From Nitrospirota bacterium (lineage in GTDB: Bacteria > Nitrospirota > Thermodesulfovibrionia > Thermodesulfovibrionales > Dissulfurispiraceae), in NCBI GenBank assembly GCA_023476565.1, contig JAMCVZ010000025.1, positions 1 to 52,276 on the forward strand: 52,276 bases of DNA. Direction: 5' to 3'. The notes beneath the pieces were generated by a model that saw only the letters and a program-made list of their open reading frames with translations, ran no database searches and was not told where the DNA came from. Both the position numbers and the translations under genes were made by a program. Shown piece by piece: positions 1-52,276 of the stretch (position 1 is its first letter; each line of letters opens with the position of its first letter).

Positions 1-17
1 GGTTTCATTATACGAGA

Positions 18-965
18 TTAACACCCGCAGTTTTCCTCTACGGAAATGTTGAGCTGCGCAGTGGCCTTCTGCCCGTTTTCGTCTTCAACCTGGACAATAA
101 CTACATAGACTCCCTGGGTAAAAGTATGCTGGGCCTCTTTCCCCGATGCGCTTTCGCCATCTCCAAAACTCCAGTTGATCGACTTTACCCTGCCGCTGCC
201 GCCTTTTGTGAGCGCCTTGAACTTTACGGTATAGGGAGCGTTTCCTCTCCTGTTCATCACTCCGCCGATCCTTATGCCAAGCGGTCCTCCCGTGGATGAG
301 GTCTCTTCTTCAACCAGCAGGCTTCCTCCCAGTCTCTTTGAGGTTTTGCCCAGAGACTCTCTTATCTTTTCGGGCATCGGAGCAGGGTTTTCGGGTTTTG
401 TCCCAGCCTTCAGGACCACCTGCTGGCCGTCCTCTATTCTTACTTTCCGGGTATCCATATCAACGATCAATACCCCGAGAAGAGACCAGATGGTGTATTT
501 CTTTTCACCCTCGTCGTATTTGAACGCAAACTCGGCGCCCTGCGTCATCACCGAAATGCCCCCTGCGTTTATTTCAAAGTGACTGAACAGGTTCTCCGGG
601 ACCTGGGCCTTCACAAACACGCGTCCCTTTTCGAGAGTGAGCAATGACTTCTCCAGCTTTCTGTCGCCCTCATACATGACCCCCCGCAATACGAGGGTCG
701 TTTCCGGGTAGACTTCCACCATGCTCCCGTTCGACCATGTGAGCAGGGCTGCAGAATTCGCCCCGGCTGCGATTTTTTCATCCCTCTGCACAATGTCCCC
801 CTCTTTGAGCGGAACACCGTTTTTCGTCACATTACCGTCCACGCGCGACGCCCTCACCACGGATGCATCGTCCGCACGGGCAGGCACGGCCCCGGCTGTC
901 AGCATGAACAAGATAGAACAGATAACGACACTCAAAATCAAAACTTTTTCCATTGCATGCTTCAC
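18..965 (-). CDS. Secreted FecR-domain protein with C-terminal PKD domain
   Basis: This 315-residue protein has an N-terminal signal peptide (hydrophobic residues about 8-30, ending in ARA), a FecR domain (about residues 35-190, with the AALLTWSNGSMVEVYPET and GRVFVKAQVPE blocks typical of that fold) and a PKD domain at about 235-310 with the motif SFGDGE. The GTG start at 965 is chosen because GGAGG lies 9 nt upstream; an ATG four codons in is the alternative. FecR domains are best known from sigma/anti-sigma sensing, but there is no membrane anchor or cytoplasmic part here, so a periplasmic or surface binding role is more likely. It is the last gene seen of the long respiratory operon, 113 nt after the small PKD gene. 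Its partner is unknown. Confidence 0.75.
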   Translation of the reverse strand: MKHAMEKVLILSVVICSILFMLTAGAVPARADDASVVRASRVDGNVTKNGVPLKEGDIVQRDEKIAAGANSAALLTWSNGSMVEVYPETTLVLRGVMYEGDRKLEKSLLTLEKGRVFVKAQVPENLFSHFEINAGGISVMTQGAEFAFKYDEGEKKYTIWSLLGVLIVDMDTRKVRIEDGQQVVLKAGTKPENPAPMPEKIRESLGKTSKRLGGSLLVEEETSSTGGPLGIRIGGVMNRRGNAPYTVKFKALTKGGSGRVKSINWSFGDGESASGKEAQHTFTQGVYVVIVQVEDENGQKATAQLNISVEENCGC

Positions 966-1078
966 TTTTTACGACCTCCTTAATAATGGGCAGGCAAAAG
1001 GAAGGGATCACCGTACCCTATGCTTTCAGCCTGCTGCTACTCATGATCTCCTTCAGCCCGAAGGGAACAGGACGATGA

Positions 1079-1411
1079 TCAGCCGGGAGAGACCGCATCA
1101 ATGGTGACGCTCGCGGTATAGACCTTTCCTGTCTTTTCGGTGACTTCCAGCAGCAGGTTGAATTTTCCGACGTCATAATAATGGGGCTTAGGAACCATCT
1201 CCTCACTCTCATTGCCGTCTCCGAAATACCACATGAACTTCAGCGGCTCCTTAAGGTTGTTCACCTTCGGCTCTATATGAACCCACATGGGGCCTTTTCC
1301 CGTTTTCGGGGCAGCGACAATTTCGATGCCGGCCGCCTTCTCCCCCGCATAACCGGCCGCTGCAACGACAAGCAGCGCGAAAACAAGAGCACTGCGGAGC
1401 TTAAAACTCAA
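1079..1411 (-). CDS. Small secreted PKD-domain protein
   Basis: A 110-residue protein made of a signal peptide (RSALVFALLVVAAAGYAG) and one PKD-like beta-sandwich with the motif WYFGDGNE followed by HYYDVGKFNLLLEV. The start is taken as TTG at 1411, because GGGAG lies just upstream and this gives a clean signal peptide; longer readings run into the body of the preceding gene. It overlaps the stop of the porin-like gene by 11 nt, suggesting translational coupling. PKD domains usually mediate protein-protein or carbohydrate contacts outside the cytoplasm. Together with the FecR-PKD protein downstream it gives the operon two PKD proteins, perhaps a structural accessory of the porin or the cytochromes. 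The function is inferred only. Confidence 0.7.
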   Translation of the reverse strand: MSFKLRSALVFALLVVAAAGYAGEKAAGIEIVAAPKTGKGPMWVHIEPKVNNLKEPLKFMWYFGDGNESEEMVPKPHYYDVGKFNLLLEVTEKTGKVYTASVTIDAVSPG

Positions 1412-3170
1412 ATTCCGCTCCCAGCACAAACTCTGATGCGGGGTCCGCCCTTTGTCCGTTCGCCTGCCGGTACACATCACCCGGGATAAAATATCCCATC
1501 TCCGTAAAGCCCCTCAAACGCTTGTAGATCGGGAAATCGAGATTCAGATCCAGCTCCCATCCGATATCCCTCGTCTTTTCGGTAGTCGTGGACGCACCCA
1601 CGCTCCAGTCCCTTACAGGGCCCCTTCCTTTATACACGCTTTCAGTTGTCCACAGTTTGGCCAGCGCCGCAGTCGTCTTCAGCATCCTTACGGGCTCGAA
1701 GCTCGTAATCGCCCTGATAAAGGTGACATTAGCAAGATTGCTGTCCGCCAGAAAATATCCGGCCCTTAAATCCTGGCTGAAGATATTCCCGAATTTCCTG
1801 CGGTCCTTGCAAAGGAACAGCCCGGTGAAATCTTTTGCGTCTCCTGTGCCGGATATCTTTTCTTCCGCGGTATTCCCGGACCCGCGGCCTAATTCAAGTC
1901 CGACAGAAGGATTTCTCAGCGGAACGAGCTTCTGGAGGCTGTAATCCCCCCTCAGCATGAGGGCATATGCCTTGTAGTCACGCTCTTTTGTATAAGAGCC
2001 CGTCAGATAGACGAAATCCCCGGTGTAAGAAAGCCTGCCGCTCTTGCCAGATAACGCTGTGCCTATCCACAGGGGTTCAAATCCCCCGTCCCGGGGTGTC
2101 GTGTTCGGATTGTAATCCTTATCGAGGTTGAGGTCGGGATTACCGAACCTGCCCCTGTCAACTACCTTGAATATGTACGGCGAAATAACAAGATCCCTGC
2201 CGGGCCTGATATCAAAGCTGAGCAGAAAGGCATCCAGCTTATTTGCAGCGCCGAGCAGCGAGCTGCTCCTGTTCCCCACTCCCGGCGGGTAGGTGATGCC
2301 GTTATAGTTTGCAAACCCGCCTGCGTTCGCGATATAGGCCAGGGACCCTGAGACCACGCCGATATTTGTCTTCCCGAAGGGATAGGTGATCTTCAAGGAG
2401 TCGACAGGGCCTTCAAGCACAATACCCCCGTTTCCGAGCATCATATTCTGCCTTCCCGCCTTGACCACAAAATTGCCGGTGTACTGGACGTAAAGCTCCC
2501 TGAGAAGGGTAGAGGTTACTGTGAAAAATTCTCCCCACCTCTCGAGTGTCCCCTGGCTGTCCTCCTTCCAGTCGAACACGAAATTGCCTTTATCAAAAAG
2601 GATCACCGAACTGAGCGGGCCGTACTGCGCATCGAGCTTCAGTTGAACCCTCTGGTCGAAAAACGCGGAATTGTCGAACTGCCAGAACTGCGAAGGGTTG
2701 TTGAGATTGAGGTTGTTCCTCGAGTTGAAGCGGACTTTATATTTCCCGGAGAAGTCGAGTTTCACCCTGTCGGATTCCTCTTCAGCCTCCTTCGCTGCCT
2801 TTGCCTCCAGCCTCCTCTTCCATGTCTCGACCTCCGTGAGCCTGCGTCGTGCTTCCTCGTCCCTGCCTTTCACGGATTCCGCTCCCGCAGCAGGCTCGCC
2901 CCACTCATCTCCTCCAGCCGTAGCAGGGGCAGGTTTCGGGGCGCTGACGGAAACCTCGGGTTTCTTCCCTTCCAAAAGAGTTTTAATAACCGACTCGAGG
3001 TCCGACACCCTCTTCTCAAGCTTCTGTATATAGTCCCGCGTGTCCTCCTGTCCCGACGGCAAAGAGGGCCTTTCCTTTCCGTCGCCGCCTGCCGCTTCTG
3101 TTTGGTCAAAGGGAGCAAAGAGAAAGATACCGAGCACAAGAGGGGCAAAAAATTTATGAATCATATTCAT
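1401..3170 (-). CDS. Outer-membrane porin-like beta-barrel with N-terminal coiled coil
   Basis: This 589-residue protein has a signal peptide (about 1-27), a short coiled coil (about 45-68, DYIQKLEKRVSDLESVIKTL), a Pro/Ala-rich linker, a second charged helix (about 105-140) and then about 440 residues of alternating aromatic/polar strands ending in EFEF. A terminal Phe after a strand is the usual outer-membrane barrel insertion signal, and the coiled coil resembles trimerising or peptidoglycan-anchoring segments of large porins. ATG 3170 is preceded by GGAGG. It lies between the dihaem cytochrome and the small PKD gene, so it may admit substrate or product for the periplasmic oxidoreductase, or form part of an electron conduit. 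No haem motif is present in it. The exact porin family is not recognised. Confidence 0.7.
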   Translation of the reverse strand: MNMIHKFFAPLVLGIFLFAPFDQTEAAGGDGKERPSLPSGQEDTRDYIQKLEKRVSDLESVIKTLLEGKKPEVSVSAPKPAPATAGGDEWGEPAAGAESVKGRDEEARRRLTEVETWKRRLEAKAAKEAEEESDRVKLDFSGKYKVRFNSRNNLNLNNPSQFWQFDNSAFFDQRVQLKLDAQYGPLSSVILFDKGNFVFDWKEDSQGTLERWGEFFTVTSTLLRELYVQYTGNFVVKAGRQNMMLGNGGIVLEGPVDSLKITYPFGKTNIGVVSGSLAYIANAGGFANYNGITYPPGVGNRSSSLLGAANKLDAFLLSFDIRPGRDLVISPYIFKVVDRGRFGNPDLNLDKDYNPNTTPRDGGFEPLWIGTALSGKSGRLSYTGDFVYLTGSYTKERDYKAYALMLRGDYSLQKLVPLRNPSVGLELGRGSGNTAEEKISGTGDAKDFTGLFLCKDRRKFGNIFSQDLRAGYFLADSNLANVTFIRAITSFEPVRMLKTTAALAKLWTTESVYKGRGPVRDWSVGASTTTEKTRDIGWELDLNLDFPIYKRLRGFTEMGYFIPGDVYRQANGQRADPASEFVLGAEFEF

Positions 3171-3190
3171 TTCTTCAATACCTCCGGCGA

Positions 3191-4150
3191 CTACTCATGC
3201 GTATGTTTATGCTTCCCGCTCTCTGCTCCGTAGAACATGGGGATCTCTTTTATCTTTCCATCCCTGCCCGTTATCTTATCGACCTTTCTATCGCTGCTAT
3301 GGCACTCTATACAGACGAGTCTTTTCAGCAACGGCTTGAAGGTGTAAGGGGCTTCGGGATGCACCGCGATAAGATAGGGGTTCATCTCGTCGGGGTTGCT
3401 TCTTTGTATATAGTTCTTCAGGGGCCCGTAGGGTTCGATCCTGGACCTCTTCATCTTATTTGCCATTGCAATGCACTCATCCATCGTCTTTCCGCCTGCA
3501 ACCGCCGCAGAGAAGCAATCCATTACGTCTCCTTCGCTGACCGCGGTTTGAGCGGGCTCTTTCGTATTTTCATTTGCCTCCTGCTTGTATGACTCATGGC
3601 ATGTAATACAGGTGATCTGCTTGAGCTCCGCGCCTTTCTTCTTTCGTGAAGTCTGGGGGAACAGGTCGTTGATTATGCCCCTGTTGAGCCATTTCAGGTC
3701 CTCAGGATTTTGGGTCTTTTTGTAATACGCTTCCCTTTCCTTTGTCTCACGGCTGAAATTTATGCTGCTCCTGGTCCGAGAGCCGACGGTTTCATCAGCA
3801 AGGAGCCTGTTTAGTTCGTCGACAACAGCAGTTTTGTCATCTTCGGTTAATGCCCCGGGCTTAATACCACCTAACAGCATGCGGGCTTCCGGGCCCAGCA
3901 GGGCCTGGAAAGGCGGGGCCTGAAGCCTGCCCTGGAGGGAGCGTACAAATTCCGGCCAGTTCCTGATTTCATTCGCAGAGAAGTCGGGAGTCCTCTGGCT
4001 CATGACCGACAGGTGCAGGGTATGAGGATGAGGATACTTTTTCCCCTGTGCTGATACGGCTTCCTCTGCCCGCGCTGAACTAAAGAGACCCAGCATTATC
4101 GCCAAAGCTAACGGAGCCGCTACTAAAGGCTTCAGTTGACCGCTTCGCAT
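3191..4150 (-). CDS. Periplasmic dihaem cytochrome c
   Basis: The 319-residue product has a signal peptide (LKPLVAAPLALAIMLGLFSS followed by ARA) and two c-type haem motifs, CITCH in the middle and CIECH near the C terminus; the end is His-rich (KHKHTHE). The ATG at 4150 is chosen because GGAGGGAGAG lies directly upstream; a longer reading would extend 20 codons into the chaperone gene. It overlaps the end of the TorD-like gene by 19 nt and precedes the porin-like gene by 20 nt. The long stretch between the signal peptide and the first haem is not recognised and may be a partner-binding domain. By context it would carry electrons in the periplasm between the molybdoenzyme complex and another redox partner. 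Confidence 0.8.
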   Translation of the reverse strand: MRSGQLKPLVAAPLALAIMLGLFSSARAEEAVSAQGKKYPHPHTLHLSVMSQRTPDFSANEIRNWPEFVRSLQGRLQAPPFQALLGPEARMLLGGIKPGALTEDDKTAVVDELNRLLADETVGSRTRSSINFSRETKEREAYYKKTQNPEDLKWLNRGIINDLFPQTSRKKKGAELKQITCITCHESYKQEANENTKEPAQTAVSEGDVMDCFSAAVAGGKTMDECIAMANKMKRSRIEPYGPLKNYIQRSNPDEMNPYLIAVHPEAPYTFKPLLKRLVCIECHSSDRKVDKITGRDGKIKEIPMFYGAESGKHKHTHE

Positions 4151-4824
4151 ATATTCTCTCCCTCCCTGCACACTTTTGCATAAAGTCCTGCAATGTATTC
4201 CTCTTCGCATCTCAGGAATTCCATAATGAAATGCGCAATGGCCTTATAAAATCCATATGTTGCGTGTCCGGTAATCTCTTCACAGCATTGATACGCCCAC
4301 TTTGAGAGATGCTCTTCCAGAAAGGTTTTCTGAAATTCAATGCACGTGCGCAGAGAGGACTGTTCGGCGTTTTCCCGCAGCTTTTTTTCCATCGCGCAGA
4401 GAAACCCCATAAACTCAAGCTCCATTCCTATATGATCGGGCATCTCGATGCAGTCATCGAGAACAGCCGCTCCTGCATTTTCATAAAACTGCCGGACGCC
4501 GACCGTTATCCTGCCGCCGAGCCGTTTCTCCCGGTCGAGATATACTGCCTCATGGGGGAGAACGCCGGACGGAAGAACAAACAGGGCGGCATGCTCGGCC
4601 TCCAGTTCATCTTTTATGTTCGTGATCCTTTCCGCCTGTTCGACGAATTCCGGCAGCCAGCGGAGGTCGGCCCTTCCTTCGCCGTTTTCCTGGAGCGCCG
4701 AAAGGATGCTCCTGTCCTTTATCATATCGACCAGTGAATCTGACGGGGGCTTGAGGCAGAGGTTTGCAAAAAATCTGTAGGTCCCCTCCCGGTCTCCCGC
4801 TGCGCTTATTTCACTTTCTCCCAC
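4132..4824 (-). CDS. TorD/DmsD-family molybdoenzyme chaperone
   Basis: A 230-residue all-helical protein of the TorD/NarJ-like family: it has the EAEHAALFVLPSGVLPHEAVYLD block and the signature PDHIGMELEFMGFL with conserved acidic and aromatic residues. Such chaperones bind the Tat signal of a molybdoenzyme, hold it until cofactor is inserted and then release it for export. GTG 4824 is preferred because AGGAGG (4831-4836) lies 6 nt upstream; the first ATG at 4839 has no ribosome site, and that AGGAGG would fall inside its own coding sequence. It slightly overlaps the dihaem gene. The partner is almost certainly the 980-residue molybdopterin subunit of the same operon, whose RR Tat signal it would recognise. 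Its presence argues that the catalytic subunit really carries Mo/W cofactor. Confidence 0.88.
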   Translation of the reverse strand: MGESEISAAGDREGTYRFFANLCLKPPSDSLVDMIKDRSILSALQENGEGRADLRWLPEFVEQAERITNIKDELEAEHAALFVLPSGVLPHEAVYLDREKRLGGRITVGVRQFYENAGAAVLDDCIEMPDHIGMELEFMGFLCAMEKKLRENAEQSSLRTCIEFQKTFLEEHLSKWAYQCCEEITGHATYGFYKAIAHFIMEFLRCEEEYIAGLYAKVCREGENICEAVN

Positions 4825-4835
4825 TGTTAACCTCC

Positions 4836-6050
4836 TCATTTCATGAACCCGTTTTGAATGAATGCCATCTGCTTCTTATGTCTGTCTATACAGAGGGGGC
4901 ATATACCGGGCGGCAGCCCCGGAGGGACGCCCTCGGAAGACTGACGGCTTCCCATAGACTGAACAAAATCCATGCGGCATAGGGAACATTGCTTTCTTTC
5001 GGCCTCAAAAACGCGAAGCTCCTTATCTTCAAGGAGATGGTTCAGCCTTGCCGTCTCTCCGGTACTTATCGCCTTTGGCATGCAGGTTTCAGCGCAAACC
5101 CGGCAGTTGGTGCATAACGAGGGCCTGAAGCTCAAACAGAACTGTTCCTCGCTCCACCCTTGAGTTAATGCCCCTGTCGGGCAAAGAGTCGCACAGACGC
5201 CGCACGCAGTACAGTGAGACGACACCGTGATCTCCGCGAGACTAACCTCCCCTGGCGGCACACATACCTCTTTCACGGGAGCAAATTCCCCAAGCGCCTG
5301 TATGAGGAGCATCCTTTTGGAATTACCGGGCCTTTTGCTGATAGCCTCTAAAAAACTCTGTTCCCTCGCATCCCCCCCGGCGCTTATTTCAGGGAGCGAG
5401 GTTGCTGCTACTGCTGCTGCTTTTGTCCTCAAGGCAGAAAAAAACTCCCGCCTCGACACCGCCTTCTCCGGCCTCTTTACCGGCGGTTGAAGCGGCATCC
5501 TCCGGATTGCGAGCCTTTCCCTTTCTATATTCACCATTTCATAGAGGGCAAATACGCGATTTAAAAGCTTGTCTATATGGAGTGAGGCTTTTGAATTAGG
5601 ACACTCTGCGCAATCCGGCCGTATTATATCTATCCCCGCAAAACCTGTCCTTACCGGCTCAACCAGGAGCGCCTCGGTAAGGCGGCCGAGACAGGGCACC
5701 AGGAGATCAGCCTTCCCGTCCCCCCGCTCACAGGAAATGCGAAGCACTTTTCCCTCTCCCCTGCTGTTTCTTCCTGCAGCCTCTCTTATCTCTCCGATAA
5801 TTCTCTCGTCATCCCGTTCCTTGACCTGGAAGACGCCGTTCGGGCAGACGGAAGAGCATATCCCGCACTCGATACAGGCGCCGGTAATCTCGGCGCCTCT
5901 GTCCGAGATGCTGATCGCGCCGGCAGGACATGTGTCGGCACACATCGAACAGCCTGATTTCGGGGTCCGGAAACGCGAGCATAAAGGCGCTTCGATGTGC
6001 AGGTTGTGACCGGTAATTATTTGATCTGTGACTTTTTCGGCAATTCCCAT
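4836..6050 (-). CDS. Multi-cluster [4Fe-4S] ferredoxin-type protein (404 aa)
   Basis: This cytoplasmic-looking protein (no signal peptide) has two pairs of cluster motifs. The N-terminal pair is at about residues 24-69 (C24, C34-x2-C37-x3-C41, then C59-x2-C62-x2-C65-x3-CP). The C-terminal pair is around 280-335 (CTACGVCATLCPTGA and CTNCRVCAETCMP). There are also a central CAECPNSK segment and a C-terminal CSLC...CPLC pair resembling a zinc ribbon or rubredoxin-like knuckle. ATG 6050 has AGAGG upstream. It sits between the small ferredoxin subunit and the TorD-like chaperone. It could pass electrons on the cytoplasmic side or help mature the molybdoenzyme; ferredoxins of this build are often found beside TorD-like genes, but I cannot name the family. 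The gene order supports co-function with the complex. Confidence 0.78.
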   Translation of the reverse strand: MGIAEKVTDQIITGHNLHIEAPLCSRFRTPKSGCSMCADTCPAGAISISDRGAEITGACIECGICSSVCPNGVFQVKERDDERIIGEIREAAGRNSRGEGKVLRISCERGDGKADLLVPCLGRLTEALLVEPVRTGFAGIDIIRPDCAECPNSKASLHIDKLLNRVFALYEMVNIERERLAIRRMPLQPPVKRPEKAVSRREFFSALRTKAAAVAATSLPEISAGGDAREQSFLEAISKRPGNSKRMLLIQALGEFAPVKEVCVPPGEVSLAEITVSSHCTACGVCATLCPTGALTQGWSEEQFCLSFRPSLCTNCRVCAETCMPKAISTGETARLNHLLEDKELRVFEAERKQCSLCRMDFVQSMGSRQSSEGVPPGLPPGICPLCIDRHKKQMAFIQNGFMK

Positions 6051-6134
6051 GTTTATACCTCTTAATTCAGCTATTAGTGTCAGCCAATCATCTTTATCTG
6101 AAAACTGACTGCTGATGGCTGAAGGCCAAAAAAT

Positions 6135-6761
6135 TTACTTCGTGTATATCACCGACGGGTCCGTGGTCGTCTTTCCACCGATAAACCCTACAGAGACCCT
6201 TTCGGCCCTCTTTTCCCTGATAAGCCTTGTAAGATCATTCACTTCACCGAAGAACCGCGTCCTCGCTATGCAGGTATCGACACAGGCGGGACGGAGCCCT
6301 TTTTCCAACCTATGCACACATAGAATGCATTTTTCCATCACTTTGGCCTCTGCATTGAACTGTGGATGACCGTAAGGGCATGCCCATGCGCAATACCTGC
6401 ACCCGATGCACTTATCCTTGTTGATAAGAACTATCCCGTCCTCTTTTCTCTTTGTGATTGCCCCGACCGGGCAAGCCGCCATACAGGCCGGCCTTCCTCA
6501 ATGCATACAGGGCATGGGAACAAAATAGACCCTCACCTCAGGCTTCTCCTTCGGGTCCTTGAATTCTCCCACTTCGATCTCGACCACGCGATTGTAATCA
6601 ACTCCTACAGGCGTATTGTTCTCCGCCTTGCACGCCATAGTGCATGCACTGCACCCGACGCAATATTCAAGGTCTACCCACAGGGTATATTGCTTTGGTC
6701 CTTTTTTCGCCATACTTGCCTGCAGTGTTTCATCTGATATGAATGCTCCTCTTTCCGGCAT
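6135..6761 (-). CDS. DmsB/NrfC-type [4Fe-4S] subunit with in-frame TGA at a cluster cysteine
   Basis: Read through one TGA (6498-6500), this is a 208-residue electron-transfer subunit with four standard cluster motifs: C34/C37/C40/C44; C85-M-H-[TGA88]-x4-C93-x3-C97-P; C118/C121/C124/C128; and C145/C148/C160/C164. The frame is unbroken on both sides. The TGA falls exactly where the family has the second Cys of CxxC; the other ferredoxin subunit of this operon has CQQC at the same place. If TGA were a stop, only an 87-residue one-cluster fragment would be made. Options are a selenocysteine codon, a fresh nonsense mutation (one base from TGC or TGT) or an assembly error. ATG 6761 has AAGGAG 6 nt upstream. 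The protein should bind the catalytic subunit encoded just before it and carry electrons to or from its N-terminal cluster. Confidence 0.8.
6458..6474 (-). other. Hairpin 23 nt after the in-frame TGA (weak SECIS candidate)
   Basis: On the minus strand the bases fold as TTGCCC-GGTCG-GGGCAA, a perfect 6-bp stem with a five-base loop that begins with G. The loop starts 29 nt after the TGA, which is compatible with bacterial SECIS geometry as I remember it (loop roughly 16-37 nt away, G near the loop start). Caution is needed: the stem is made by the codons for the conserved CPVGA motif. A similar hairpin (TGCCC-GACAG-GGGCA, 5169-5183) occurs at a CPTGA motif in the neighbouring ferredoxin gene, where there is no TGA. 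The structure alone therefore proves little. Confidence 0.3.
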
Positions 6762-6782
6762 GTTATGCTCCTTTCCGTTTTT

Positions 6783-9725
6783 TTATAATCTTTCAAGCCT
6801 GATAGGGGTCCCGTTGCTCTGGGTTCCTCCGCCCACAGGATCAATCATGATGACATTCTTAAGCACCGGATCAGTCATATAGAGCGGATTTATGTGGAAC
6901 CCCGCGCCTACTCTTTCGTCGTGAGGCTGCTCCTTGCCGTTCGCATACCATTTCCTTGCGCCTGCGCCGAACCTGGCATATGACTGGCATATTGAAAACA
7001 GGCCGGGCCGTATCCTGCTTGTCACCCTTACCTGGAACTTGTACCAGCCGTCGCCCATCGAGTTGTGGTAGAGGTGAATATGCCTGCTGGACGGCGATTT
7101 CGCCTTCACCCAGTCCCCGGTCTTCACCCCCAGTCTCCCGGCGTCCAGAGGGTTGATCTCAGCATAGTTCTGAGGTTTGATGGAAGCAAGCCACAGGTTG
7201 TTCATCGTCCTCGACTGCGTATGGAACGCGTCCTTCCATGTATGGAGCTGGAACGGATACTCCTTCCATATCGCCGGATCAAGCGGCTGCTCTTTGCAGT
7301 CTATTATGGTCCTGTACTGGGGAAGCCCGTCAAAATATTTTCCCGTCATGCTGTTCTTGTTTAATGCGGTTGACTGCTGGTAGACATAGAGCGCGCGTAC
7401 CGGCCTTCCTCCTGGGAAGGTAACATAATCACCCGAGGAGTACGCATTTGTGTATTGTTTTGAAGGCGCAGGATTTTCGAATTTGCCGCCGAGCTTTACA
7501 AAACTGCTCTTGGGATCCAGGCCCTCCTTGAAGTCATAGTGCTTGTAATACTCGTTCCAGTAATCCCAGGAATTGTTGATATTGATACCGGGGCCGCCGC
7601 CGTCCTTGCCGAAGCCCGGGAGGCCGCACTCCTTTGCAATATCGATAAGCATGTCGTCCGCCATCTTCGTGTCCGGGCGGATGGCCCTGTAATTGTGGCT
7701 TTTCGGATCGAATGAGCCCACAACAGGCTGTCTCAGCGCCCATACCCTCGTTTTCACCGGAGGGTACGTTTTGAAGCCGCCGAGGCGCTCGAGGTATTCC
7801 GTGTCGGGCAGTACATAATCGCACAATGCGCTCGTCTCTCCCATATAAGCGTCTATGGAGAAGGTGAGGGGCATGGCCTTCAGATCCAGCAGCGCATCGA
7901 TAACCGTAGCGTTGTGCGGCATGGTAAAGACAGGGTTATTGTAATAATTCAGATATGCCTTTATCTTGTAGGGGTACCCCATCCTCACCGAGCCGAAGAA
8001 TTCCGGGGTTACGGTCCTCCTTGCAAGTGGATACCACGGCCTTGTCGCGGTAGCGTTCTTTCCCTGGTACTTCGACTTGTGGCGGCATACGGAGACGCCG
8101 CCGGCTTTGCGCAAATTACCCTTCACATCGCCCTTGTATGCTGCATGGCCCGGGGTGAACCCGCCCTTTCTGTCCACATTATCGACAAGGATGTTGACAA
8201 TGCAGAGGGCCTGGCCGTTCCAGTATCCGTTGGTCTGCTGGACAGGGCCGCGGAACATCTCTATCACGGGGTGTTTCGCGGAAGAGAACTCCTTTGCGAT
8301 GCGGGCGATGGTTCCTGAGGGGATATCGCAGACCGCCTCACCTTCGCCGAGCGTCACTTCCTGCGCCCTTTCCTTCAGCATCCTGAAGACGGTCTTATAC
8401 TCGGCGCCGTTTATTACAACAGCGGCATCGAGGTCGGCAGACCCGTCCACCTCCTGGAACATCTTCGGCTTGCCGTTTACCAGGACAACAAAATCACTCT
8501 GCCCCAGTCCTGCCTCTTTGCCGGCAAGATAGGTTTTCGGCTCCTTAGTACTGACAAGATACGTCATATCAGTCCAGTTGCGGTACCCTTTTTTCTTGGC
8601 TGCACGCTCGTTCGGCAGCGAGAGGTATTCTTTTTTATAGCCGTTGTTTTCGATGATCCACCTGATCATCCCGAGGAGGAAATACGCGTCTGTCGTGGGT
8701 TTTATGGGGACCCATTCCCCGGCCCCGCTATGGGTGGCTTTGGCGGCGCCGTTTGAAAAGCGCGGGTCAACCACGACGTGCTTGAATTCCCTGGCATACG
8801 GGCCAACCCTCTTGCCGAATTTCTGGAGATAACGCGCCCTGGTCTGCATGGGATAGTCAGCCTGTGTGATATTCGAACCCAGGCTGATCAGGTAATCGCA
8901 ATATTCGTAGTCGCAATAAGCGCCGATTTCATAGGGGGGCAGGTTCAGCACGTCCTCTACCACGTTGTAGAACGTTCCTGCGCACCGGCTGCAATGATTG
9001 AGCATATTCGGCACTCCTATAGACTCGTTGACGAATCTCGGAGTCAGCGGCGACTGCTCGTTGCGGCCGTGCGCCCATACGAACTGGTTTCTCTTCGGTC
9101 CGTAGCCGCCGGGAGGCGCCTCGTCCAGATAGTCGGAGTCTTCTTTCCCTATCGGGTCGTTGTTGTTCACAATGGATTTCAGTCCTTCGACTTTGCGGTT
9201 CTCTTCGCCGGGGAGATTCTTGAAGAGATAGCCTCCGTGGCAGATCTCCTTTATAGCCTGTTCCCACGAGATGGTCTTCCACTTCCCGGATCCCCTCGGC
9301 CCCACACGTTTCAAGGGGTGCTGGAGCCTGAAGGGGCTGTAAAGCGCATAGACACCCGCCTGTCCCTTGGGACACAGGGACCCTACATCCTTTCCTGCCG
9401 GGCCTGCGTCAAGGTCGGATTCTTCGACGATATCACCCTTTGCGGTGTAATCGTAGGTGTTCGGATGATAGGGGTTGCCGGTAAGCCTCGCCAGCTCTCC
9501 GTTCACCACCTTTGCCTGGATCCCGCATCCGCCGTGACACATGAGGCATACGCTTCTGACTATCTTTACCTCTTCATCCACAGGGTCGGGCTGGGAGCCC
9601 GACTTGCCGATCTGCTTTTTCCACTCCGCGGCCTCGGCGTCCTTGAAATTCGATACGACAGCAGCGGCTGCGACGGCAGCGGCGGAAATTTTCAGAAATG
9701 TCCTTCTCTTGATTTCAGTATTCAC
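6783..9725 (-). CDS. Molybdopterin oxidoreductase catalytic subunit (CISM family), Tat-exported
   Basis: This 980-residue protein starts with a Tat signal (RRTFLK at 7-12, then an Ala-rich core). An N-terminal [4Fe-4S] site follows (C60-x2-C63-x3-C67 ... C118-P-K-G), then the molybdopterin domains and the C-terminal MGD-binding barrel. The likely metal-ligand region is H244-C-S-R-C248, which lines up with the HxSxC of thiosulfate/polysulfide reductase-type enzymes, making Cys248 the probable Mo/W ligand. The extra Cys245 is unusual. GTG 9725 has GGAGGG 6 nt upstream. It overlaps the NrfD-type gene by 11 nt. The length fits tetrathionate, polysulfide or arsenate reductase-like enzymes, but no substrate-specific signature is recognised. 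With the NrfD subunit it would exchange electrons with quinone on the periplasmic face. Confidence 0.88.
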   Translation of the reverse strand: MNTEIKRRTFLKISAAAVAAAAVVSNFKDAEAAEWKKQIGKSGSQPDPVDEEVKIVRSVCLMCHGGCGIQAKVVNGELARLTGNPYHPNTYDYTAKGDIVEESDLDAGPAGKDVGSLCPKGQAGVYALYSPFRLQHPLKRVGPRGSGKWKTISWEQAIKEICHGGYLFKNLPGEENRKVEGLKSIVNNNDPIGKEDSDYLDEAPPGGYGPKRNQFVWAHGRNEQSPLTPRFVNESIGVPNMLNHCSRCAGTFYNVVEDVLNLPPYEIGAYCDYEYCDYLISLGSNITQADYPMQTRARYLQKFGKRVGPYAREFKHVVVDPRFSNGAAKATHSGAGEWVPIKPTTDAYFLLGMIRWIIENNGYKKEYLSLPNERAAKKKGYRNWTDMTYLVSTKEPKTYLAGKEAGLGQSDFVVLVNGKPKMFQEVDGSADLDAAVVINGAEYKTVFRMLKERAQEVTLGEGEAVCDIPSGTIARIAKEFSSAKHPVIEMFRGPVQQTNGYWNGQALCIVNILVDNVDRKGGFTPGHAAYKGDVKGNLRKAGGVSVCRHKSKYQGKNATATRPWYPLARRTVTPEFFGSVRMGYPYKIKAYLNYYNNPVFTMPHNATVIDALLDLKAMPLTFSIDAYMGETSALCDYVLPDTEYLERLGGFKTYPPVKTRVWALRQPVVGSFDPKSHNYRAIRPDTKMADDMLIDIAKECGLPGFGKDGGGPGININNSWDYWNEYYKHYDFKEGLDPKSSFVKLGGKFENPAPSKQYTNAYSSGDYVTFPGGRPVRALYVYQQSTALNKNSMTGKYFDGLPQYRTIIDCKEQPLDPAIWKEYPFQLHTWKDAFHTQSRTMNNLWLASIKPQNYAEINPLDAGRLGVKTGDWVKAKSPSSRHIHLYHNSMGDGWYKFQVRVTSRIRPGLFSICQSYARFGAGARKWYANGKEQPHDERVGAGFHINPLYMTDPVLKNVIMIDPVGGGTQSNGTPIRLERL

Positions 9726-10986
9726 TCTTTTCCCTCCTATGCTTATTTATCATTGCAGGGTCTATTGCCGCATCTTCCCCACCTTTAAATCTCAATTCCC
9801 CGGTATAAACCGGGATGGCAAACTTCAGCAATAGGGTATAAAGCAGGGCGCCAAATGCCCAAATCCCTATAGTAATAATGAACTCCGGCCTGACAGGCCA
9901 GTATTCATAAATTTCTCCGAGGGTATCAGGGACAAAGCCGGGAATAACCAGCCCCATACCTTTTTCTATATACACTCCTAAAACTATCAATACAGCGCCG
10001 ATATTCAGGGTTATAAAGTTCTCTCTTATCTTCGGTATCAGGAAAATAACAAAAGCTGTGACATTGAATACCAGGGCCGTCCACATCCATGGGACAAGAC
10101 GCATCTTGCCATGCAGGCCAAGATAGAGATATTCCAGCGGGGCCTTGTGAATGCTCCCGGAATAAAACTCTTTAAATACCTCCGCGCCCAACAGGAAGAG
10201 GTTTATACCCATGGCATACGCTACCAACTCTGCGATCTTGAAAAGCGCCCTGTCCTCTATCTCGATCTTTGTGAGCTTCCTGATTATCTGGAAGAGAATC
10301 AACATAATGGCCGGACCTGAGCAGAAGGCAGACGCAAGGAACCTCGGCGCAAGGATCGATGCGTTCCAGAAAGGTCTCGATGGGAATCCATTATAGAGAA
10401 ACGCCGTAACTGTATGTATGCTTACTGCCCAGGGGATCGAGAGCAATATCAAAGGCAGGATCAACGATAATTTATACTCCTTTCCGATGGAAAGCCTGTA
10501 TAAAGCATAAAGGACAAGTAAAAGGTTAATGAAAAGATATCCGCTGAGGACTATCACATCCCACGCCAGAAGGGAGGAGGGGAAATTCATCAGACCGACA
10601 ACAGGCAGGAGATGCCACACCCTCAGCGGCTGCCCCAGATCGACCATGATAAAAAGTATGCACATGGTGATTGCGGCTATAGCCACCATCTCTCCAAAGA
10701 GCACTATCTCCTTAATGGGCTTGAAATTATACAGATATGCCGGAACCACCAGAAGGACAGCGGCAGCCGCCACACCCACCAGGAAGGTGAAATTGGAGAT
10801 GTAAACCCCCCACGAAACCTGGTCTCTCATGGCGGTTATTATAAGACCATCGTCAAGTTGCCGTGCATATGCGCTGATTCCGAGGGCGATTAAGACGAAA
10901 AGGAAGGCAATCCATATATAATACTTTATGTCGCCCCTGGTTATCTGCCAGAGTGACTTGAAGAAATTCTTGATAATGTTACCCAT
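9715..10986 (-). CDS. NrfD/PsrC-family polytopic quinone-interacting membrane subunit
   Basis: A 423-residue membrane protein with about nine to ten hydrophobic helices. It belongs to the NrfD/PsrC/DsrP/HmcC family, which anchors periplasmic Fe-S subunits and reduces or oxidises quinones without haem. Recognisable blocks are VSWGVYISNFTFLVGVAA, LGQPLRVWHLL and FWNASILAPRFLASAFCSGP, which resemble the DsrP/ActC/QrcD branch. ATG 10986 lies 11 nt after the stop of the Tat-exported Fe-S gene, behind a G-rich stretch; its end overlaps the catalytic gene by 11 nt. With the Fe-S subunit and cytochrome upstream it makes a classic cytochrome/Fe-S/NrfD module, here joined to a true molybdoenzyme. Confidence 0.9.
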   Translation of the reverse strand: MGNIIKNFFKSLWQITRGDIKYYIWIAFLFVLIALGISAYARQLDDGLIITAMRDQVSWGVYISNFTFLVGVAAAAVLLVVPAYLYNFKPIKEIVLFGEMVAIAAITMCILFIMVDLGQPLRVWHLLPVVGLMNFPSSLLAWDVIVLSGYLFINLLLVLYALYRLSIGKEYKLSLILPLILLSIPWAVSIHTVTAFLYNGFPSRPFWNASILAPRFLASAFCSGPAIMLILFQIIRKLTKIEIEDRALFKIAELVAYAMGINLFLLGAEVFKEFYSGSIHKAPLEYLYLGLHGKMRLVPWMWTALVFNVTAFVIFLIPKIRENFITLNIGAVLIVLGVYIEKGMGLVIPGFVPDTLGEIYEYWPVRPEFIITIGIWAFGALLYTLLLKFAIPVYTGELRFKGGEDAAIDPAMINKHRREKSEY

Positions 10987-10997
10987 CAGTCCCCCCC

Positions 10998-11939
10998 TTA
11001 ATCTGCCTGTGTTATATTAGTTGCAAAGAAGTAATAAAATTTCGGATTTGTATTCATATCCTCTTTGAGCCTAAAGACCCTTTTGTTCTCAATAAGGTAC
11101 CTGATCTCACTTTTAGGGTCCAAGAGATTCCCGAACTTTCTGGCGCCCACAGGGCAGACCTCTACACACGCGGGGTATTTGCCGGCCCTTGTCCTCTGGA
11201 TGCAGAAGGTGCATTTCTCGACCACTCCTTTATAGCGGGGACGGTTCCCGAGATAATGGGTCTCCGGGTTTATCTCATCCGCCGGGATATTCGGTTTTGC
11301 CCAGTTGAACCGCCGTGCGCCGTAAGGACACGCCGCCATACAGTATCTGCAGCCGATACACCAGTTGTAATCAATTACCACGATCCCGTCGGGCTCTTTC
11401 CATGTCGCCTGTGTCGGACAGGCCTTTACGCAAGGGGGATTCTCGCATTGCTGGCACTGGACAGGCATGTAAAAGAAATCCTTCTCGGGAACCTGCTTTG
11501 GGCTGTAATATTTTTCGGAATTTTCAAGGTCAATCCACTTTTCGCCTTTCTTGAAACGGAGGACGGTAATCCAGTGGACTTGAGGGGTCCGTGATTGGTT
11601 GTTCTCATCCACACAGGCATAGACACATCTCCTGCAGCCGATGCAGCGGGACAGGTCGAGCCCGTAACCGAACTTGACCCCGGGCATTGCCTTCGCTGTA
11701 CCGATATGGATGTTCTTTTTCCATTCAACAGCAGCCTCTTTTTCGAGCCGCCCGATAACCTTTTTAATTTCCGCATCGTTCATCTCTCTGAAATGTTTCT
11801 GCAAAAAAGAATCCCAGTTGAATGCACCGGCAGCGGCAGGCCGAACAACCGTTGCAGCGAGGCCGGCTGCTGCGCCCTTTAGGAATGTCCTTCTATTGAG
11901 TTCGATTCCCAACGGATTACTGCGTATTTTCTTTGACAT
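10998..11939 (-). CDS. Tat-exported 4x[4Fe-4S] electron-transfer subunit (DsrO/HmcB/QrcC-like)
   Basis: The 313-residue protein has a Tat signal (NRRTFLKGAAAGLAATVV, residues 15-32) and four cluster motifs in order: C99-x2-C-x2-C-x3-C (CIGCRRCVYAC), CQQCENPPCVKACP, CIGCRYCMAACPYG and CTFC...CVEVCPVGARKFG. It would sit on the periplasmic side and connect the NrfD-type subunit with the cytochrome and/or the molybdoenzyme. ATG 11939 lies 6 nt after the cytochrome stop, with AGAGG upstream. Its second motif (CQQC) is the internal reference for the TGA-containing motif of the smaller ferredoxin subunit. Two different ferredoxin subunits of this fold in one operon suggest two electron routes around the catalytic subunit. 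Confidence 0.9.
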   Translation of the reverse strand: MSKKIRSNPLGIELNRRTFLKGAAAGLAATVVRPAAAGAFNWDSFLQKHFREMNDAEIKKVIGRLEKEAAVEWKKNIHIGTAKAMPGVKFGYGLDLSRCIGCRRCVYACVDENNQSRTPQVHWITVLRFKKGEKWIDLENSEKYYSPKQVPEKDFFYMPVQCQQCENPPCVKACPTQATWKEPDGIVVIDYNWCIGCRYCMAACPYGARRFNWAKPNIPADEINPETHYLGNRPRYKGVVEKCTFCIQRTRAGKYPACVEVCPVGARKFGNLLDPKSEIRYLIENKRVFRLKEDMNTNPKFYYFFATNITQAD

Positions 11940-11945
11940 AGCTGA

Positions 11946-12485
11946 TTAACCTCTATCCAATTTAATTTCTTGCGGTTTCATCGGGCGCTGCTTGGGTTCA
12001 AGCGGTTTAAACCGCGGCTGATGCGGATCGTGACAACTCACACAGAGCCGGTAAAGCTTTTCCCCGTTCCACATCCCCGTCCGCTTGCCGTGGATTCCCG
12101 CTTTCCAATCCCTGAAAACCGTCCCGTGGCACTGGCCGCAGAGGTAGTATGACTTCTCAAACCCTACCAGTTGCCCGTTTTGCAGCCGCAGCTTGTCGCC
12201 GTCATGGCAGTCATAACACCACTGCTGTTCTCCGGCATGTTTAAAAACGATATCGGTATGATAGAGAACGAGCTTTCTTTTACTCTTGTCTGCCGGCTTA
12301 TAATTGTGGCACTTCGAACAGGGAAAGTTTTCCGAAGCAGGAGCTTTTGGAATGAAGAATTTCGGGATGCCGTCTTTTTGCTCTTCTTTTGTTTTTCCTT
12401 TCATATCTGCACCGGATAGAAGAGGCAGAATAAAAAATAATCCTGTTATCGCCAGTGTAAAGATAAATGCATTTCCTCTATTCAT
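11946..12485 (-). CDS. Tetrahaem cytochrome c, first gene of the respiratory operon
   Basis: A 179-residue secreted cytochrome with an N-terminal hydrophobic signal (FIFTLAITGLFFILPLLSG) and four CxxCH motifs: CSKCH, CYDCH, CGQCH and CVSCH. The His residues after the first motifs (LYHTDIVFKHAG, GIHGK) could serve as distal ligands. ATG 12485 is chosen over an upstream in-frame ATG at 12506 because GGGGAGG lies 10 nt before it. It is the promoter-proximal gene: the sigma-54 element lies about 40-50 nt upstream. Gene order (cytochrome, Tat Fe-S, NrfD) matches complexes such as Dsr, Hmc or Qrc, in which such a cytochrome links periplasmic redox carriers to the quinone module. Confidence 0.88.
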   Translation of the reverse strand: MNRGNAFIFTLAITGLFFILPLLSGADMKGKTKEEQKDGIPKFFIPKAPASENFPCSKCHNYKPADKSKRKLVLYHTDIVFKHAGEQQWCYDCHDGDKLRLQNGQLVGFEKSYYLCGQCHGTVFRDWKAGIHGKRTGMWNGEKLYRLCVSCHDPHQPRFKPLEPKQRPMKPQEIKLDRG

Positions 12486-12535
12486 TGTTCTACAACCTCC
12501 CCACAAGGGAATTAATCAGTAATCTTTTAAAGGAC

Positions 12536-12552
12536 AGCAATATAAGTGCCAA
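12536..12552 (-). promoter_or_regulatory. Sigma-54 (RpoN) -24/-12 promoter of the respiratory operon
   Basis: The minus strand reads TTGGCAC-TTATA-TTGCT, an exact match to the sigma-54 consensus (TGGCAC, five bases, TTGC). Transcription would start near 12525 and give a leader of about 40 nt before ATG 12485, which carries its own ribosome site. Sigma-54 promoters need an enhancer-binding activator, so the operon should respond tightly to a signal such as the respiratory substrate. No activator gene is seen within this window. Confidence 0.82.
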
Positions 12553-12616
12553 TGCATGACATCTTTGAAATATCAACCTCTTAACAACTCGACATCAGTC
12601 TTAAAGGCAGGCATAT

Positions 12617-12663
12617 GTTCAATAAATGAAACTTATCTTCTCATAACGTTCAGAAAGTTGAAC
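12617..12663. promoter_or_regulatory. Two tandem GTTCA dyads, probable activator-binding sites
   Basis: Two inverted repeats lie upstream of the sigma-54 element: GTTCA-N5-TGAA-A-C at 12617-12632 and a perfect GTTCA-GAAAGT-TGAAC at 12648-12663. Their centres are about 31 bp apart (three helical turns) and about 100 and 130 bp upstream of the expected start site. This is the usual place for enhancer sites of sigma-54 activators. The rest of the gap between hemB and the operon (12486-12950) shows no convincing gene. Confidence 0.55.
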
Positions 12664-12950
12664 CTATCGGGTTACATAAAACAACAGAACCTGGAAAAAC
12701 ACCTGGTTGAAAAGGAGGGGTATCGATTATATCATCGGAAAGTCGGCGGATATACCGTCAAACCGCCCTTTGTCCGAACTACAGGGCTTTTTCCTTCCCC
12801 GCAGGTTCGAGCAGGAAAATATAAAAAAGGTGAGAATTTTTTTGATTACTGAAAGGGAGGGAATAATCGCCGCTATTGCTCCGGTCGAGAGATTGATAGT
12901 CAGCAAGGATAAACCTTGAAAGCACTAGCCTTTACTCCGCCAACTTGAAA

Positions 12951-13922
12951 CTATCCGACCAGAATCTTCGCTGCGTCTTTTGCGAAATAGGTGAGGATAA
13001 GGTCTGCGCCCGCGCGTTTGATGGACAGGAGTATCTCCATCATGACCCTTGATTCGTCGATCCATCCCATCTTGCCTGCGGCCTTCACGAGCGAATACTC
13101 CCCGCTCACATTGTAGGCCGCAAGAGGCACACCGTAGGAAGCCTTGATGTCGGATATGATATCGAGATAAGACAGGGCCGGTTTGACCATCACAATATCA
13201 GCGCCTTCCGCAATATCGAGGGCAACCTCTTTGGCCGCCTCACGCCTGTTTGCGGGGTCCATCTGGTATGACCGCCTGTCCCCGAATTGGGGAGTGGATT
13301 CCGCTGCCTCCCTGAACGGACCATAAAATGCGGAAGCGTATTTCACGGCATACGACATTATGGGAATATTGGCAAAACCCTCGCCGTCAAGAGCGGCCCT
13401 TATTGCGCTTATTCGCCCATCCATCATATCGGACGGCGCAACCATGTCTGCCCCCGCCCTTACATGGGACAGGGCCTCCATGGCCAGGAGCTTCAGGGTC
13501 TTGTCATTATCGACCACTCCCTTTTCAATGAGGCCGCAGTGGCCGTGGCTCGTGTACTCACACATGCACACATCGGTAATAACATATAAATCGGGGACAG
13601 CGTCCTTGACGGCCTTGACGGCGTCCTGAACAACGCCGTTCTCATCATAGGCACCACTGCCCAGTTCATCTTTATGTTCGGGGATCCCGAAAAGGATTAT
13701 TGAGGGAATGCCGAGCGAATGGATTTCCTTTGCATTTTTGACAATTTCATCCACGGATTCCTGGTAACAGCCGGGCATTGAGGATATTTCTTTTCTCACA
13801 CCCTTGCCGAATGTTACAAAAAGAGGATGGATAAAATCGTCAGGAGAAATGGAAGTCTCCCTTACCATCCTCCTGATCGTTTCATTTTTCCTCAGTCTTC
13901 TGTATCTGTGTACCGGAAACAT
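12951..13922 (-). CDS. hemB: Porphobilinogen synthase (delta-aminolevulinic acid dehydratase)
   Basis: A 323-residue, full-length HemB that condenses two 5-aminolevulinate molecules to porphobilinogen for haem, sirohaem and cobalamin synthesis. Clear landmarks are the metal-binding segment [14 protein letters not shown] (Cys-rich, zinc type), [11 protein letters not shown], and the two active-site lysine regions [14 protein letters not shown] and [14 protein letters not shown] 13922 is used; a TTG two codons upstream is the alternative, and neither has a strong ribosome site. It points the same way as, and lies upstream of, the multihaem respiratory operon, from which it is separated by about 465 nt containing the sigma-54 promoter. 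Co-regulation is possible but not shown. Confidence 0.95.
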
Positions 13923-13930
13923 AATCAAAT

Positions 13931-14005
13931 CCGTGATGCATAATGCGTGACGCGTGATAAGTTTTTTCCTTTAACTCATTACCCATTACGCTTAACTCAT
14001 TACGG
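13931..14005. repeat. Imperfect intergenic palindrome (TAACGCATTACG family), copy 1
   Basis: The spacer between the HesB-like gene and hemB is an imperfect inverted repeat: left arm around CCGTGATGCATAATGCG, right arm ending CTCATTACGG, with about 65% arm identity by eye. Related TAAC/ATTACG text occurs at 16823-16889 and 22575-22604. It could be a small mobile palindrome or a transcript hairpin. Confidence 0.5.
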
Positions 14006-14008
14006 TTT

Positions 14009-14335
14009 TTATCCGCAACTGCTGCAGCCTGAACCGCATGAGGGAGATGCGGGAGCGGCGCCGCCCGAAAGGGTAAAGCCCTCCTGTTCTCCATTATCAA
14101 GGTAATCAAGCTGCATTCCCGTAAGATTTGCAAAGGTGGTTTTATCTACAAAAACCCTCAATCCGTCCTTCTCGATAACCTCGTCATCAGTTGCCGGCTG
14201 CTCATCAAGATCAAGCCCGTAGGAAGGTCCACAGCACCCCCCTCCTGCATTATAAATCCTGAGCCCCCAGCCGTCCTTGCCTTCTGCCGCCAGAATAGAC
14301 TTTGCCTTCTCTGCGGCCTTATCTGTAATAACCAT
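14009..14335 (-). CDS. HesB/IscA-like protein of the HesB-related (seleno)protein type
   Basis: A 108-residue protein with the HesB/IscA fold signature, most like the HesB-related family in which some members carry selenocysteine at the first conserved position. Here the site reads GGGCCGPSYGLDLDE with ordinary TGC-TGT codons, so this copy is the cysteine form. The C terminus has a CGSGCSSCG tail in place of the usual CGCG motif. It would bind iron or a transient [Fe-S] cluster. ATG 14335 has GGAGG 9 nt upstream. It stands just upstream of hemB on the same strand. Given the number of cluster proteins encoded nearby, a role in cluster supply is plausible. Confidence 0.8.
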   Translation of the reverse strand: MVITDKAAEKAKSILAAEGKDGWGLRIYNAGGGCCGPSYGLDLDEQPATDDEVIEKDGLRVFVDKTTFANLTGMQLDYLDNGEQEGFTLSGGAAPASPSCGSGCSSCG

Positions 14336-14502
14336 TATTTTTATACCTCCGGGTGTTTAATATATTTAGCATAAAAGAAATTTCCTGAAAAAGCAAACTG
14401 CTGTCGCCCCCCGGATTTAGGCCACCGCCTGGAATGAAAACCCCCGTCCATTATTCGCCTGCTTTGACCTTTTCACCGCATATCGGATATTTTATACTGA
14501 TT

Positions 14503-15564
14503 ATGTTTTTAATACACCGGTCAATTTTAAAGGAGCTGCTGTCGTCCTTTCTCCTTTCAATTCTCTTCCTGAATTTCACGCTTATGATGGAAAAGCTGCT
14601 GAGATTGAGCAGGCTCCTTTCAGGCGTCGGGGCGTCATTTATCGATATTACAAAGATAATCTTTTACCTGCAGCCCCAGATCCTTATACTGACAATACCG
14701 ATGGCCATGCTGCTGTCGATCCTTCTTGTCTACGGGAGGATGAATACGGATAACGAACTGGTGATACTGAAGGGCAGCGGCATGTCGTTTAAAGGGATAG
14801 CGGTTCCGGCGGCTTATCTCGGTCTGGCATGCTTTACTGTCGGCATTACGATGAGCTTTTACCTCAGCCCGCAAGGGAGTGCGGCATTGCGCAAGGGGTT
14901 GACGGAAATACTGACCAGGAGGGCTTCCATGACCATAGAGGAAGGGATATTCAATACAGCGTTTAAAAATATCGTCATACTGGTGAGGGAAAAGCCCACC
15001 CCGAATTCGCTGTCGGGTATCTTTATCATTGATGAAAGGAAGAAGGAAGAGCAGAAAGTAATCATAGCAAAAGAGGGCAAGATAATCCCGGAAAATGATA
15101 CCTTGAGTTTTTCACTTGATGACGGTCATATTTATATCACAAAAAAAGATGTATTCACTGAGATCCGGTTTGGAAAATACCATTTCAAGCTGACCCCTTC
15201 GATCGAGCCTGCTGACAAGAAAAACAGCGAGATGACACCGGGCGAGCTTCTCAGGGCATCAAGGGCCAAGCCGGGGGAAAAGATCCCCTATCTCCTCGAA
15301 TTCCATAGAAGGCTCTCCATGCCCGCGATATGCCTTATTATCATTCTGCTGGGGCCGTCTTTATCCCTGATGGCGGGCAAGTCAGGGAGGCTGGGCGGCC
15401 TTACCGTGGGACTATCCGTATTCGCCGTATATTACACCCTCTTGATTTACGGAGAGGGGCTGGCACGATCGGGCAAGCTTCCCCACCTGATAGGGGCATG
15501 GCTCTCTTTCATCGTACTGGCTCTGTTTTCGATAGTGGTATTTGAAAGGGTGAACAGAAAATGA
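14503..15564 (+). CDS. lptF: LptF/LptG-family LPS export permease, first copy
   Basis: A membrane protein of about 353 residues with the YjgP/YjgQ layout: N-terminal helices (LLSSFLLSILFLNF), the pair at PQILILTIPMAMLLSILLVYGRMNTDNELVILKGSGMS, a periplasmic beta-jellyroll domain in the middle, and C-terminal helices (ICLIIILLGPSLSLMAG onward). LptF and LptG form the inner-membrane part of the ATP-driven LptBFG exporter that moves lipopolysaccharide toward LptA. ATG 14503 is chosen because translation from it begins at the first typical MFLIHRSILKELL segment; upstream in-frame codons to 14434 look non-coding. No strong ribosome site is seen. It is followed by a palindromic spacer and the second permease. 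Confidence 0.88.
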   Translation: MFLIHRSILKELLSSFLLSILFLNFTLMMEKLLRLSRLLSGVGASFIDITKIIFYLQPQILILTIPMAMLLSILLVYGRMNTDNELVILKGSGMSFKGIAVPAAYLGLACFTVGITMSFYLSPQGSAALRKGLTEILTRRASMTIEEGIFNTAFKNIVILVREKPTPNSLSGIFIIDERKKEEQKVIIAKEGKIIPENDTLSFSLDDGHIYITKKDVFTEIRFGKYHFKLTPSIEPADKKNSEMTPGELLRASRAKPGEKIPYLLEFHRRLSMPAICLIIILLGPSLSLMAGKSGRLGGLTVGLSVFAVYYTLLIYGEGLARSGKLPHLIGAWLSFIVLALFSIVVFERVNRK

Positions 15565-15578
15565 TAAAGAAAAGCCCT

Positions 15579-15696
15579 AAATCCGAAGCACTAAATCCTA
15601 AACAAATTCAAATACCAATAAATCCAAAAGAGTTTGAAGATTTGAATTTTAGAAATTTGAATCTGTTTGGAGTTCAGGTATTAGGATTTCGGATTT
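15579..15696. repeat. 118-bp imperfect palindrome between lptF and lptG
   Basis: The spacer is bounded by a perfect inverted pair, AAATCCGAA (15579-15587) and TTCGGATTT (15688-15696), with an inner perfect pair AAATTCAAAT (15604-15613) and ATTTGAATTT (15640-15649). The arms match imperfectly along most of their length. It has no ORF and looks like a small palindromic mobile element or a long AT-rich RNA hairpin inside the operon. Confidence 0.6.
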
Positions 15697-15714
15697 CCTG
15701 AAGGGATATTGATT

Positions 15715-16818
15715 ATGCTCATAATACAAAAATTATACATAAAGGAGTTCCTGAAGACCCTGGTAATTCTCAGTCTCGGCATATCTCTTATATTCAGCAT
15801 CATCGGGTTTATCGACAAGATCGATGATTTCATGCCGCATAACCCCCCTGCAAAGCTGCTTTTTCAATATATCCTCCTGGCCATACCGAAATATCTTCAT
15901 TATCTGATGGCGATGGCAACGCTGCTCAGCGGTCTTTTCATATTCTCGCAGGCCATCAAGAGAAGGGAGATCGTCGTCATAAAGGCGGCATCGGGCAAGA
16001 TGAAAAGAATACTCATGCCTTTTGTGGCAATCGGAGTCATACTTACTCTTTTCGGATTCGCACTCGGCGAACTTGTTGTGCCTGTCACGTCGAAAAAAAT
16101 CCGCAGCATCAAGAGCCGGATAACCCAAAAGAAGAAAGAGATTACCTTCAAAGAGGGAACCCTTTACATGAGAGGCAAAGACGGTTCCATAGTGCGGATC
16201 GCCCTCTACCTGCCGGACCAGAATATCTCGAAAGGGGTCAGCATCTACAAGTTCGACAAAGACGGGCTGAAGGAGAGGATCGATGCGGAAACAGGAGAAT
16301 GGGAAGGCTCCACGTGGAAACTGAAAAAAGCCCTGGTGTACGATATTGCAAACGGCAAAGCGGTTGAAGTGCCCGAAGTCGTTTATCCGTATATAGAATC
16401 GCCTAAAATATTCCAGGAAGACATGTGGTCTGTGGAAGAGATGACCTTGCCGGAGCTTATCAAATACCAGCGCAGATTGAATGATGCGGGGTTCAAAAAC
16501 ATTAAACTCACCGTCGATATCAGCTCAAGATTATCCTACCCTCTCATAAACCTGTTCATGCTGCTCCTGGGGATATCGCTTTCAATAGGCGGGGAACAGC
16601 AGGCGTTCCAGAAGATACTCCATACGAAATCCCAAACACACGGGGGCATCATTGCAGCGGGGCTGGGGCTTTTTATAAGCCTTGTCTATTGGTTTGGATA
16701 TTCAATGTTTTTATCCCTGGGATACGCCGGCGCCATTCCTCCTGCCATAGCGCCGTGGATCGTCCCATCCGTGTTTTCCATACTATCGCTCTACCTGTAT
16801 AGCCAGATACCGGAATAA
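15715..16818 (+). CDS. lptG: LptF/LptG-family LPS export permease, second copy
   Basis: A 367-residue paralogue of the preceding permease with the same layout: an N-terminal helix (IKEFLKTLVILSLGISLIF), the paired helices at YLHYLMAMATLLSGLFIFSQ followed by EIVVIKAASGKMKRI, a periplasmic domain (about 110-265) and C-terminal helices. It completes the LptFG heterodimer. ATG 15715 is chosen because AAGGGA lies 8 nt upstream; a TTG two codons earlier is too close to that site. It ends near a palindrome shared with the convergent deoC. Which of the two is strictly LptF or LptG is assigned by order only. Confidence 0.85.
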   Translation: MLIIQKLYIKEFLKTLVILSLGISLIFSIIGFIDKIDDFMPHNPPAKLLFQYILLAIPKYLHYLMAMATLLSGLFIFSQAIKRREIVVIKAASGKMKRILMPFVAIGVILTLFGFALGELVVPVTSKKIRSIKSRITQKKKEITFKEGTLYMRGKDGSIVRIALYLPDQNISKGVSIYKFDKDGLKERIDAETGEWEGSTWKLKKALVYDIANGKAVEVPEVVYPYIESPKIFQEDMWSVEEMTLPELIKYQRRLNDAGFKNIKLTVDISSRLSYPLINLFMLLLGISLSIGGEQQAFQKILHTKSQTHGGIIAAGLGLFISLVYWFGYSMFLSLGYAGAIPPAIAPWIVPSVFSILSLYLYSQIPE

Positions 16819-16822
16819 AAGA

Positions 16823-16889
16823 CAGTAACAAGTAACGAGTTAAAGAATAAAGAGGATTCCAAAGATTCGATACTCGTCACTCGTTACTG
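16823..16889. repeat. Palindrome between convergent lptG and deoC, copy 2
   Basis: CAGTAACAAGTAACGAGT (16823-16840) and ACTCGTCACTCGTTACTG (16872-16889) form a near-perfect hairpin of 18-bp arms. The left arm starts just after the lptG stop, and the right arm contains the last codons and stop of deoC. It could act as a bidirectional terminator between the convergent genes. Confidence 0.65.
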
Positions 16890-17599
16890 CCTTTACTCAT
16901 TGCCTCTTTCATTATCCCAACCCCTGCACTCGTCCCTATCCTCGTTGCGCCTGCCTTGATGAGCTTCAGCATCTGGGCAAGGGTCTTAATTCCGCCCGCT
17001 GCCTTTACTGCGGCCTTATCACCAACAGCATCCTTGATCAGTTTTACATCCCTTACCGTTGCACCCTTCGGGCCGAAACCCGTTGATGTCTTGACGAACC
17101 TGGCGCCGCATACCACCGCAATTCTTGCAACAGAGCGCTTTTCCTCCTCATCCAGATAGCACGTTTCGATAATCACTTTATGAATGACTGAACCGGATGC
17201 GGATATTATCCCCGAGAGCTCCTCTTCCAGAAAACACCAGTTCCCCGATTTCACAGCCCCTATGTTCATCACGATATCCAGCTCCTGCGCCCCGTAAAGG
17301 ACCGATTGCATGGCCTCATATACCTTTACGTTCTTCATGGTCACGCCGTGGGGAAAACCTATGACGGTTGCCACCTTTGTATCGTATCCCGTAAGAATGG
17401 CTTTGCAGAGGGGGACATAATAGGGATGCACGCATACCGAATAAAAGTTGTACTTTATCGCCCCTTTGCACAGCTTTATGATATCGGCCTCTGTGGCCTC
17501 GGGCTTCAGCAGGCTCTGGTCAATGAATCTCGCCAACTGCCCGGGAGAAAGCTTCTCACTCCCATAGGGACGGGCCTTCCCCTTTTTTCTCTTTGACAT
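16877..17599 (-). CDS. deoC: Deoxyribose-phosphate aldolase
   Basis: A 240-residue class I aldolase that splits 2-deoxyribose 5-phosphate into glyceraldehyde 3-phosphate and acetaldehyde in deoxynucleoside catabolism. The Schiff-base lysine lies in VKTSTGFGPKGAT; VKAAGGIKT and RIGTSAGVGI are the other family blocks, and the N-terminal FIDQSLLKPEATE matches the usual IDHTLLKP. ATG 17599 has AGAGG about 10 nt upstream. Its start overlaps the end of the class IV aminotransferase gene by 44 nt, so the two are translated together. The last five codons (KGSNE) and the stop lie within the palindromic repeat, which appears to have supplied a new C terminus. Confidence 0.93.
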   Translation of the reverse strand: MSKRKKGKARPYGSEKLSPGQLARFIDQSLLKPEATEADIIKLCKGAIKYNFYSVCVHPYYVPLCKAILTGYDTKVATVIGFPHGVTMKNVKVYEAMQSVLYGAQELDIVMNIGAVKSGNWCFLEEELSGIISASGSVIHKVIIETCYLDEEEKRSVARIAVVCGARFVKTSTGFGPKGATVRDVKLIKDAVGDKAAVKAAGGIKTLAQMLKLIKAGATRIGTSAGVGIMKEAMSKGSNE

Positions 17600-18440
17600 A
17601 TCCGTTCACCTCTTGTTTATATTTCTTCAGGAGCGCTCTCGAGGCCTCTCCCACCTTGAACTTCACGGTATCCACCCTGCTTACGGGCATCACTTCCATA
17701 GTGGTGTTCGTTATAAACACCTCGGTCGCCCTGTACAGCTCAGCGGTGGTAAATTCCCCTTCTTTTACCCGCATCCCGCTCTTCACGGCGTCTTCTATTA
17801 CAAGCGATCTCGTTATTCCGTCGAGGATCCCGCACTCCGGAGAGGGAGTATGCACTATACCGTCCGAAACGAAAAAGATATTGCTTATAGTGCCCTCTGC
17901 AAGGTGTCCTGCTGCGTTGAGCATTATGGCTTCATGCGCGTCTGCTTTCTTGGCCTCGATCTTCGCGAGGATGTTGTTGAGGAAATTAAGAGACTTGATC
18001 TGCGGGTTAAGGGCCTCCTTAAGGTTACGCCTCGTGGCGGCGATTATAAGCTTTATGCCTTCCGAATAAAAAGCCTGCGGATAATCTTTAAATGCGTTCG
18101 CTATAACTACAAAGGTAGGCTCTTTGCAGAGGTCGGGGTCAAGACCGATCGGCCCATACCCCCTTGAGACGGTCAACCTTACATAAGCGTTGATTAATGA
18201 GTTTGCCTGGAGTGTTTCGTAAACGGCCAGCTTTACGCCCGATATATCTCTATGCATATCGAGACCTATAAGCGCGGCCGACCTGAACAGCCGCCGGAGG
18301 TGCTCATCGGCCATAAATATTACGCCGTCATATACACGCAGGGTCTCGTATATTCCATCGCCGTACAAAAAACCATGGTCGAATACGGACACCTTCGCTT
18401 CCGATGACGGGACAACCTTATCGTTTAAATAGATAAACAT
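17556..18440 (-). CDS. Class IV PLP aminotransferase (branched-chain/D-amino-acid type or ADC lyase)
   Basis: A 294-residue fold-type IV PLP enzyme. Family landmarks are VFDHGFLYGDGIYETLRVY at the N terminus, the PLP lysine in QIKSLNFLNNILAKIEA, and EAIMLNAAGHLAEGTISNIFFV followed by GILDGITRSLVIE. This set is shared by IlvE, D-alanine aminotransferase and aminodeoxychorismate lyase, which cannot be told apart safely by eye. IlvE (last step of branched-chain amino acid synthesis) or a D-amino-acid transaminase is most likely. ATG 18440 is the only good start, though no clear ribosome site precedes it; the upstream 84 nt are very AT-rich. It overlaps deoC by 44 nt. Confidence 0.85.
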   Translation of the reverse strand: MFIYLNDKVVPSSEAKVSVFDHGFLYGDGIYETLRVYDGVIFMADEHLRRLFRSAALIGLDMHRDISGVKLAVYETLQANSLINAYVRLTVSRGYGPIGLDPDLCKEPTFVVIANAFKDYPQAFYSEGIKLIIAATRRNLKEALNPQIKSLNFLNNILAKIEAKKADAHEAIMLNAAGHLAEGTISNIFFVSDGIVHTPSPECGILDGITRSLVIEDAVKSGMRVKEGEFTTAELYRATEVFITNTTMEVMPVSRVDTVKFKVGEASRALLKKYKQEVNGYVKEKKGEGPSLWE

Positions 18441-18466
18441 AAGTAAAAAATCAATGATAAAAATGG

Positions 18467-18523
18467 AAAATTAAAATTGAGGGATTCATTTATTTTACAT
18501 TTTTATTTTTAAATTTTAATTTT
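18467..18523. repeat. AT-rich hairpin downstream of the YraN-like gene
   Basis: AAAATTAAAATT (18467-18478) and AATTTTAATTTT (18512-18523) are perfect 12-base inverted repeats separated by 33 nt. The structure directly follows the stop of the YraN-like gene on the minus strand and precedes the aminotransferase start. It may weaken transcription between them or be a remnant of an AT-rich palindrome. Confidence 0.4.
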
Positions 18524-18524
18524 T

Positions 18525-18866
18525 TCAAAACGCTTCCACTATATGATTAATTTCGTCTTTTCCGCTCCTGGATATAATACTGATTACGTCGAACCTGACA
18601 GGCATCTCAAGCTTGTTGCGCGTTACATAATAAAGAGCAATCCTCCTGAGTTTCTCCTGCTTCCTGTGGTCCACCGCTTCAAAAGGCTGGCCATATGTAT
18701 CAGTGGTCCTTGCCTTGACCTCAACGAACACAAGAGTATCCCTGTCCCTTACAATAATATCCGCCTCACCGATGGGGGTCCTGTAATTACGCTGCAGGAC
18801 TTTGAACCCCTTCTCTTTCAGATAGTCTGCGGCGATATCCTCGCCCTTGGAGCCCAGGGGTTTCAT
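18525..18866 (-). CDS. YraN/UPF0102 family endonuclease-fold protein
   Basis: A 113-residue member of the UPF0102 family (YraN in E. coli). It has a PD-(D/E)xK-like core: GEDIAADYLKEKGFKVLQRNYR, then GEADIIVRD and FVEVKART with the typical E-x-K pair, and a C-terminal FDVISI strand. Such proteins resemble Holliday-junction resolvases, but a clear role is not established. ATG 18866 overlaps the stop of the TOPRIM gene by one base (TGATG), so the two are translationally coupled. That coupling suggests a shared nucleic-acid function. Confidence 0.9.
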   Translation of the reverse strand: MKPLGSKGEDIAADYLKEKGFKVLQRNYRTPIGEADIIVRDRDTLVFVEVKARTTDTYGQPFEAVDHRKQEKLRRIALYYVTRNKLEMPVRFDVISIISRSGKDEINHIVEAF

Positions 18867-19411
18867 CAGATATCCCCCAAAAATCCCCCGGCCTCTTCCG
18901 GCCCGCCCACGGTAATCTCTGCTCCGGCCAGTCTCTCGAGCAGCACCGGTATACCCTCTATATCTTTAATGTCCTTCTGGCACAGCACTTTGATTATCTC
19001 CCTGAATGCGGAGAACTCTTCCCATAATCCCTTGAGGTGCTCAGATACAATTTTATGAAGGTCCTCTCCCTTCTCATCCCAATCCATGAGAAGAACCACC
19101 CTCTGGAACCTTTCAGCGATATCCTCGCAAAAATCGTATATTCCCTTTCCCCTGTGCAGTGTAATGATATCACCCGCAAGCCCTATCTTTTTCAAGGCAA
19201 GGGCATCTCTCCTTCCCTCAACGATAACCGGCGCCCTCTTATTAACCTCATAGAGGTTCTGCAAGACCTCTTTCAGCCTTTCCGCCCTTTCAACATCGTT
19301 ATCCTGGGGCATTACCGTTTTCAAAGGCCCCTCGGGTGCATGGCGCGGCTCCCTGTTTTGAAGTTTATAAGAGGGGGCGCCCTTTGTAGATAACTCGCTC
19401 TTCTTTTTCAT
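18866..19411 (-). CDS. TOPRIM-domain protein (M5-like nuclease fold)
   Basis: A 181-residue protein with a central TOPRIM domain: APVIVEGRRDALALKKIG carries the conserved Glu, and VVLLMDWDEKGED carries the DxD pair, so the metal-binding residues are intact. This fold occurs in RNase M5, primases and topoisomerases; the small stand-alone form here is closest to M5-like or archaeal UPF0292-type proteins, and the substrate is unknown. ATG 19411 is preferred because GGTGAG lies about 8 nt upstream; a TTG at 19435 would add eight residues. A sigma-70-type promoter lies at 19444-19472. It is coupled to the YraN-like gene by a one-base overlap. Confidence 0.8.
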   Translation of the reverse strand: MKKKSELSTKGAPSYKLQNREPRHAPEGPLKTVMPQDNDVERAERLKEVLQNLYEVNKRAPVIVEGRRDALALKKIGLAGDIITLHRGKGIYDFCEDIAERFQRVVLLMDWDEKGEDLHKIVSEHLKGLWEEFSAFREIIKVLCQKDIKDIEGIPVLLERLAGAEITVGGPEEAGGFLGDI

Positions 19412-19443
19412 GATTTTGCTCACCGGAATGGTCAATTTGATAA

Positions 19444-19472
19444 ATTATACGATTTTAAGGAGTTTTTTACAA
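19444..19472 (-). promoter_or_regulatory. Sigma-70-type promoter of the TOPRIM/YraN-like genes
   Basis: On the minus strand TTGTAA (19467-19472), a 17-bp spacer and TATAAT (19444-19449) form a good housekeeping promoter. The flanking text (ATCTTTGTA ... CGTATAAT) recurs at the next promoter upstream, 19893-19921, suggesting a shared origin or shared control. Confidence 0.65.
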
Positions 19473-19631
19473 AGATTCCTTACCACAATACCAAGATATA
19501 ATTGCACGGATAAGGACGGATAGGATAGGAATATACTCTTATGAGTGAACACTCAGATAAAATTGAAAGTTGACCATCGCCAGAACGGCTCTAAGCACAG
19601 GGATGAAAAACAACCAGATATAAGGGGTGTT

Positions 19632-19862
19632 CTATTCCACTGCCACAAATGTTTCCGTACGATTTATGCCCTTTATTTTCCTTACCTTTTTAAGAACCTT
19701 ATCGAATATTTCGGAGGTGTCCGCAGCCTCTATGACCGCTATTATATCGTAAGGACCGGTAACCAGATCGGCATTCACAACCCCCTTTATTCCCCTCATG
19801 GTATCCCGTATTGAAACATCCCTGCCCGGCAAAACATTCGTAAGCAGATAGATTCGTGCCAT
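19632..19862 (-). CDS. Stand-alone Lrp/AsnC ligand-binding (RAM) domain protein
   Basis: A 76-residue protein consisting only of the RAM domain of Lrp/AsnC regulators: ARIYLLTNVLPGRDVSIRDTM, then VVNADLVTGPYDIIAVIEA and IKGINRTETFVAVE. There is no DNA-binding helix-turn-helix. Stand-alone domains of this type assemble into rings that bind amino acids and may modulate full-length regulators. ATG 19862 is preceded by GGAGGG at good spacing, and a sigma-70-type promoter lies at 19893-19921. It appears to be a single-gene unit between the TOPRIM gene and the CheY-like gene. Confidence 0.85.
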   Translation of the reverse strand: MARIYLLTNVLPGRDVSIRDTMRGIKGVVNADLVTGPYDIIAVIEAADTSEIFDKVLKKVRKIKGINRTETFVAVE

Positions 19863-19892
19863 ATGCCCTCCGTTTTCAGTGATCTCAATAAA

Positions 19893-19921
19893 ATTATACG
19901 ACTTTTTAGCAGGAACTACAA
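19893..19921 (-). promoter_or_regulatory. Sigma-70-type promoter of the RAM-domain gene
   Basis: On the minus strand TTGTAG (19916-19921), a 17-bp spacer and TATAAT (19893-19898) precede the RAM-domain gene by about 30 nt. An imperfect GC-rich hairpin at 19927-19949 just upstream could terminate transcription arriving from the CheY-like gene. Confidence 0.65.
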
Positions 19922-20000
19922 AGATTGCCCCGGTGCCTAAGACCAGGGCATCTAACTCGAATGGAGTGTATCCGAAGGCAGGCTCTTGTAAATTAAAATT

Positions 20001-20363
20001 CTAAACTAAAATCTCGCGCACAGCTTTGAGTATATCGTCCGGCATGAAAGGTTTCCTGATTGTATGTATCGCCCCAAAACCCCTGGCGACCTGGAGACGG
20101 TCGGGGGCAACGGTATTGGCGCCTGATATGGCAATGATCTTTACATCAGGATACTCCTTTTTCAAATCCCGGATCGTTTCCAGCCCGTCCTTCCCGGGCA
20201 TGACGATGTCGGTAATAACAAGGTCGGCATGCTCTTTGCGGTATAAATCTATTCCGGCCTGTCCGTGGGAGGCTGCATAAACCTTGAACCCGTTGAACTC
20301 GAACACGTCCTTTAACATCCCCCTCAGCAGGCTGTCATCATCTATAATAAGTATACTTTTCAT
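20001..20363 (-). CDS. Single-domain response regulator (CheY-like receiver)
   Basis: A 120-residue stand-alone receiver domain. The acidic pocket is IIDDDS near the N terminus, the phospho-acceptor Asp lies in LVITDIVMPGKDG, and the conserved Lys is in IRKPFMPDD. There is no output domain, so it acts by protein contact, for example on a kinase, a flagellar switch or a phosphorelay. ATG 20363 has AAGAGG 7 nt upstream. No kinase gene is adjacent. It stands between the RAM-domain gene and the decayed region. Confidence 0.92.
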   Translation of the reverse strand: MKSILIIDDDSLLRGMLKDVFEFNGFKVYAASHGQAGIDLYRKEHADLVITDIVMPGKDGLETIRDLKKEYPDVKIIAISGANTVAPDRLQVARGFGAIHTIRKPFMPDDILKAVREILV

Positions 20364-20457
20364 GATGCGCCTCTTCGACTCTGCGAACCTTTCTCAATAT
20401 TTGTGCAGCATTTCTAAACAATGCTTTCAGATTTGATACCTTTATACTTCTTTTAAG

Positions 20458-20475
20458 TTGTATATGTCAATACAA
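20458..20475. promoter_or_regulatory. Operator-like dyad before the truncated HTH gene
   Basis: TTGTAT-ATGTCA-ATACAA is a perfect 6-bp inverted repeat with a 6-bp spacer, 49 nt upstream of the ATG of the truncated HTH gene. It resembles an autoregulatory operator of a small XRE-type repressor or antitoxin. Confidence 0.35.
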
Positions 20476-20524
20476 TTTTTGGATGGTAGTAAATGAAATT
20501 AGCCGGTTGGTATAGTGAACTGTT

Positions 20525-20608
20525 ATGCAGAAGCGGAAAATAATAACAAGCAGGGACATCGGGGAAAGGATCAAAGAGAGGCGGCGGGAGCTCAAGATAT
20601 CAAATTGA
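20525..20608 (+). pseudogene. Truncated XRE-type HTH gene (27 codons left)
   Basis: The frame from ATG 20525 encodes MQKRKIITSRDIGERIKERR and seven more residues before TGA. GERIKERRRELKIS is the typical first helix of a Cro/C1-type helix-turn-helix, but the recognition helix is missing. The break coincides with the end of an oppositely oriented ATPase remnant, so a deletion or insertion probably removed the rest. Confidence 0.5.
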
Positions 20609-20619
20609 ACCTTGCACTT

Positions 20620-20881
20620 TCATTCGAAAACCCGCCACCATGGCATCGAGATAACCTTTGAATGGAGCCATTTTATAGAGTTCCATGCATGAAGCAATAC
20701 CCCCCTGATTGTCCGGGGATACTCCTCAATAAAGTTCAGCAGGGTTTTCGCATCGTTAAATGTAGGGTTCCTGGTGAGCTTCGCCTCAAAAGCTAAAAGC
20801 TTCTTCCCGTGCTCCACTTTGTGCCTCGTCTATAATTATGCAGTCCGAATCAATCCATAGCGATGCCGGGTCCGAAACTAC
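20620..20881 (-). pseudogene. Remnant of a DUF4143-type AAA ATPase
   Basis: Reading the minus strand, one frame gives DPASLWIDSDCIIIDEAQ, which looks like the Walker B segment of this ATPase family. After a frame change the next stretch (20620-20817) gives FEAKLTRNPTFNDAKTLLNF and ends VISMPWWRVF, matching the usual C terminus (E-x-K, DAK, LPWW). The nucleotide-binding start and the large middle part are missing, so this is a gene with an internal deletion and a frameshift. These ATPases are frequent in accessory DNA. Confidence 0.6.
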
Positions 20882-20901
20882 TCATCACCAATACTAAGAA
20901 T

Positions 20902-21059
20902 CTATTTCAGCAGGCAGTTCATCGTATGCGGGAGGACATAGTATGTAAGCGGCTTCGACAGCTCAAGCGCAGCCATGGCCGGCGGAGCCTCGCAGACGGG
21001 CTGGATGCCCGGTGAGAATGAGCGAACATACTATGTCCTCCCGCATCCTACTGAAATAG
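20902..21059. repeat. 158-bp palindromic element with perfect 21-bp arms
   Basis: Perfect inverted 21-bp arms lie at 20926-20946 and 21026-21046 (starting ATGCGGGAGGACATAGTATG). They are flanked by a second inverted pair, CTATTTCAG (20902-20910) and CTGAAATAG (21051-21059). The 79-bp centre is GC-rich, unlike the surroundings. There is no transposase, so it looks like a MITE-like or REP-like element or a structured RNA. It sits within the decayed region. Confidence 0.7.
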
Positions 21060-21182
21060 GCTTTAAGAACGATATGAGAACAATTCGTCTCATTTCAGCC
21101 TGACCCTAAATGTCTTTCCAAAATTCAGCGATTATTTATTTCTATCACTTATCCATGTTATGCTTTGATCGAGGAGATGGTT

Positions 21183-21350
21183 ATGGCAAAAACAAATGTT
21201 AAAAAGGCTAAAAAACATCTTTCTAAATTGCGTGAGCTTATCGTCAAAAGAAAGCATCCGTTTTCTGAAATGACAGAAGAACAAGTAATAAAAGCCCTTC
21301 GTAAAACAAGAGAAGAAATCTGGAAAGAGAAAGTTGCTTCTCGTTCTTGA
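21183..21350 (+). CDS. Small antitoxin-like protein paired with a PIN gene
   Basis: A 55-residue, highly charged helical protein (KKAKKHLSKLRELIVKRKHP ... MTEEQVIKALRKTREEIWKE). It ends 17 nt inside the start of the PIN gene, the typical overlap of a type II toxin-antitoxin pair. ATG 21183 is chosen because GAGGAG lies 6 nt upstream; the TTG and ATG further up overlap that site. The antitoxin family is not recognised. With the toxin interrupted by an amber codon, it may now be an orphan antitoxin. Confidence 0.6.
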   Translation: MAKTNVKKAKKHLSKLRELIVKRKHPFSEMTEEQVIKALRKTREEIWKEKVASRS

Positions 21351-21759
21351 TTCAAACGAATATATTTTCGGATTCGGAGCTTTTAAAAAACCTGCCTGTG
21401 AAGCGCTTCTTAACCTGATAGCGGATGTATCTCCCGTATATTCAATAAGCGTGCCTCGCTTAATTATGGAAGAGGTGCAGCGCAATCTATCTCCGGCAGA
21501 ATTTTCGGAATTTGTCGATTTTATTGAGAACCTTGCAGTTATAGACGAAGACTTTGTTGTGCCTTTTGAATTGGGGTCTAAATATGAATTACATAGACTG
21601 AAGCCGGCTGATGCTTTTATTGCGGCATATGTGGAATAGACAGGCGCGGATGCACTGGTATCGGAAAACAGGCACTTTTTAAGACGACATTCCAGCCTGC
21701 CTTTCAAAATCCTTCATGCGGAAAATTGTCTAAAGCTCATTCAAGCCTCATTGCAGTAG
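21334..21759 (+). pseudogene. PIN-domain ribonuclease toxin interrupted by an amber codon
   Basis: From TTG 21334 the frame encodes a PIN domain: VLDSNEYIFGF (first Asp), an internal Glu region, KPADAFIAAYVE (third acidic site). Then TAG at 21637-21639 is followed in the same frame by TGADALVSENRHFLRR and 23 more residues to the next stop at 21759. ALVSENRHFL is the last conserved PIN block, so the protein was whole before the TAG, which lies one base from TGG (Trp). Truncation removes the fourth catalytic site and should inactivate it, unless amber is read through. The start overlaps the antitoxin gene. Confidence 0.75.
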
Positions 21760-21823
21760 AGAGGCAGAAGGCTACTATTGCTCCTGTAAAACAATGTATC
21801 TGTCATTTTCAATCTTCCTTGTT

Positions 21824-21928
21824 CTAAAAAAAGACGGCTATCGATATTGGCAAAAATGGAAACTCGGGAGATACAGCGAGTAAAATAACCGGCATGAAAA
21901 ACGATATGACGATTTGCCGGACAGTCAT
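21824..21928 (-). CDS. Putative 34-residue hydrophobic peptide
   Basis: The frame starts MTVRQIVISFFMPVILLAV, continues SPEFPFLPISIAVFF and ends at TAG. AAGGAGG stands directly before ATG 21928, an excellent ribosome site. It follows the 73-residue membrane protein on the same strand by 37 nt, so the two may form a small operon. One membrane helix is likely. The function is unknown, and the small size keeps confidence low. Confidence 0.35.
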   Translation of the reverse strand: MTVRQIVISFFMPVILLAVSPEFPFLPISIAVFF

Positions 21929-21965
21929 CTTTTCCTCCTTCAGGATTTCCAGCATACCACGCTCA

Positions 21966-22187
21966 TCACTGCTCCTTCTTTGCAGAGCTCATCATTGCAA
22001 AACCAATAAAAGCGACAACCGCGCCGCCAGCCAAGATTTTTACGGCATTTCCCCTTTTAACTTCTCGAATCATATTCTCATCGGATGCCTGGATGAGCCC
22101 CATAAAATCGTTGGCACGAATCTCTCCGGCAAGCGGTTTATTGGCGATATACCTTCCTCCCCCGACAAGAATGATTATAACGCCCAA
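21966..22187 (-). CDS. Small two-helix membrane protein of unknown function
   Basis: About 73 residues with hydrophobic segments at both ends (GVIIILVGGGRYIA and ILAGGAVVAFIGFAMM) separated by a charged linker. This layout resembles small two-TM families such as DUF3185, but I do not recognise it firmly. TTG 22187 is used as the start. The good ribosome site AAAGGAG ends six bases before an in-frame ATT three codons upstream, so a rare ATT start adding KILL-like residues is possible. Neighbours are the decayed toxin locus and a palindromic repeat. Confidence 0.5.
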   Translation of the reverse strand: MGVIIILVGGGRYIANKPLAGEIRANDFMGLIQASDENMIREVKRGNAVKILAGGAVVAFIGFAMMSSAKKEQ

Positions 22188-22296
22188 TAAAATTTTATTC
22201 TCCTTTTACTTTTAAAAGTTTATACTACTGCAAGACTACCGACTATCCAATCGCCGTTTAAAAGTATTTACTAAACCGGCAATTAAATAGACGGAC

Positions 22297-22357
22297 TGTC
22301 ATTCCCGGCTTGTCGGGAATCTTTCTTAAGAAGGACCCCGGACAAGCCGGGATGACA
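22297..22357. repeat. Palindromic TGTCATTCCCGGCTTGTC repeat
   Basis: TGTCATTCCCGGCTTGTC (22297-22314) and GACAAGCCGGGATGACA (22341-22357) pair almost perfectly, with one extra T on the left. Palindromes with this text are dispersed in many bacterial genomes as small non-autonomous elements. It lies between the small membrane gene and tRNA-Leu. Confidence 0.75.
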
Positions 22358-22478
22358 ACTCCGTACACATGCATCGGAATTCGTGACGTTTAACTGCCGG
22401 GTTAATAAATGTCTAAAAGCAAGCCTGACCCCAATTGTTGCTAATAGGCTTATTTGTCTGGTTTTGGTGGGAAAATGA

Positions 22479-22565
22479 TGGTGCCGAAGGCGGGACTCGA
22501 ACCCGCACGGCCTTGCGACCACTAGACCCTGAACCTAGCGCGTCTGCCAGTTCCGCCACTTCGGC
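22479..22565 (-). tRNA. tRNA-Leu (anticodon CAG), CCA encoded
   Basis: The minus strand folds as a class II tRNA: acceptor GCCGAAG pairs with CTTCGGC, the D arm is followed by an anticodon stem CTAGG/TCTAG with loop TTCAGGG (anticodon CAG), a long variable arm, and the T arm GCGGG-TTCGAGT-CCCGC. The discriminator base is A, as in other leucine tRNAs, and CCA is encoded at 22479-22481. It reads CTG codons. A TAACGCATTACG-type repeat fragment lies just upstream (22575-22604). Confidence 0.97.
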
Positions 22566-22767
22566 AACTTAAAGACAGTAACGCATCACACGTTACGCAT
22601 TACGATTAATATTATACCATAATTGCCCCTCCATAAGGCGTATCCTCTTAAATTTAAGCTGCGCTTGCCTTATCTGCGAGCCGCCCGGGTGCAATATGTT
22701 AAAATACATATCGGACAACGAGATACACTGTCACGAGCATATAAATAAATCTGAGGGGAAACAAGTC

Positions 22768-24513
22768 ATGGAAACACCGAAACCGGACAATACAGCAGAA
22801 GAAAAGGATATTGATAAAAGGACCGGGGCGGGCGCTGTCCCTGTACCCAACTTTATCCGCTCAATCATTGCGGAAGATATGAAGTCAGGCAAGCACGACG
22901 GCCGGCTCATGACCCGGTTCCCGCCTGAGCCGAACGGCTATCTGCATATCGGGCACGCAAAGTCCATATGCCTTAATTTCGGTCTGGCCTCTGAATTCGG
23001 GGGGCTCTGCAATTTCCGCTTTGATGATACCAATCCCAGCAAAGAGGAAGTCGAGTATGTTGAATCTATCCTGGAGGACGTACATTGGCTGGGGTTCGAC
23101 TGGGGTGACCGGCTGTACTACGCATCCGACTATTTCGGGAGGCTTTATGATTACGCCGTGCAGCTTATCAAAATCGGCAAAGCATATGTCTGCGATCTGA
23201 GCGCGGACGAGATAAGGGAATACCGCGGCACGTTGACCGAGCCGGGCAGGGAAAGCCCATACCGCAGCCGTTCGGCAAAGGAAAACCTGGAGCTGTTTGA
23301 GCGTATGAGGGCAGGGGAGTTCGAGGACGGTTCCCGCGTGCTCCGGGCAAAGATCGATATGGCTTCGGGCAACATCAATATGCGCGACCCGGTAATGTAC
23401 CGGATCAAAAAAGACACGCATCACCGCACAGGCGACACATGGTGCATCTATCCCATGTATGATTTTGCCCACGGCCTTTCCGATTCGATAGAGAGGATCA
23501 CCCATTCCATCTGCACCATGGAGTACGAGGACCATCGCCCGCTCTACAACTGGTTCCTTGATGAACTGAAGGTCTACCATCCGCAGCAGATAGAGTTTGC
23601 CCGCCTTAACCTGAGCCGGACCGTACTGAGCAAGCGAAAGCTTCTCAAACTGGTGAACGAAAGGCATGTTGCGGGATGGGATGATCCCCGGATGCCTACA
23701 TTGGCAGGTATGCGGAGGCGCGGTTATACTCCGGCTGCCATCCGGAACTTCTGCGAGCGCATCGGGGTGGGCAAAAAGGAAAGCCTTGTTGACATGGCCC
23801 TGCTCGAATACTGTGTCCGCGAGGAGTTGAACAAATCCGCCCCGCGTGTAATGGGGGTGCTGCGTCCGCTTAAGGTGGTCATCGATAACTACCCGGAAGA
23901 TAAGGAGGAATACATAGAGGCGATCAACAACCCCGAGGACCCGGGAGCAGGCGCCCGGAAGGTCCCGTTCTCGCGGGTGCTCTATATCGAACGGGATGAT
24001 TTTATGGAGGACCCGCCGAAGCAGTTCTTCCGCCTTGCGCCCGGCCGTGAGGTAAGGCTGCGGTATGCTTACTTTATCAAATGCGAAGGCGTGGTCAAGG
24101 ATGAAAAGGGCGAAGTGGCTGAGCTGCACTGCACCTATGATCCGGCCACACGGGGCGGCGATGCGCCTGACGGCCGCAAAGTCAAGGCAACGCTGCACTG
24201 GGTTTCGGCGCCGCATTCAATAGAGGCTGAGGTGCGCCTCTATGACAGTCTGTTTGTAAAAGAGGACCCGGATGATACAGAGGAAGGCAAGGATTTTACC
24301 GATTACCTGAACCCGAAATCGCTGGAGGCGCTTATGTCATGCCATATCGAGCCGAGCCTGAAACATGCAAAACCTGGAGACAGGTATCAGTTCGAGAGAA
24401 TGGGCTATTTCTGCGCCGATTCCGCTGACTCCTCACCCGGAAGGCCGGTCTTCAACCGGACAGTTACGCTGAAAGATGAATGGGCCAAGCTCCAGAAAGC
24501 GGGAAAGAAATGA
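22768..24513 (+). CDS. glnS: Glutaminyl-tRNA synthetase
   Basis: A full-length class I synthetase of 581 residues that charges tRNA-Gln with glutamine and ATP. It has the HIGH-type signature [15 protein letters not shown], the [10 protein letters not shown] block, the KMSKS-type [25 protein letters not shown] and the beta-barrel anticodon domain ([20 protein letters not shown]). ATG 22768 is chosen because GAGGGG lies 9 nt upstream; the 24 upstream in-frame codons look non-coding. GlnRS in this lineage implies direct charging rather than only the amidotransferase route. It is followed after 10 nt by the convergent malic enzyme gene, with no obvious terminator between. Confidence 0.96.
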
Positions 24514-24523
24514 TAGTAAAGTA

Positions 24524-25930
24524 TCAGTGCCGCGCAAGCCCTGTCTTTCTCGCTGTTTCAGCAACCGCATGCGCGACAGCGGGTATTACCTTCCTGTCGA
24601 AAATGCTCGGAATTATATAATCCTCGTGCAGTTCGCCAGCTCCCACCGTATAGGCGATGGCCCTGGCTGCGGCGAATTTGATCTCCTCGTTCACGCCCCT
24701 TGACCTGATATCCAGCAAGCCCCTGAATATTCCCGGAAAGCTGAGCATATTGTTTATCTGGTTGGGGTAGTCGGACCTGCCCGTTGCAAGGATACGCACC
24801 AGGGGAAGCGCATCTTCGGGTGCGATCTCGGGTTCGGGATTGGCAAGGGCGAATACCACAGGCTCTTTGGACATCCTCCGTATATCATCAGGCATTATAA
24901 CGTTTGGGACCGAAAGGCCCAGGAAAACATCAGCGCCTTTCAGCGCGTCCGCTATGCTTCCCTTCACTTTTCTCGGGTTGGTCTTTTTCGCAAGCGCCTT
25001 CTTGTAGGGGTTCATATCGCTCTTCCTTCCCCCGTAAATCGCGCCCGCCCTGTCGCACACAACGATATCTTTTATCCCGTATGCCGAGAGTATCAATGCA
25101 TTGGCCATGCCCGCAGCTCCTGCCCCGGATATGACCACCTTGAATTTCTTTATATCCTTCCTGAGCAGCCTTGATACATTGATAAGCGCCGCAAGGACAA
25201 CGACTGCGGTCCCGTGCTGGTCGTCGTGGAAGACCGGTATATCGCAGATTTCCCGCAAGCGCCTCTCTACCTCGAAACAGCGCGGCGCTGAAATATCTTC
25301 GAGATTAATGCCGCCGAAGGGAGTGGAAATATTCCTGACCGTAGCGATAATTTCTTCGGGGTCTTTTGTTTTCAGGGCAATCGGGAAGGCGTCGATTCCG
25401 GCGAATTCCTTGAATATCATCGCCTTGCCTTCCATAACGGGCATGGCTGCCTCGGGCCCTATATCACCGAGACCGAGCACGGCTGTCCCATCCGTGACGA
25501 TCGCAACCGAATTCCCCTTGATGGTGTACCGGTAAGCATGCTCCGGATTGTCATGTATGTCCATGCATATCCGCGCGACGCCGGGCGTGTAAACCTTGGA
25601 AAGATCGTTCCTGTCCCTCACCGGCACCTTGCTGCGCACCTCTATTTTCCCCCCTTCATGGACGGAGAAGGTGCGGTCCATAACCCTGAGGACCTTTACG
25701 CCGGGTATGCCCTTGATGGTCCTGACGATTTCCCGCTCATGCCGGTCATCCCGCGCATTTACCGTGATGTCCCTGACTAACTTCCCTTTGTCTACGCGAA
25801 CGATATCGACCGAACCGAGATCGCCGCCTGCCCGGCTGATGGCGGTCGCTATCTGCGCGAACATGCCGATCCGGTTTGTAATCTCCGCCCTGATCATTAT
25901 GCTGTAACTCGGACTTGGGACATGTAGCAT
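24524..25930 (-). CDS. NAD(P)-dependent malic enzyme with N-terminal ACT domain
   Basis: A 468-residue enzyme converting malate to pyruvate and CO2. Residues about 1-85 form an ACT domain (IMIRAEITNRIGMFAQIATAI), a common amino-acid-sensing module. The malic domain follows with VYTPGVARIC, IVTDGTAVLGLGDIGPEA, PVMEGKAMIFKEFAGID and the metal site VFHDDQHGTAVV. The NAD(P)-binding domain has VVISGAGAAGMANALIL. ATG 25930 is preferred because GGAGGTG lies at ideal spacing; 19 in-frame codons upstream are probably leader. A sigma-70-type promoter is at 26016-26045. With the neighbouring succinate dehydrogenase genes it links C4 acids to pyruvate. Confidence 0.93.
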   Translation of the reverse strand: MLHVPSPSYSIMIRAEITNRIGMFAQIATAISRAGGDLGSVDIVRVDKGKLVRDITVNARDDRHEREIVRTIKGIPGVKVLRVMDRTFSVHEGGKIEVRSKVPVRDRNDLSKVYTPGVARICMDIHDNPEHAYRYTIKGNSVAIVTDGTAVLGLGDIGPEAAMPVMEGKAMIFKEFAGIDAFPIALKTKDPEEIIATVRNISTPFGGINLEDISAPRCFEVERRLREICDIPVFHDDQHGTAVVVLAALINVSRLLRKDIKKFKVVISGAGAAGMANALILSAYGIKDIVVCDRAGAIYGGRKSDMNPYKKALAKKTNPRKVKGSIADALKGADVFLGLSVPNVIMPDDIRRMSKEPVVFALANPEPEIAPEDALPLVRILATGRSDYPNQINNMLSFPGIFRGLLDIRSRGVNEEIKFAAARAIAYTVGAGELHEDYIIPSIFDRKVIPAVAHAVAETARKTGLARH

Positions 25931-26015
25931 ACTTTCACCTCCGGGAGACTCAATTGTAATTATCGGCACACCTGTCCTGCCATGCACGCCACCTTCTAAT
26001 AATAATTACAACAGC

Positions 26016-26045
26016 ATTATAGTTTCCCCTTCTTTGCGTAGTCAA
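26016..26045 (-). promoter_or_regulatory. Sigma-70-type promoter of the malic enzyme gene
   Basis: On the minus strand TTGACT (26040-26045), an 18-bp spacer and TATAAT (26016-26021) form a strong housekeeping promoter, giving a leader of about 80 nt. The divergent sdhA start lies about 100 bp away, so the two promoters share this intergenic region. No clear promoter is seen for sdhA. Confidence 0.65.
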
Positions 26046-26148
26046 TATGATTTTTTCAAATCGGTATATAGATTTTTTTAATCAGAATGTGTAAATATGT
26101 CACGTACTACTTTTTTTGTAAACCCTGAGTGACAGCCATTTTAAAATT

Positions 26149-27873
26149 ATGATCCACTATTTTGATACGCTGATTATCGGGTCCGGCCTTGCCGGTTTGA
26201 GGGCCGCTATTGAGGCCTCGCGGCACGGCTCAGTCGCGGTGCTTACTAAATTATACCCCACCCGCTCCCACTCCGGCGCTGCGCAGGGGGGCATCAGTGC
26301 CGCGCTCGGCAATGAGGAGCCCGATTCTCCTGAATGGCATTTCTACGATACAACCAAGGGCAGCGATTTTCTCGGAGACCAGGATGCAATCGGGATAATG
26401 TGCGAAGATGCCATCCGGACCATTGTCGAGCTCGAACATATGGGTGTGCCCTTCTCAAGAACTCCCGAAGGGAAAATCGCCCAGCGGCGTTTCGGCGGAC
26501 ATACAAGGGACTTCGGCGCTGCGCCTGTAAGGAGGGCCTGCTATTCCGCAGACAGGACAGGGCATGCCATACTTTTTGCCCTGTATGAGCAGAGTGAGCT
26601 GCAGGGGGTCGCTTCCTTCCCCGAATTCCAGGTCCTTGATATTGTAATAGAAAACGGAAGGTGCTCAGGGGCGCTTGTCCTTGATATACAAAGCGGGGAC
26701 CTCCATACCTTCAATGCAAAGGCGACCCTTGTCGCATCAGGCGGCTACGGGAGGGTATTCAAGACAACCTCAAACGCTCTGGCAAGCACCGGCGATTGCC
26801 TGAGCATCCTTTTTGATGGGGGAATCCCCTTGGAAGATATGGAGTGCTTCCAGTTCCATCCGACCGGATTGTACGGCCTCGGCATACTGATTACCGAAGG
26901 GGCCAGGGGAGAGGGGGGCATACTGGTCAACGGTAAAGGCGAGCGCTTCATGGAGAGATACGCTCCTACCATAAAAGACCTTGCGCCGAGGGACATGGTG
27001 TCGAGGGCCATAATGACCGAGATACGCGAAGGCAGGGGAGTTGACGGCAAGGATTTCGTCCATCTCGACCTCAGGCATGTGGACAAGAAAATAATCGAAG
27101 AGAGGCTCCCTGAGATTTCGACCTTCTGCAAGATATATATGGGGATAGATCCTTCGGAGAACCCGATCCCCGTGCTTCCCACGGCGCATTATGCGATGGG
27201 CGGCATCCCCACCGATGTGGACGGCAGGGTGTTGGGGGATGAGAAAGGGGCGACCATTGAGGGCCTCTATGCAGCGGGCGAATGCGCCTGCGTTTCAGTC
27301 CACGGGGCAAACAGGCTCGGCTGTAATTCCCTGCTTGATACGGTTGTCTTCGGAAGGAGAGCAGGGATGGCGATCGGCGGGTATATCAAAGATGCCGACA
27401 GGCGCGAGATTGCCAAAGGCCCGTCCGATAGAGTGAAAGCAGATATGAATGCCCTGGTTAACAGCACGGGTGATGAGAAAGCCGGTGCGCTCAGAAGCGA
27501 GTTCCGGAAAATGATGATGGACAGATGCTCGGTGTTCAGGAACGAAGAAGGGCTTGCCGGCCTTGTCCAGGACCTGAAGACGATAAAAGAGAGAACAAAG
27601 TACGTCGGCATTAAAGACAGGGGCGCTCAGTTCAACACGGAACTCCTCGAAGCCCTGGAGCTTAACCATCTCATAAACCTGGGGGAGGCGATAGCCCTTT
27701 CCGCATTGCAAAGGAAAGAGAGCCGGGGCGCCCATTCACGAGAGGACTTTCCGGAGAGGGATGATGAAAACTGGCTCAAGCATACCTTTGCGTTTAAAAC
27801 AGGAAGAGGAATAGAATTCCGGTATAAGCCGGTCACCATTACACGGTTCAAGCCGGAGGAGAGAAAATATTGA
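26149..27873 (+). CDS. sdhA: Succinate dehydrogenase/fumarate reductase flavoprotein subunit
   Basis: A 574-residue flavoprotein with an N-terminal FAD-binding [10 protein letters not shown], the covalent-FAD His in [11 protein letters not shown], the active-site blocks QFHPTGLYG and [10 protein letters not shown], and the C-terminal [18 protein letters not shown]. It interconverts succinate and fumarate. The direction cannot be read from sequence; in an anaerobe either reductive or oxidative use is possible. ATG 26149 has no strong ribosome site. It starts a plus-strand run sdhA-sdhB-livKHMGF-sdhC-sdhD, and diverges from the malic enzyme gene. Confidence 0.94.
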
Positions 27874-27945
27874 CAGAGGCAGGGATGAAGGCAGAGGGAT
27901 GAAAAGGCAGGACTGCTTCAAAACCCCGGGAATTTATCGGAGCTG

Positions 27946-28686
27946 ATGAATAATTATACATTCAGAATAAAACGGTTCGATCCGGAAAATGATACGGTCC
28001 CCCGGTGGGAAGAGTTCCACGTTGAGATGGCCCCCACGGAAAGGGTCCTTGACGGCCTGATTAAAATAAAAGATTCGGTTGACGGCAGCCTGACGTTCAG
28101 GCGCTCCTGCGCCCACGGGGTGTGCGGCTCATGTGCTATGAAGATAAACGGCAAAAACGGCCTTGCCTGCCAGACGCTCATAAAAGATGTCTCTTTCTCA
28201 CCGGATACGGTAATTACACTTGAGCCGCTCCCTGCACTGCCGCTCATAAAAGACCTTGTGGTCGACATGGCGCCTTTTTTTGAGAAGAACGACAAGGTGC
28301 TGCCGTATCTTATCAACAACGAGCCTCCCCCCGAACGTGAGCGGCTGCAGAGCCCGGAGGACCAGCACACAATACTGCAATCCATAACCTGCATCATGTG
28401 CGGGTGCTGCACTTCATCGTGCCCGAGCTACTGGGCTGACAAGGAATACCTCGGCCCCTCCGCCCTTCTGAAAGCATACCGGTTTATCTTCGATACGCGG
28501 GACAGGTCGACAGAAGCCCGGCTTGAGCGTGTAGCGCAGGTGCACGGGCTCTGGAGGTGTCATTCGATTTATAACTGTGTTGAAGTCTGCCCGAAAGAGA
28601 TCGATATCACCGGGCATATAGCGAAACTGAAAAGCCTGTCCGTGAAAAAGGCCCTGTCCGGCAGGAAGTCGTTAAAGAAAAAATAG
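27946..28686 (+). CDS. sdhB: Succinate dehydrogenase/fumarate reductase iron-sulfur subunit
   Basis: A 246-residue Fe-S subunit carrying all three clusters: [2Fe-2S] at CAHGVCGSC plus the Cys in GLACQTL, [4Fe-4S] at CIMCGCCTSSCP, and [3Fe-4S] at CHSIYNCVEVCPKEI. It carries electrons from the flavin to the membrane quinone site. ATG 27946 lies 72 nt after sdhA. The membrane subunits do not follow directly: five ABC-transporter genes intervene before sdhC and sdhD. Confidence 0.95.
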   Translation: MNNYTFRIKRFDPENDTVPRWEEFHVEMAPTERVLDGLIKIKDSVDGSLTFRRSCAHGVCGSCAMKINGKNGLACQTLIKDVSFSPDTVITLEPLPALPLIKDLVVDMAPFFEKNDKVLPYLINNEPPPERERLQSPEDQHTILQSITCIMCGCCTSSCPSYWADKEYLGPSALLKAYRFIFDTRDRSTEARLERVAQVHGLWRCHSIYNCVEVCPKEIDITGHIAKLKSLSVKKALSGRKSLKKK

Positions 28687-28755
28687 GTGATTCGGGAGAA
28701 TGTCGGAAGCTTTTGTAATACTCTAAACAGGTAAGAGAACAGTAAGGAGGAAAGT

Positions 28756-29952
28756 ATGAAAAAGTTGGGTATTGTCTTGTTGGCCTGCTTCTTTTTTGCG
28801 TTTCAGGGTTTGAGCCGGGCGGATGAAATCATGTTCGGCGCCGCCCTGTCGCTCACAGGCAAGCTCGCAAAAGAGGGGAACCTGGTAAAGAATGGATATG
28901 AGCTCTGGAAAGACACCGTCAATAAAAAAGGCGGCATGAAAATCGGCGGCAAGAGCTTCAAAGTGGATATCAAATACTATGACGACGAGAGCGACCCGAA
29001 CAGGGGGGCAAAGCTGGTCGAAAAGCTCGTCACCGAAGACAAGATAAAGCTTATCCTCGGGCCGTACGGCAGTGAGTCCGTGTTTGCCACCAGCGCGATT
29101 ACCGAGAAATACGGCGTGCTGATGGTGCAGGGAGGAGCTGCTGCTGACAAGCTCTATACCCGCGGCTTCAAGAACCTTTTCGGTATTTACACGGTTGCTA
29201 CCGAATACATGGATGACACCCTCGAGATGCTGAAAAACAAATCTCCGAAACCCTCTACCGTCGCTATCGTTTATTCCAACGACCTGTTCTCCGCACAGGT
29301 GGCACAGGGTGCAAAGGCATCTGCGGAAAAGTACGGCTACAAAGTGGTCTTCTATCAGGACTACCCGAAGGGAACACAGGACTTATCCACCATGATCGTC
29401 CAGATAAAGGCTAAAAATCCGGACATCATTCTCGGCTGCGGCCACTTCCAGGACACCATCATTATCGTCAAGCAGGCAAAGGATTACAAGGTGAACCCGA
29501 AGGCCCTCGCCTTCTCCGTGGGACCGACGCTGCCTGACTTTGTGAATTCTCTTAAGGGAGATGCGGAAAATGTCCTCGGTTCCGCCCAGTGGACAATGAC
29601 CCTGAAGTACAGGGACCCCGTATTCGGCAGTAACCACGAGTTTGTAAAAATGTACAGGGCCAGGTACAAGGAAGACCCCAATTACCATTCTGCAGGCGGT
29701 GCAGCGGCTGCGGTAATCTTCCAGAAGGCAATCGAGAAAGCGGGAACAAAGGACGATTTAAACAAGATAAGGGGAGCGCTTTCCCATTTCAATGAGGAGA
29801 CTCTCTACGGAAAGATTAAGTTCGACAGTACCGGAAAGGTAATCGGCAAGGGCATGCCCGTTATCCAGATTCAGCAGGGCGTACAGAAGACCGTATATCC
29901 GGAAGACGTGGCTGAGGCCAAAGTGGTGTACCCCAAACCGCAGTGGAAGTAA
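28756..29952 (+). CDS. livK: ABC transporter periplasmic substrate-binding protein (LivK/amide family)
   Basis: A 398-residue secreted binding protein of the type I (Leu/Ile/Val or amide/urea) family: signal peptide MKKLGIVLLACFFFAFQG, then IMFGAALSLTGKLAKEG, DDESDPNRGAKLVEKLV and GPYGSESVFATSAITEKYGV. The family binds amino acids, amides, aromatic acids or short acyl compounds, so leucine is not assured. The start ATG is preceded by AAGGAGG. It opens the transporter block livKHMGF. Its place between sdhB and sdhC raises the possibility of a ligand tied to C4-acid metabolism, which is inference. Confidence 0.88.
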   Translation: MKKLGIVLLACFFFAFQGLSRADEIMFGAALSLTGKLAKEGNLVKNGYELWKDTVNKKGGMKIGGKSFKVDIKYYDDESDPNRGAKLVEKLVTEDKIKLILGPYGSESVFATSAITEKYGVLMVQGGAAADKLYTRGFKNLFGIYTVATEYMDDTLEMLKNKSPKPSTVAIVYSNDLFSAQVAQGAKASAEKYGYKVVFYQDYPKGTQDLSTMIVQIKAKNPDIILGCGHFQDTIIIVKQAKDYKVNPKALAFSVGPTLPDFVNSLKGDAENVLGSAQWTMTLKYRDPVFGSNHEFVKMYRARYKEDPNYHSAGGAAAAVIFQKAIEKAGTKDDLNKIRGALSHFNEETLYGKIKFDSTGKVIGKGMPVIQIQQGVQKTVYPEDVAEAKVVYPKPQWK

Positions 29953-29964
29953 GAAGGCAATAAT

Positions 29965-30843
29965 ATGATTGTTCTTCAGATCCTCATAAACGGATTGCTG
30001 CTCGGCGCGTTCTACGCGCTGATCGGCATCGGGTTCTCCCTTGTCTGGGGCGTGACGAATATCATCAACCTTGCCCACGGCGCCATAGCACTGCTTGGCG
30101 CCTATCTCACCTTCTTCATGTTCCAGCAGTGGCATGTGGACCCTTTCCTCACCATCCCGGTGAGCTTCACCGTGATGTTCATCGTGGGATACATGCTCCA
30201 GAGGTATCTCATGAACCTGGTGGTGAAGGCACAGATATTCATACTCCTCATCCTCACCTTCGGACTCGAGATATTCCTGGTGAATTTCATGACCACCTTC
30301 TTCTCAGCAGACTTCAGGTCCGTTACTCCCGATTATGCGGGGCACAGCCTCATCCTCGGTGATATCGTCATCCCCTACATCAGGATGGCGGTCTTCTTCA
30401 TCTGCGTTGCTGCTGCCGCTCTCATGGCGCTGTTCCTTGACAAGACCTGGCAGGGCAAGGCGATAAGGGCGACATCCCTCGATATCGAGGCGGCCATGAT
30501 GACAGGCATAAGCCCCGCGAAGATTTACGCGCTGACCTTTGCGATCGGCTCCGGGGTGGCGGGAGTGGCAGGGACCCTCCTGACCCTTACACAGGCGTTC
30601 TCTCCCAATATCGCCGGGGGCCTTACGCTCAGGGCCTTCATCGTCAGCATCCTGGGCGGCCTCGGCAGGGTCGAAGGCGCTCTCCTGGGCGGGCTGGTGC
30701 TGGGAGTGCTCGAAACATTCAGCTCCTATATCGTCGGAGAGAGTTACAAGAACGCCATAGCCTTCGGCCTGATGGTGCTGGTGCTCATAGTAAAGCCGTC
30801 GGGGCTCATGGGCAGGAAATACTATGCGGAGGTGAAGCATTGA
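29965..30843 (+). CDS. livH: ABC transporter permease LivH
   Basis: A 292-residue membrane permease with the LivH signature: LINGLLLGAFYALIGIGFSLVWGVTNIINLAHGA at the N terminus, eight or so helices, and the EAA-like segment GISPAKIYALTFAIGSGVAG. It forms half of the membrane channel with LivM. ATG 29965 is 12 nt after livK. Its stop overlaps the TTG start of livM by four bases. Confidence 0.92.
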   Translation: MIVLQILINGLLLGAFYALIGIGFSLVWGVTNIINLAHGAIALLGAYLTFFMFQQWHVDPFLTIPVSFTVMFIVGYMLQRYLMNLVVKAQIFILLILTFGLEIFLVNFMTTFFSADFRSVTPDYAGHSLILGDIVIPYIRMAVFFICVAAAALMALFLDKTWQGKAIRATSLDIEAAMMTGISPAKIYALTFAIGSGVAGVAGTLLTLTQAFSPNIAGGLTLRAFIVSILGGLGRVEGALLGGLVLGVLETFSSYIVGESYKNAIAFGLMVLVLIVKPSGLMGRKYYAEVKH

Positions 30844-31799
30844 AAGCCGGGAAAGGCATACTCTTCGCAGTCTTTGTCCTGACCTTGATAGCGCTGCCCT
30901 CCCTTGTCTCAGGATATTGGCTGAGGGTCCTGACCCAGACCTTCCTGTTCGCTTCAATAGCAACGGGCAGCAACATCATCATCGGCTATACCGGGTATCC
31001 GGCTTTCGGCAATATCGCCTTCTTTGGGGTGGGCGCCTATGTGACCGGCGTGCTCTCCACGAAATACGGCATGTCTTTCATCTCCACGCTGCCTTTCTGC
31101 GCACTCTCGGGTATTGTGCTTGCGATACTCCTGGGCATACCTATCCTGAGATTGAAGGGACACTATTTCGCAATCGCGACGGTGGGGGTGATGGAGACCT
31201 TCAGGGAGCTGATCGACAACATGACCGAGCTTACCGGCGGCGGCATGGGATTGACCCTGCCCATAATGAAGTTAGGCCCAGAATCTATTTACAAGTATTT
31301 TTATTATGCCATGCTCTTATGCATGCTCTTTGCCCTTCTCCTCTCGTATATCGTTTCAAAAATAAAACTGGGGTATGCGTTAAGGGCAATAAAGGTGGAT
31401 GAGGACGCTGCAAGCGTTATGGGCATAAACACGCCTCTTTATAAGACCATTGCCTGGGCCCTGAGCGCCTCAGTTGTCGGCCTCAGCGGAGGCATCTATG
31501 CTTATTGGATCAGCTATATCGACCCCAATACCGTATTCGTAGGCGCCTACTCCGTCAAGATGTTCGCGATGATCCTTCTGGGCGGCGCAGGCACGGTCTT
31601 CGGCCCCCTTATCGGCGCGTTCGTCCTCGAACTGATATCCGAAGTAGTGTGGTCCAAGTTCATTGCCATACACGGAATGGTACTGGGACTGCTTATCATC
31701 CTTATCATCCTCTTCATCCCGAAGGGACTGTTCGAGACATTCAAGGGGGGGTTCTCCTTTAAAAAGCTGCTCAGCAACCTGAAGGAGAACAGCTTATGA
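30840..31799 (+). CDS. livM: ABC transporter permease LivM
   Basis: A 319-residue permease, the partner of LivH, with GSNIIIGYTGYPAFGNIAFFGVGAY near the N terminus and the cytoplasmic loop LGYALRAIKVDEDAASVMGIN that contacts the ATPases. The start is TTG 30840, overlapping the livH stop as TTGA, with GGAGG 7 nt upstream. Its end overlaps livG as ATGA, so the block is translationally coupled throughout. Confidence 0.92.
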   Translation: MKAGKGILFAVFVLTLIALPSLVSGYWLRVLTQTFLFASIATGSNIIIGYTGYPAFGNIAFFGVGAYVTGVLSTKYGMSFISTLPFCALSGIVLAILLGIPILRLKGHYFAIATVGVMETFRELIDNMTELTGGGMGLTLPIMKLGPESIYKYFYYAMLLCMLFALLLSYIVSKIKLGYALRAIKVDEDAASVMGINTPLYKTIAWALSASVVGLSGGIYAYWISYIDPNTVFVGAYSVKMFAMILLGGAGTVFGPLIGAFVLELISEVVWSKFIAIHGMVLGLLIILIILFIPKGLFETFKGGFSFKKLLSNLKENSL

Positions 31800-32551
31800 T
31801 GCAAGGCCCGGCAATACTCGAAGCGAAGAACGTTGCAAAGAGCTACGGCGGACTTAAGGTACTTACCGATGTCAATTTCCACGTAACCCAGGGTGAGATA
31901 GTCGGGATAATCGGCCCCAACGGTGCGGGAAAGACCACGCTCATGAACCTGATATCGAGGCTCACTTCGATTACCGGCGGGGTGCTCGTCTATAAGGGAG
32001 AGACGATAAACGACAAAAAGCCGTATGAGATGTCGAAAATGGGCATTTCGAGGACATTCCAGGTTGTAAAGCCCTTCGGCGGTTTATCGGTACTCGAGAA
32101 TGTGATGGTGGGAGCCTTTTACGGCAAGAGAGGGGCAAAGAGCAAGCAAGAGGCCATAGCCGCGGCAGAAGAAGCCCTCGACATCGTCGGTTTGGGAAAT
32201 GTAAAAGACAGGGATCCCCGCACGCTTCCTCTCGCGCAGAGAAAGAAACTCGAAGTCGCACGGGCGCTGGCGATGGACCCTGACCTGCTTTTGCTCGATG
32301 AGGTTATGGCGGGCCTCGATGCGCGCGAACTGGACGATATGATGGCTGAAATCATGAAGCTGAAAGCAAAGGGTATCACCTTGATAGTCATTGAGCATGT
32401 TATGAAAGCGATTATGGGAATATCGGACAGGATAGTTGTCTTACATCTGGGCAGGAAGATATTCGAGGGCAATCCCCACGAGGTCGTGAGAGAGCCTGCG
32501 GTAATCGAGGCATACCTCGGCAGTAAATATGCGCGTAACAAGGAGAGCTGA
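31796..32551 (+). CDS. livG: ABC transporter ATP-binding protein LivG
   Basis: A 251-residue ATPase with Walker A GPNGAGKTTLMN, the LivG-type C-loop region (TLPLAQRKKLEVARALAMDP in place of the classic LSGGQ), Walker B LLLLDEVMAGLD and the switch His in VIEHVM. The unusual C-loop is common in this family (often LPYGxQR) and here reads LAQRK. ATG 31796 has GAAGGAG 8 nt upstream; the next gene overlaps by one base. Confidence 0.92.
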   Translation: MMQGPAILEAKNVAKSYGGLKVLTDVNFHVTQGEIVGIIGPNGAGKTTLMNLISRLTSITGGVLVYKGETINDKKPYEMSKMGISRTFQVVKPFGGLSVLENVMVGAFYGKRGAKSKQEAIAAAEEALDIVGLGNVKDRDPRTLPLAQRKKLEVARALAMDPDLLLLDEVMAGLDARELDDMMAEIMKLKAKGITLIVIEHVMKAIMGISDRIVVLHLGRKIFEGNPHEVVREPAVIEAYLGSKYARNKES

Positions 32552-33258
32552 TGGCGCTGCTTGAGATTAAAGGTTTAAACACCGGGTATGGAGACCTCCG
32601 GATACTGAGAGACATCAGCATGGAAGTGAACGAAGGGGAGATCGTAGCACTCCTGGGCTCAAACGGGGCTGGGAAATCCACGCTCATGAGGACTATTGTG
32701 GGATTGCAGCGGACGTGGAGCGGAGAGGTGGGCATGGGTGGTAAAAGCATCACCAATGCATCTTCCGGCACTATAGTAAAGTCGGGCATCAGCATCGTTC
32801 CCGAGGGGAGGAGGCTCTTCGCCGGCATGACCGTGGCCGAAAACCTCGAGATGGGGGCATACTGCAACCGTAAAGACATAAAGCACAGGATAGACAAGAT
32901 ATTCCAGGACTTCCCGCGGCTGTACGAAAGGAGAAACCATCTTGCAGGAGACCTCTCAGGCGGTGAGCAGCAGATGTGCGCGGTTGGAAGGGCGCTGATG
33001 AATGAGCCGAGAGTCCTGCTGATCGACGAGTTTTCCCTCGGACTTGCTCCGACTGTTGTCGATGCGCTGACAGAGGTGGTCTACGAGATAAACCGCCGGG
33101 GGGTGAGCATACTGATCGTTGAGCAGGATGTGCAGATGGTGCTTGAAATAAGCAGCAGGGCGTACGTTATGGAAGTAGGGGCAATCACCCTTTCGGGGGA
33201 TTCAAAGGAACTGCTCGGGAATTCGAAAATAAAAGAAGCCTATTTGGGGCTGGAGTAA
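32551..33258 (+). CDS. livF: ABC transporter ATP-binding protein LivF
   Basis: A 235-residue ATPase with Walker A GSNGAGKSTLMR, C-loop DLSGGEQQMCAVGRALM, Walker B VLLIDEFSLGLAP and switch His replaced in the usual LivF manner by EQD (LIVEQDVQ). It pairs with LivG to drive the LivHM channel. The start overlaps the livG stop (TGATG) behind AGGAG. It ends 94 nt before the sdhC-like start. Confidence 0.93.
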   Translation: MALLEIKGLNTGYGDLRILRDISMEVNEGEIVALLGSNGAGKSTLMRTIVGLQRTWSGEVGMGGKSITNASSGTIVKSGISIVPEGRRLFAGMTVAENLEMGAYCNRKDIKHRIDKIFQDFPRLYERRNHLAGDLSGGEQQMCAVGRALMNEPRVLLIDEFSLGLAPTVVDALTEVVYEINRRGVSILIVEQDVQMVLEISSRAYVMEVGAITLSGDSKELLGNSKIKEAYLGLE

Positions 33259-33352
33259 GAGTAATCAAATCCCGATAACCGGACACGATTGGTGAGGAGT
33301 ATTTGTAACTTGGCATTGAGACTTGGAATTTATTGTGCCGGGGGCGCGATCG

Positions 33353-33697
33353 ATGCGGTATAAACTCCGGACAGGCTCGCTCGCGTGGCTCGTACACAGG
33401 GCTACCGGGATTGCGCTTACACTCTACATCTTTGTGCATCTCTATGTCCTGAGCCATCTCAAAAATCCGGCCCGGTACGAATCCCTCATGGGCCTTATGA
33501 GAAACCCCCTCGTCAAACTCGGCGAGGCAGGTCTTCTGGGGTTGGTTGTCGCCCATGCGCTCAACGGAATCAGGCTCACACTCATTGACCTCGGGGCGCC
33601 GACCGGGCTGCAGAAACTCATGTTCAAAATAGCGGTTGCAAGCGGCATCCTGATAATCGTATTCGGAGCGTTACCGCTCATCGGAGGTGGCCGTTGA
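33353..33697 (+). CDS. sdhC: Succinate dehydrogenase cytochrome b subunit SdhC-like
   Basis: A 114-residue membrane anchor with three helices. The N-terminal SLAWLVHRATGIALTLYIFV carries the conserved H-R-x-T-G quinone-site motif, and VVAHALNGIRL provides a haem b ligand His. ATG 33353 is chosen because GGGGG lies 8 nt upstream; ten codons further up lack similarity. It overlaps sdhD by four bases (TTGA). Together with sdhA and sdhB, 5 kb upstream, it would give a complete complex. Confidence 0.85.
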   Translation: MRYKLRTGSLAWLVHRATGIALTLYIFVHLYVLSHLKNPARYESLMGLMRNPLVKLGEAGLLGLVVAHALNGIRLTLIDLGAPTGLQKLMFKIAVASGILIIVFGALPLIGGGR

Positions 33698-34017
33698 AGG
33701 GCGTCTGGGGCTGGCTTTTCCAGAGAGTAACCGGGGTAATCCTCGTGGCAGGGCTGCTCATCCATTTCATTATTATGCATTACAGCGGCCCGGAGCAGAT
33801 CACCTATCAATATGTCATGGAGAGATTTTCAAATCCCCTCTGGAAGCTCTTTGATCTCGCGTTCCTCATCTCGGTTGTCTATCACGGATTCAACGGGCTC
33901 CGGGGCATCGTGCTCGAATATGTCAGCTCTGCAAAACTCCTGAAAGCCTTGCAGATAGCTCTTCTCGCGTTCGCATTCCTCCTGACCGCAACAGGGGTAT
34001 ACATCCTTACCGCTTGA
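33694..34017 (+). CDS. sdhD: Succinate dehydrogenase membrane anchor subunit SdhD-like
   Basis: A 107-residue three-helix anchor with WLFQRVTGVILVAGLLIHF and VVYHGFNGLRGIVLEY, the latter with the usual His-x-x-N-G-x-R haem/quinone motif. TTG 33694 overlaps the sdhC stop, with GGAGGTGG upstream. It is the last gene of the run; thrC converges 25 nt downstream and no clear terminator separates them. Confidence 0.85.
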   Translation: MKGVWGWLFQRVTGVILVAGLLIHFIIMHYSGPEQITYQYVMERFSNPLWKLFDLAFLISVVYHGFNGLRGIVLEYVSSAKLLKALQIALLAFAFLLTATGVYILTA

Positions 34018-34042
34018 TGCGCCCCTGAAAGATAAAGCACTG

Positions 34043-35380
<1,338 letters not shown>

Positions 35381-35476
35381 AGTCACCCTTCTTGCGTATT
35401 GACCGGCAGGGCCGGCATTTTTGAGTCTCAAACAGCAGTCGCTGCACAATTCAACAAAATAACAGATACAAAAGAA

Positions 35477-35506
35477 AGAATATCACAAAAATCTGATGAT
35501 GTTCAA
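35477..35506 (-). promoter_or_regulatory. Sigma-70-type promoter of thrC
   Basis: On the minus strand TTGAAC (35501-35506), an 18-bp spacer and TATTCT (35477-35482) precede thrC, giving a leader of about 90 nt. The leader has two short hairpins but no run of Thr or Ile codons, so classic thr-type attenuation is not supported. Confidence 0.5.
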
Positions 35507-35768
35507 TATAAGATTACCCGATGAGCGGAGAGTCTTTCGAAGTGCCTGCCAATTCAGAGTTCAGGCTTAAGGTAGAAGCCCCTGCAGATTATTGCTGCTC
35601 GTTTATAAAGTAGCGACAGGAGAATAGCAGCTCATTTGTTTGTATAACAAGGGTGAAACGCCTTGTTGCATAAAGCAGGCCGGCCTGGCGAGCCAACCAC
35701 AGGAGAGCCCACGGTAAGAGCAGTTTGACATCTTTCCGAAACAGGGTTATGTGCCGTCTTCGGGACCT
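35507..35768. other. Intergenic region between mlaC and thrC, no gene seen
   Basis: No ORF with a ribosome site or family match is seen. It contains a perfect hairpin AACAAGG-N8-CCTTGTT (35646-35667) and the palindrome CAGGCCGGCCTG a little further on. No riboswitch consensus that I know could be matched. It may end mlaC transcription or be leftover spacer. Confidence 0.4.
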
Positions 35769-36416
35769 TTATTTTGTTTTTTCCTCAGGGGCTGCGATCT
35801 GCTTGTTTCTCATTCTCCTGACGAGATCCTCGTAGGAGCCGGAACGTATGATCTGGCTGAACTGAGTTCTGTAATTGTTGATAAGGCTTACTCCCTCAAT
35901 TGCCACATCGTAGGCCTTCCATTTTCCATTTCTCCTGAGGAGCTTGTACTCTACGGGGATCTCCCTGCCTGCAAAGGTGATTATCTTTGTCCGTACCGAG
36001 GCGAACGTATCATCAATGCTCTCGCCCAGGTACACAACCTTGTCTTCCTCATGCTTCTGCACTTCGCCCTCGTGCTGCTTGATCTTCTTTAAATAGATAT
36101 TCTCGAGCAGGTCGGAGTAGAGCGCAACGAACTCTTTCCTTTCCTCCGGTGTCCTTTCTTTCCAGTAGCGGGCAAGGGAGCGCCTTGCCATTTCCTCGAA
36201 ATCAAACCTGCCTTTGACAATCGCGCGCAATTTTGCGTTCCTTTCCGGCCCCTTGAGCTCTTTGAAGACTTTACGGATCTCTTCCACCGATTGCCTAACC
36301 TGGTCAGCCGGCTCGCCCGCGCGTGCCAGTGCAGGCAGGGCAAGGCAAAGACAAAGAAGTACGACGGCAGCCAATCTGGTTTTGACACCGAGCTCTTTAA
36401 AAAATTTCCTATGCAT
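35769..36416 (-). CDS. mlaC: MlaC/Ttg2D-family periplasmic phospholipid carrier (or HpnM-like)
   Basis: A 215-residue secreted protein: signal peptide (TRLAAVVLLCLCLALPAL, then ARA) and one MlaC domain with FDFEEMARRSLARYWKERTP, FVALYSDLLENIYLKKI, and the IPVEYKLLRRNGKWKAYDVAIEG block that ends in VSLINNYRTQF. These proteins ferry phospholipids, or hopanoid-related lipids in the HpnM branch, across the periplasm. ATG 36416 is chosen because GGAGAG lies 9 nt upstream. The usual mlaFED partners are not in this window. It follows the Trm112-like gene with a 28-bp-arm palindrome between them. Confidence 0.88.
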   Translation of the reverse strand: MHRKFFKELGVKTRLAAVVLLCLCLALPALARAGEPADQVRQSVEEIRKVFKELKGPERNAKLRAIVKGRFDFEEMARRSLARYWKERTPEERKEFVALYSDLLENIYLKKIKQHEGEVQKHEEDKVVYLGESIDDTFASVRTKIITFAGREIPVEYKLLRRNGKWKAYDVAIEGVSLINNYRTQFSQIIRSGSYEDLVRRMRNKQIAAPEEKTK

Positions 36417-36434
36417 ATGTCTTAACTCTCCTGT

Positions 36435-36520
36435 CAAAGGGGGTCAGGCTTGCATATATGCATATAGCCCAATATAAGTAATTAAACTTGAATGCATATA
36501 TGCAAGCCTGACCCCCTTTG
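36435..36520. repeat. Palindrome with perfect 28-bp arms before mlaC
   Basis: Arms 36435-36462 and 36493-36520 are exact reverse complements and carry the text GCAAGCCTGACCCCC. The loop is 30 AT-rich bases. It begins the base after the Trm112-like stop and ends 18 bases before the mlaC start. The 14-mer GCAAGCCTGACCCC recurs at 22419-22432, and a shorter form occurs near 21097. This is a REP- or MITE-like dispersed element; as RNA it would be a very stable hairpin. Confidence 0.85.
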
Positions 36521-36688
36521 CTATAACGGTAGTGCTTCATCAATGAGCATTACAGGGATATCGTCCTTGACCGGGTACATGAGCTTGCATGTGTTGCAAA
36601 CCAGACCGTTCTCGGTCTCTTTGTAGACCATATCCCCTTTGCATTGAGGACATGCGAGGATATCAAGCAACTCCTTGCTCAACGGCAT
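36521..36688 (-). CDS. Trm112-like zinc-ribbon protein (YcaR type, 55 aa)
   Basis: A short gene encoding [20 protein letters not shown] and 35 more residues, ending [12 protein letters not shown]. The two Cys pairs (ACPQC and VCNTC) and the end IPVMLIDEA are diagnostic of the Trm112/YcaR family, a small zinc-binding protein that activates methyltransferases in eukaryotes and archaea. In bacteria it often lies by lipid A or tRNA genes, and its role is unclear. GGAGG lies before ATG 36688. It is 22 nt downstream of gltX and abuts the palindrome. Confidence 0.92.
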
Positions 36689-36710
36689 TTGTTTATCCTC
36701 CTGCTTCTGA

Positions 36711-38126
36711 TTATTGTCTGGAACTCTCGATGACCCTGGAGAGTCTCTTGAGCACCCTGTCTTTTCCGGCTATTTCCATGACTTCAAAAATACCGGGGCT
36801 TGCGGTGGTCCCGGTAATCGCGACCCTCGCAGGCTGTGCAATAGCACCTAGTTTCAGGGAATATTTTTCCGCAAGCGCTACGAAGATTTTCTCTATCTCA
36901 GGCGCCTTGAACCCGGCAAGCCCTGCAAGCATTTCGTTCAGTTCGGAAAGCAATTTTATATTTTCAGGTTTTAAAAACTTCTCTTGCGCCCTGGGGTCGA
37001 TATCAACATAATCAAGCAGGTAATACCTCAGGGATTGGGCAAGCTCCACCAGCGTCCGTGACCTCTCTTTCAATGAAAGGACTGCCTTTGAAAGCCACTG
37101 CATGTCAAGGTGCCGGCCCCCGGATATTATACCCTCTTTTACCAGAAAGGGTATCACCATCTCCGATAGGGCTTCGGGCCCTGCTTTGTTAATATACTGG
37201 CTGTTGAGCCACAGGAGCTTCTCAGGATTGAAGATCGCCGCCGATTTGCCTACGCTCTCCAGGGAGAAGCGCCTGATCAATTCCTCCCTGGTGAACACTT
37301 CCTGGTCGCCGTAGGACCATCCGAGCCTTACGAGGTAATTGACGAGGGCCTCGGGAAGGTATCCCATATCCCTGTATGCCATTACCGAGGTGGCCCCGTG
37401 CCTCTTGCTCAATCTTGTTTTGTCAGAACCGAGTATCATCGGCAGATGCGCGAATGCAGGAACCTGCCACCCGAACGCCTTATATATATGTATCTGCTTC
37501 GGTGTATTGTTGACGTGGTCGTCGCCCCGTATCACGTGGGTTATCTTCATGTCTATATCGTCTACTACAACGGCGAAGTTATAGGTAGGAGAGCCGTCCG
37601 ACCGCAGTATGACCATATCTTCCAGTACGCTGTTATCAAATTCAATGACCCCTTTGATCAGATCATTTAAAACGATCGTGCCCTCCTGGGGCATCTTGAA
37701 CCTGACCGCAGCGGCCCTGCCGGGTATGGGCTCAATAAGATTTCTGCACCTGCCGTCGTATTTGGGGGTCCTCCCCAGGGCGAGCGCTTCCTGCCTCCTC
37801 TGTTCGAGTTCTTCGGGGGTGCAATAGCAATAATAGGCATTGCCCTCTTTGAGCAGCCTGTCAACGTAACTCCTGTATATGTCGAACCGTGCGGTCTGGC
37901 GGTAGGGCCCTTCATCCCGGTCGAGGTTCAGCCACTTCATTCCCTCTATAATGGCCTCAATGTATTCATCGGTGGACCGGGTCGTATCGGTATCCTCGAT
38001 CCTCAGGATAAATATGCCGCTGTTGTGTCGCGCAAAGAGCCAGTTGAACAGGGCGGTCCTCGCACCTCCGATGTGGAGATAGCCTGTAGGGCTCGGCGCA
38101 AATCTGACCCTTACTGTAGCGCTCAA
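36711..38126 (-). CDS. gltX: Glutamyl-tRNA synthetase
   Basis: A 471-residue class I synthetase with the HIGH signature [21 protein letters not shown] (here PTGYLHIGG), the [10 protein letters not shown] block and the KMSKS-type [14 protein letters not shown]. The zinc-binding [12 protein letters not shown] segment is present (CYC ... C). It charges tRNA-Glu, feeding both translation and tetrapyrrole synthesis. TTG 38126 is used because GGAGG lies five bases upstream. With glnS also present, this GltX is expected to be discriminating. It heads a minus-strand run gltX, Trm112-like, mlaC. Confidence 0.95.
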
Positions 38127-38257
38127 TCAAACCTCCGGGATCAATTGTTTGAAACTTAATGATACCTCATGCGGGGCTGATGATTCAAGTTATTGAAGAA
38201 GCTGATAAACGGGATCAAGTCCGGGGCATGATAAGGCGCGACGGGAGTTCGCGTTAA

Positions 38258-39370
38258 TTACCGGGCCCCTTTCTGACGGACCATCGCTTTCGAGCTGCGG
38301 GGTTTCGGAGCTTTCGGACCGGACCTTGATTTTCTTGCCGTGCTCTCCCATAACGTAACCCTGTCCCTGCCCGCTTTTTTGCTCTTGTACATGGCCTCAT
38401 CCGCGTTTTTCAGGACTGCCGCCGCATCGGCGCCGTCCTCGGGAAAGGTCGATATTCCCGCACTGAAGGTAATATGCGCATCCTTGCTGCGCCCTACGAA
38501 TTTATGGCAATTGACAAGCTCTCTCAGTTTGCCTGCAAGGGTCAGGGCCCCGCGCTTATCCGTATGGGGAGAAATAATGACGAATTCCTCGCCGCCGAAT
38601 CTCCCGACAACATCGGTCCTCCTGCAATGCAGCTTCAGAAGCCCTGCAAAATCCGACAGGAGTTTATCCCCGAGGAGATGGCCGTTGTTATCATTGAATT
38701 TCTTGAAATGATCGATATCTATAAAGGTGATGCTCGTTTTATGGTTGTGCCTCAGTGCCAGCCTTATCTTCAGCTCGAGTTCCTTCAGGAGGGTATTCTT
38801 GTTGTACACTCCGGTCAGAGGGTCGACCATCGACTGCTTTCTCAGCTCCTCGAGAAGCCGGGTTTTTTCCACCGCCTCGGTCGTCTGTGCGGCAAAAATG
38901 CTTAAAAGAAGCAAATCGTGCTCTGTGAAGGGCTCAGTCGTTTTCCTGTAAACGGTAATGCAGCCTATGGAATTACTTTTTGTTTTCAGCGGCACGCTCA
39001 TTACGGCCCTTATCCCCTCAAGCCGTGCGAGTTCTTTGTTGACGCAATCGGGAATTTTTGTTATGTTGCCGGTCATGAACGGTCTTCCTTCGAGGACAAC
39101 GCGGCCGGTTACCCCCTCTCCGAGGCGTATAGGCGGCTGCGACAGGAAACCGGAAGATACGCCGAACCCCTTGACTATCCTCAAATCGCCCTTATGTATA
39201 TCAAAAATCCTGATAGTCGCCGCTTCGGCCCTGGTAAGCATAACGGATGTCTTGACGATATGCTCGAAGATGTCATCCACACCGTCAAATACTATCACCC
39301 TCTCGGTGATGAAGAAAATGCGGGGTAAGGACATCATCTTTGTTGTTTGCCGCTCTGCCCATGCCATCAC
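38258..39370 (-). CDS. GAF-GGDEF diguanylate cyclase
   Basis: A 370-residue cytoplasmic protein: a GAF sensor domain (about residues 25-165, PIRLGEGVTGRVVLEGRPF) then a GGDEF domain (about 180-340). The active motif is GGEEF within VGRFGGEEFVII, and an RxxD inhibitory site (RRTD) stands five residues before it, so it should make c-di-GMP with product feedback. The C-terminal tail is Lys/Arg/Pro-rich. The GTG at 39370 or the ATG at 39367 is the start, with GAGG overlapping, so the exact start is uncertain. It lies upstream of gltX on the same strand. Confidence 0.92.
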   Translation of the reverse strand: MMAWAERQTTKMMSLPRIFFITERVIVFDGVDDIFEHIVKTSVMLTRAEAATIRIFDIHKGDLRIVKGFGVSSGFLSQPPIRLGEGVTGRVVLEGRPFMTGNITKIPDCVNKELARLEGIRAVMSVPLKTKSNSIGCITVYRKTTEPFTEHDLLLLSIFAAQTTEAVEKTRLLEELRKQSMVDPLTGVYNKNTLLKELELKIRLALRHNHKTSITFIDIDHFKKFNDNNGHLLGDKLLSDFAGLLKLHCRRTDVVGRFGGEEFVIISPHTDKRGALTLAGKLRELVNCHKFVGRSKDAHITFSAGISTFPEDGADAAAVLKNADEAMYKSKKAGRDRVTLWESTARKSRSGPKAPKPRSSKAMVRQKGAR

Positions 39371-39674
39371 CTCAAAAAATGATCTTGAAGAGCTGTGAGT
39401 AAGACTACCACAAAGACGGACCGGGAAGCAATGAAATCAGGCCGATACGCAGGGCATGTACCGGGGATCGCCCGGGCCACAGTAATTTCAATCGCTATCC
39501 GTTCGGCAACGTTCGACGAGAGATGCGAAATATACAGTGCACCGGTAATCTGCTATGCTTTAAATTAAAGGGGCTGTCGTTTCATTCCCAAATTAGCAGA
39601 TCAAAATGTACCCGAAGGCGAGACAAAGGGGAGGTTTTGTTATACAATATAAAAAACTTGAGGAGGCATGTGAG
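39371..39674. other. Divergent intergenic region, diguanylate cyclase / Met-rich gene
   Basis: About 300 nt without a supported gene. A palindrome CTTTAAATTAAAG (39558-39570) is the only symmetric site seen; it could be part of a promoter or operator for the Met-rich gene. No sigma-54 element or clear -35/-10 pair could be assigned. Confidence 0.3.
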
Positions 39675-40163
39675 ATGAAGAAAATGGTTTTTAGTGTGGC
39701 TTTTTTATTTATGTTCAGTACCGCATTATGGGCGCAACAGGCGGGAACCGATCAGGCTCCGGGGCAGCAGCGGATGCAACGCGGCCAGATGGGTGGCATG
39801 ATGGGCGACGGGATGAAAGGGGACATGAAGTGCGGCATGATGGGGGGCGGACAGGGAATGCAGATGTGCATGCCCATGATGCAAAAAATGATGGAGCATG
39901 GAATGATGATGCAGGAAATGCTGCATATGGTGAAGGATATGATGAAAATACAGGAGCGCATGCTCACAAAAATATCCGACGGCGAGAGAAAGCGGATGAC
40001 CCAGGAGCTTTCCCGCATGATGGAAAGAGTGGATAAGATGCTGACCGATATGCAGGGTATGCCGATGAAAGGGATGATGGGCATGCCGCCTGCGGAATCA
40101 CCAAAGGCAAAAGCAGAGCCCCAAAAGGACGAGGCGCAAAAAAGCGAACTGCACAAGCATTAA
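39675..40163 (+). CDS. Methionine-rich secreted protein
   Basis: A 162-residue protein with a signal peptide (MVFSVAFLFMFSTALWA) followed by a region extraordinarily rich in Met (MQMCMPMMQKMMEHGMMMQE and similar), a helical segment (LTKISDGERKRMTQELSRMM) and a Lys/Glu/Pro tail ending HKH. Two Cys lie within the Met clusters (KCGMM, MCMPM). Such Met clusters bind Cu(I) or Ag(I) in periplasmic metal-handling proteins, which is the favoured idea here; no copper exporter lies nearby. ATG 39675 has AGGAGG 8 nt upstream. It is a single-gene unit with a terminator-like hairpin at 40210-40236. Confidence 0.75.
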   Translation: MKKMVFSVAFLFMFSTALWAQQAGTDQAPGQQRMQRGQMGGMMGDGMKGDMKCGMMGGGQGMQMCMPMMQKMMEHGMMMQEMLHMVKDMMKIQERMLTKISDGERKRMTQELSRMMERVDKMLTDMQGMPMKGMMGMPPAESPKAKAEPQKDEAQKSELHKH

Positions 40164-40209
40164 TGCAGAGCCTTATAAGCAATGCCGCGAAGTCAGGATA
40201 TTAACCGGG

Positions 40210-40236
40210 AGAGGGCCTTTTTACACAGGGCCCTCT
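40210..40236 (+). terminator. Terminator-like hairpin after the Met-rich gene
   Basis: AGAGGGCC and GGCCCTCT form an 8-bp GC-rich stem with an 11-base loop, followed by TGTTCC rather than a clean T-run. It lies 47 nt after the Met-rich stop. Confidence 0.55.
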
Positions 40237-40354
40237 TGTTCCGTGTAAAGCCATGAGGTTGATTCCATACCGGACCCTTGCCTTAAGATAAACGGGGATC
40301 CAACGATAATAATAAATCAACCGGCACACTGAAACCTGATACACGTAATAGTAA

Positions 40355-40431
40355 CACGACTTACGCATATCGCTCGGGTGCGCTGGGGACAGTCCCCTTG
40401 CTCATGTACCGCATACAGTGCGTAACTCGTG
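40355..40431. repeat. Palindromic element before malQ
   Basis: CACGACTTACGCA (40355-40367) and TGCGTAACTCGTG (40419-40431) are near-perfect inverted arms enclosing the perfect hairpin GGGGACAGTCCCC (40385-40397). This two-level palindrome is REP-like. It lies in the gap between the Met-rich gene and malQ, where no other gene is seen. Confidence 0.6.
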
Positions 40432-40487
40432 AAAGTAATTTGCCGAATATATTTTAATAACCTGAAAAATTTTAAAGCGGGACCGAC

Positions 40488-42710
40488 ATGCAATCTTATG
40501 ATGAACTGATCGACGAGCTGGCCGGGCTTTACGGCATTATCCCTGAATACTGGGATGTGTTCGGCATCAGGCATGTAATTTCGGGTGAGACCCAAAAGAC
40601 CATTCTCAAGGCAATGAAACTGAAGCTGGATTCGGCCGAGGATGTTATGCATGAAATCATGGACAAGCGGGGGAGGCCGTGGAACAGGTTTATTGAGCCG
40701 GCAAGGGTTATATCGATAAACGACCAGCCCCTGAAAATTCCTGTTTACATACCCGTGAAAGAGGGAGAAGAGAGCAGATTGTCCCTGTCATGGTCTCTTG
40801 AGGACGAAAAGGGCCAAAGGTATGAGTTCATGCTCTCAGGGGATGCCCTGGCGGTTTCGGAACAGCGCTGGATAGACGGCGCCAGATACATAAAAGTAGA
40901 TCTTTCGGATGGCGTAAGCAGGGACCTCGGTTATTATTTCATTCATGTGTCCTGCAAGCATCCTGATGATATATTCCCTGGAGGGAAAAACTTTATCCAA
41001 AAGGCCTCCAGGCTTATAATAACCCCCGACAGTTGTTATATACCCCCTGAGCTGGAAAAAGGGAGGACCTGGGGGCTGTCGGTAAACCTTTATTCAATCC
41101 GTTCCGACAGAAACTGGGGTGTCGGAGATTTTACCGACCTCAGGGATATTATCAAAATGGTCGCTGAACATAAAGGCGGCTTTGTGGGGATCAATCCGCT
41201 GCATGCCATCCCTAATAAAAAACCCTATGGAATCAGCCCGTACTCTCCCATAAGCAGGCACTATAAAAACTTTATCTATCTTGATATGGACAGCGTACCC
41301 GAAGTCAAAGAATCCGCTGAGGCGCAAGTAATCATGAAATCCGGGATTTTCAAAAAACAGCTTGATGAGCTCAGAAGTGAGGATTTGATCGACTATAAAA
41401 AGATCGCATTCCTCAAGAAGAGCATCCTCGAAGATGCCTTTGAGCTCTTTTATGAGAAATATTACAGAAAAGGCTCTGAGCGCGACAATGAGTTTGAGCG
41501 CTATATGTTGGAAGAGGGCGCTGCACTTGAATCGTTTGCGCTGTTTCTGGCGCTCTGGGAACATATGAATGCCCGGCTGAAGGTATACGTATGGCAGGAT
41601 TGGCCCGGGGAATATCTCAACCCGCGCAGCGAGAAGGTCCGGGATTTCAGGAAGGAAAATGAGAGGGAAGTGCTTTTTTACAAATATATCCAGTGGCTCA
41701 TTGATAAACAGCATGGAGAGGCTGCCGGGTATGCCGGCAATCTCGGAATGCCCGTCGGGATTTATCACGACCTCGCTATCGGCTCTATAGGAGGGGGCAG
41801 CAATGCATGGAGCTATCAGAATCTTATTGCAGGCGAAATAGATGTAGGGGCCCCGCCTGATGATTTCAATCCCAGCGGCCAGAACTGGAATTTTCCGCCC
41901 ATGATCCCCGACAGGCTGAAAGAGACGGGATATGAATTCTTTACCGATATAATAAGAAAAAACATGAAATACAACGGCGCCTTGAGGATAGATCATGCGC
42001 TCGGCATGTTCAGGCTCTTCTGGATACCCTGTGGAATGCCTCCTGTTATGGGGACCTATGTGGCCTATCCCGAAGAGGACCTCCTGAGGATTATCGCGCT
42101 CGAGAGCGTCCGTAACAGGACGATGGTCGTTGCCGAGGACCTTGGAACAGTAGGAGCAAATGTCCGGGAAACGCTCGCCAGGTTTCGCATGCTCTCGTAC
42201 AGGCTCCTGTACTTTGAAAGAAATTATCCTGATCCTTCGTTTACTCCTCCTGAAAAATACCCTGATATGGCGTTGTGCGCTGTTACAACACACGACCTTC
42301 CCACCATAAACGGCTATTGGACAGGCAGAGATCTTGAGGTAAAGAAACGTCTGGACCTGTTCAGGGATGCGGATTTATGGCAGAGGTTCCTGAGTGACAG
42401 GGGGAGGGATAAAGCGCTTCTGCTCAAGGCGCTCAAAGCCGAGGGCATTATTCCCAATGAATTCCCCTCCGACCCCGCAATGACTGATGAGCTGTGCCGT
42501 GCCATTTACCACTACCTTGCCCTTGCACCGTGCAAACTGGCAACCGTCAGCCTTGATGATGTCATCGGCACGCTGGATCAGCAGAACATGCCGGGCACTA
42601 CCGATGCCTATCCCAACTGGATGCAGAAGACACCCTTAGGGCTTGAGCAGATTGCCCGGGATAAACGTTTTGAAGCCCTTTCCGAAGTGTTCCGGAGAGC
42701 TAAGCGATAA
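40488..42710 (+). CDS. malQ: 4-alpha-glucanotransferase (amylomaltase, GH77)
   Basis: A 740-residue GH77 enzyme, longer than short bacterial amylomaltases owing to an N-terminal module of about 180 residues. Catalytic landmarks are the nucleophile Asp in GALRIDHALGMFRLFWIP, the acid/base Glu in MVVAEDLGTVG and the third acidic site in VTTHDLPTINGYW. The acceptor-binding end NMPGTTDAYPNW is also present. It transfers glucan segments between maltodextrins during glycogen or starch breakdown. ATG 40488 has GCGGGA upstream. A GH1 glycosidase gene lies 2.3 kb downstream, suggesting a local sugar-storage theme. Confidence 0.94.
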   Translation: MQSYDELIDELAGLYGIIPEYWDVFGIRHVISGETQKTILKAMKLKLDSAEDVMHEIMDKRGRPWNRFIEPARVISINDQPLKIPVYIPVKEGEESRLSLSWSLEDEKGQRYEFMLSGDALAVSEQRWIDGARYIKVDLSDGVSRDLGYYFIHVSCKHPDDIFPGGKNFIQKASRLIITPDSCYIPPELEKGRTWGLSVNLYSIRSDRNWGVGDFTDLRDIIKMVAEHKGGFVGINPLHAIPNKKPYGISPYSPISRHYKNFIYLDMDSVPEVKESAEAQVIMKSGIFKKQLDELRSEDLIDYKKIAFLKKSILEDAFELFYEKYYRKGSERDNEFERYMLEEGAALESFALFLALWEHMNARLKVYVWQDWPGEYLNPRSEKVRDFRKENEREVLFYKYIQWLIDKQHGEAAGYAGNLGMPVGIYHDLAIGSIGGGSNAWSYQNLIAGEIDVGAPPDDFNPSGQNWNFPPMIPDRLKETGYEFFTDIIRKNMKYNGALRIDHALGMFRLFWIPCGMPPVMGTYVAYPEEDLLRIIALESVRNRTMVVAEDLGTVGANVRETLARFRMLSYRLLYFERNYPDPSFTPPEKYPDMALCAVTTHDLPTINGYWTGRDLEVKKRLDLFRDADLWQRFLSDRGRDKALLLKALKAEGIIPNEFPSDPAMTDELCRAIYHYLALAPCKLATVSLDDVIGTLDQQNMPGTTDAYPNWMQKTPLGLEQIARDKRFEALSEVFRRAKR

Positions 42711-42813
42711 ATCTTCATACAAAAGTCATCCCGTTGTCATAATCCTTTAACATCCGATCCTTATCCTAAAGCGTATCGCATTATTAAGGAAATTATCAGG
42801 AAAGGAGAACGTT

Positions 42814-43026
42814 ATGGAGTGCAAATATTTAAATCTATACAGCTTATCCGGGTTTGCATGGTCGGTAGCTTCCTGTATCGTAAGCGATAAACCATATTCC
42901 CCGAGCGTATCGGAGCTGCACAATTACTGTAAGGGTAATGGATACATGAGGTGCCCTGTCCTTTTAATAAAGGAAAGCACCCCTGGAGATAAAGGCCTTA
43001 TAGGTAATGCTTCTTGTTGTTTATAA
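42814..43026 (+). CDS. Small cysteine-containing protein, unknown function
   Basis: A 70-residue protein preceded by an excellent ribosome site (AAAGGAG, 6 nt before ATG). It has Cys at positions 3, 21, 39 and 47 in the pattern C-x17-C-x17-C-x7-CP (YCKGNGYMRCPVLL) plus a CC near the end. Four spaced Cys in such a small protein suggest zinc or iron-sulfur binding. The segment SDKPYSPSVSELHNYCKG looks like a conserved element of a tiny-protein family, but I cannot name it. It sits between malQ and the EAL-GGDEF gene as its own unit. Confidence 0.6.
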   Translation: MECKYLNLYSLSGFAWSVASCIVSDKPYSPSVSELHNYCKGNGYMRCPVLLIKESTPGDKGLIGNASCCL

Positions 43027-43116
43027 CAACCCTGATAGAGGAAAAGAATGAAATAGTGTAGATCACAGCGGCAGGCTTTTGGCTGCTGACCGGCTTTATT
43101 TTTTATGGAGGCGTAC

Positions 43117-44955
43117 ATGACTTCAAGGTTAAAGTGGGAGCTTGGTAATGGGGATTCTGTTTATCACGGAGAAGTTTGCAGGGGAATTGACAGGCAGACT
43201 ATACTTGAATTGCTTGACAGTAACTCTCTCACCGTCTACTACCAGCCTATATTTTCAGCAAAGGACGGTGCTGTATATGGATATGAGGCATTAACGAGGA
43301 TAAAGGACGATAGGAACAATGTCGATATCGGAGAATTATTTAAAAAGGCTATATTAACGAATACCATATCATCTCTTGATGTCCATTGCAGAGGGAATGC
43401 CATCAAGCAGGCAGCCGCTCTGGGAATAGATAAGCGGAATTCCCATTTGTTCATTAATATATGCCCGGAAACGCTGACCGACCCGGCCCACAATGTAGGC
43501 ATAACCGATGAGCTTGCCGAGAAATGGGGGATTCCGAAAGAGAAAATTATTCTGGAAATAACCGAGGAAAGCGCCATACACAATTACAATCTCTTTAAAC
43601 AGTCCATAGCCTATTACAAGGACAGGGGATATAAAATAGCCATTGATGACTTCGGCGCCGGCCACGGCGGATTGAAGATGCTCTCTATAATAGAGCCTGA
43701 TTTTGTAAAAATCGACCGGCATTTTATATCGAACATAGATAAGGCGATCATAAAGTCCAATCTCGTTGACTCCATTGCCACTGCATGCCACAGAATGGGC
43801 ATAAAGGTAATCGCCGAGGGCATTGAGCAGCAGGAAGAGCTTGAGGCTGTTTTGAATATGGGCATCGAATTGCTTCAAGGCTACCATCTTCATAAACCCT
43901 CTCCTATGCTTAACGGAGACAGGGCAATAGTTCCGGTATTGCACGGCAGGAAGATAAACGGTTCCCACACAAGAGGGGAGCAGAGTTTCATAGGAGATAT
44001 TGCTCATGATGCAGAACCTGTTGATCCTTCAGCGACGATTATGACTGTCTTCAACCGGTTCATCAAAAATGCCGATCTCAGGGGATTGCCGGTTGTTGAG
44101 GACGGCAGAGTTCTCGGAATGCTGCACAGGATCAAATTTTTGGAAAACCAGATACTCGGCAAATGCGGCTACGGCTTTTCCCTCAATTTACATAAAAGCA
44201 TATCACAACTCATGGAACAGCAATTCCTCATGGTTGAGGCGAACACCACGCTGGAAGAAGTGGCCCAGAGGATCAGTTCGAGAAAGGCGGAGTTTCTTTA
44301 CGACGATATTTGCGTAACGAAAAGCGGCAAATACTTCGGCACTGTAGCAATAAGCTCGCTTCTTGATGCCATGACCGAGAGGAGCCTTGTTCTGGCAAAA
44401 GGAGCCAACCCCCTCACAGGACTTCCGGGGAATGAATCTATACAGAGGGAGATAGATAAAAAGCTTTCGCAAAACATGCATTTCGATGTTTGTTACATCG
44501 ATATCGACAATTTTAAACCCTACAATGATCATTACGGATTCGAAAGGGGGGACAGCGTAATAAGAGCCCTCGCCGGTATAGGGGAGAGCACTGTAAAGTC
44601 GTTCGACCCCAGCGGTTTTAATTTTGTGGGGCATATCGGCGGGGACGATTTCATCGTTATTACCCGTCCGCAGATTTCAATACCGGTATGCGAGAAAATA
44701 ATATCAAGATTCGAGGCACAACTGGTAGACTTTCATGGAATCGAAGATCATGGAAAGGGGTCCTATATTTCAAAAAACCGGAAGGGCCAGGAAGAGACGT
44801 TCGCCCTGCTGTCCCTCTCGATAGGAATAGTCAGCACGGAGATATATAAAATCGAATCATATGCCCAGCTTGCCTCAATAGCAACGGAAGTAAAGAAAGC
44901 TGCCAAGATGCGTGATGGTTCATCTATTGTGAGGGATAAACGGCTGATGGGGTGA
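43117..44955 (+). CDS. EAL-CBS-GGDEF c-di-GMP protein
   Basis: A 612-residue cytoplasmic protein. The N-terminal EAL domain (about 20-260) keeps YGYEALTR, IAIDDFGAGHGG, FVKIDRHFI and VIAEGIEQQEEL, so phosphodiesterase activity is likely. A CBS pair (about 290-425) follows, and a GGDEF domain (about 430-600) has HIGGDDF in place of GG(D/E)EF, so cyclase activity is doubtful and it may serve as a GTP- or effector-sensing part. ATG 43117 has GGAGG five bases upstream; an ATG four codons earlier overlaps that site. The CBS unit closely resembles that of the histidine kinase at 50635. A terminator follows at 44962. Confidence 0.92.
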   Translation: MTSRLKWELGNGDSVYHGEVCRGIDRQTILELLDSNSLTVYYQPIFSAKDGAVYGYEALTRIKDDRNNVDIGELFKKAILTNTISSLDVHCRGNAIKQAAALGIDKRNSHLFINICPETLTDPAHNVGITDELAEKWGIPKEKIILEITEESAIHNYNLFKQSIAYYKDRGYKIAIDDFGAGHGGLKMLSIIEPDFVKIDRHFISNIDKAIIKSNLVDSIATACHRMGIKVIAEGIEQQEELEAVLNMGIELLQGYHLHKPSPMLNGDRAIVPVLHGRKINGSHTRGEQSFIGDIAHDAEPVDPSATIMTVFNRFIKNADLRGLPVVEDGRVLGMLHRIKFLENQILGKCGYGFSLNLHKSISQLMEQQFLMVEANTTLEEVAQRISSRKAEFLYDDICVTKSGKYFGTVAISSLLDAMTERSLVLAKGANPLTGLPGNESIQREIDKKLSQNMHFDVCYIDIDNFKPYNDHYGFERGDSVIRALAGIGESTVKSFDPSGFNFVGHIGGDDFIVITRPQISIPVCEKIISRFEAQLVDFHGIEDHGKGSYISKNRKGQEETFALLSLSIGIVSTEIYKIESYAQLASIATEVKKAAKMRDGSSIVRDKRLMG

Positions 44956-44961
44956 GAAGTT

Positions 44962-44990
44962 ATCGGCCTGAGTTTACGGCCGATGGCTTT
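44962..44990 (+). terminator. Rho-independent terminator after the EAL-GGDEF gene
   Basis: ATCGGCC and GGCCGAT form a perfect 7-bp stem with a nine-base loop, followed by GGCTTTT. It starts seven bases after the stop codon and separates this gene from the GH1 gene. Confidence 0.7.
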
Positions 44991-45016
44991 TATCCAAAGG
45001 AATATTCGGGTAATTT

Positions 45017-46270
45017 ATGAACAATAAGCTCGGCGTCGACAGTTTTCTCTGGGGTGTCGCAACATCCGCCTTTCAGCTTGAGGGCTCTCCTTATGCGGAC
45101 TGGACCTCATGGGACTCGATATTGGATACAAAACCTCACATAACAAACCACTATGAACTTTACAGGGAAGATTTAAAGCTGCTTAAAGATCTGGGGGTCA
45201 ATGCATACCGGTTCTCTATTGAATGGAGCAGGATTCAGCCGAGGGAAAATATTTGGGATGATGAAGCGATTGCACATTATCAGGAGATCATCGATATCCT
45301 GAACAGTAATAATATAGAGCCCATGATCACCCTCCACCACTTTACCCATCCCCTCTGGTTTATCAAGAAGTATCCGTGGCATGAGGATGCGTCCATCGGG
45401 AAGTTTTTGGTTTTTGCAGAAAAGATGGCTTCAACGCTCAAAGGTGTGCGGTACTGGATTACGTTTAACGAGCCCTATGTGCTCATCCTCGCCGGGTATT
45501 TTGAGGGCTGCACGCCGCCGGGGATCCGGGATATCTCATTGGGGATCAGGGCATTAAAGAATATCCTCGCCTGCCATGGGAAGACGTACGATCTTATTCA
45601 TGAGAAGGTTGCCGGTAGCCCAATGGTGAGCGTTGCGCATAATATGGCGGCCCTTGCTCCGTGGAGCAGATGGAACCCTTTGGATAAAATTCTTGCGAAG
45701 GTGGCCAGGCACTTTTACAATCATTCACTTCTCGATGCATTTAAAACGGGCATCCTGAATGTAAAGTTCCCGTTCAAGGAGGAAATATGCATTGCTGTCC
45801 CCATAAGAGACAAGCTTGATTTCTTCGGCGTAAATTATTACACAAGGATACATATGAGATTCAATCCTTTTAAAAAGATGGGAATAGAATTAAGGCACAG
45901 GGATATCGACGGATACGGACTTACTGACATGGGATGGGAGATACATCCACGCGGGCTGGAGAGAGTCCTGAGACACGCATCAGAACTCAATGTCCCTTTG
46001 ATAATAACGGAGAACGGTATTGCAACCCGTGATTGCCAGAAAAAAATAAAATATATGAAAAGACATGTGGATGTGCTTGAGAGATGCATTAAAGAAGGTT
46101 TTGACGTAAGGGGGTATTTCTACTGGTCATTGATCGACAACTATGAATGGCTCCAGGGCCTTGATGCTCGCTTCGGCCTCTACAGGGTTGATTTTGATAC
46201 CCTGGAGCGCAAGCCGACAAATGCTGCAGCATATTATTCATATCTCATAAAGAGCCGATCTTCTTTTTAA
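45017..46270 (+). CDS. Family 1 glycoside hydrolase (beta-glucosidase-like)
   Basis: A 417-residue GH1 enzyme with the N-terminal FLWGVATSAFQLEG signature, the acid/base Glu in ITFNEPYV and the nucleophile Glu in LIITENGIA. The C-terminal SLIDNYEWLQGLDARFGLYRVD block is typical. There is no signal peptide, so it acts in the cytoplasm on a beta-glycoside or phospho-glycoside. The sugar-6-phosphate motif is not obvious, which favours a plain beta-glucosidase or related activity. ATG 45017 follows the EAL gene terminator. It lies before the PHP/glycosyltransferase operon. Confidence 0.92.
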   Translation: MNNKLGVDSFLWGVATSAFQLEGSPYADWTSWDSILDTKPHITNHYELYREDLKLLKDLGVNAYRFSIEWSRIQPRENIWDDEAIAHYQEIIDILNSNNIEPMITLHHFTHPLWFIKKYPWHEDASIGKFLVFAEKMASTLKGVRYWITFNEPYVLILAGYFEGCTPPGIRDISLGIRALKNILACHGKTYDLIHEKVAGSPMVSVAHNMAALAPWSRWNPLDKILAKVARHFYNHSLLDAFKTGILNVKFPFKEEICIAVPIRDKLDFFGVNYYTRIHMRFNPFKKMGIELRHRDIDGYGLTDMGWEIHPRGLERVLRHASELNVPLIITENGIATRDCQKKIKYMKRHVDVLERCIKEGFDVRGYFYWSLIDNYEWLQGLDARFGLYRVDFDTLERKPTNAAAYYSYLIKSRSSF

Positions 46271-46276
46271 CTGAAA

Positions 46277-46320
46277 TTTAACGTTCCCCTAATAATCCTG
46301 TAACCCTGACAATTTATTAT
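46277..46320 (+). promoter_or_regulatory. Pho-box-like promoter of the PHP/glycosyltransferase/MCP operon
   Basis: TTTAAC (46277-46282) and CTGTAAC (46298-46304), 21 nt apart, are followed after 17 nt by a -10 box TATTAT (46315-46320). The same arrangement occurs before the PsiE-like gene and the histidine kinase. The -10 ends 7 nt before ATG 46328, so the transcript would be leaderless or nearly so. Confidence 0.5.
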
Positions 46321-46327
46321 AGTTGTA

Positions 46328-47020
46328 ATGCTACTGTGTGATTTTCATATTCACACTACATACTCTGACGGCTCGGTGGAGTTGAGGAGAACAATTGATC
46401 TTTTCGGGCAGTCGGGATTTGATGTAATAGCAATAACAGACCATGTGGTGAACGGAGATAGTTCAATCGGAAAGTTTGCGCGCCGCTTTAACCTTTCAGT
46501 GCGGGAAAATAATTTCGAAGAGTATCTTGCCCATATAACGCGGGAGGCGGAAAGGGCATGGGAAAAATACGGGATGCTCGTGATACCGGGCGTCGAGATA
46601 AGCAAAAACTATCTGTCCTCTGATAAATCAGCTCATATACTGCTCATTGACGTAAAGGAATTCATCCCTGCCTGCTGGGGTTTCGAAAAAATATTCCTTG
46701 AGGCCAAACTGCAGGAATCCCTCGTAATAGCCTGCCATCCGCACCACACGTCCGCTATAACCGACAAGGAGACCCTGTTCCTCTGGAACAACAGGGAGAA
46801 ATACGCCAAATACATTGATGCATGGGAAGTAGCTAACAGGGATGACGTATTTAATGTAATAAGTCTCAAGAAATATCCTTACATTGCAAACAGCGATTTC
46901 CACAAGGTGCGGCACCTGTACTCGTGGAAAACACTGCTCAATTGCAACAAGGATATCAAATCGGTAAAACAATGCATAAAACATAACAAAGGAGTTGCGA
47001 TAACCCTTTTCAGAAATTAG
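46328..47020 (+). CDS. PHP-domain phosphoesterase
   Basis: A 230-residue stand-alone PHP protein with all metal-binding motifs: FHIHTTYSDGS, AITDHVV, IPGVEIS, ACHPHH and ANSDFHK. Such proteins hydrolyse phosphomonoesters or nucleotides (for example TrpH-type or histidinol-phosphatase-like enzymes); the substrate is not evident. ATG 46328 has no ribosome site and lies eight bases after a -10 box, suggesting leaderless translation. It is followed by the glycosyltransferase 11 nt later. A phosphatase plus glycosyltransferase pair could process a glycolipid phosphate, which is speculation. Confidence 0.88.
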   Translation: MLLCDFHIHTTYSDGSVELRRTIDLFGQSGFDVIAITDHVVNGDSSIGKFARRFNLSVRENNFEEYLAHITREAERAWEKYGMLVIPGVEISKNYLSSDKSAHILLIDVKEFIPACWGFEKIFLEAKLQESLVIACHPHHTSAITDKETLFLWNNREKYAKYIDAWEVANRDDVFNVISLKKYPYIANSDFHKVRHLYSWKTLLNCNKDIKSVKQCIKHNKGVAITLFRN

Positions 47021-47031
47021 GAGGTTAAGGT

Positions 47032-48249
47032 ATGGAAATATTCTGGATTTTTGCGGGCATAACGATCTTCGGACTTGTAGGGTATGGGCTTCAGATATTG
47101 GCGGTGCGCTCACATATTTTGAAACACCCCCTTCACTGCGGGGAAGGGAGCTCCCTTCCCCGATCTTTTTTACCCATTTCCATTCTCAAGCCTCTCAAAG
47201 GACTGGATGACAACCTGTTTGACAACCTCGAAAGCTTCTGCCTCCAGGACTATCCTGAATATGAAATTATATTCTCCTTGCAGGATTATAATGATCCCGC
47301 TTATAAGGTAGTCCGTAAAATCAAAGATAAGTACCCTGATGGAGATATTTCCATCATAGTTGAAAGATGCGACATCGGGTTGAACCCGAAGGTTAACAAT
47401 CTCATCCATGCCTATAAGGCTTCAAAATATGCGCACATACTCATAAGTGACAGCAATGTGGTGGTCGATAAAGCCTATTTAAGAGAGATAAGCAAGCATA
47501 TGGAAGACCCGGATGTCGGGCTTGTGAGCAGTCTCATAAAGGGAACCGGCGGGCATACCGTCGGCTCCGTATTTGAAAATCTGCATTTGAATTCTTTTGT
47601 TGTGGGAAGCGTCTGCTTTCTCGATAAATTCCTGAAAATGCCCTGTGTTGTGGGGAAATCCATGCTCATGGGGAAGAGAGACCTTGAGGCTATCGGAGGG
47701 TTGAGGGCTGTAAAGGACATCCTTGCAGAGGATTACGTTATCGGTGAAAGGATGCACAGGAGCGGCAAAAAAGTGGTGCTGTCGGACTATATGATAAGCA
47801 ATGTGAATGAATATTGGGGCATTAAGAAATTTCTTAACAGGCACACGAGATGGGGAAAACTCAGATGGAAAATCGGCGGCATCAAATACCTCTCTGAATT
47901 GATCGGCAATCCTGTATTCATGGCCTGCCTTCCTGTATTACTATGGGAACCGTCAAAGACAACCATATCTTTTGCACTTCTCGTATCTCTGGTGAAAACA
48001 TCCGGTGATTTTTACCTTGGCAGGAAAACAGGGGCTGAATTGAATAATCCATTTCTTTATATGCTCTCTCCTGTCAAAGACCTTCTCATAGGGATTATAT
48101 GGTTCATTCCTCTCTTGAACAACACTATTGTCTGGAGGGGCAGCAGGTACATTATAGGCAGGAACTCGATGCTTTCGCCCTGCGCAGAAACAGGATTCTG
48201 GTCATTGAGATACAGGATCGCGGATGCGATAAAAGGAAGGTTCGCATAA
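47032..48249 (+). CDS. Ceramide-glucosyltransferase-like glycosyltransferase (HpnI type)
   Basis: A 405-residue membrane glycosyltransferase of the GT21/HpnI branch: an N-terminal helix, [47 protein letters not shown] and the [10 protein letters not shown] motif (variant of QxxRW), then two or three C-terminal helices. Relatives glucosylate ceramide or, as HpnI, attach N-acetylglucosamine to hopanoid. The acceptor here is unknown. AGGAGG precedes ATG 47032, and its stop overlaps the chemoreceptor start by one base. In the putative Pho-regulated operon it could make a glycolipid replacing phospholipid. Confidence 0.85.
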
Positions 48250-49913
48250 TGGATTTGAACAGGATAAGGACTGCGGCGCTTCTTAAAAACTTGAAAATAG
48301 GCTACCGGCTGTTGTTGCTGACCATTTTTATGTCTATGCTGCTGCTCGGGATAGGCATACTGGGCATCCTAGGCATGAAAGAAAGTGTTGAGGGCGTAAA
48401 CACGGTTTATAAGGATAGCGTGATCCCCCTCAAGGAATTGAAAATAATCGCTGACCTGTACGCCGTCAACATCGTCAATACGACACAAAAACTCCGTGAC
48501 GGCACCCTTTCGTGGGAGGAGGGCCGTAAAAACGTTGATGAGGCAATGAAGGTGATTGCTGAAAAATGGAAAACTTATGCATCGGCGCATCATACGGAAA
48601 AGGAAAAAGCGCTCATAGCACAAACACAGCCGCTGCTTGAGATTGCAAATACCTCCATAGACAAACTTAAAACCATTTTACAGAAGGAGGACCGGCAGGA
48701 AATCACCAACTTTTTTATCGATGAGCTCTATCCTACTGTGGAGCCGATATCGCAAAAATTTATCGAATTGATCAATGTCCAGTTGGATAAGGCTAAGGAT
48801 ATTTATACCCGCTCGGAAGCACGCTATAAAACTGTGAGCGCTATTTCACTGGCGAGTATTATAGCAGGCGTACTGTCAGCCCTTCTGGTTGCTTACTGGA
48901 TAGTGCAGGGTATTGTTCAACCGTTGACCGCTTTGACAGGAAAGGTGGAACAAATAGCTTGTGGAGACCTCGGTGTAACTGTAGATTATGACGGCAAGGA
49001 CGAGATAGGCTTACTTGCACGGGACGTAAATAAAATGCTTCGGTCCTTCAATACTATGATAACCGGTATGCTTACATCGGAAAATAATGTTATAGCAACA
49101 GTGCAAAAGCTAAGGGCGGATGCGGAGAGGACGGCGGATGGAGCAAAGAACCAATCCAGCCAGGCAGCCCGGATAGCGACTGCAGCAGAGGAGATGAGCC
49201 AGACCATCATGGACATAGCTAAAAATGCATCAATAGCGCAGAATTCATCCCGTGAGGCAATGGAGACCGCAGCAGACGGCAAAAAAGTGGCTGACGGGGC
49301 AGTGGCAACAGTGAACAGGGTTTACGCCTCCACGGCAGAGCTTGCCGCAATGGTGGAGAAGTTGAACGGCAGGACAGAAGAGATAGGGGACATAGTCACT
49401 GTGATCAAAGACATAGCAGACCAGACGAACCTTCTTGCCTTAAATGCAGCGATAGAGGCGGCGAGGGCGGGAGAGCAGGGAAGGGGATTTGCAGTAGTGG
49501 CTGATGAGGTGAGGAAGCTCGCGGAGAAGACAATTAAGGCAACGGCAGAGATCTCAGAAAAGATCGGGACAGTTCAGGAGGAAGCTTCACAGACAACAAG
49601 GTCCATGCAAGACGCAGCGCAGGAAGTCACAAAAGCGAACGAATACATAGCACGGGTAGGCGACTCGTTACACCACATAGTGGAATCGGTACAGAAGGTC
49701 CGCGACCAGATAACCCGGATAGCGGCTGCAGTCGATGAGCAGTCAGCAGTATCGGAAGAGGTGGTAAGGAATATCGGGAAGACGGCGGCTATAGCACAGG
49801 AGATGGAGATGATGTCGGGTGGTGTAATGCAGGAGGTCGGGAGTCTTACCGGTATAGCCGATGCATTGAGGAATTCCTCGTCAGGGTTTAAGACAAGGAA
49901 CAACGGAGTATAA
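48249..49913 (+). CDS. Methyl-accepting chemotaxis protein
   Basis: A 554-residue chemoreceptor: a transmembrane helix ([20 protein letters not shown]), a periplasmic four-helix-bundle sensor (about 45-195), a second helix ([20 protein letters not shown]), a HAMP domain and the cytoplasmic signalling coil with the highly conserved hairpin [20 protein letters not shown] followed by [21 protein letters not shown] 48249 overlaps the glycosyltransferase stop; AAGGAAGG lies 8 nt upstream. There is no C-terminal CheR-binding pentapeptide. The ligand is unknown. Its coupling with lipid and phosphoesterase genes suggests a response to envelope or nutrient state. Confidence 0.93.
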
Positions 49914-49985
49914 GCCACTGTTCGGATTCCTTGTTTGCAAGGCGCCTGAAGCGCAAACCGGAAAGTGGAGCACGTGCGGCATAAA

Positions 49986-50030
49986 TTTCATCTTGCCTTA
50001 AGAATCCTGTAACATCACAACTACTATAAT
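49986..50030 (+). promoter_or_regulatory. Pho-box-like promoter of the PsiE-like gene
   Basis: TTTCAT (49986-49991) and CTGTAAC (50007-50013), 21 nt apart, are followed by a perfect -10 box TATAAT (50025-50030). ATG 50038 comes 8 bases after the -10 start of the spacer and has no ribosome site, so the mRNA is probably leaderless. Confidence 0.55.
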
Positions 50031-50037
50031 TCATGTC

Positions 50038-50457
50038 ATGAGATTCTTCAAGAAGGCGGTAGACATAATAATCAAACTGATGATACCCCTTGTAATCCTA
50101 TCCCTTATGATAGGTATTGCAAAGTTATTCCTCGATTTGAGGGTGGTTTTCAAGAGTCCGACAATAGCTGCAGGGTTTGATGTTATGGTCACAAATATAT
50201 TGTCAATGTTTATTGTAATAGAGCTTCTCAGAAGCATCATAGAATATTTCGAGATACACAGACTGAAAATAACATTTATTACTGATGCAGCTTTGGTTTT
50301 CATATTAAGGGAAGTCATGATCGGTGTTTACCAGCATAAAATGGGCGCTGTTGAGATCGGTTCTCTTGCCGTACTCCTTCTCGTTATCGGCGGCATAAGG
50401 GCGCTGGCTATCGTATATTCACCGGATAAAGCAAAGGAGGCAGCAAAACATGAATAG
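50038..50457 (+). CDS. PsiE-like (phosphate-starvation-inducible) membrane protein
   Basis: A 139-residue protein with four hydrophobic helices matching the PsiE family: IKLMIPLVILSLMIGIAKLF, ILSMFIVIELLRSIIEYFE, ITFITDAALVFILREVMIGV and EIGSLAVLLLVIGGIRALAI. In E. coli psiE is controlled by PhoB; its biochemical role is not established. The upstream CTGTAAC element fits that. No ribosome site is present before ATG 50038. Its stop lies within the start of a 30-residue membrane peptide. Confidence 0.85.
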   Translation: MRFFKKAVDIIIKLMIPLVILSLMIGIAKLFLDLRVVFKSPTIAAGFDVMVTNILSMFIVIELLRSIIEYFEIHRLKITFITDAALVFILREVMIGVYQHKMGAVEIGSLAVLLLVIGGIRALAIVYSPDKAKEAAKHE

Positions 50458-50542
50458 AGAATTTTTAGAAAAGGTAGAGGAAATACTCCTCATAGTTATT
50501 CTGGCAGTAGGGACGTTGCTGATCATGATCCACTGGAGATGA
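50450..50542 (+). CDS. 30-residue single-helix membrane peptide coupled to psiE
   Basis: The frame MNREFLEKVEEILLIVILAV continues GTLLIMIHWR and stops at 50542. It has one clear membrane helix. AAAGGAGG lies 9 nt before the ATG, and it overlaps the PsiE-like stop by eight bases, so it is almost certainly translated with it. It may be a small regulatory or assembly subunit of the PsiE-like protein. No family is recognised. Confidence 0.6.
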   Translation: MNREFLEKVEEILLIVILAVGTLLIMIHWR

Positions 50543-50550
50543 TACAGAAA

Positions 50551-50594
50551 TTTCATACTATTTAAATACTCCTGTAACGTCATTGTTTTAAGCT
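50551..50594 (+). promoter_or_regulatory. Pho-box-like promoter of the CBS histidine kinase
   Basis: TTTCAT (50551-50556) and CTGTAAC (50572-50578) have the same 21-nt spacing as at the PsiE-like gene. A weak -10 (TAAGCT, 50589-50594) follows at 17 nt. Unlike the other two, this gene has a leader of about 35 nt with a ribosome site. Confidence 0.45.
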
Positions 50595-50634
50595 CTATGA
50601 AGGAAGAGTAAACACAGATTGTGGAGGTAGAGGA

Positions 50635-51813
50635 ATGAAATCAGGACAGGACGATTGTCTATCTGTGGAAAAACTGGTTGCATCTAATGAATGTGTGCCT
50701 CCATACGCTGTTGTCAGCCAGGTGACTGACAGGTTTTTTCATTCTGCCCAACTGGAAGCAGTAGCGCTCGTGGAGGGCAGGGAGCCCGTGGGGCTCGTCA
50801 CGAGACCAAAACTTCTCTTTACATTGTTTAGAAGATACGGCTTCGAGTTATATGGAAGGAAGCCGATTATTGCCATAGCTGATACGGCGCCGCTCATACT
50901 CCATAAAGACGAAAGACTCGATGTGGCTATAGATAGGGCGTTGGATAGACCCGCCCAGGATATTTACGACGATATTATCGTAGTGGATAACGACGGCGCT
51001 TATAGGGGCCTCCTCTCCGTAAAGCAGATGGTGATACAGCAGAGCAATGCCCTGGCAAACAGTATTGTCCAGAAGGAGATGGCACGTGAAAGGGCAAAGG
51101 AATTTGAGAAGACAAACCAGATAAAATCCCGGTTTATTGCAAATGTCACCCATGAACTCAGGTCGCCTGTGAATGCCATAATCGGACTGGCTGAACTCAT
51201 GAGAATGTCCTCCGAGAAGGGTTATGTAGACCAACTAAAAGACCGCCTGTCACTGCTTATGTCCAGCGCAACCAATCTCAGGGCAATTATAACCAATATC
51301 CTGGACCTTTCAAAGATTGAGGCAGGGAAGATGGAAGTCATGTGCGAGCATTTTGATGCGGTTGCAACGCTCCGTGAAGCAGCAGAAGTTACACGCATTC
51401 TGATTGGAAATAAACCTGTTGATGTTGAGGTAGTAACTCATGACAGTCCTGTATTTATTGTGTCGGACCCCATTAAGGTGCGGCAGATATTAACCAATCT
51501 TACGAGCAATGCAGCGAAGTTCACAGATAGGGGCAAAATTGTTCTGACGCTCAACACTGAAGAAGACAGGCTTAAGATATCAGTCAAAGACACAGGAATA
51601 GGAATAAAGGAAGATGACCTGGACAAACTTTTTACAGCATTCGGTCAACTGGGAGATGCAAAGACCAAAAGACATGAAGGGACAGGTCTTGGTCTGACTA
51701 TAACAAAAAACCTGCTGGACCTGTTAGGCGGGAGTATCTCTATTTCAAGCAGATGTGGCGAGGGAACGACTTTTGAGGTCTATGTGCCGTTAAACCGGCT
51801 TAAAAAATGGTGA
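50635..51813 (+). CDS. CBS-domain sensor histidine kinase
   Basis: A 392-residue soluble kinase: a CBS pair (about 1-135) with VGLVTRPKLLFTLFRRYGFE and YDDIIVVDNDGAYRGLLS, a short coiled linker, a HisKA domain with the phospho-acceptor His in FIANVTHELRSPVNAIIG, and an HATPase with N box LTSNAAKFTD, G1 DTGIG and G2 GTGLGLTI. CBS pairs bind adenosyl nucleotides, so it may sense energy or nucleotide state. GGAGG precedes ATG 50635. The response regulator at 51903 is its likely partner. Its CBS unit resembles that of the EAL-CBS-GGDEF protein. Confidence 0.92.
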   Translation: MKSGQDDCLSVEKLVASNECVPPYAVVSQVTDRFFHSAQLEAVALVEGREPVGLVTRPKLLFTLFRRYGFELYGRKPIIAIADTAPLILHKDERLDVAIDRALDRPAQDIYDDIIVVDNDGAYRGLLSVKQMVIQQSNALANSIVQKEMARERAKEFEKTNQIKSRFIANVTHELRSPVNAIIGLAELMRMSSEKGYVDQLKDRLSLLMSSATNLRAIITNILDLSKIEAGKMEVMCEHFDAVATLREAAEVTRILIGNKPVDVEVVTHDSPVFIVSDPIKVRQILTNLTSNAAKFTDRGKIVLTLNTEEDRLKISVKDTGIGIKEDDLDKLFTAFGQLGDAKTKRHEGTGLGLTITKNLLDLLGGSISISSRCGEGTTFEVYVPLNRLKKW

Positions 51814-51840
51814 GCTTGCTTCGTTTCACTCGCAATGACA
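51814..51840. repeat. Fragment of a dispersed TGCTTCG...CTCGCAATGAC repeat
   Basis: GCTTGCTTCGTTTCACTCGC followed by AATGACA matches the text of widespread small palindromic repeats (TTGCTTCG...CGCAATGAC) found in many bacterial genomes. Here only one arm is present, directly after the kinase stop. Confidence 0.45.
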
Positions 51841-51902
51841 TCTTCTATGCGGATTATTTATCTGTCGGGTGCGCGGCAATTTCAAAGAACAGGAGGTATT
51901 TT

Positions 51903-52276
51903 ATGGAAAAGATGAGGAGGAAGATATTGGTTATCGACGATGATGAAAGGCATCTCATTGCTGCAAAAGGGCTTCTGGAGGATGCAGGATATGAGGTAAT
52001 CACACACTTTAGCTGGTTCGGTTCTACCAATGCTATAAAAAGCCTTGAACCCGACCTTGTCCTGCTTGATATTAATATGCCCGCCCTTCCCGGAGACGAG
52101 CTTTCCAAAATACTTAGTTCTGACAGCAAGACAAAGAATGTTCCTATTGTGTTTTATTCATCCAACGATGAGTACAGTTTGAGGAAGGCTGTATCGGAAT
52201 GCGGCGTCAGGGGCTATATATGTAAGGGTGATGTCTTTGATTTACGGAAAAAGGTTGCTGCTTACTTGAGCCTGTC
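51903..52276 (+). CDS. Response regulator receiver protein, cut by window end
   Basis: The frame from ATG 51903 (AGGAGG upstream) stays open to the last base: RRKILVIDDDERHLIAAKGL, the phospho-Asp region LVLLDINMPALPGDE, IVFYSSNDEY and the Lys in GYICKGDVFDLRKK. This is a complete or nearly complete receiver domain; whether an output domain follows lies outside the window. It directly follows the CBS histidine kinase and is its probable partner. Confidence 0.88.
   Translation, partial: MEKMRRKILVIDDDERHLIAAKGLLEDAGYEVITHFSWFGSTNAIKSLEPDLVLLDINMPALPGDELSKILSSDSKTKNVPIVFYSSNDEYSLRKAVSECGVRGYICKGDVFDLRKKVAAYLSL

Follow-up and report, generated by a model that had tools for sequence, protein, structure and literature searches.

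The locus studied here raises the question of whether an in-frame TGA in the gene of an iron-sulfur subunit terminates translation or encodes selenocysteine (Sec). The gene lies on the minus strand at positions 6135-6761 of the window, the 52,276-nucleotide stretch of Nitrospirota DNA that was analysed. The TGA (6498-6500) coincides with the codon of a predicted cluster ligand, and a sequence-only reading of the locus had proposed that it is recoded.

The interrupted B subunit and its operon

The gene runs through 208 codons in one frame, and the TGA at codon 88 is its sole interruption (...FVPMPCMH-TGA-GRPACMAACPVGAI...). Read through, it encodes a 208-residue protein with the stretch ...PCMH-U-GRPACMAACPVG..., in which Sec88 would be the second residue of the cluster motif C85-x2-U88-x4-C93-x3-C97-P. 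The protein matches Pfam family Fer4_11 (E 1e-29) and is a four-cluster [4Fe-4S] protein of the DmsB/NrfC/PsrB kind. Its 16 cluster-ligand positions are arranged in four groups and are all present, one of them as Sec. They are invariant among 28 aligned homologues, and position 88 is always Cys or Sec. The sequence-only reading is thus borne out in describing a frame intact on both sides of the TGA, a complete four-cluster subunit, and a TGA at the second Cys of a [4Fe-4S] motif. It was also right that a paralogue in the operon has CQQC at this place. Standard ORF calling recovers a 115-codon 3' part of the gene only, and any annotation that takes TGA as a stop splits it.

The operon extends along the minus strand on both sides of the gene. 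The catalytic subunit (6783-9725) is a 980-residue, Tat-exported molybdopterin protein resembling TtrA and PhsA. It is followed in the direction of increasing coordinates by an NrfD/DsrP-like membrane quinone subunit (9715-10986), the all-Cys paralogue, which is a DsrO-like second four-cluster Fe-S protein with a Tat signal (10998-11939), and a multihaem cytochrome c (11946-12506). On the other side are a polyferredoxin with an FlpD-like domain (4836-6050), a TorD/NarJ-type molybdoenzyme chaperone (4132-4839), a protein without a Pfam match (3191-4210), and an outer-membrane barrel of the Alginate_exp type (1401-3170); the polyferredoxin, the protein without a Pfam match and the barrel are conserved in the operon. 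The whole gene set, together with a FecR/PKD protein, is held together in Nitrospirota, Desulfobacterota and Rokubacteria. In Sedimenticola, Rhodoferax and others, the genes for catalytic subunit, B subunit, polyferredoxin and chaperone persist as a core, in most cases accompanied by the barrel.

With 16 ligand positions and operon genes for a catalytic molybdenum subunit, an NrfD-type subunit and a TorD-type chaperone, the interrupted gene encodes the B subunit of a complex iron-sulfur molybdoenzyme. It scores below the cut-offs of the NCBIfam models for DmsB (DMSO_dmsB, 181.3 bits against a curated 214.1), TtrB (148.5 against 416) and the FDH3 beta subunit (NF038355, 106.7 against 240). The catalytic subunit reaches 374 bits with the TtrA model, for which the cut-off is 1750, and is called TtrA-like rather than TtrA; with the PhsA model it reaches 212 bits, far under the cut-off. 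Known members of the clade nearest to the catalytic subunit reduce tetrathionate, selenate or arsenate (PMC10100899). A literature search on the substrate of the enzyme returned nothing that names this operon, and a search of a plasmid collection gave no match.

Selenocysteine machinery

Examination of selA, selB, selC and selD, which had been proposed as a check of recoding, gave a mixed result for this genome: selA and selD are present, selB is present with a frameshift, and selC was not found in the draft. The selB gene consists of two overlapping frames broken at a run of ten C (L012:11034-11050, G000:C47). The tRNA-Sec was not found in the 96%-complete, 73-contig draft, and the tRNA-Sec of a congener used as a query had no match there. 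Matches to the Rfam tRNA-Sec model were identified by ARAGORN as tRNA-Ser and other tRNAs. No tRNA-Sec was found even though selD and three fdhA bring the further Sec genes of the draft to four or more.

A tRNA-Sec is present in all seven TGA-bearing Nitrospirota relatives, and SelB in seven of eight TGA-bearing genomes tested; it was not seen in G177, a small incomplete genome. In several relatives the tRNA-Sec lies near contig ends, and its neighbour genes vary from relative to relative. The Desulfobacterales genome has no clear tRNA-Sec, its best match being weak and placed at a contig end.

The broken selB and the missing selC in the draft would fit a genome in which Sec is ancestral and its insertion has been lost, so that the UGA now terminates, with the operon decaying or the subunit working in truncated form. 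We consider such a loss very improbable, if slightly less so than the other alternatives discussed below. SelA is intact, SelD is itself encoded with a Sec codon, and three Sec-type FdhA genes keep a TGA at the Mo-ligand motif within long open frames. Both halves of selB are otherwise intact, and relatives carry the whole gene. The B-subunit frame is also conserved, with Ka of 0.04 and Ks of 1.3 against the nearest TGA-bearing relative. Because several Sec genes of the same genome remain intact, we infer that the selB frameshift is probably a homopolymer error (or slippage) and that the missing tRNA-Sec is probably an assembly gap.

Conservation of the TGA codon and of a downstream hairpin

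The TGA occupies exactly codon 88 in nine distinct species, with protein identities of 83-91%. Eight are Nitrospirota: this genome, L061 (= G007), L065 (= G027), L067 (= G141/G177), L068 (= G022), L069 (= G057), L070 (= G013) and L098 (= G178). The ninth, L072 (= G176), belongs to Desulfobacterales GWB2_56_26. Among Nitrospirota orthologues with 84-91% identity, most have one in-frame TGA. The remaining orthologues have TGC or TGT at codon 88; the tree includes 20 such sequences with Cys. Between eight TGA copies, the median Ka/Ks is 0.04 upstream of the TGA and 0.05 downstream. The low downstream value indicates that the part past the TGA is translated and selected.

The sequence-only reading had left room for a recent TGC/TGT-to-TGA mutation or a base error, in which case the TGA of an ordinary Cys gene would be spurious, or the gene would be a pseudogene of recent origin. 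The source is a draft metagenome assembly, as apparently are all TGA-bearing genomes, and the selB frameshift shows that errors or decay do occur. However, the same TGA recurs in nine independently assembled species, followed by sequence under strong purifying selection, and the TGA and Cys relatives compared have no other gene disruptions of the kind that decay brings. This conservation excludes the mutation or error for practical purposes. The alignment of homologues, which had been suggested as a check, thus decided in favour of recoding.

A SECIS-like hairpin, UUGCCC-GGUCG-GGGCAA, follows the TGA on the minus strand (6458-6474, apical loop 6464-6468). The loop is located 29 nt after the UGA, the stem has 5-6 bp, and the folding energy is -9.3 to -10.0 kcal/mol. 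In the bacterial SECIS model, a loop of 3-9 nt with G in its first two positions, 16-37 nt from the UGA, caps a stem of 4-16 bp, with an MFE of at most -7.5 kcal/mol (PMC13188914). The B-subunit hairpin, with its 5-nt loop starting in GGU, agrees with this model in loop, stem, spacing and energy.

Synonymous codon identity, that is, the fraction of shared amino acids that are written with the same codon, is 0.83 over codons 91-103 of the TGA copies, compared with 0.52 in the rest of the gene. The corresponding values for the Cys copies are 0.55 and 0.53, and the freezing of synonymous sites after codon 88 is thus seen in TGA copies only. Among 196 windows of 13 codons, none is more frozen than the hairpin stretch, which reaches 0.855; outside it the highest value is 0.66. 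Nearly all TGA copies share one hairpin sequence, so that it shows no compensatory covariation. Another hairpin, upstream of it at +12 nt, was rejected as a SECIS element, since it forms in Cys copies too. In this genome, the UGA of one FdhA gene is followed by the sequence GGCC-GGUCU-GGCC.

In three Cys copies the hairpin is retained in full or for the most part: L060 (8001-8624), L063 (2420-3043) and L064 (3428-4051). A retained hairpin is expected of Sec-to-Cys reversion, and the three are apparently reverted selenoproteins. On a tree built from both subunits with column 88 removed, the distribution of Sec and Cys at this column needs five changes, at least three of which are forced by well-supported branches. 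Sec has thus been gained or lost repeatedly in the B subunit, and the relic hairpins favour losses.

The frozen sites also bear on a fission of the gene, in which translation would stop at the UGA and restart at the ATG at 6480-6482 to give two small Fe-S proteins. This ATG lies 15 nt past the TGA and is followed by the 115-codon ORF. Fission would nevertheless divide the cluster motif over two chains with the loss of one ligand, close relatives have uninterrupted Cys versions, and the synonymous sites are frozen past the ATG in the SECIS-like hairpin; we give the scheme hardly any credence. An altered genetic code, in which UGA would be an ordinary amino acid throughout the organism, is just as implausible: nothing was found in its favour, and 13 of the 30 long ORFs of the window end in TGA.

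In all probability, then, the B-subunit UGA is read as Sec and the gene encodes a selenoprotein. The recoding at a metal ligand put forward by the sequence-only reading is supported by the TGA of nine species, the SECIS-like hairpin and the Sec machinery.

Proposed selenium in the electron path and comparison with known systems

The B-subunit residues 85, 88, 93 and 128 align without gaps to NarH residues 184, 187, 192 and 227, the ligands of cluster FS3 in the NarGHI structure. Aligned to NarH Cys187, Sec88 should ligate the third of the four clusters, the equivalent of FS3. That Sec88 ligates a [4Fe-4S] cluster at all is very likely. The AlphaFold model of the B subunit has a mean pLDDT of 50, too poor for cluster assignment.

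We propose that SelB carrying Sec-tRNA binds the hairpin past the UGA and that Sec is inserted at residue 88. Sec88 would replace the second Cys of the group II motif and ligate a [4Fe-4S] cluster with C85, C93 and C128. This FS3-like cluster would be one of four that relay electrons between the periplasmic TtrA-like molybdenum subunit and the membrane module of NrfD, Fe-S protein and cytochrome c. The selenium of Sec88 probably adjusts the potential of the cluster or guards it from oxidation, and it would be optional, since several switches between Sec and Cys have taken place among the lineages. The analysis shows the frame, its conservation, the selection on it, the SECIS-like constraint and the machinery, and from these we infer the presence of Sec in the mature protein, the Fe-Se ligation and the redox effect.

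A second Sec codon occurs in the catalytic subunit. In this genome its residue 245 is Cys (TGC at 8991-8993, minus strand, motif NHCSRC), and six relatives (L065, L068, L070, L072, L094 and L098) have TGA at the same codon, in GVPHMLNH-U-SRCAGTF. The 13 codons past the catalytic TGA are 97% identical at shared residues, compared with 46% in relic-free Cys copies, and this stretch is the most frozen of 986 windows in the gene. It contains a SECIS-like hairpin, CUUCUACA-GUGU-UGUAGAGG, with its loop 25 nt after the UGA. The Cys copies L063, L064 and L067 keep the catalytic-gene hairpin, whole or mostly. In an alignment with ArrA, the Mo-ligating Cys corresponds to residue 248 of the catalytic subunit. 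In ArrA, Mo is ligated by Cys193, a number that presumably corresponds to chain position 153. The catalytic Sec lies three residues before this probable Mo ligand and would form a UxxC motif with it. Both Sec residues occur together in five species, that of the B subunit alone in at least three (this genome, L061 and L067), and that of the catalytic subunit alone in one (L094).

We likely have here a family of respiratory molybdoenzymes with selenium at two places of the electron path, the Sec-ligated cluster of the B subunit and a catalytic Sec that several lineages have in addition, each switching between Sec and Cys separately and leaving SECIS relics. Two Sec genes in one operon suggest a class of selenium-dependent respiratory enzymes that is missed by annotation with TGA as a stop.

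This genome has another molybdoenzyme catalytic gene with a single in-frame TGA (L170:370-2628, minus strand; G000:C47, around 72606-73559). Its product is DmsA/YnfE-like (321 bits, cut-off 778), and the TGA is found in GSF-U-LLSGLSGATATFG. The gene continues for more than 560 codons past the TGA and adjoins an Fe-S B subunit, which makes it one more candidate for Sec in a protein other than a formate dehydrogenase.

The presence of Sec in a protein is generally accounted for by a role in catalysis. In the B subunit it would have been kept across genera at a ligand of a pure electron-transfer cluster, in a protein that clearly functions with Cys too. The natural Sec and Cys orthologues would allow the effect of selenium on the potential, rate and oxygen damage of a [4Fe-4S] cluster to be tested.

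The proposed mode of insertion resembles that of Escherichia coli fdhF, with a small hairpin just past the UGA, an apical GGUC and SelB-dependent insertion. The spacing between UGA and loop differs, being 29 nt in the B-subunit gene and about 18 nt in fdhF. The B subunit shares with DmsB, TtrB, PsrB and NarH the fold family, the 16 Cys positions in four groups, and the partner molybdenum subunit, NrfD-type subunit and TorD chaperone. It differs from them in scoring under the DmsB and TtrB cut-offs and in its Sec, as none is listed for these proteins in a catalogue published in 2026 that covers 119 families of prokaryotic selenoproteins (PMC13188914).

The same catalogue includes no molybdoenzyme B subunit, and the molybdoenzymes of this superfamily that it holds are formate and formylmethanofuran dehydrogenases only (PMC13188914). 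Its Fe-S selenoproteins include an 'Fe-S cluster domain-containing protein' with UxxC (NF005503/PRK07118), HgcB and ferredoxin-thioredoxin reductase (PMC13188914). These resemble the B subunit in having Sec predicted at or near a cluster, but belong to other families, and none is a molybdoenzyme B subunit (PMC13188914). The best PRK07118-type model matched gives the B subunit 35 bits, with a cut-off of 388.

The closest precedent is the FDH3 beta subunit (COG0437/HybA) of Desulfosediminicola ganghwensis, predicted by deep-Sep to contain Sec (PMC12013277). It resembles the B subunit in belonging to the same multi-cluster electron-transfer superfamily, in having Sec predicted in place of Cys, and in a SECIS-like hairpin. 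It differs in being of the formate dehydrogenase subfamily and in coming from a single genome without TGA homologues elsewhere (PMC12013277). The earlier view that a Sec-ligated cluster would be new in this family was therefore nearly right, the exception being this one orphan prediction in a distant COG0437 subfamily. Within the open-access literature searched, the B subunit is a new selenoprotein family that combines a known insertion mechanism with an unusual place for Sec.
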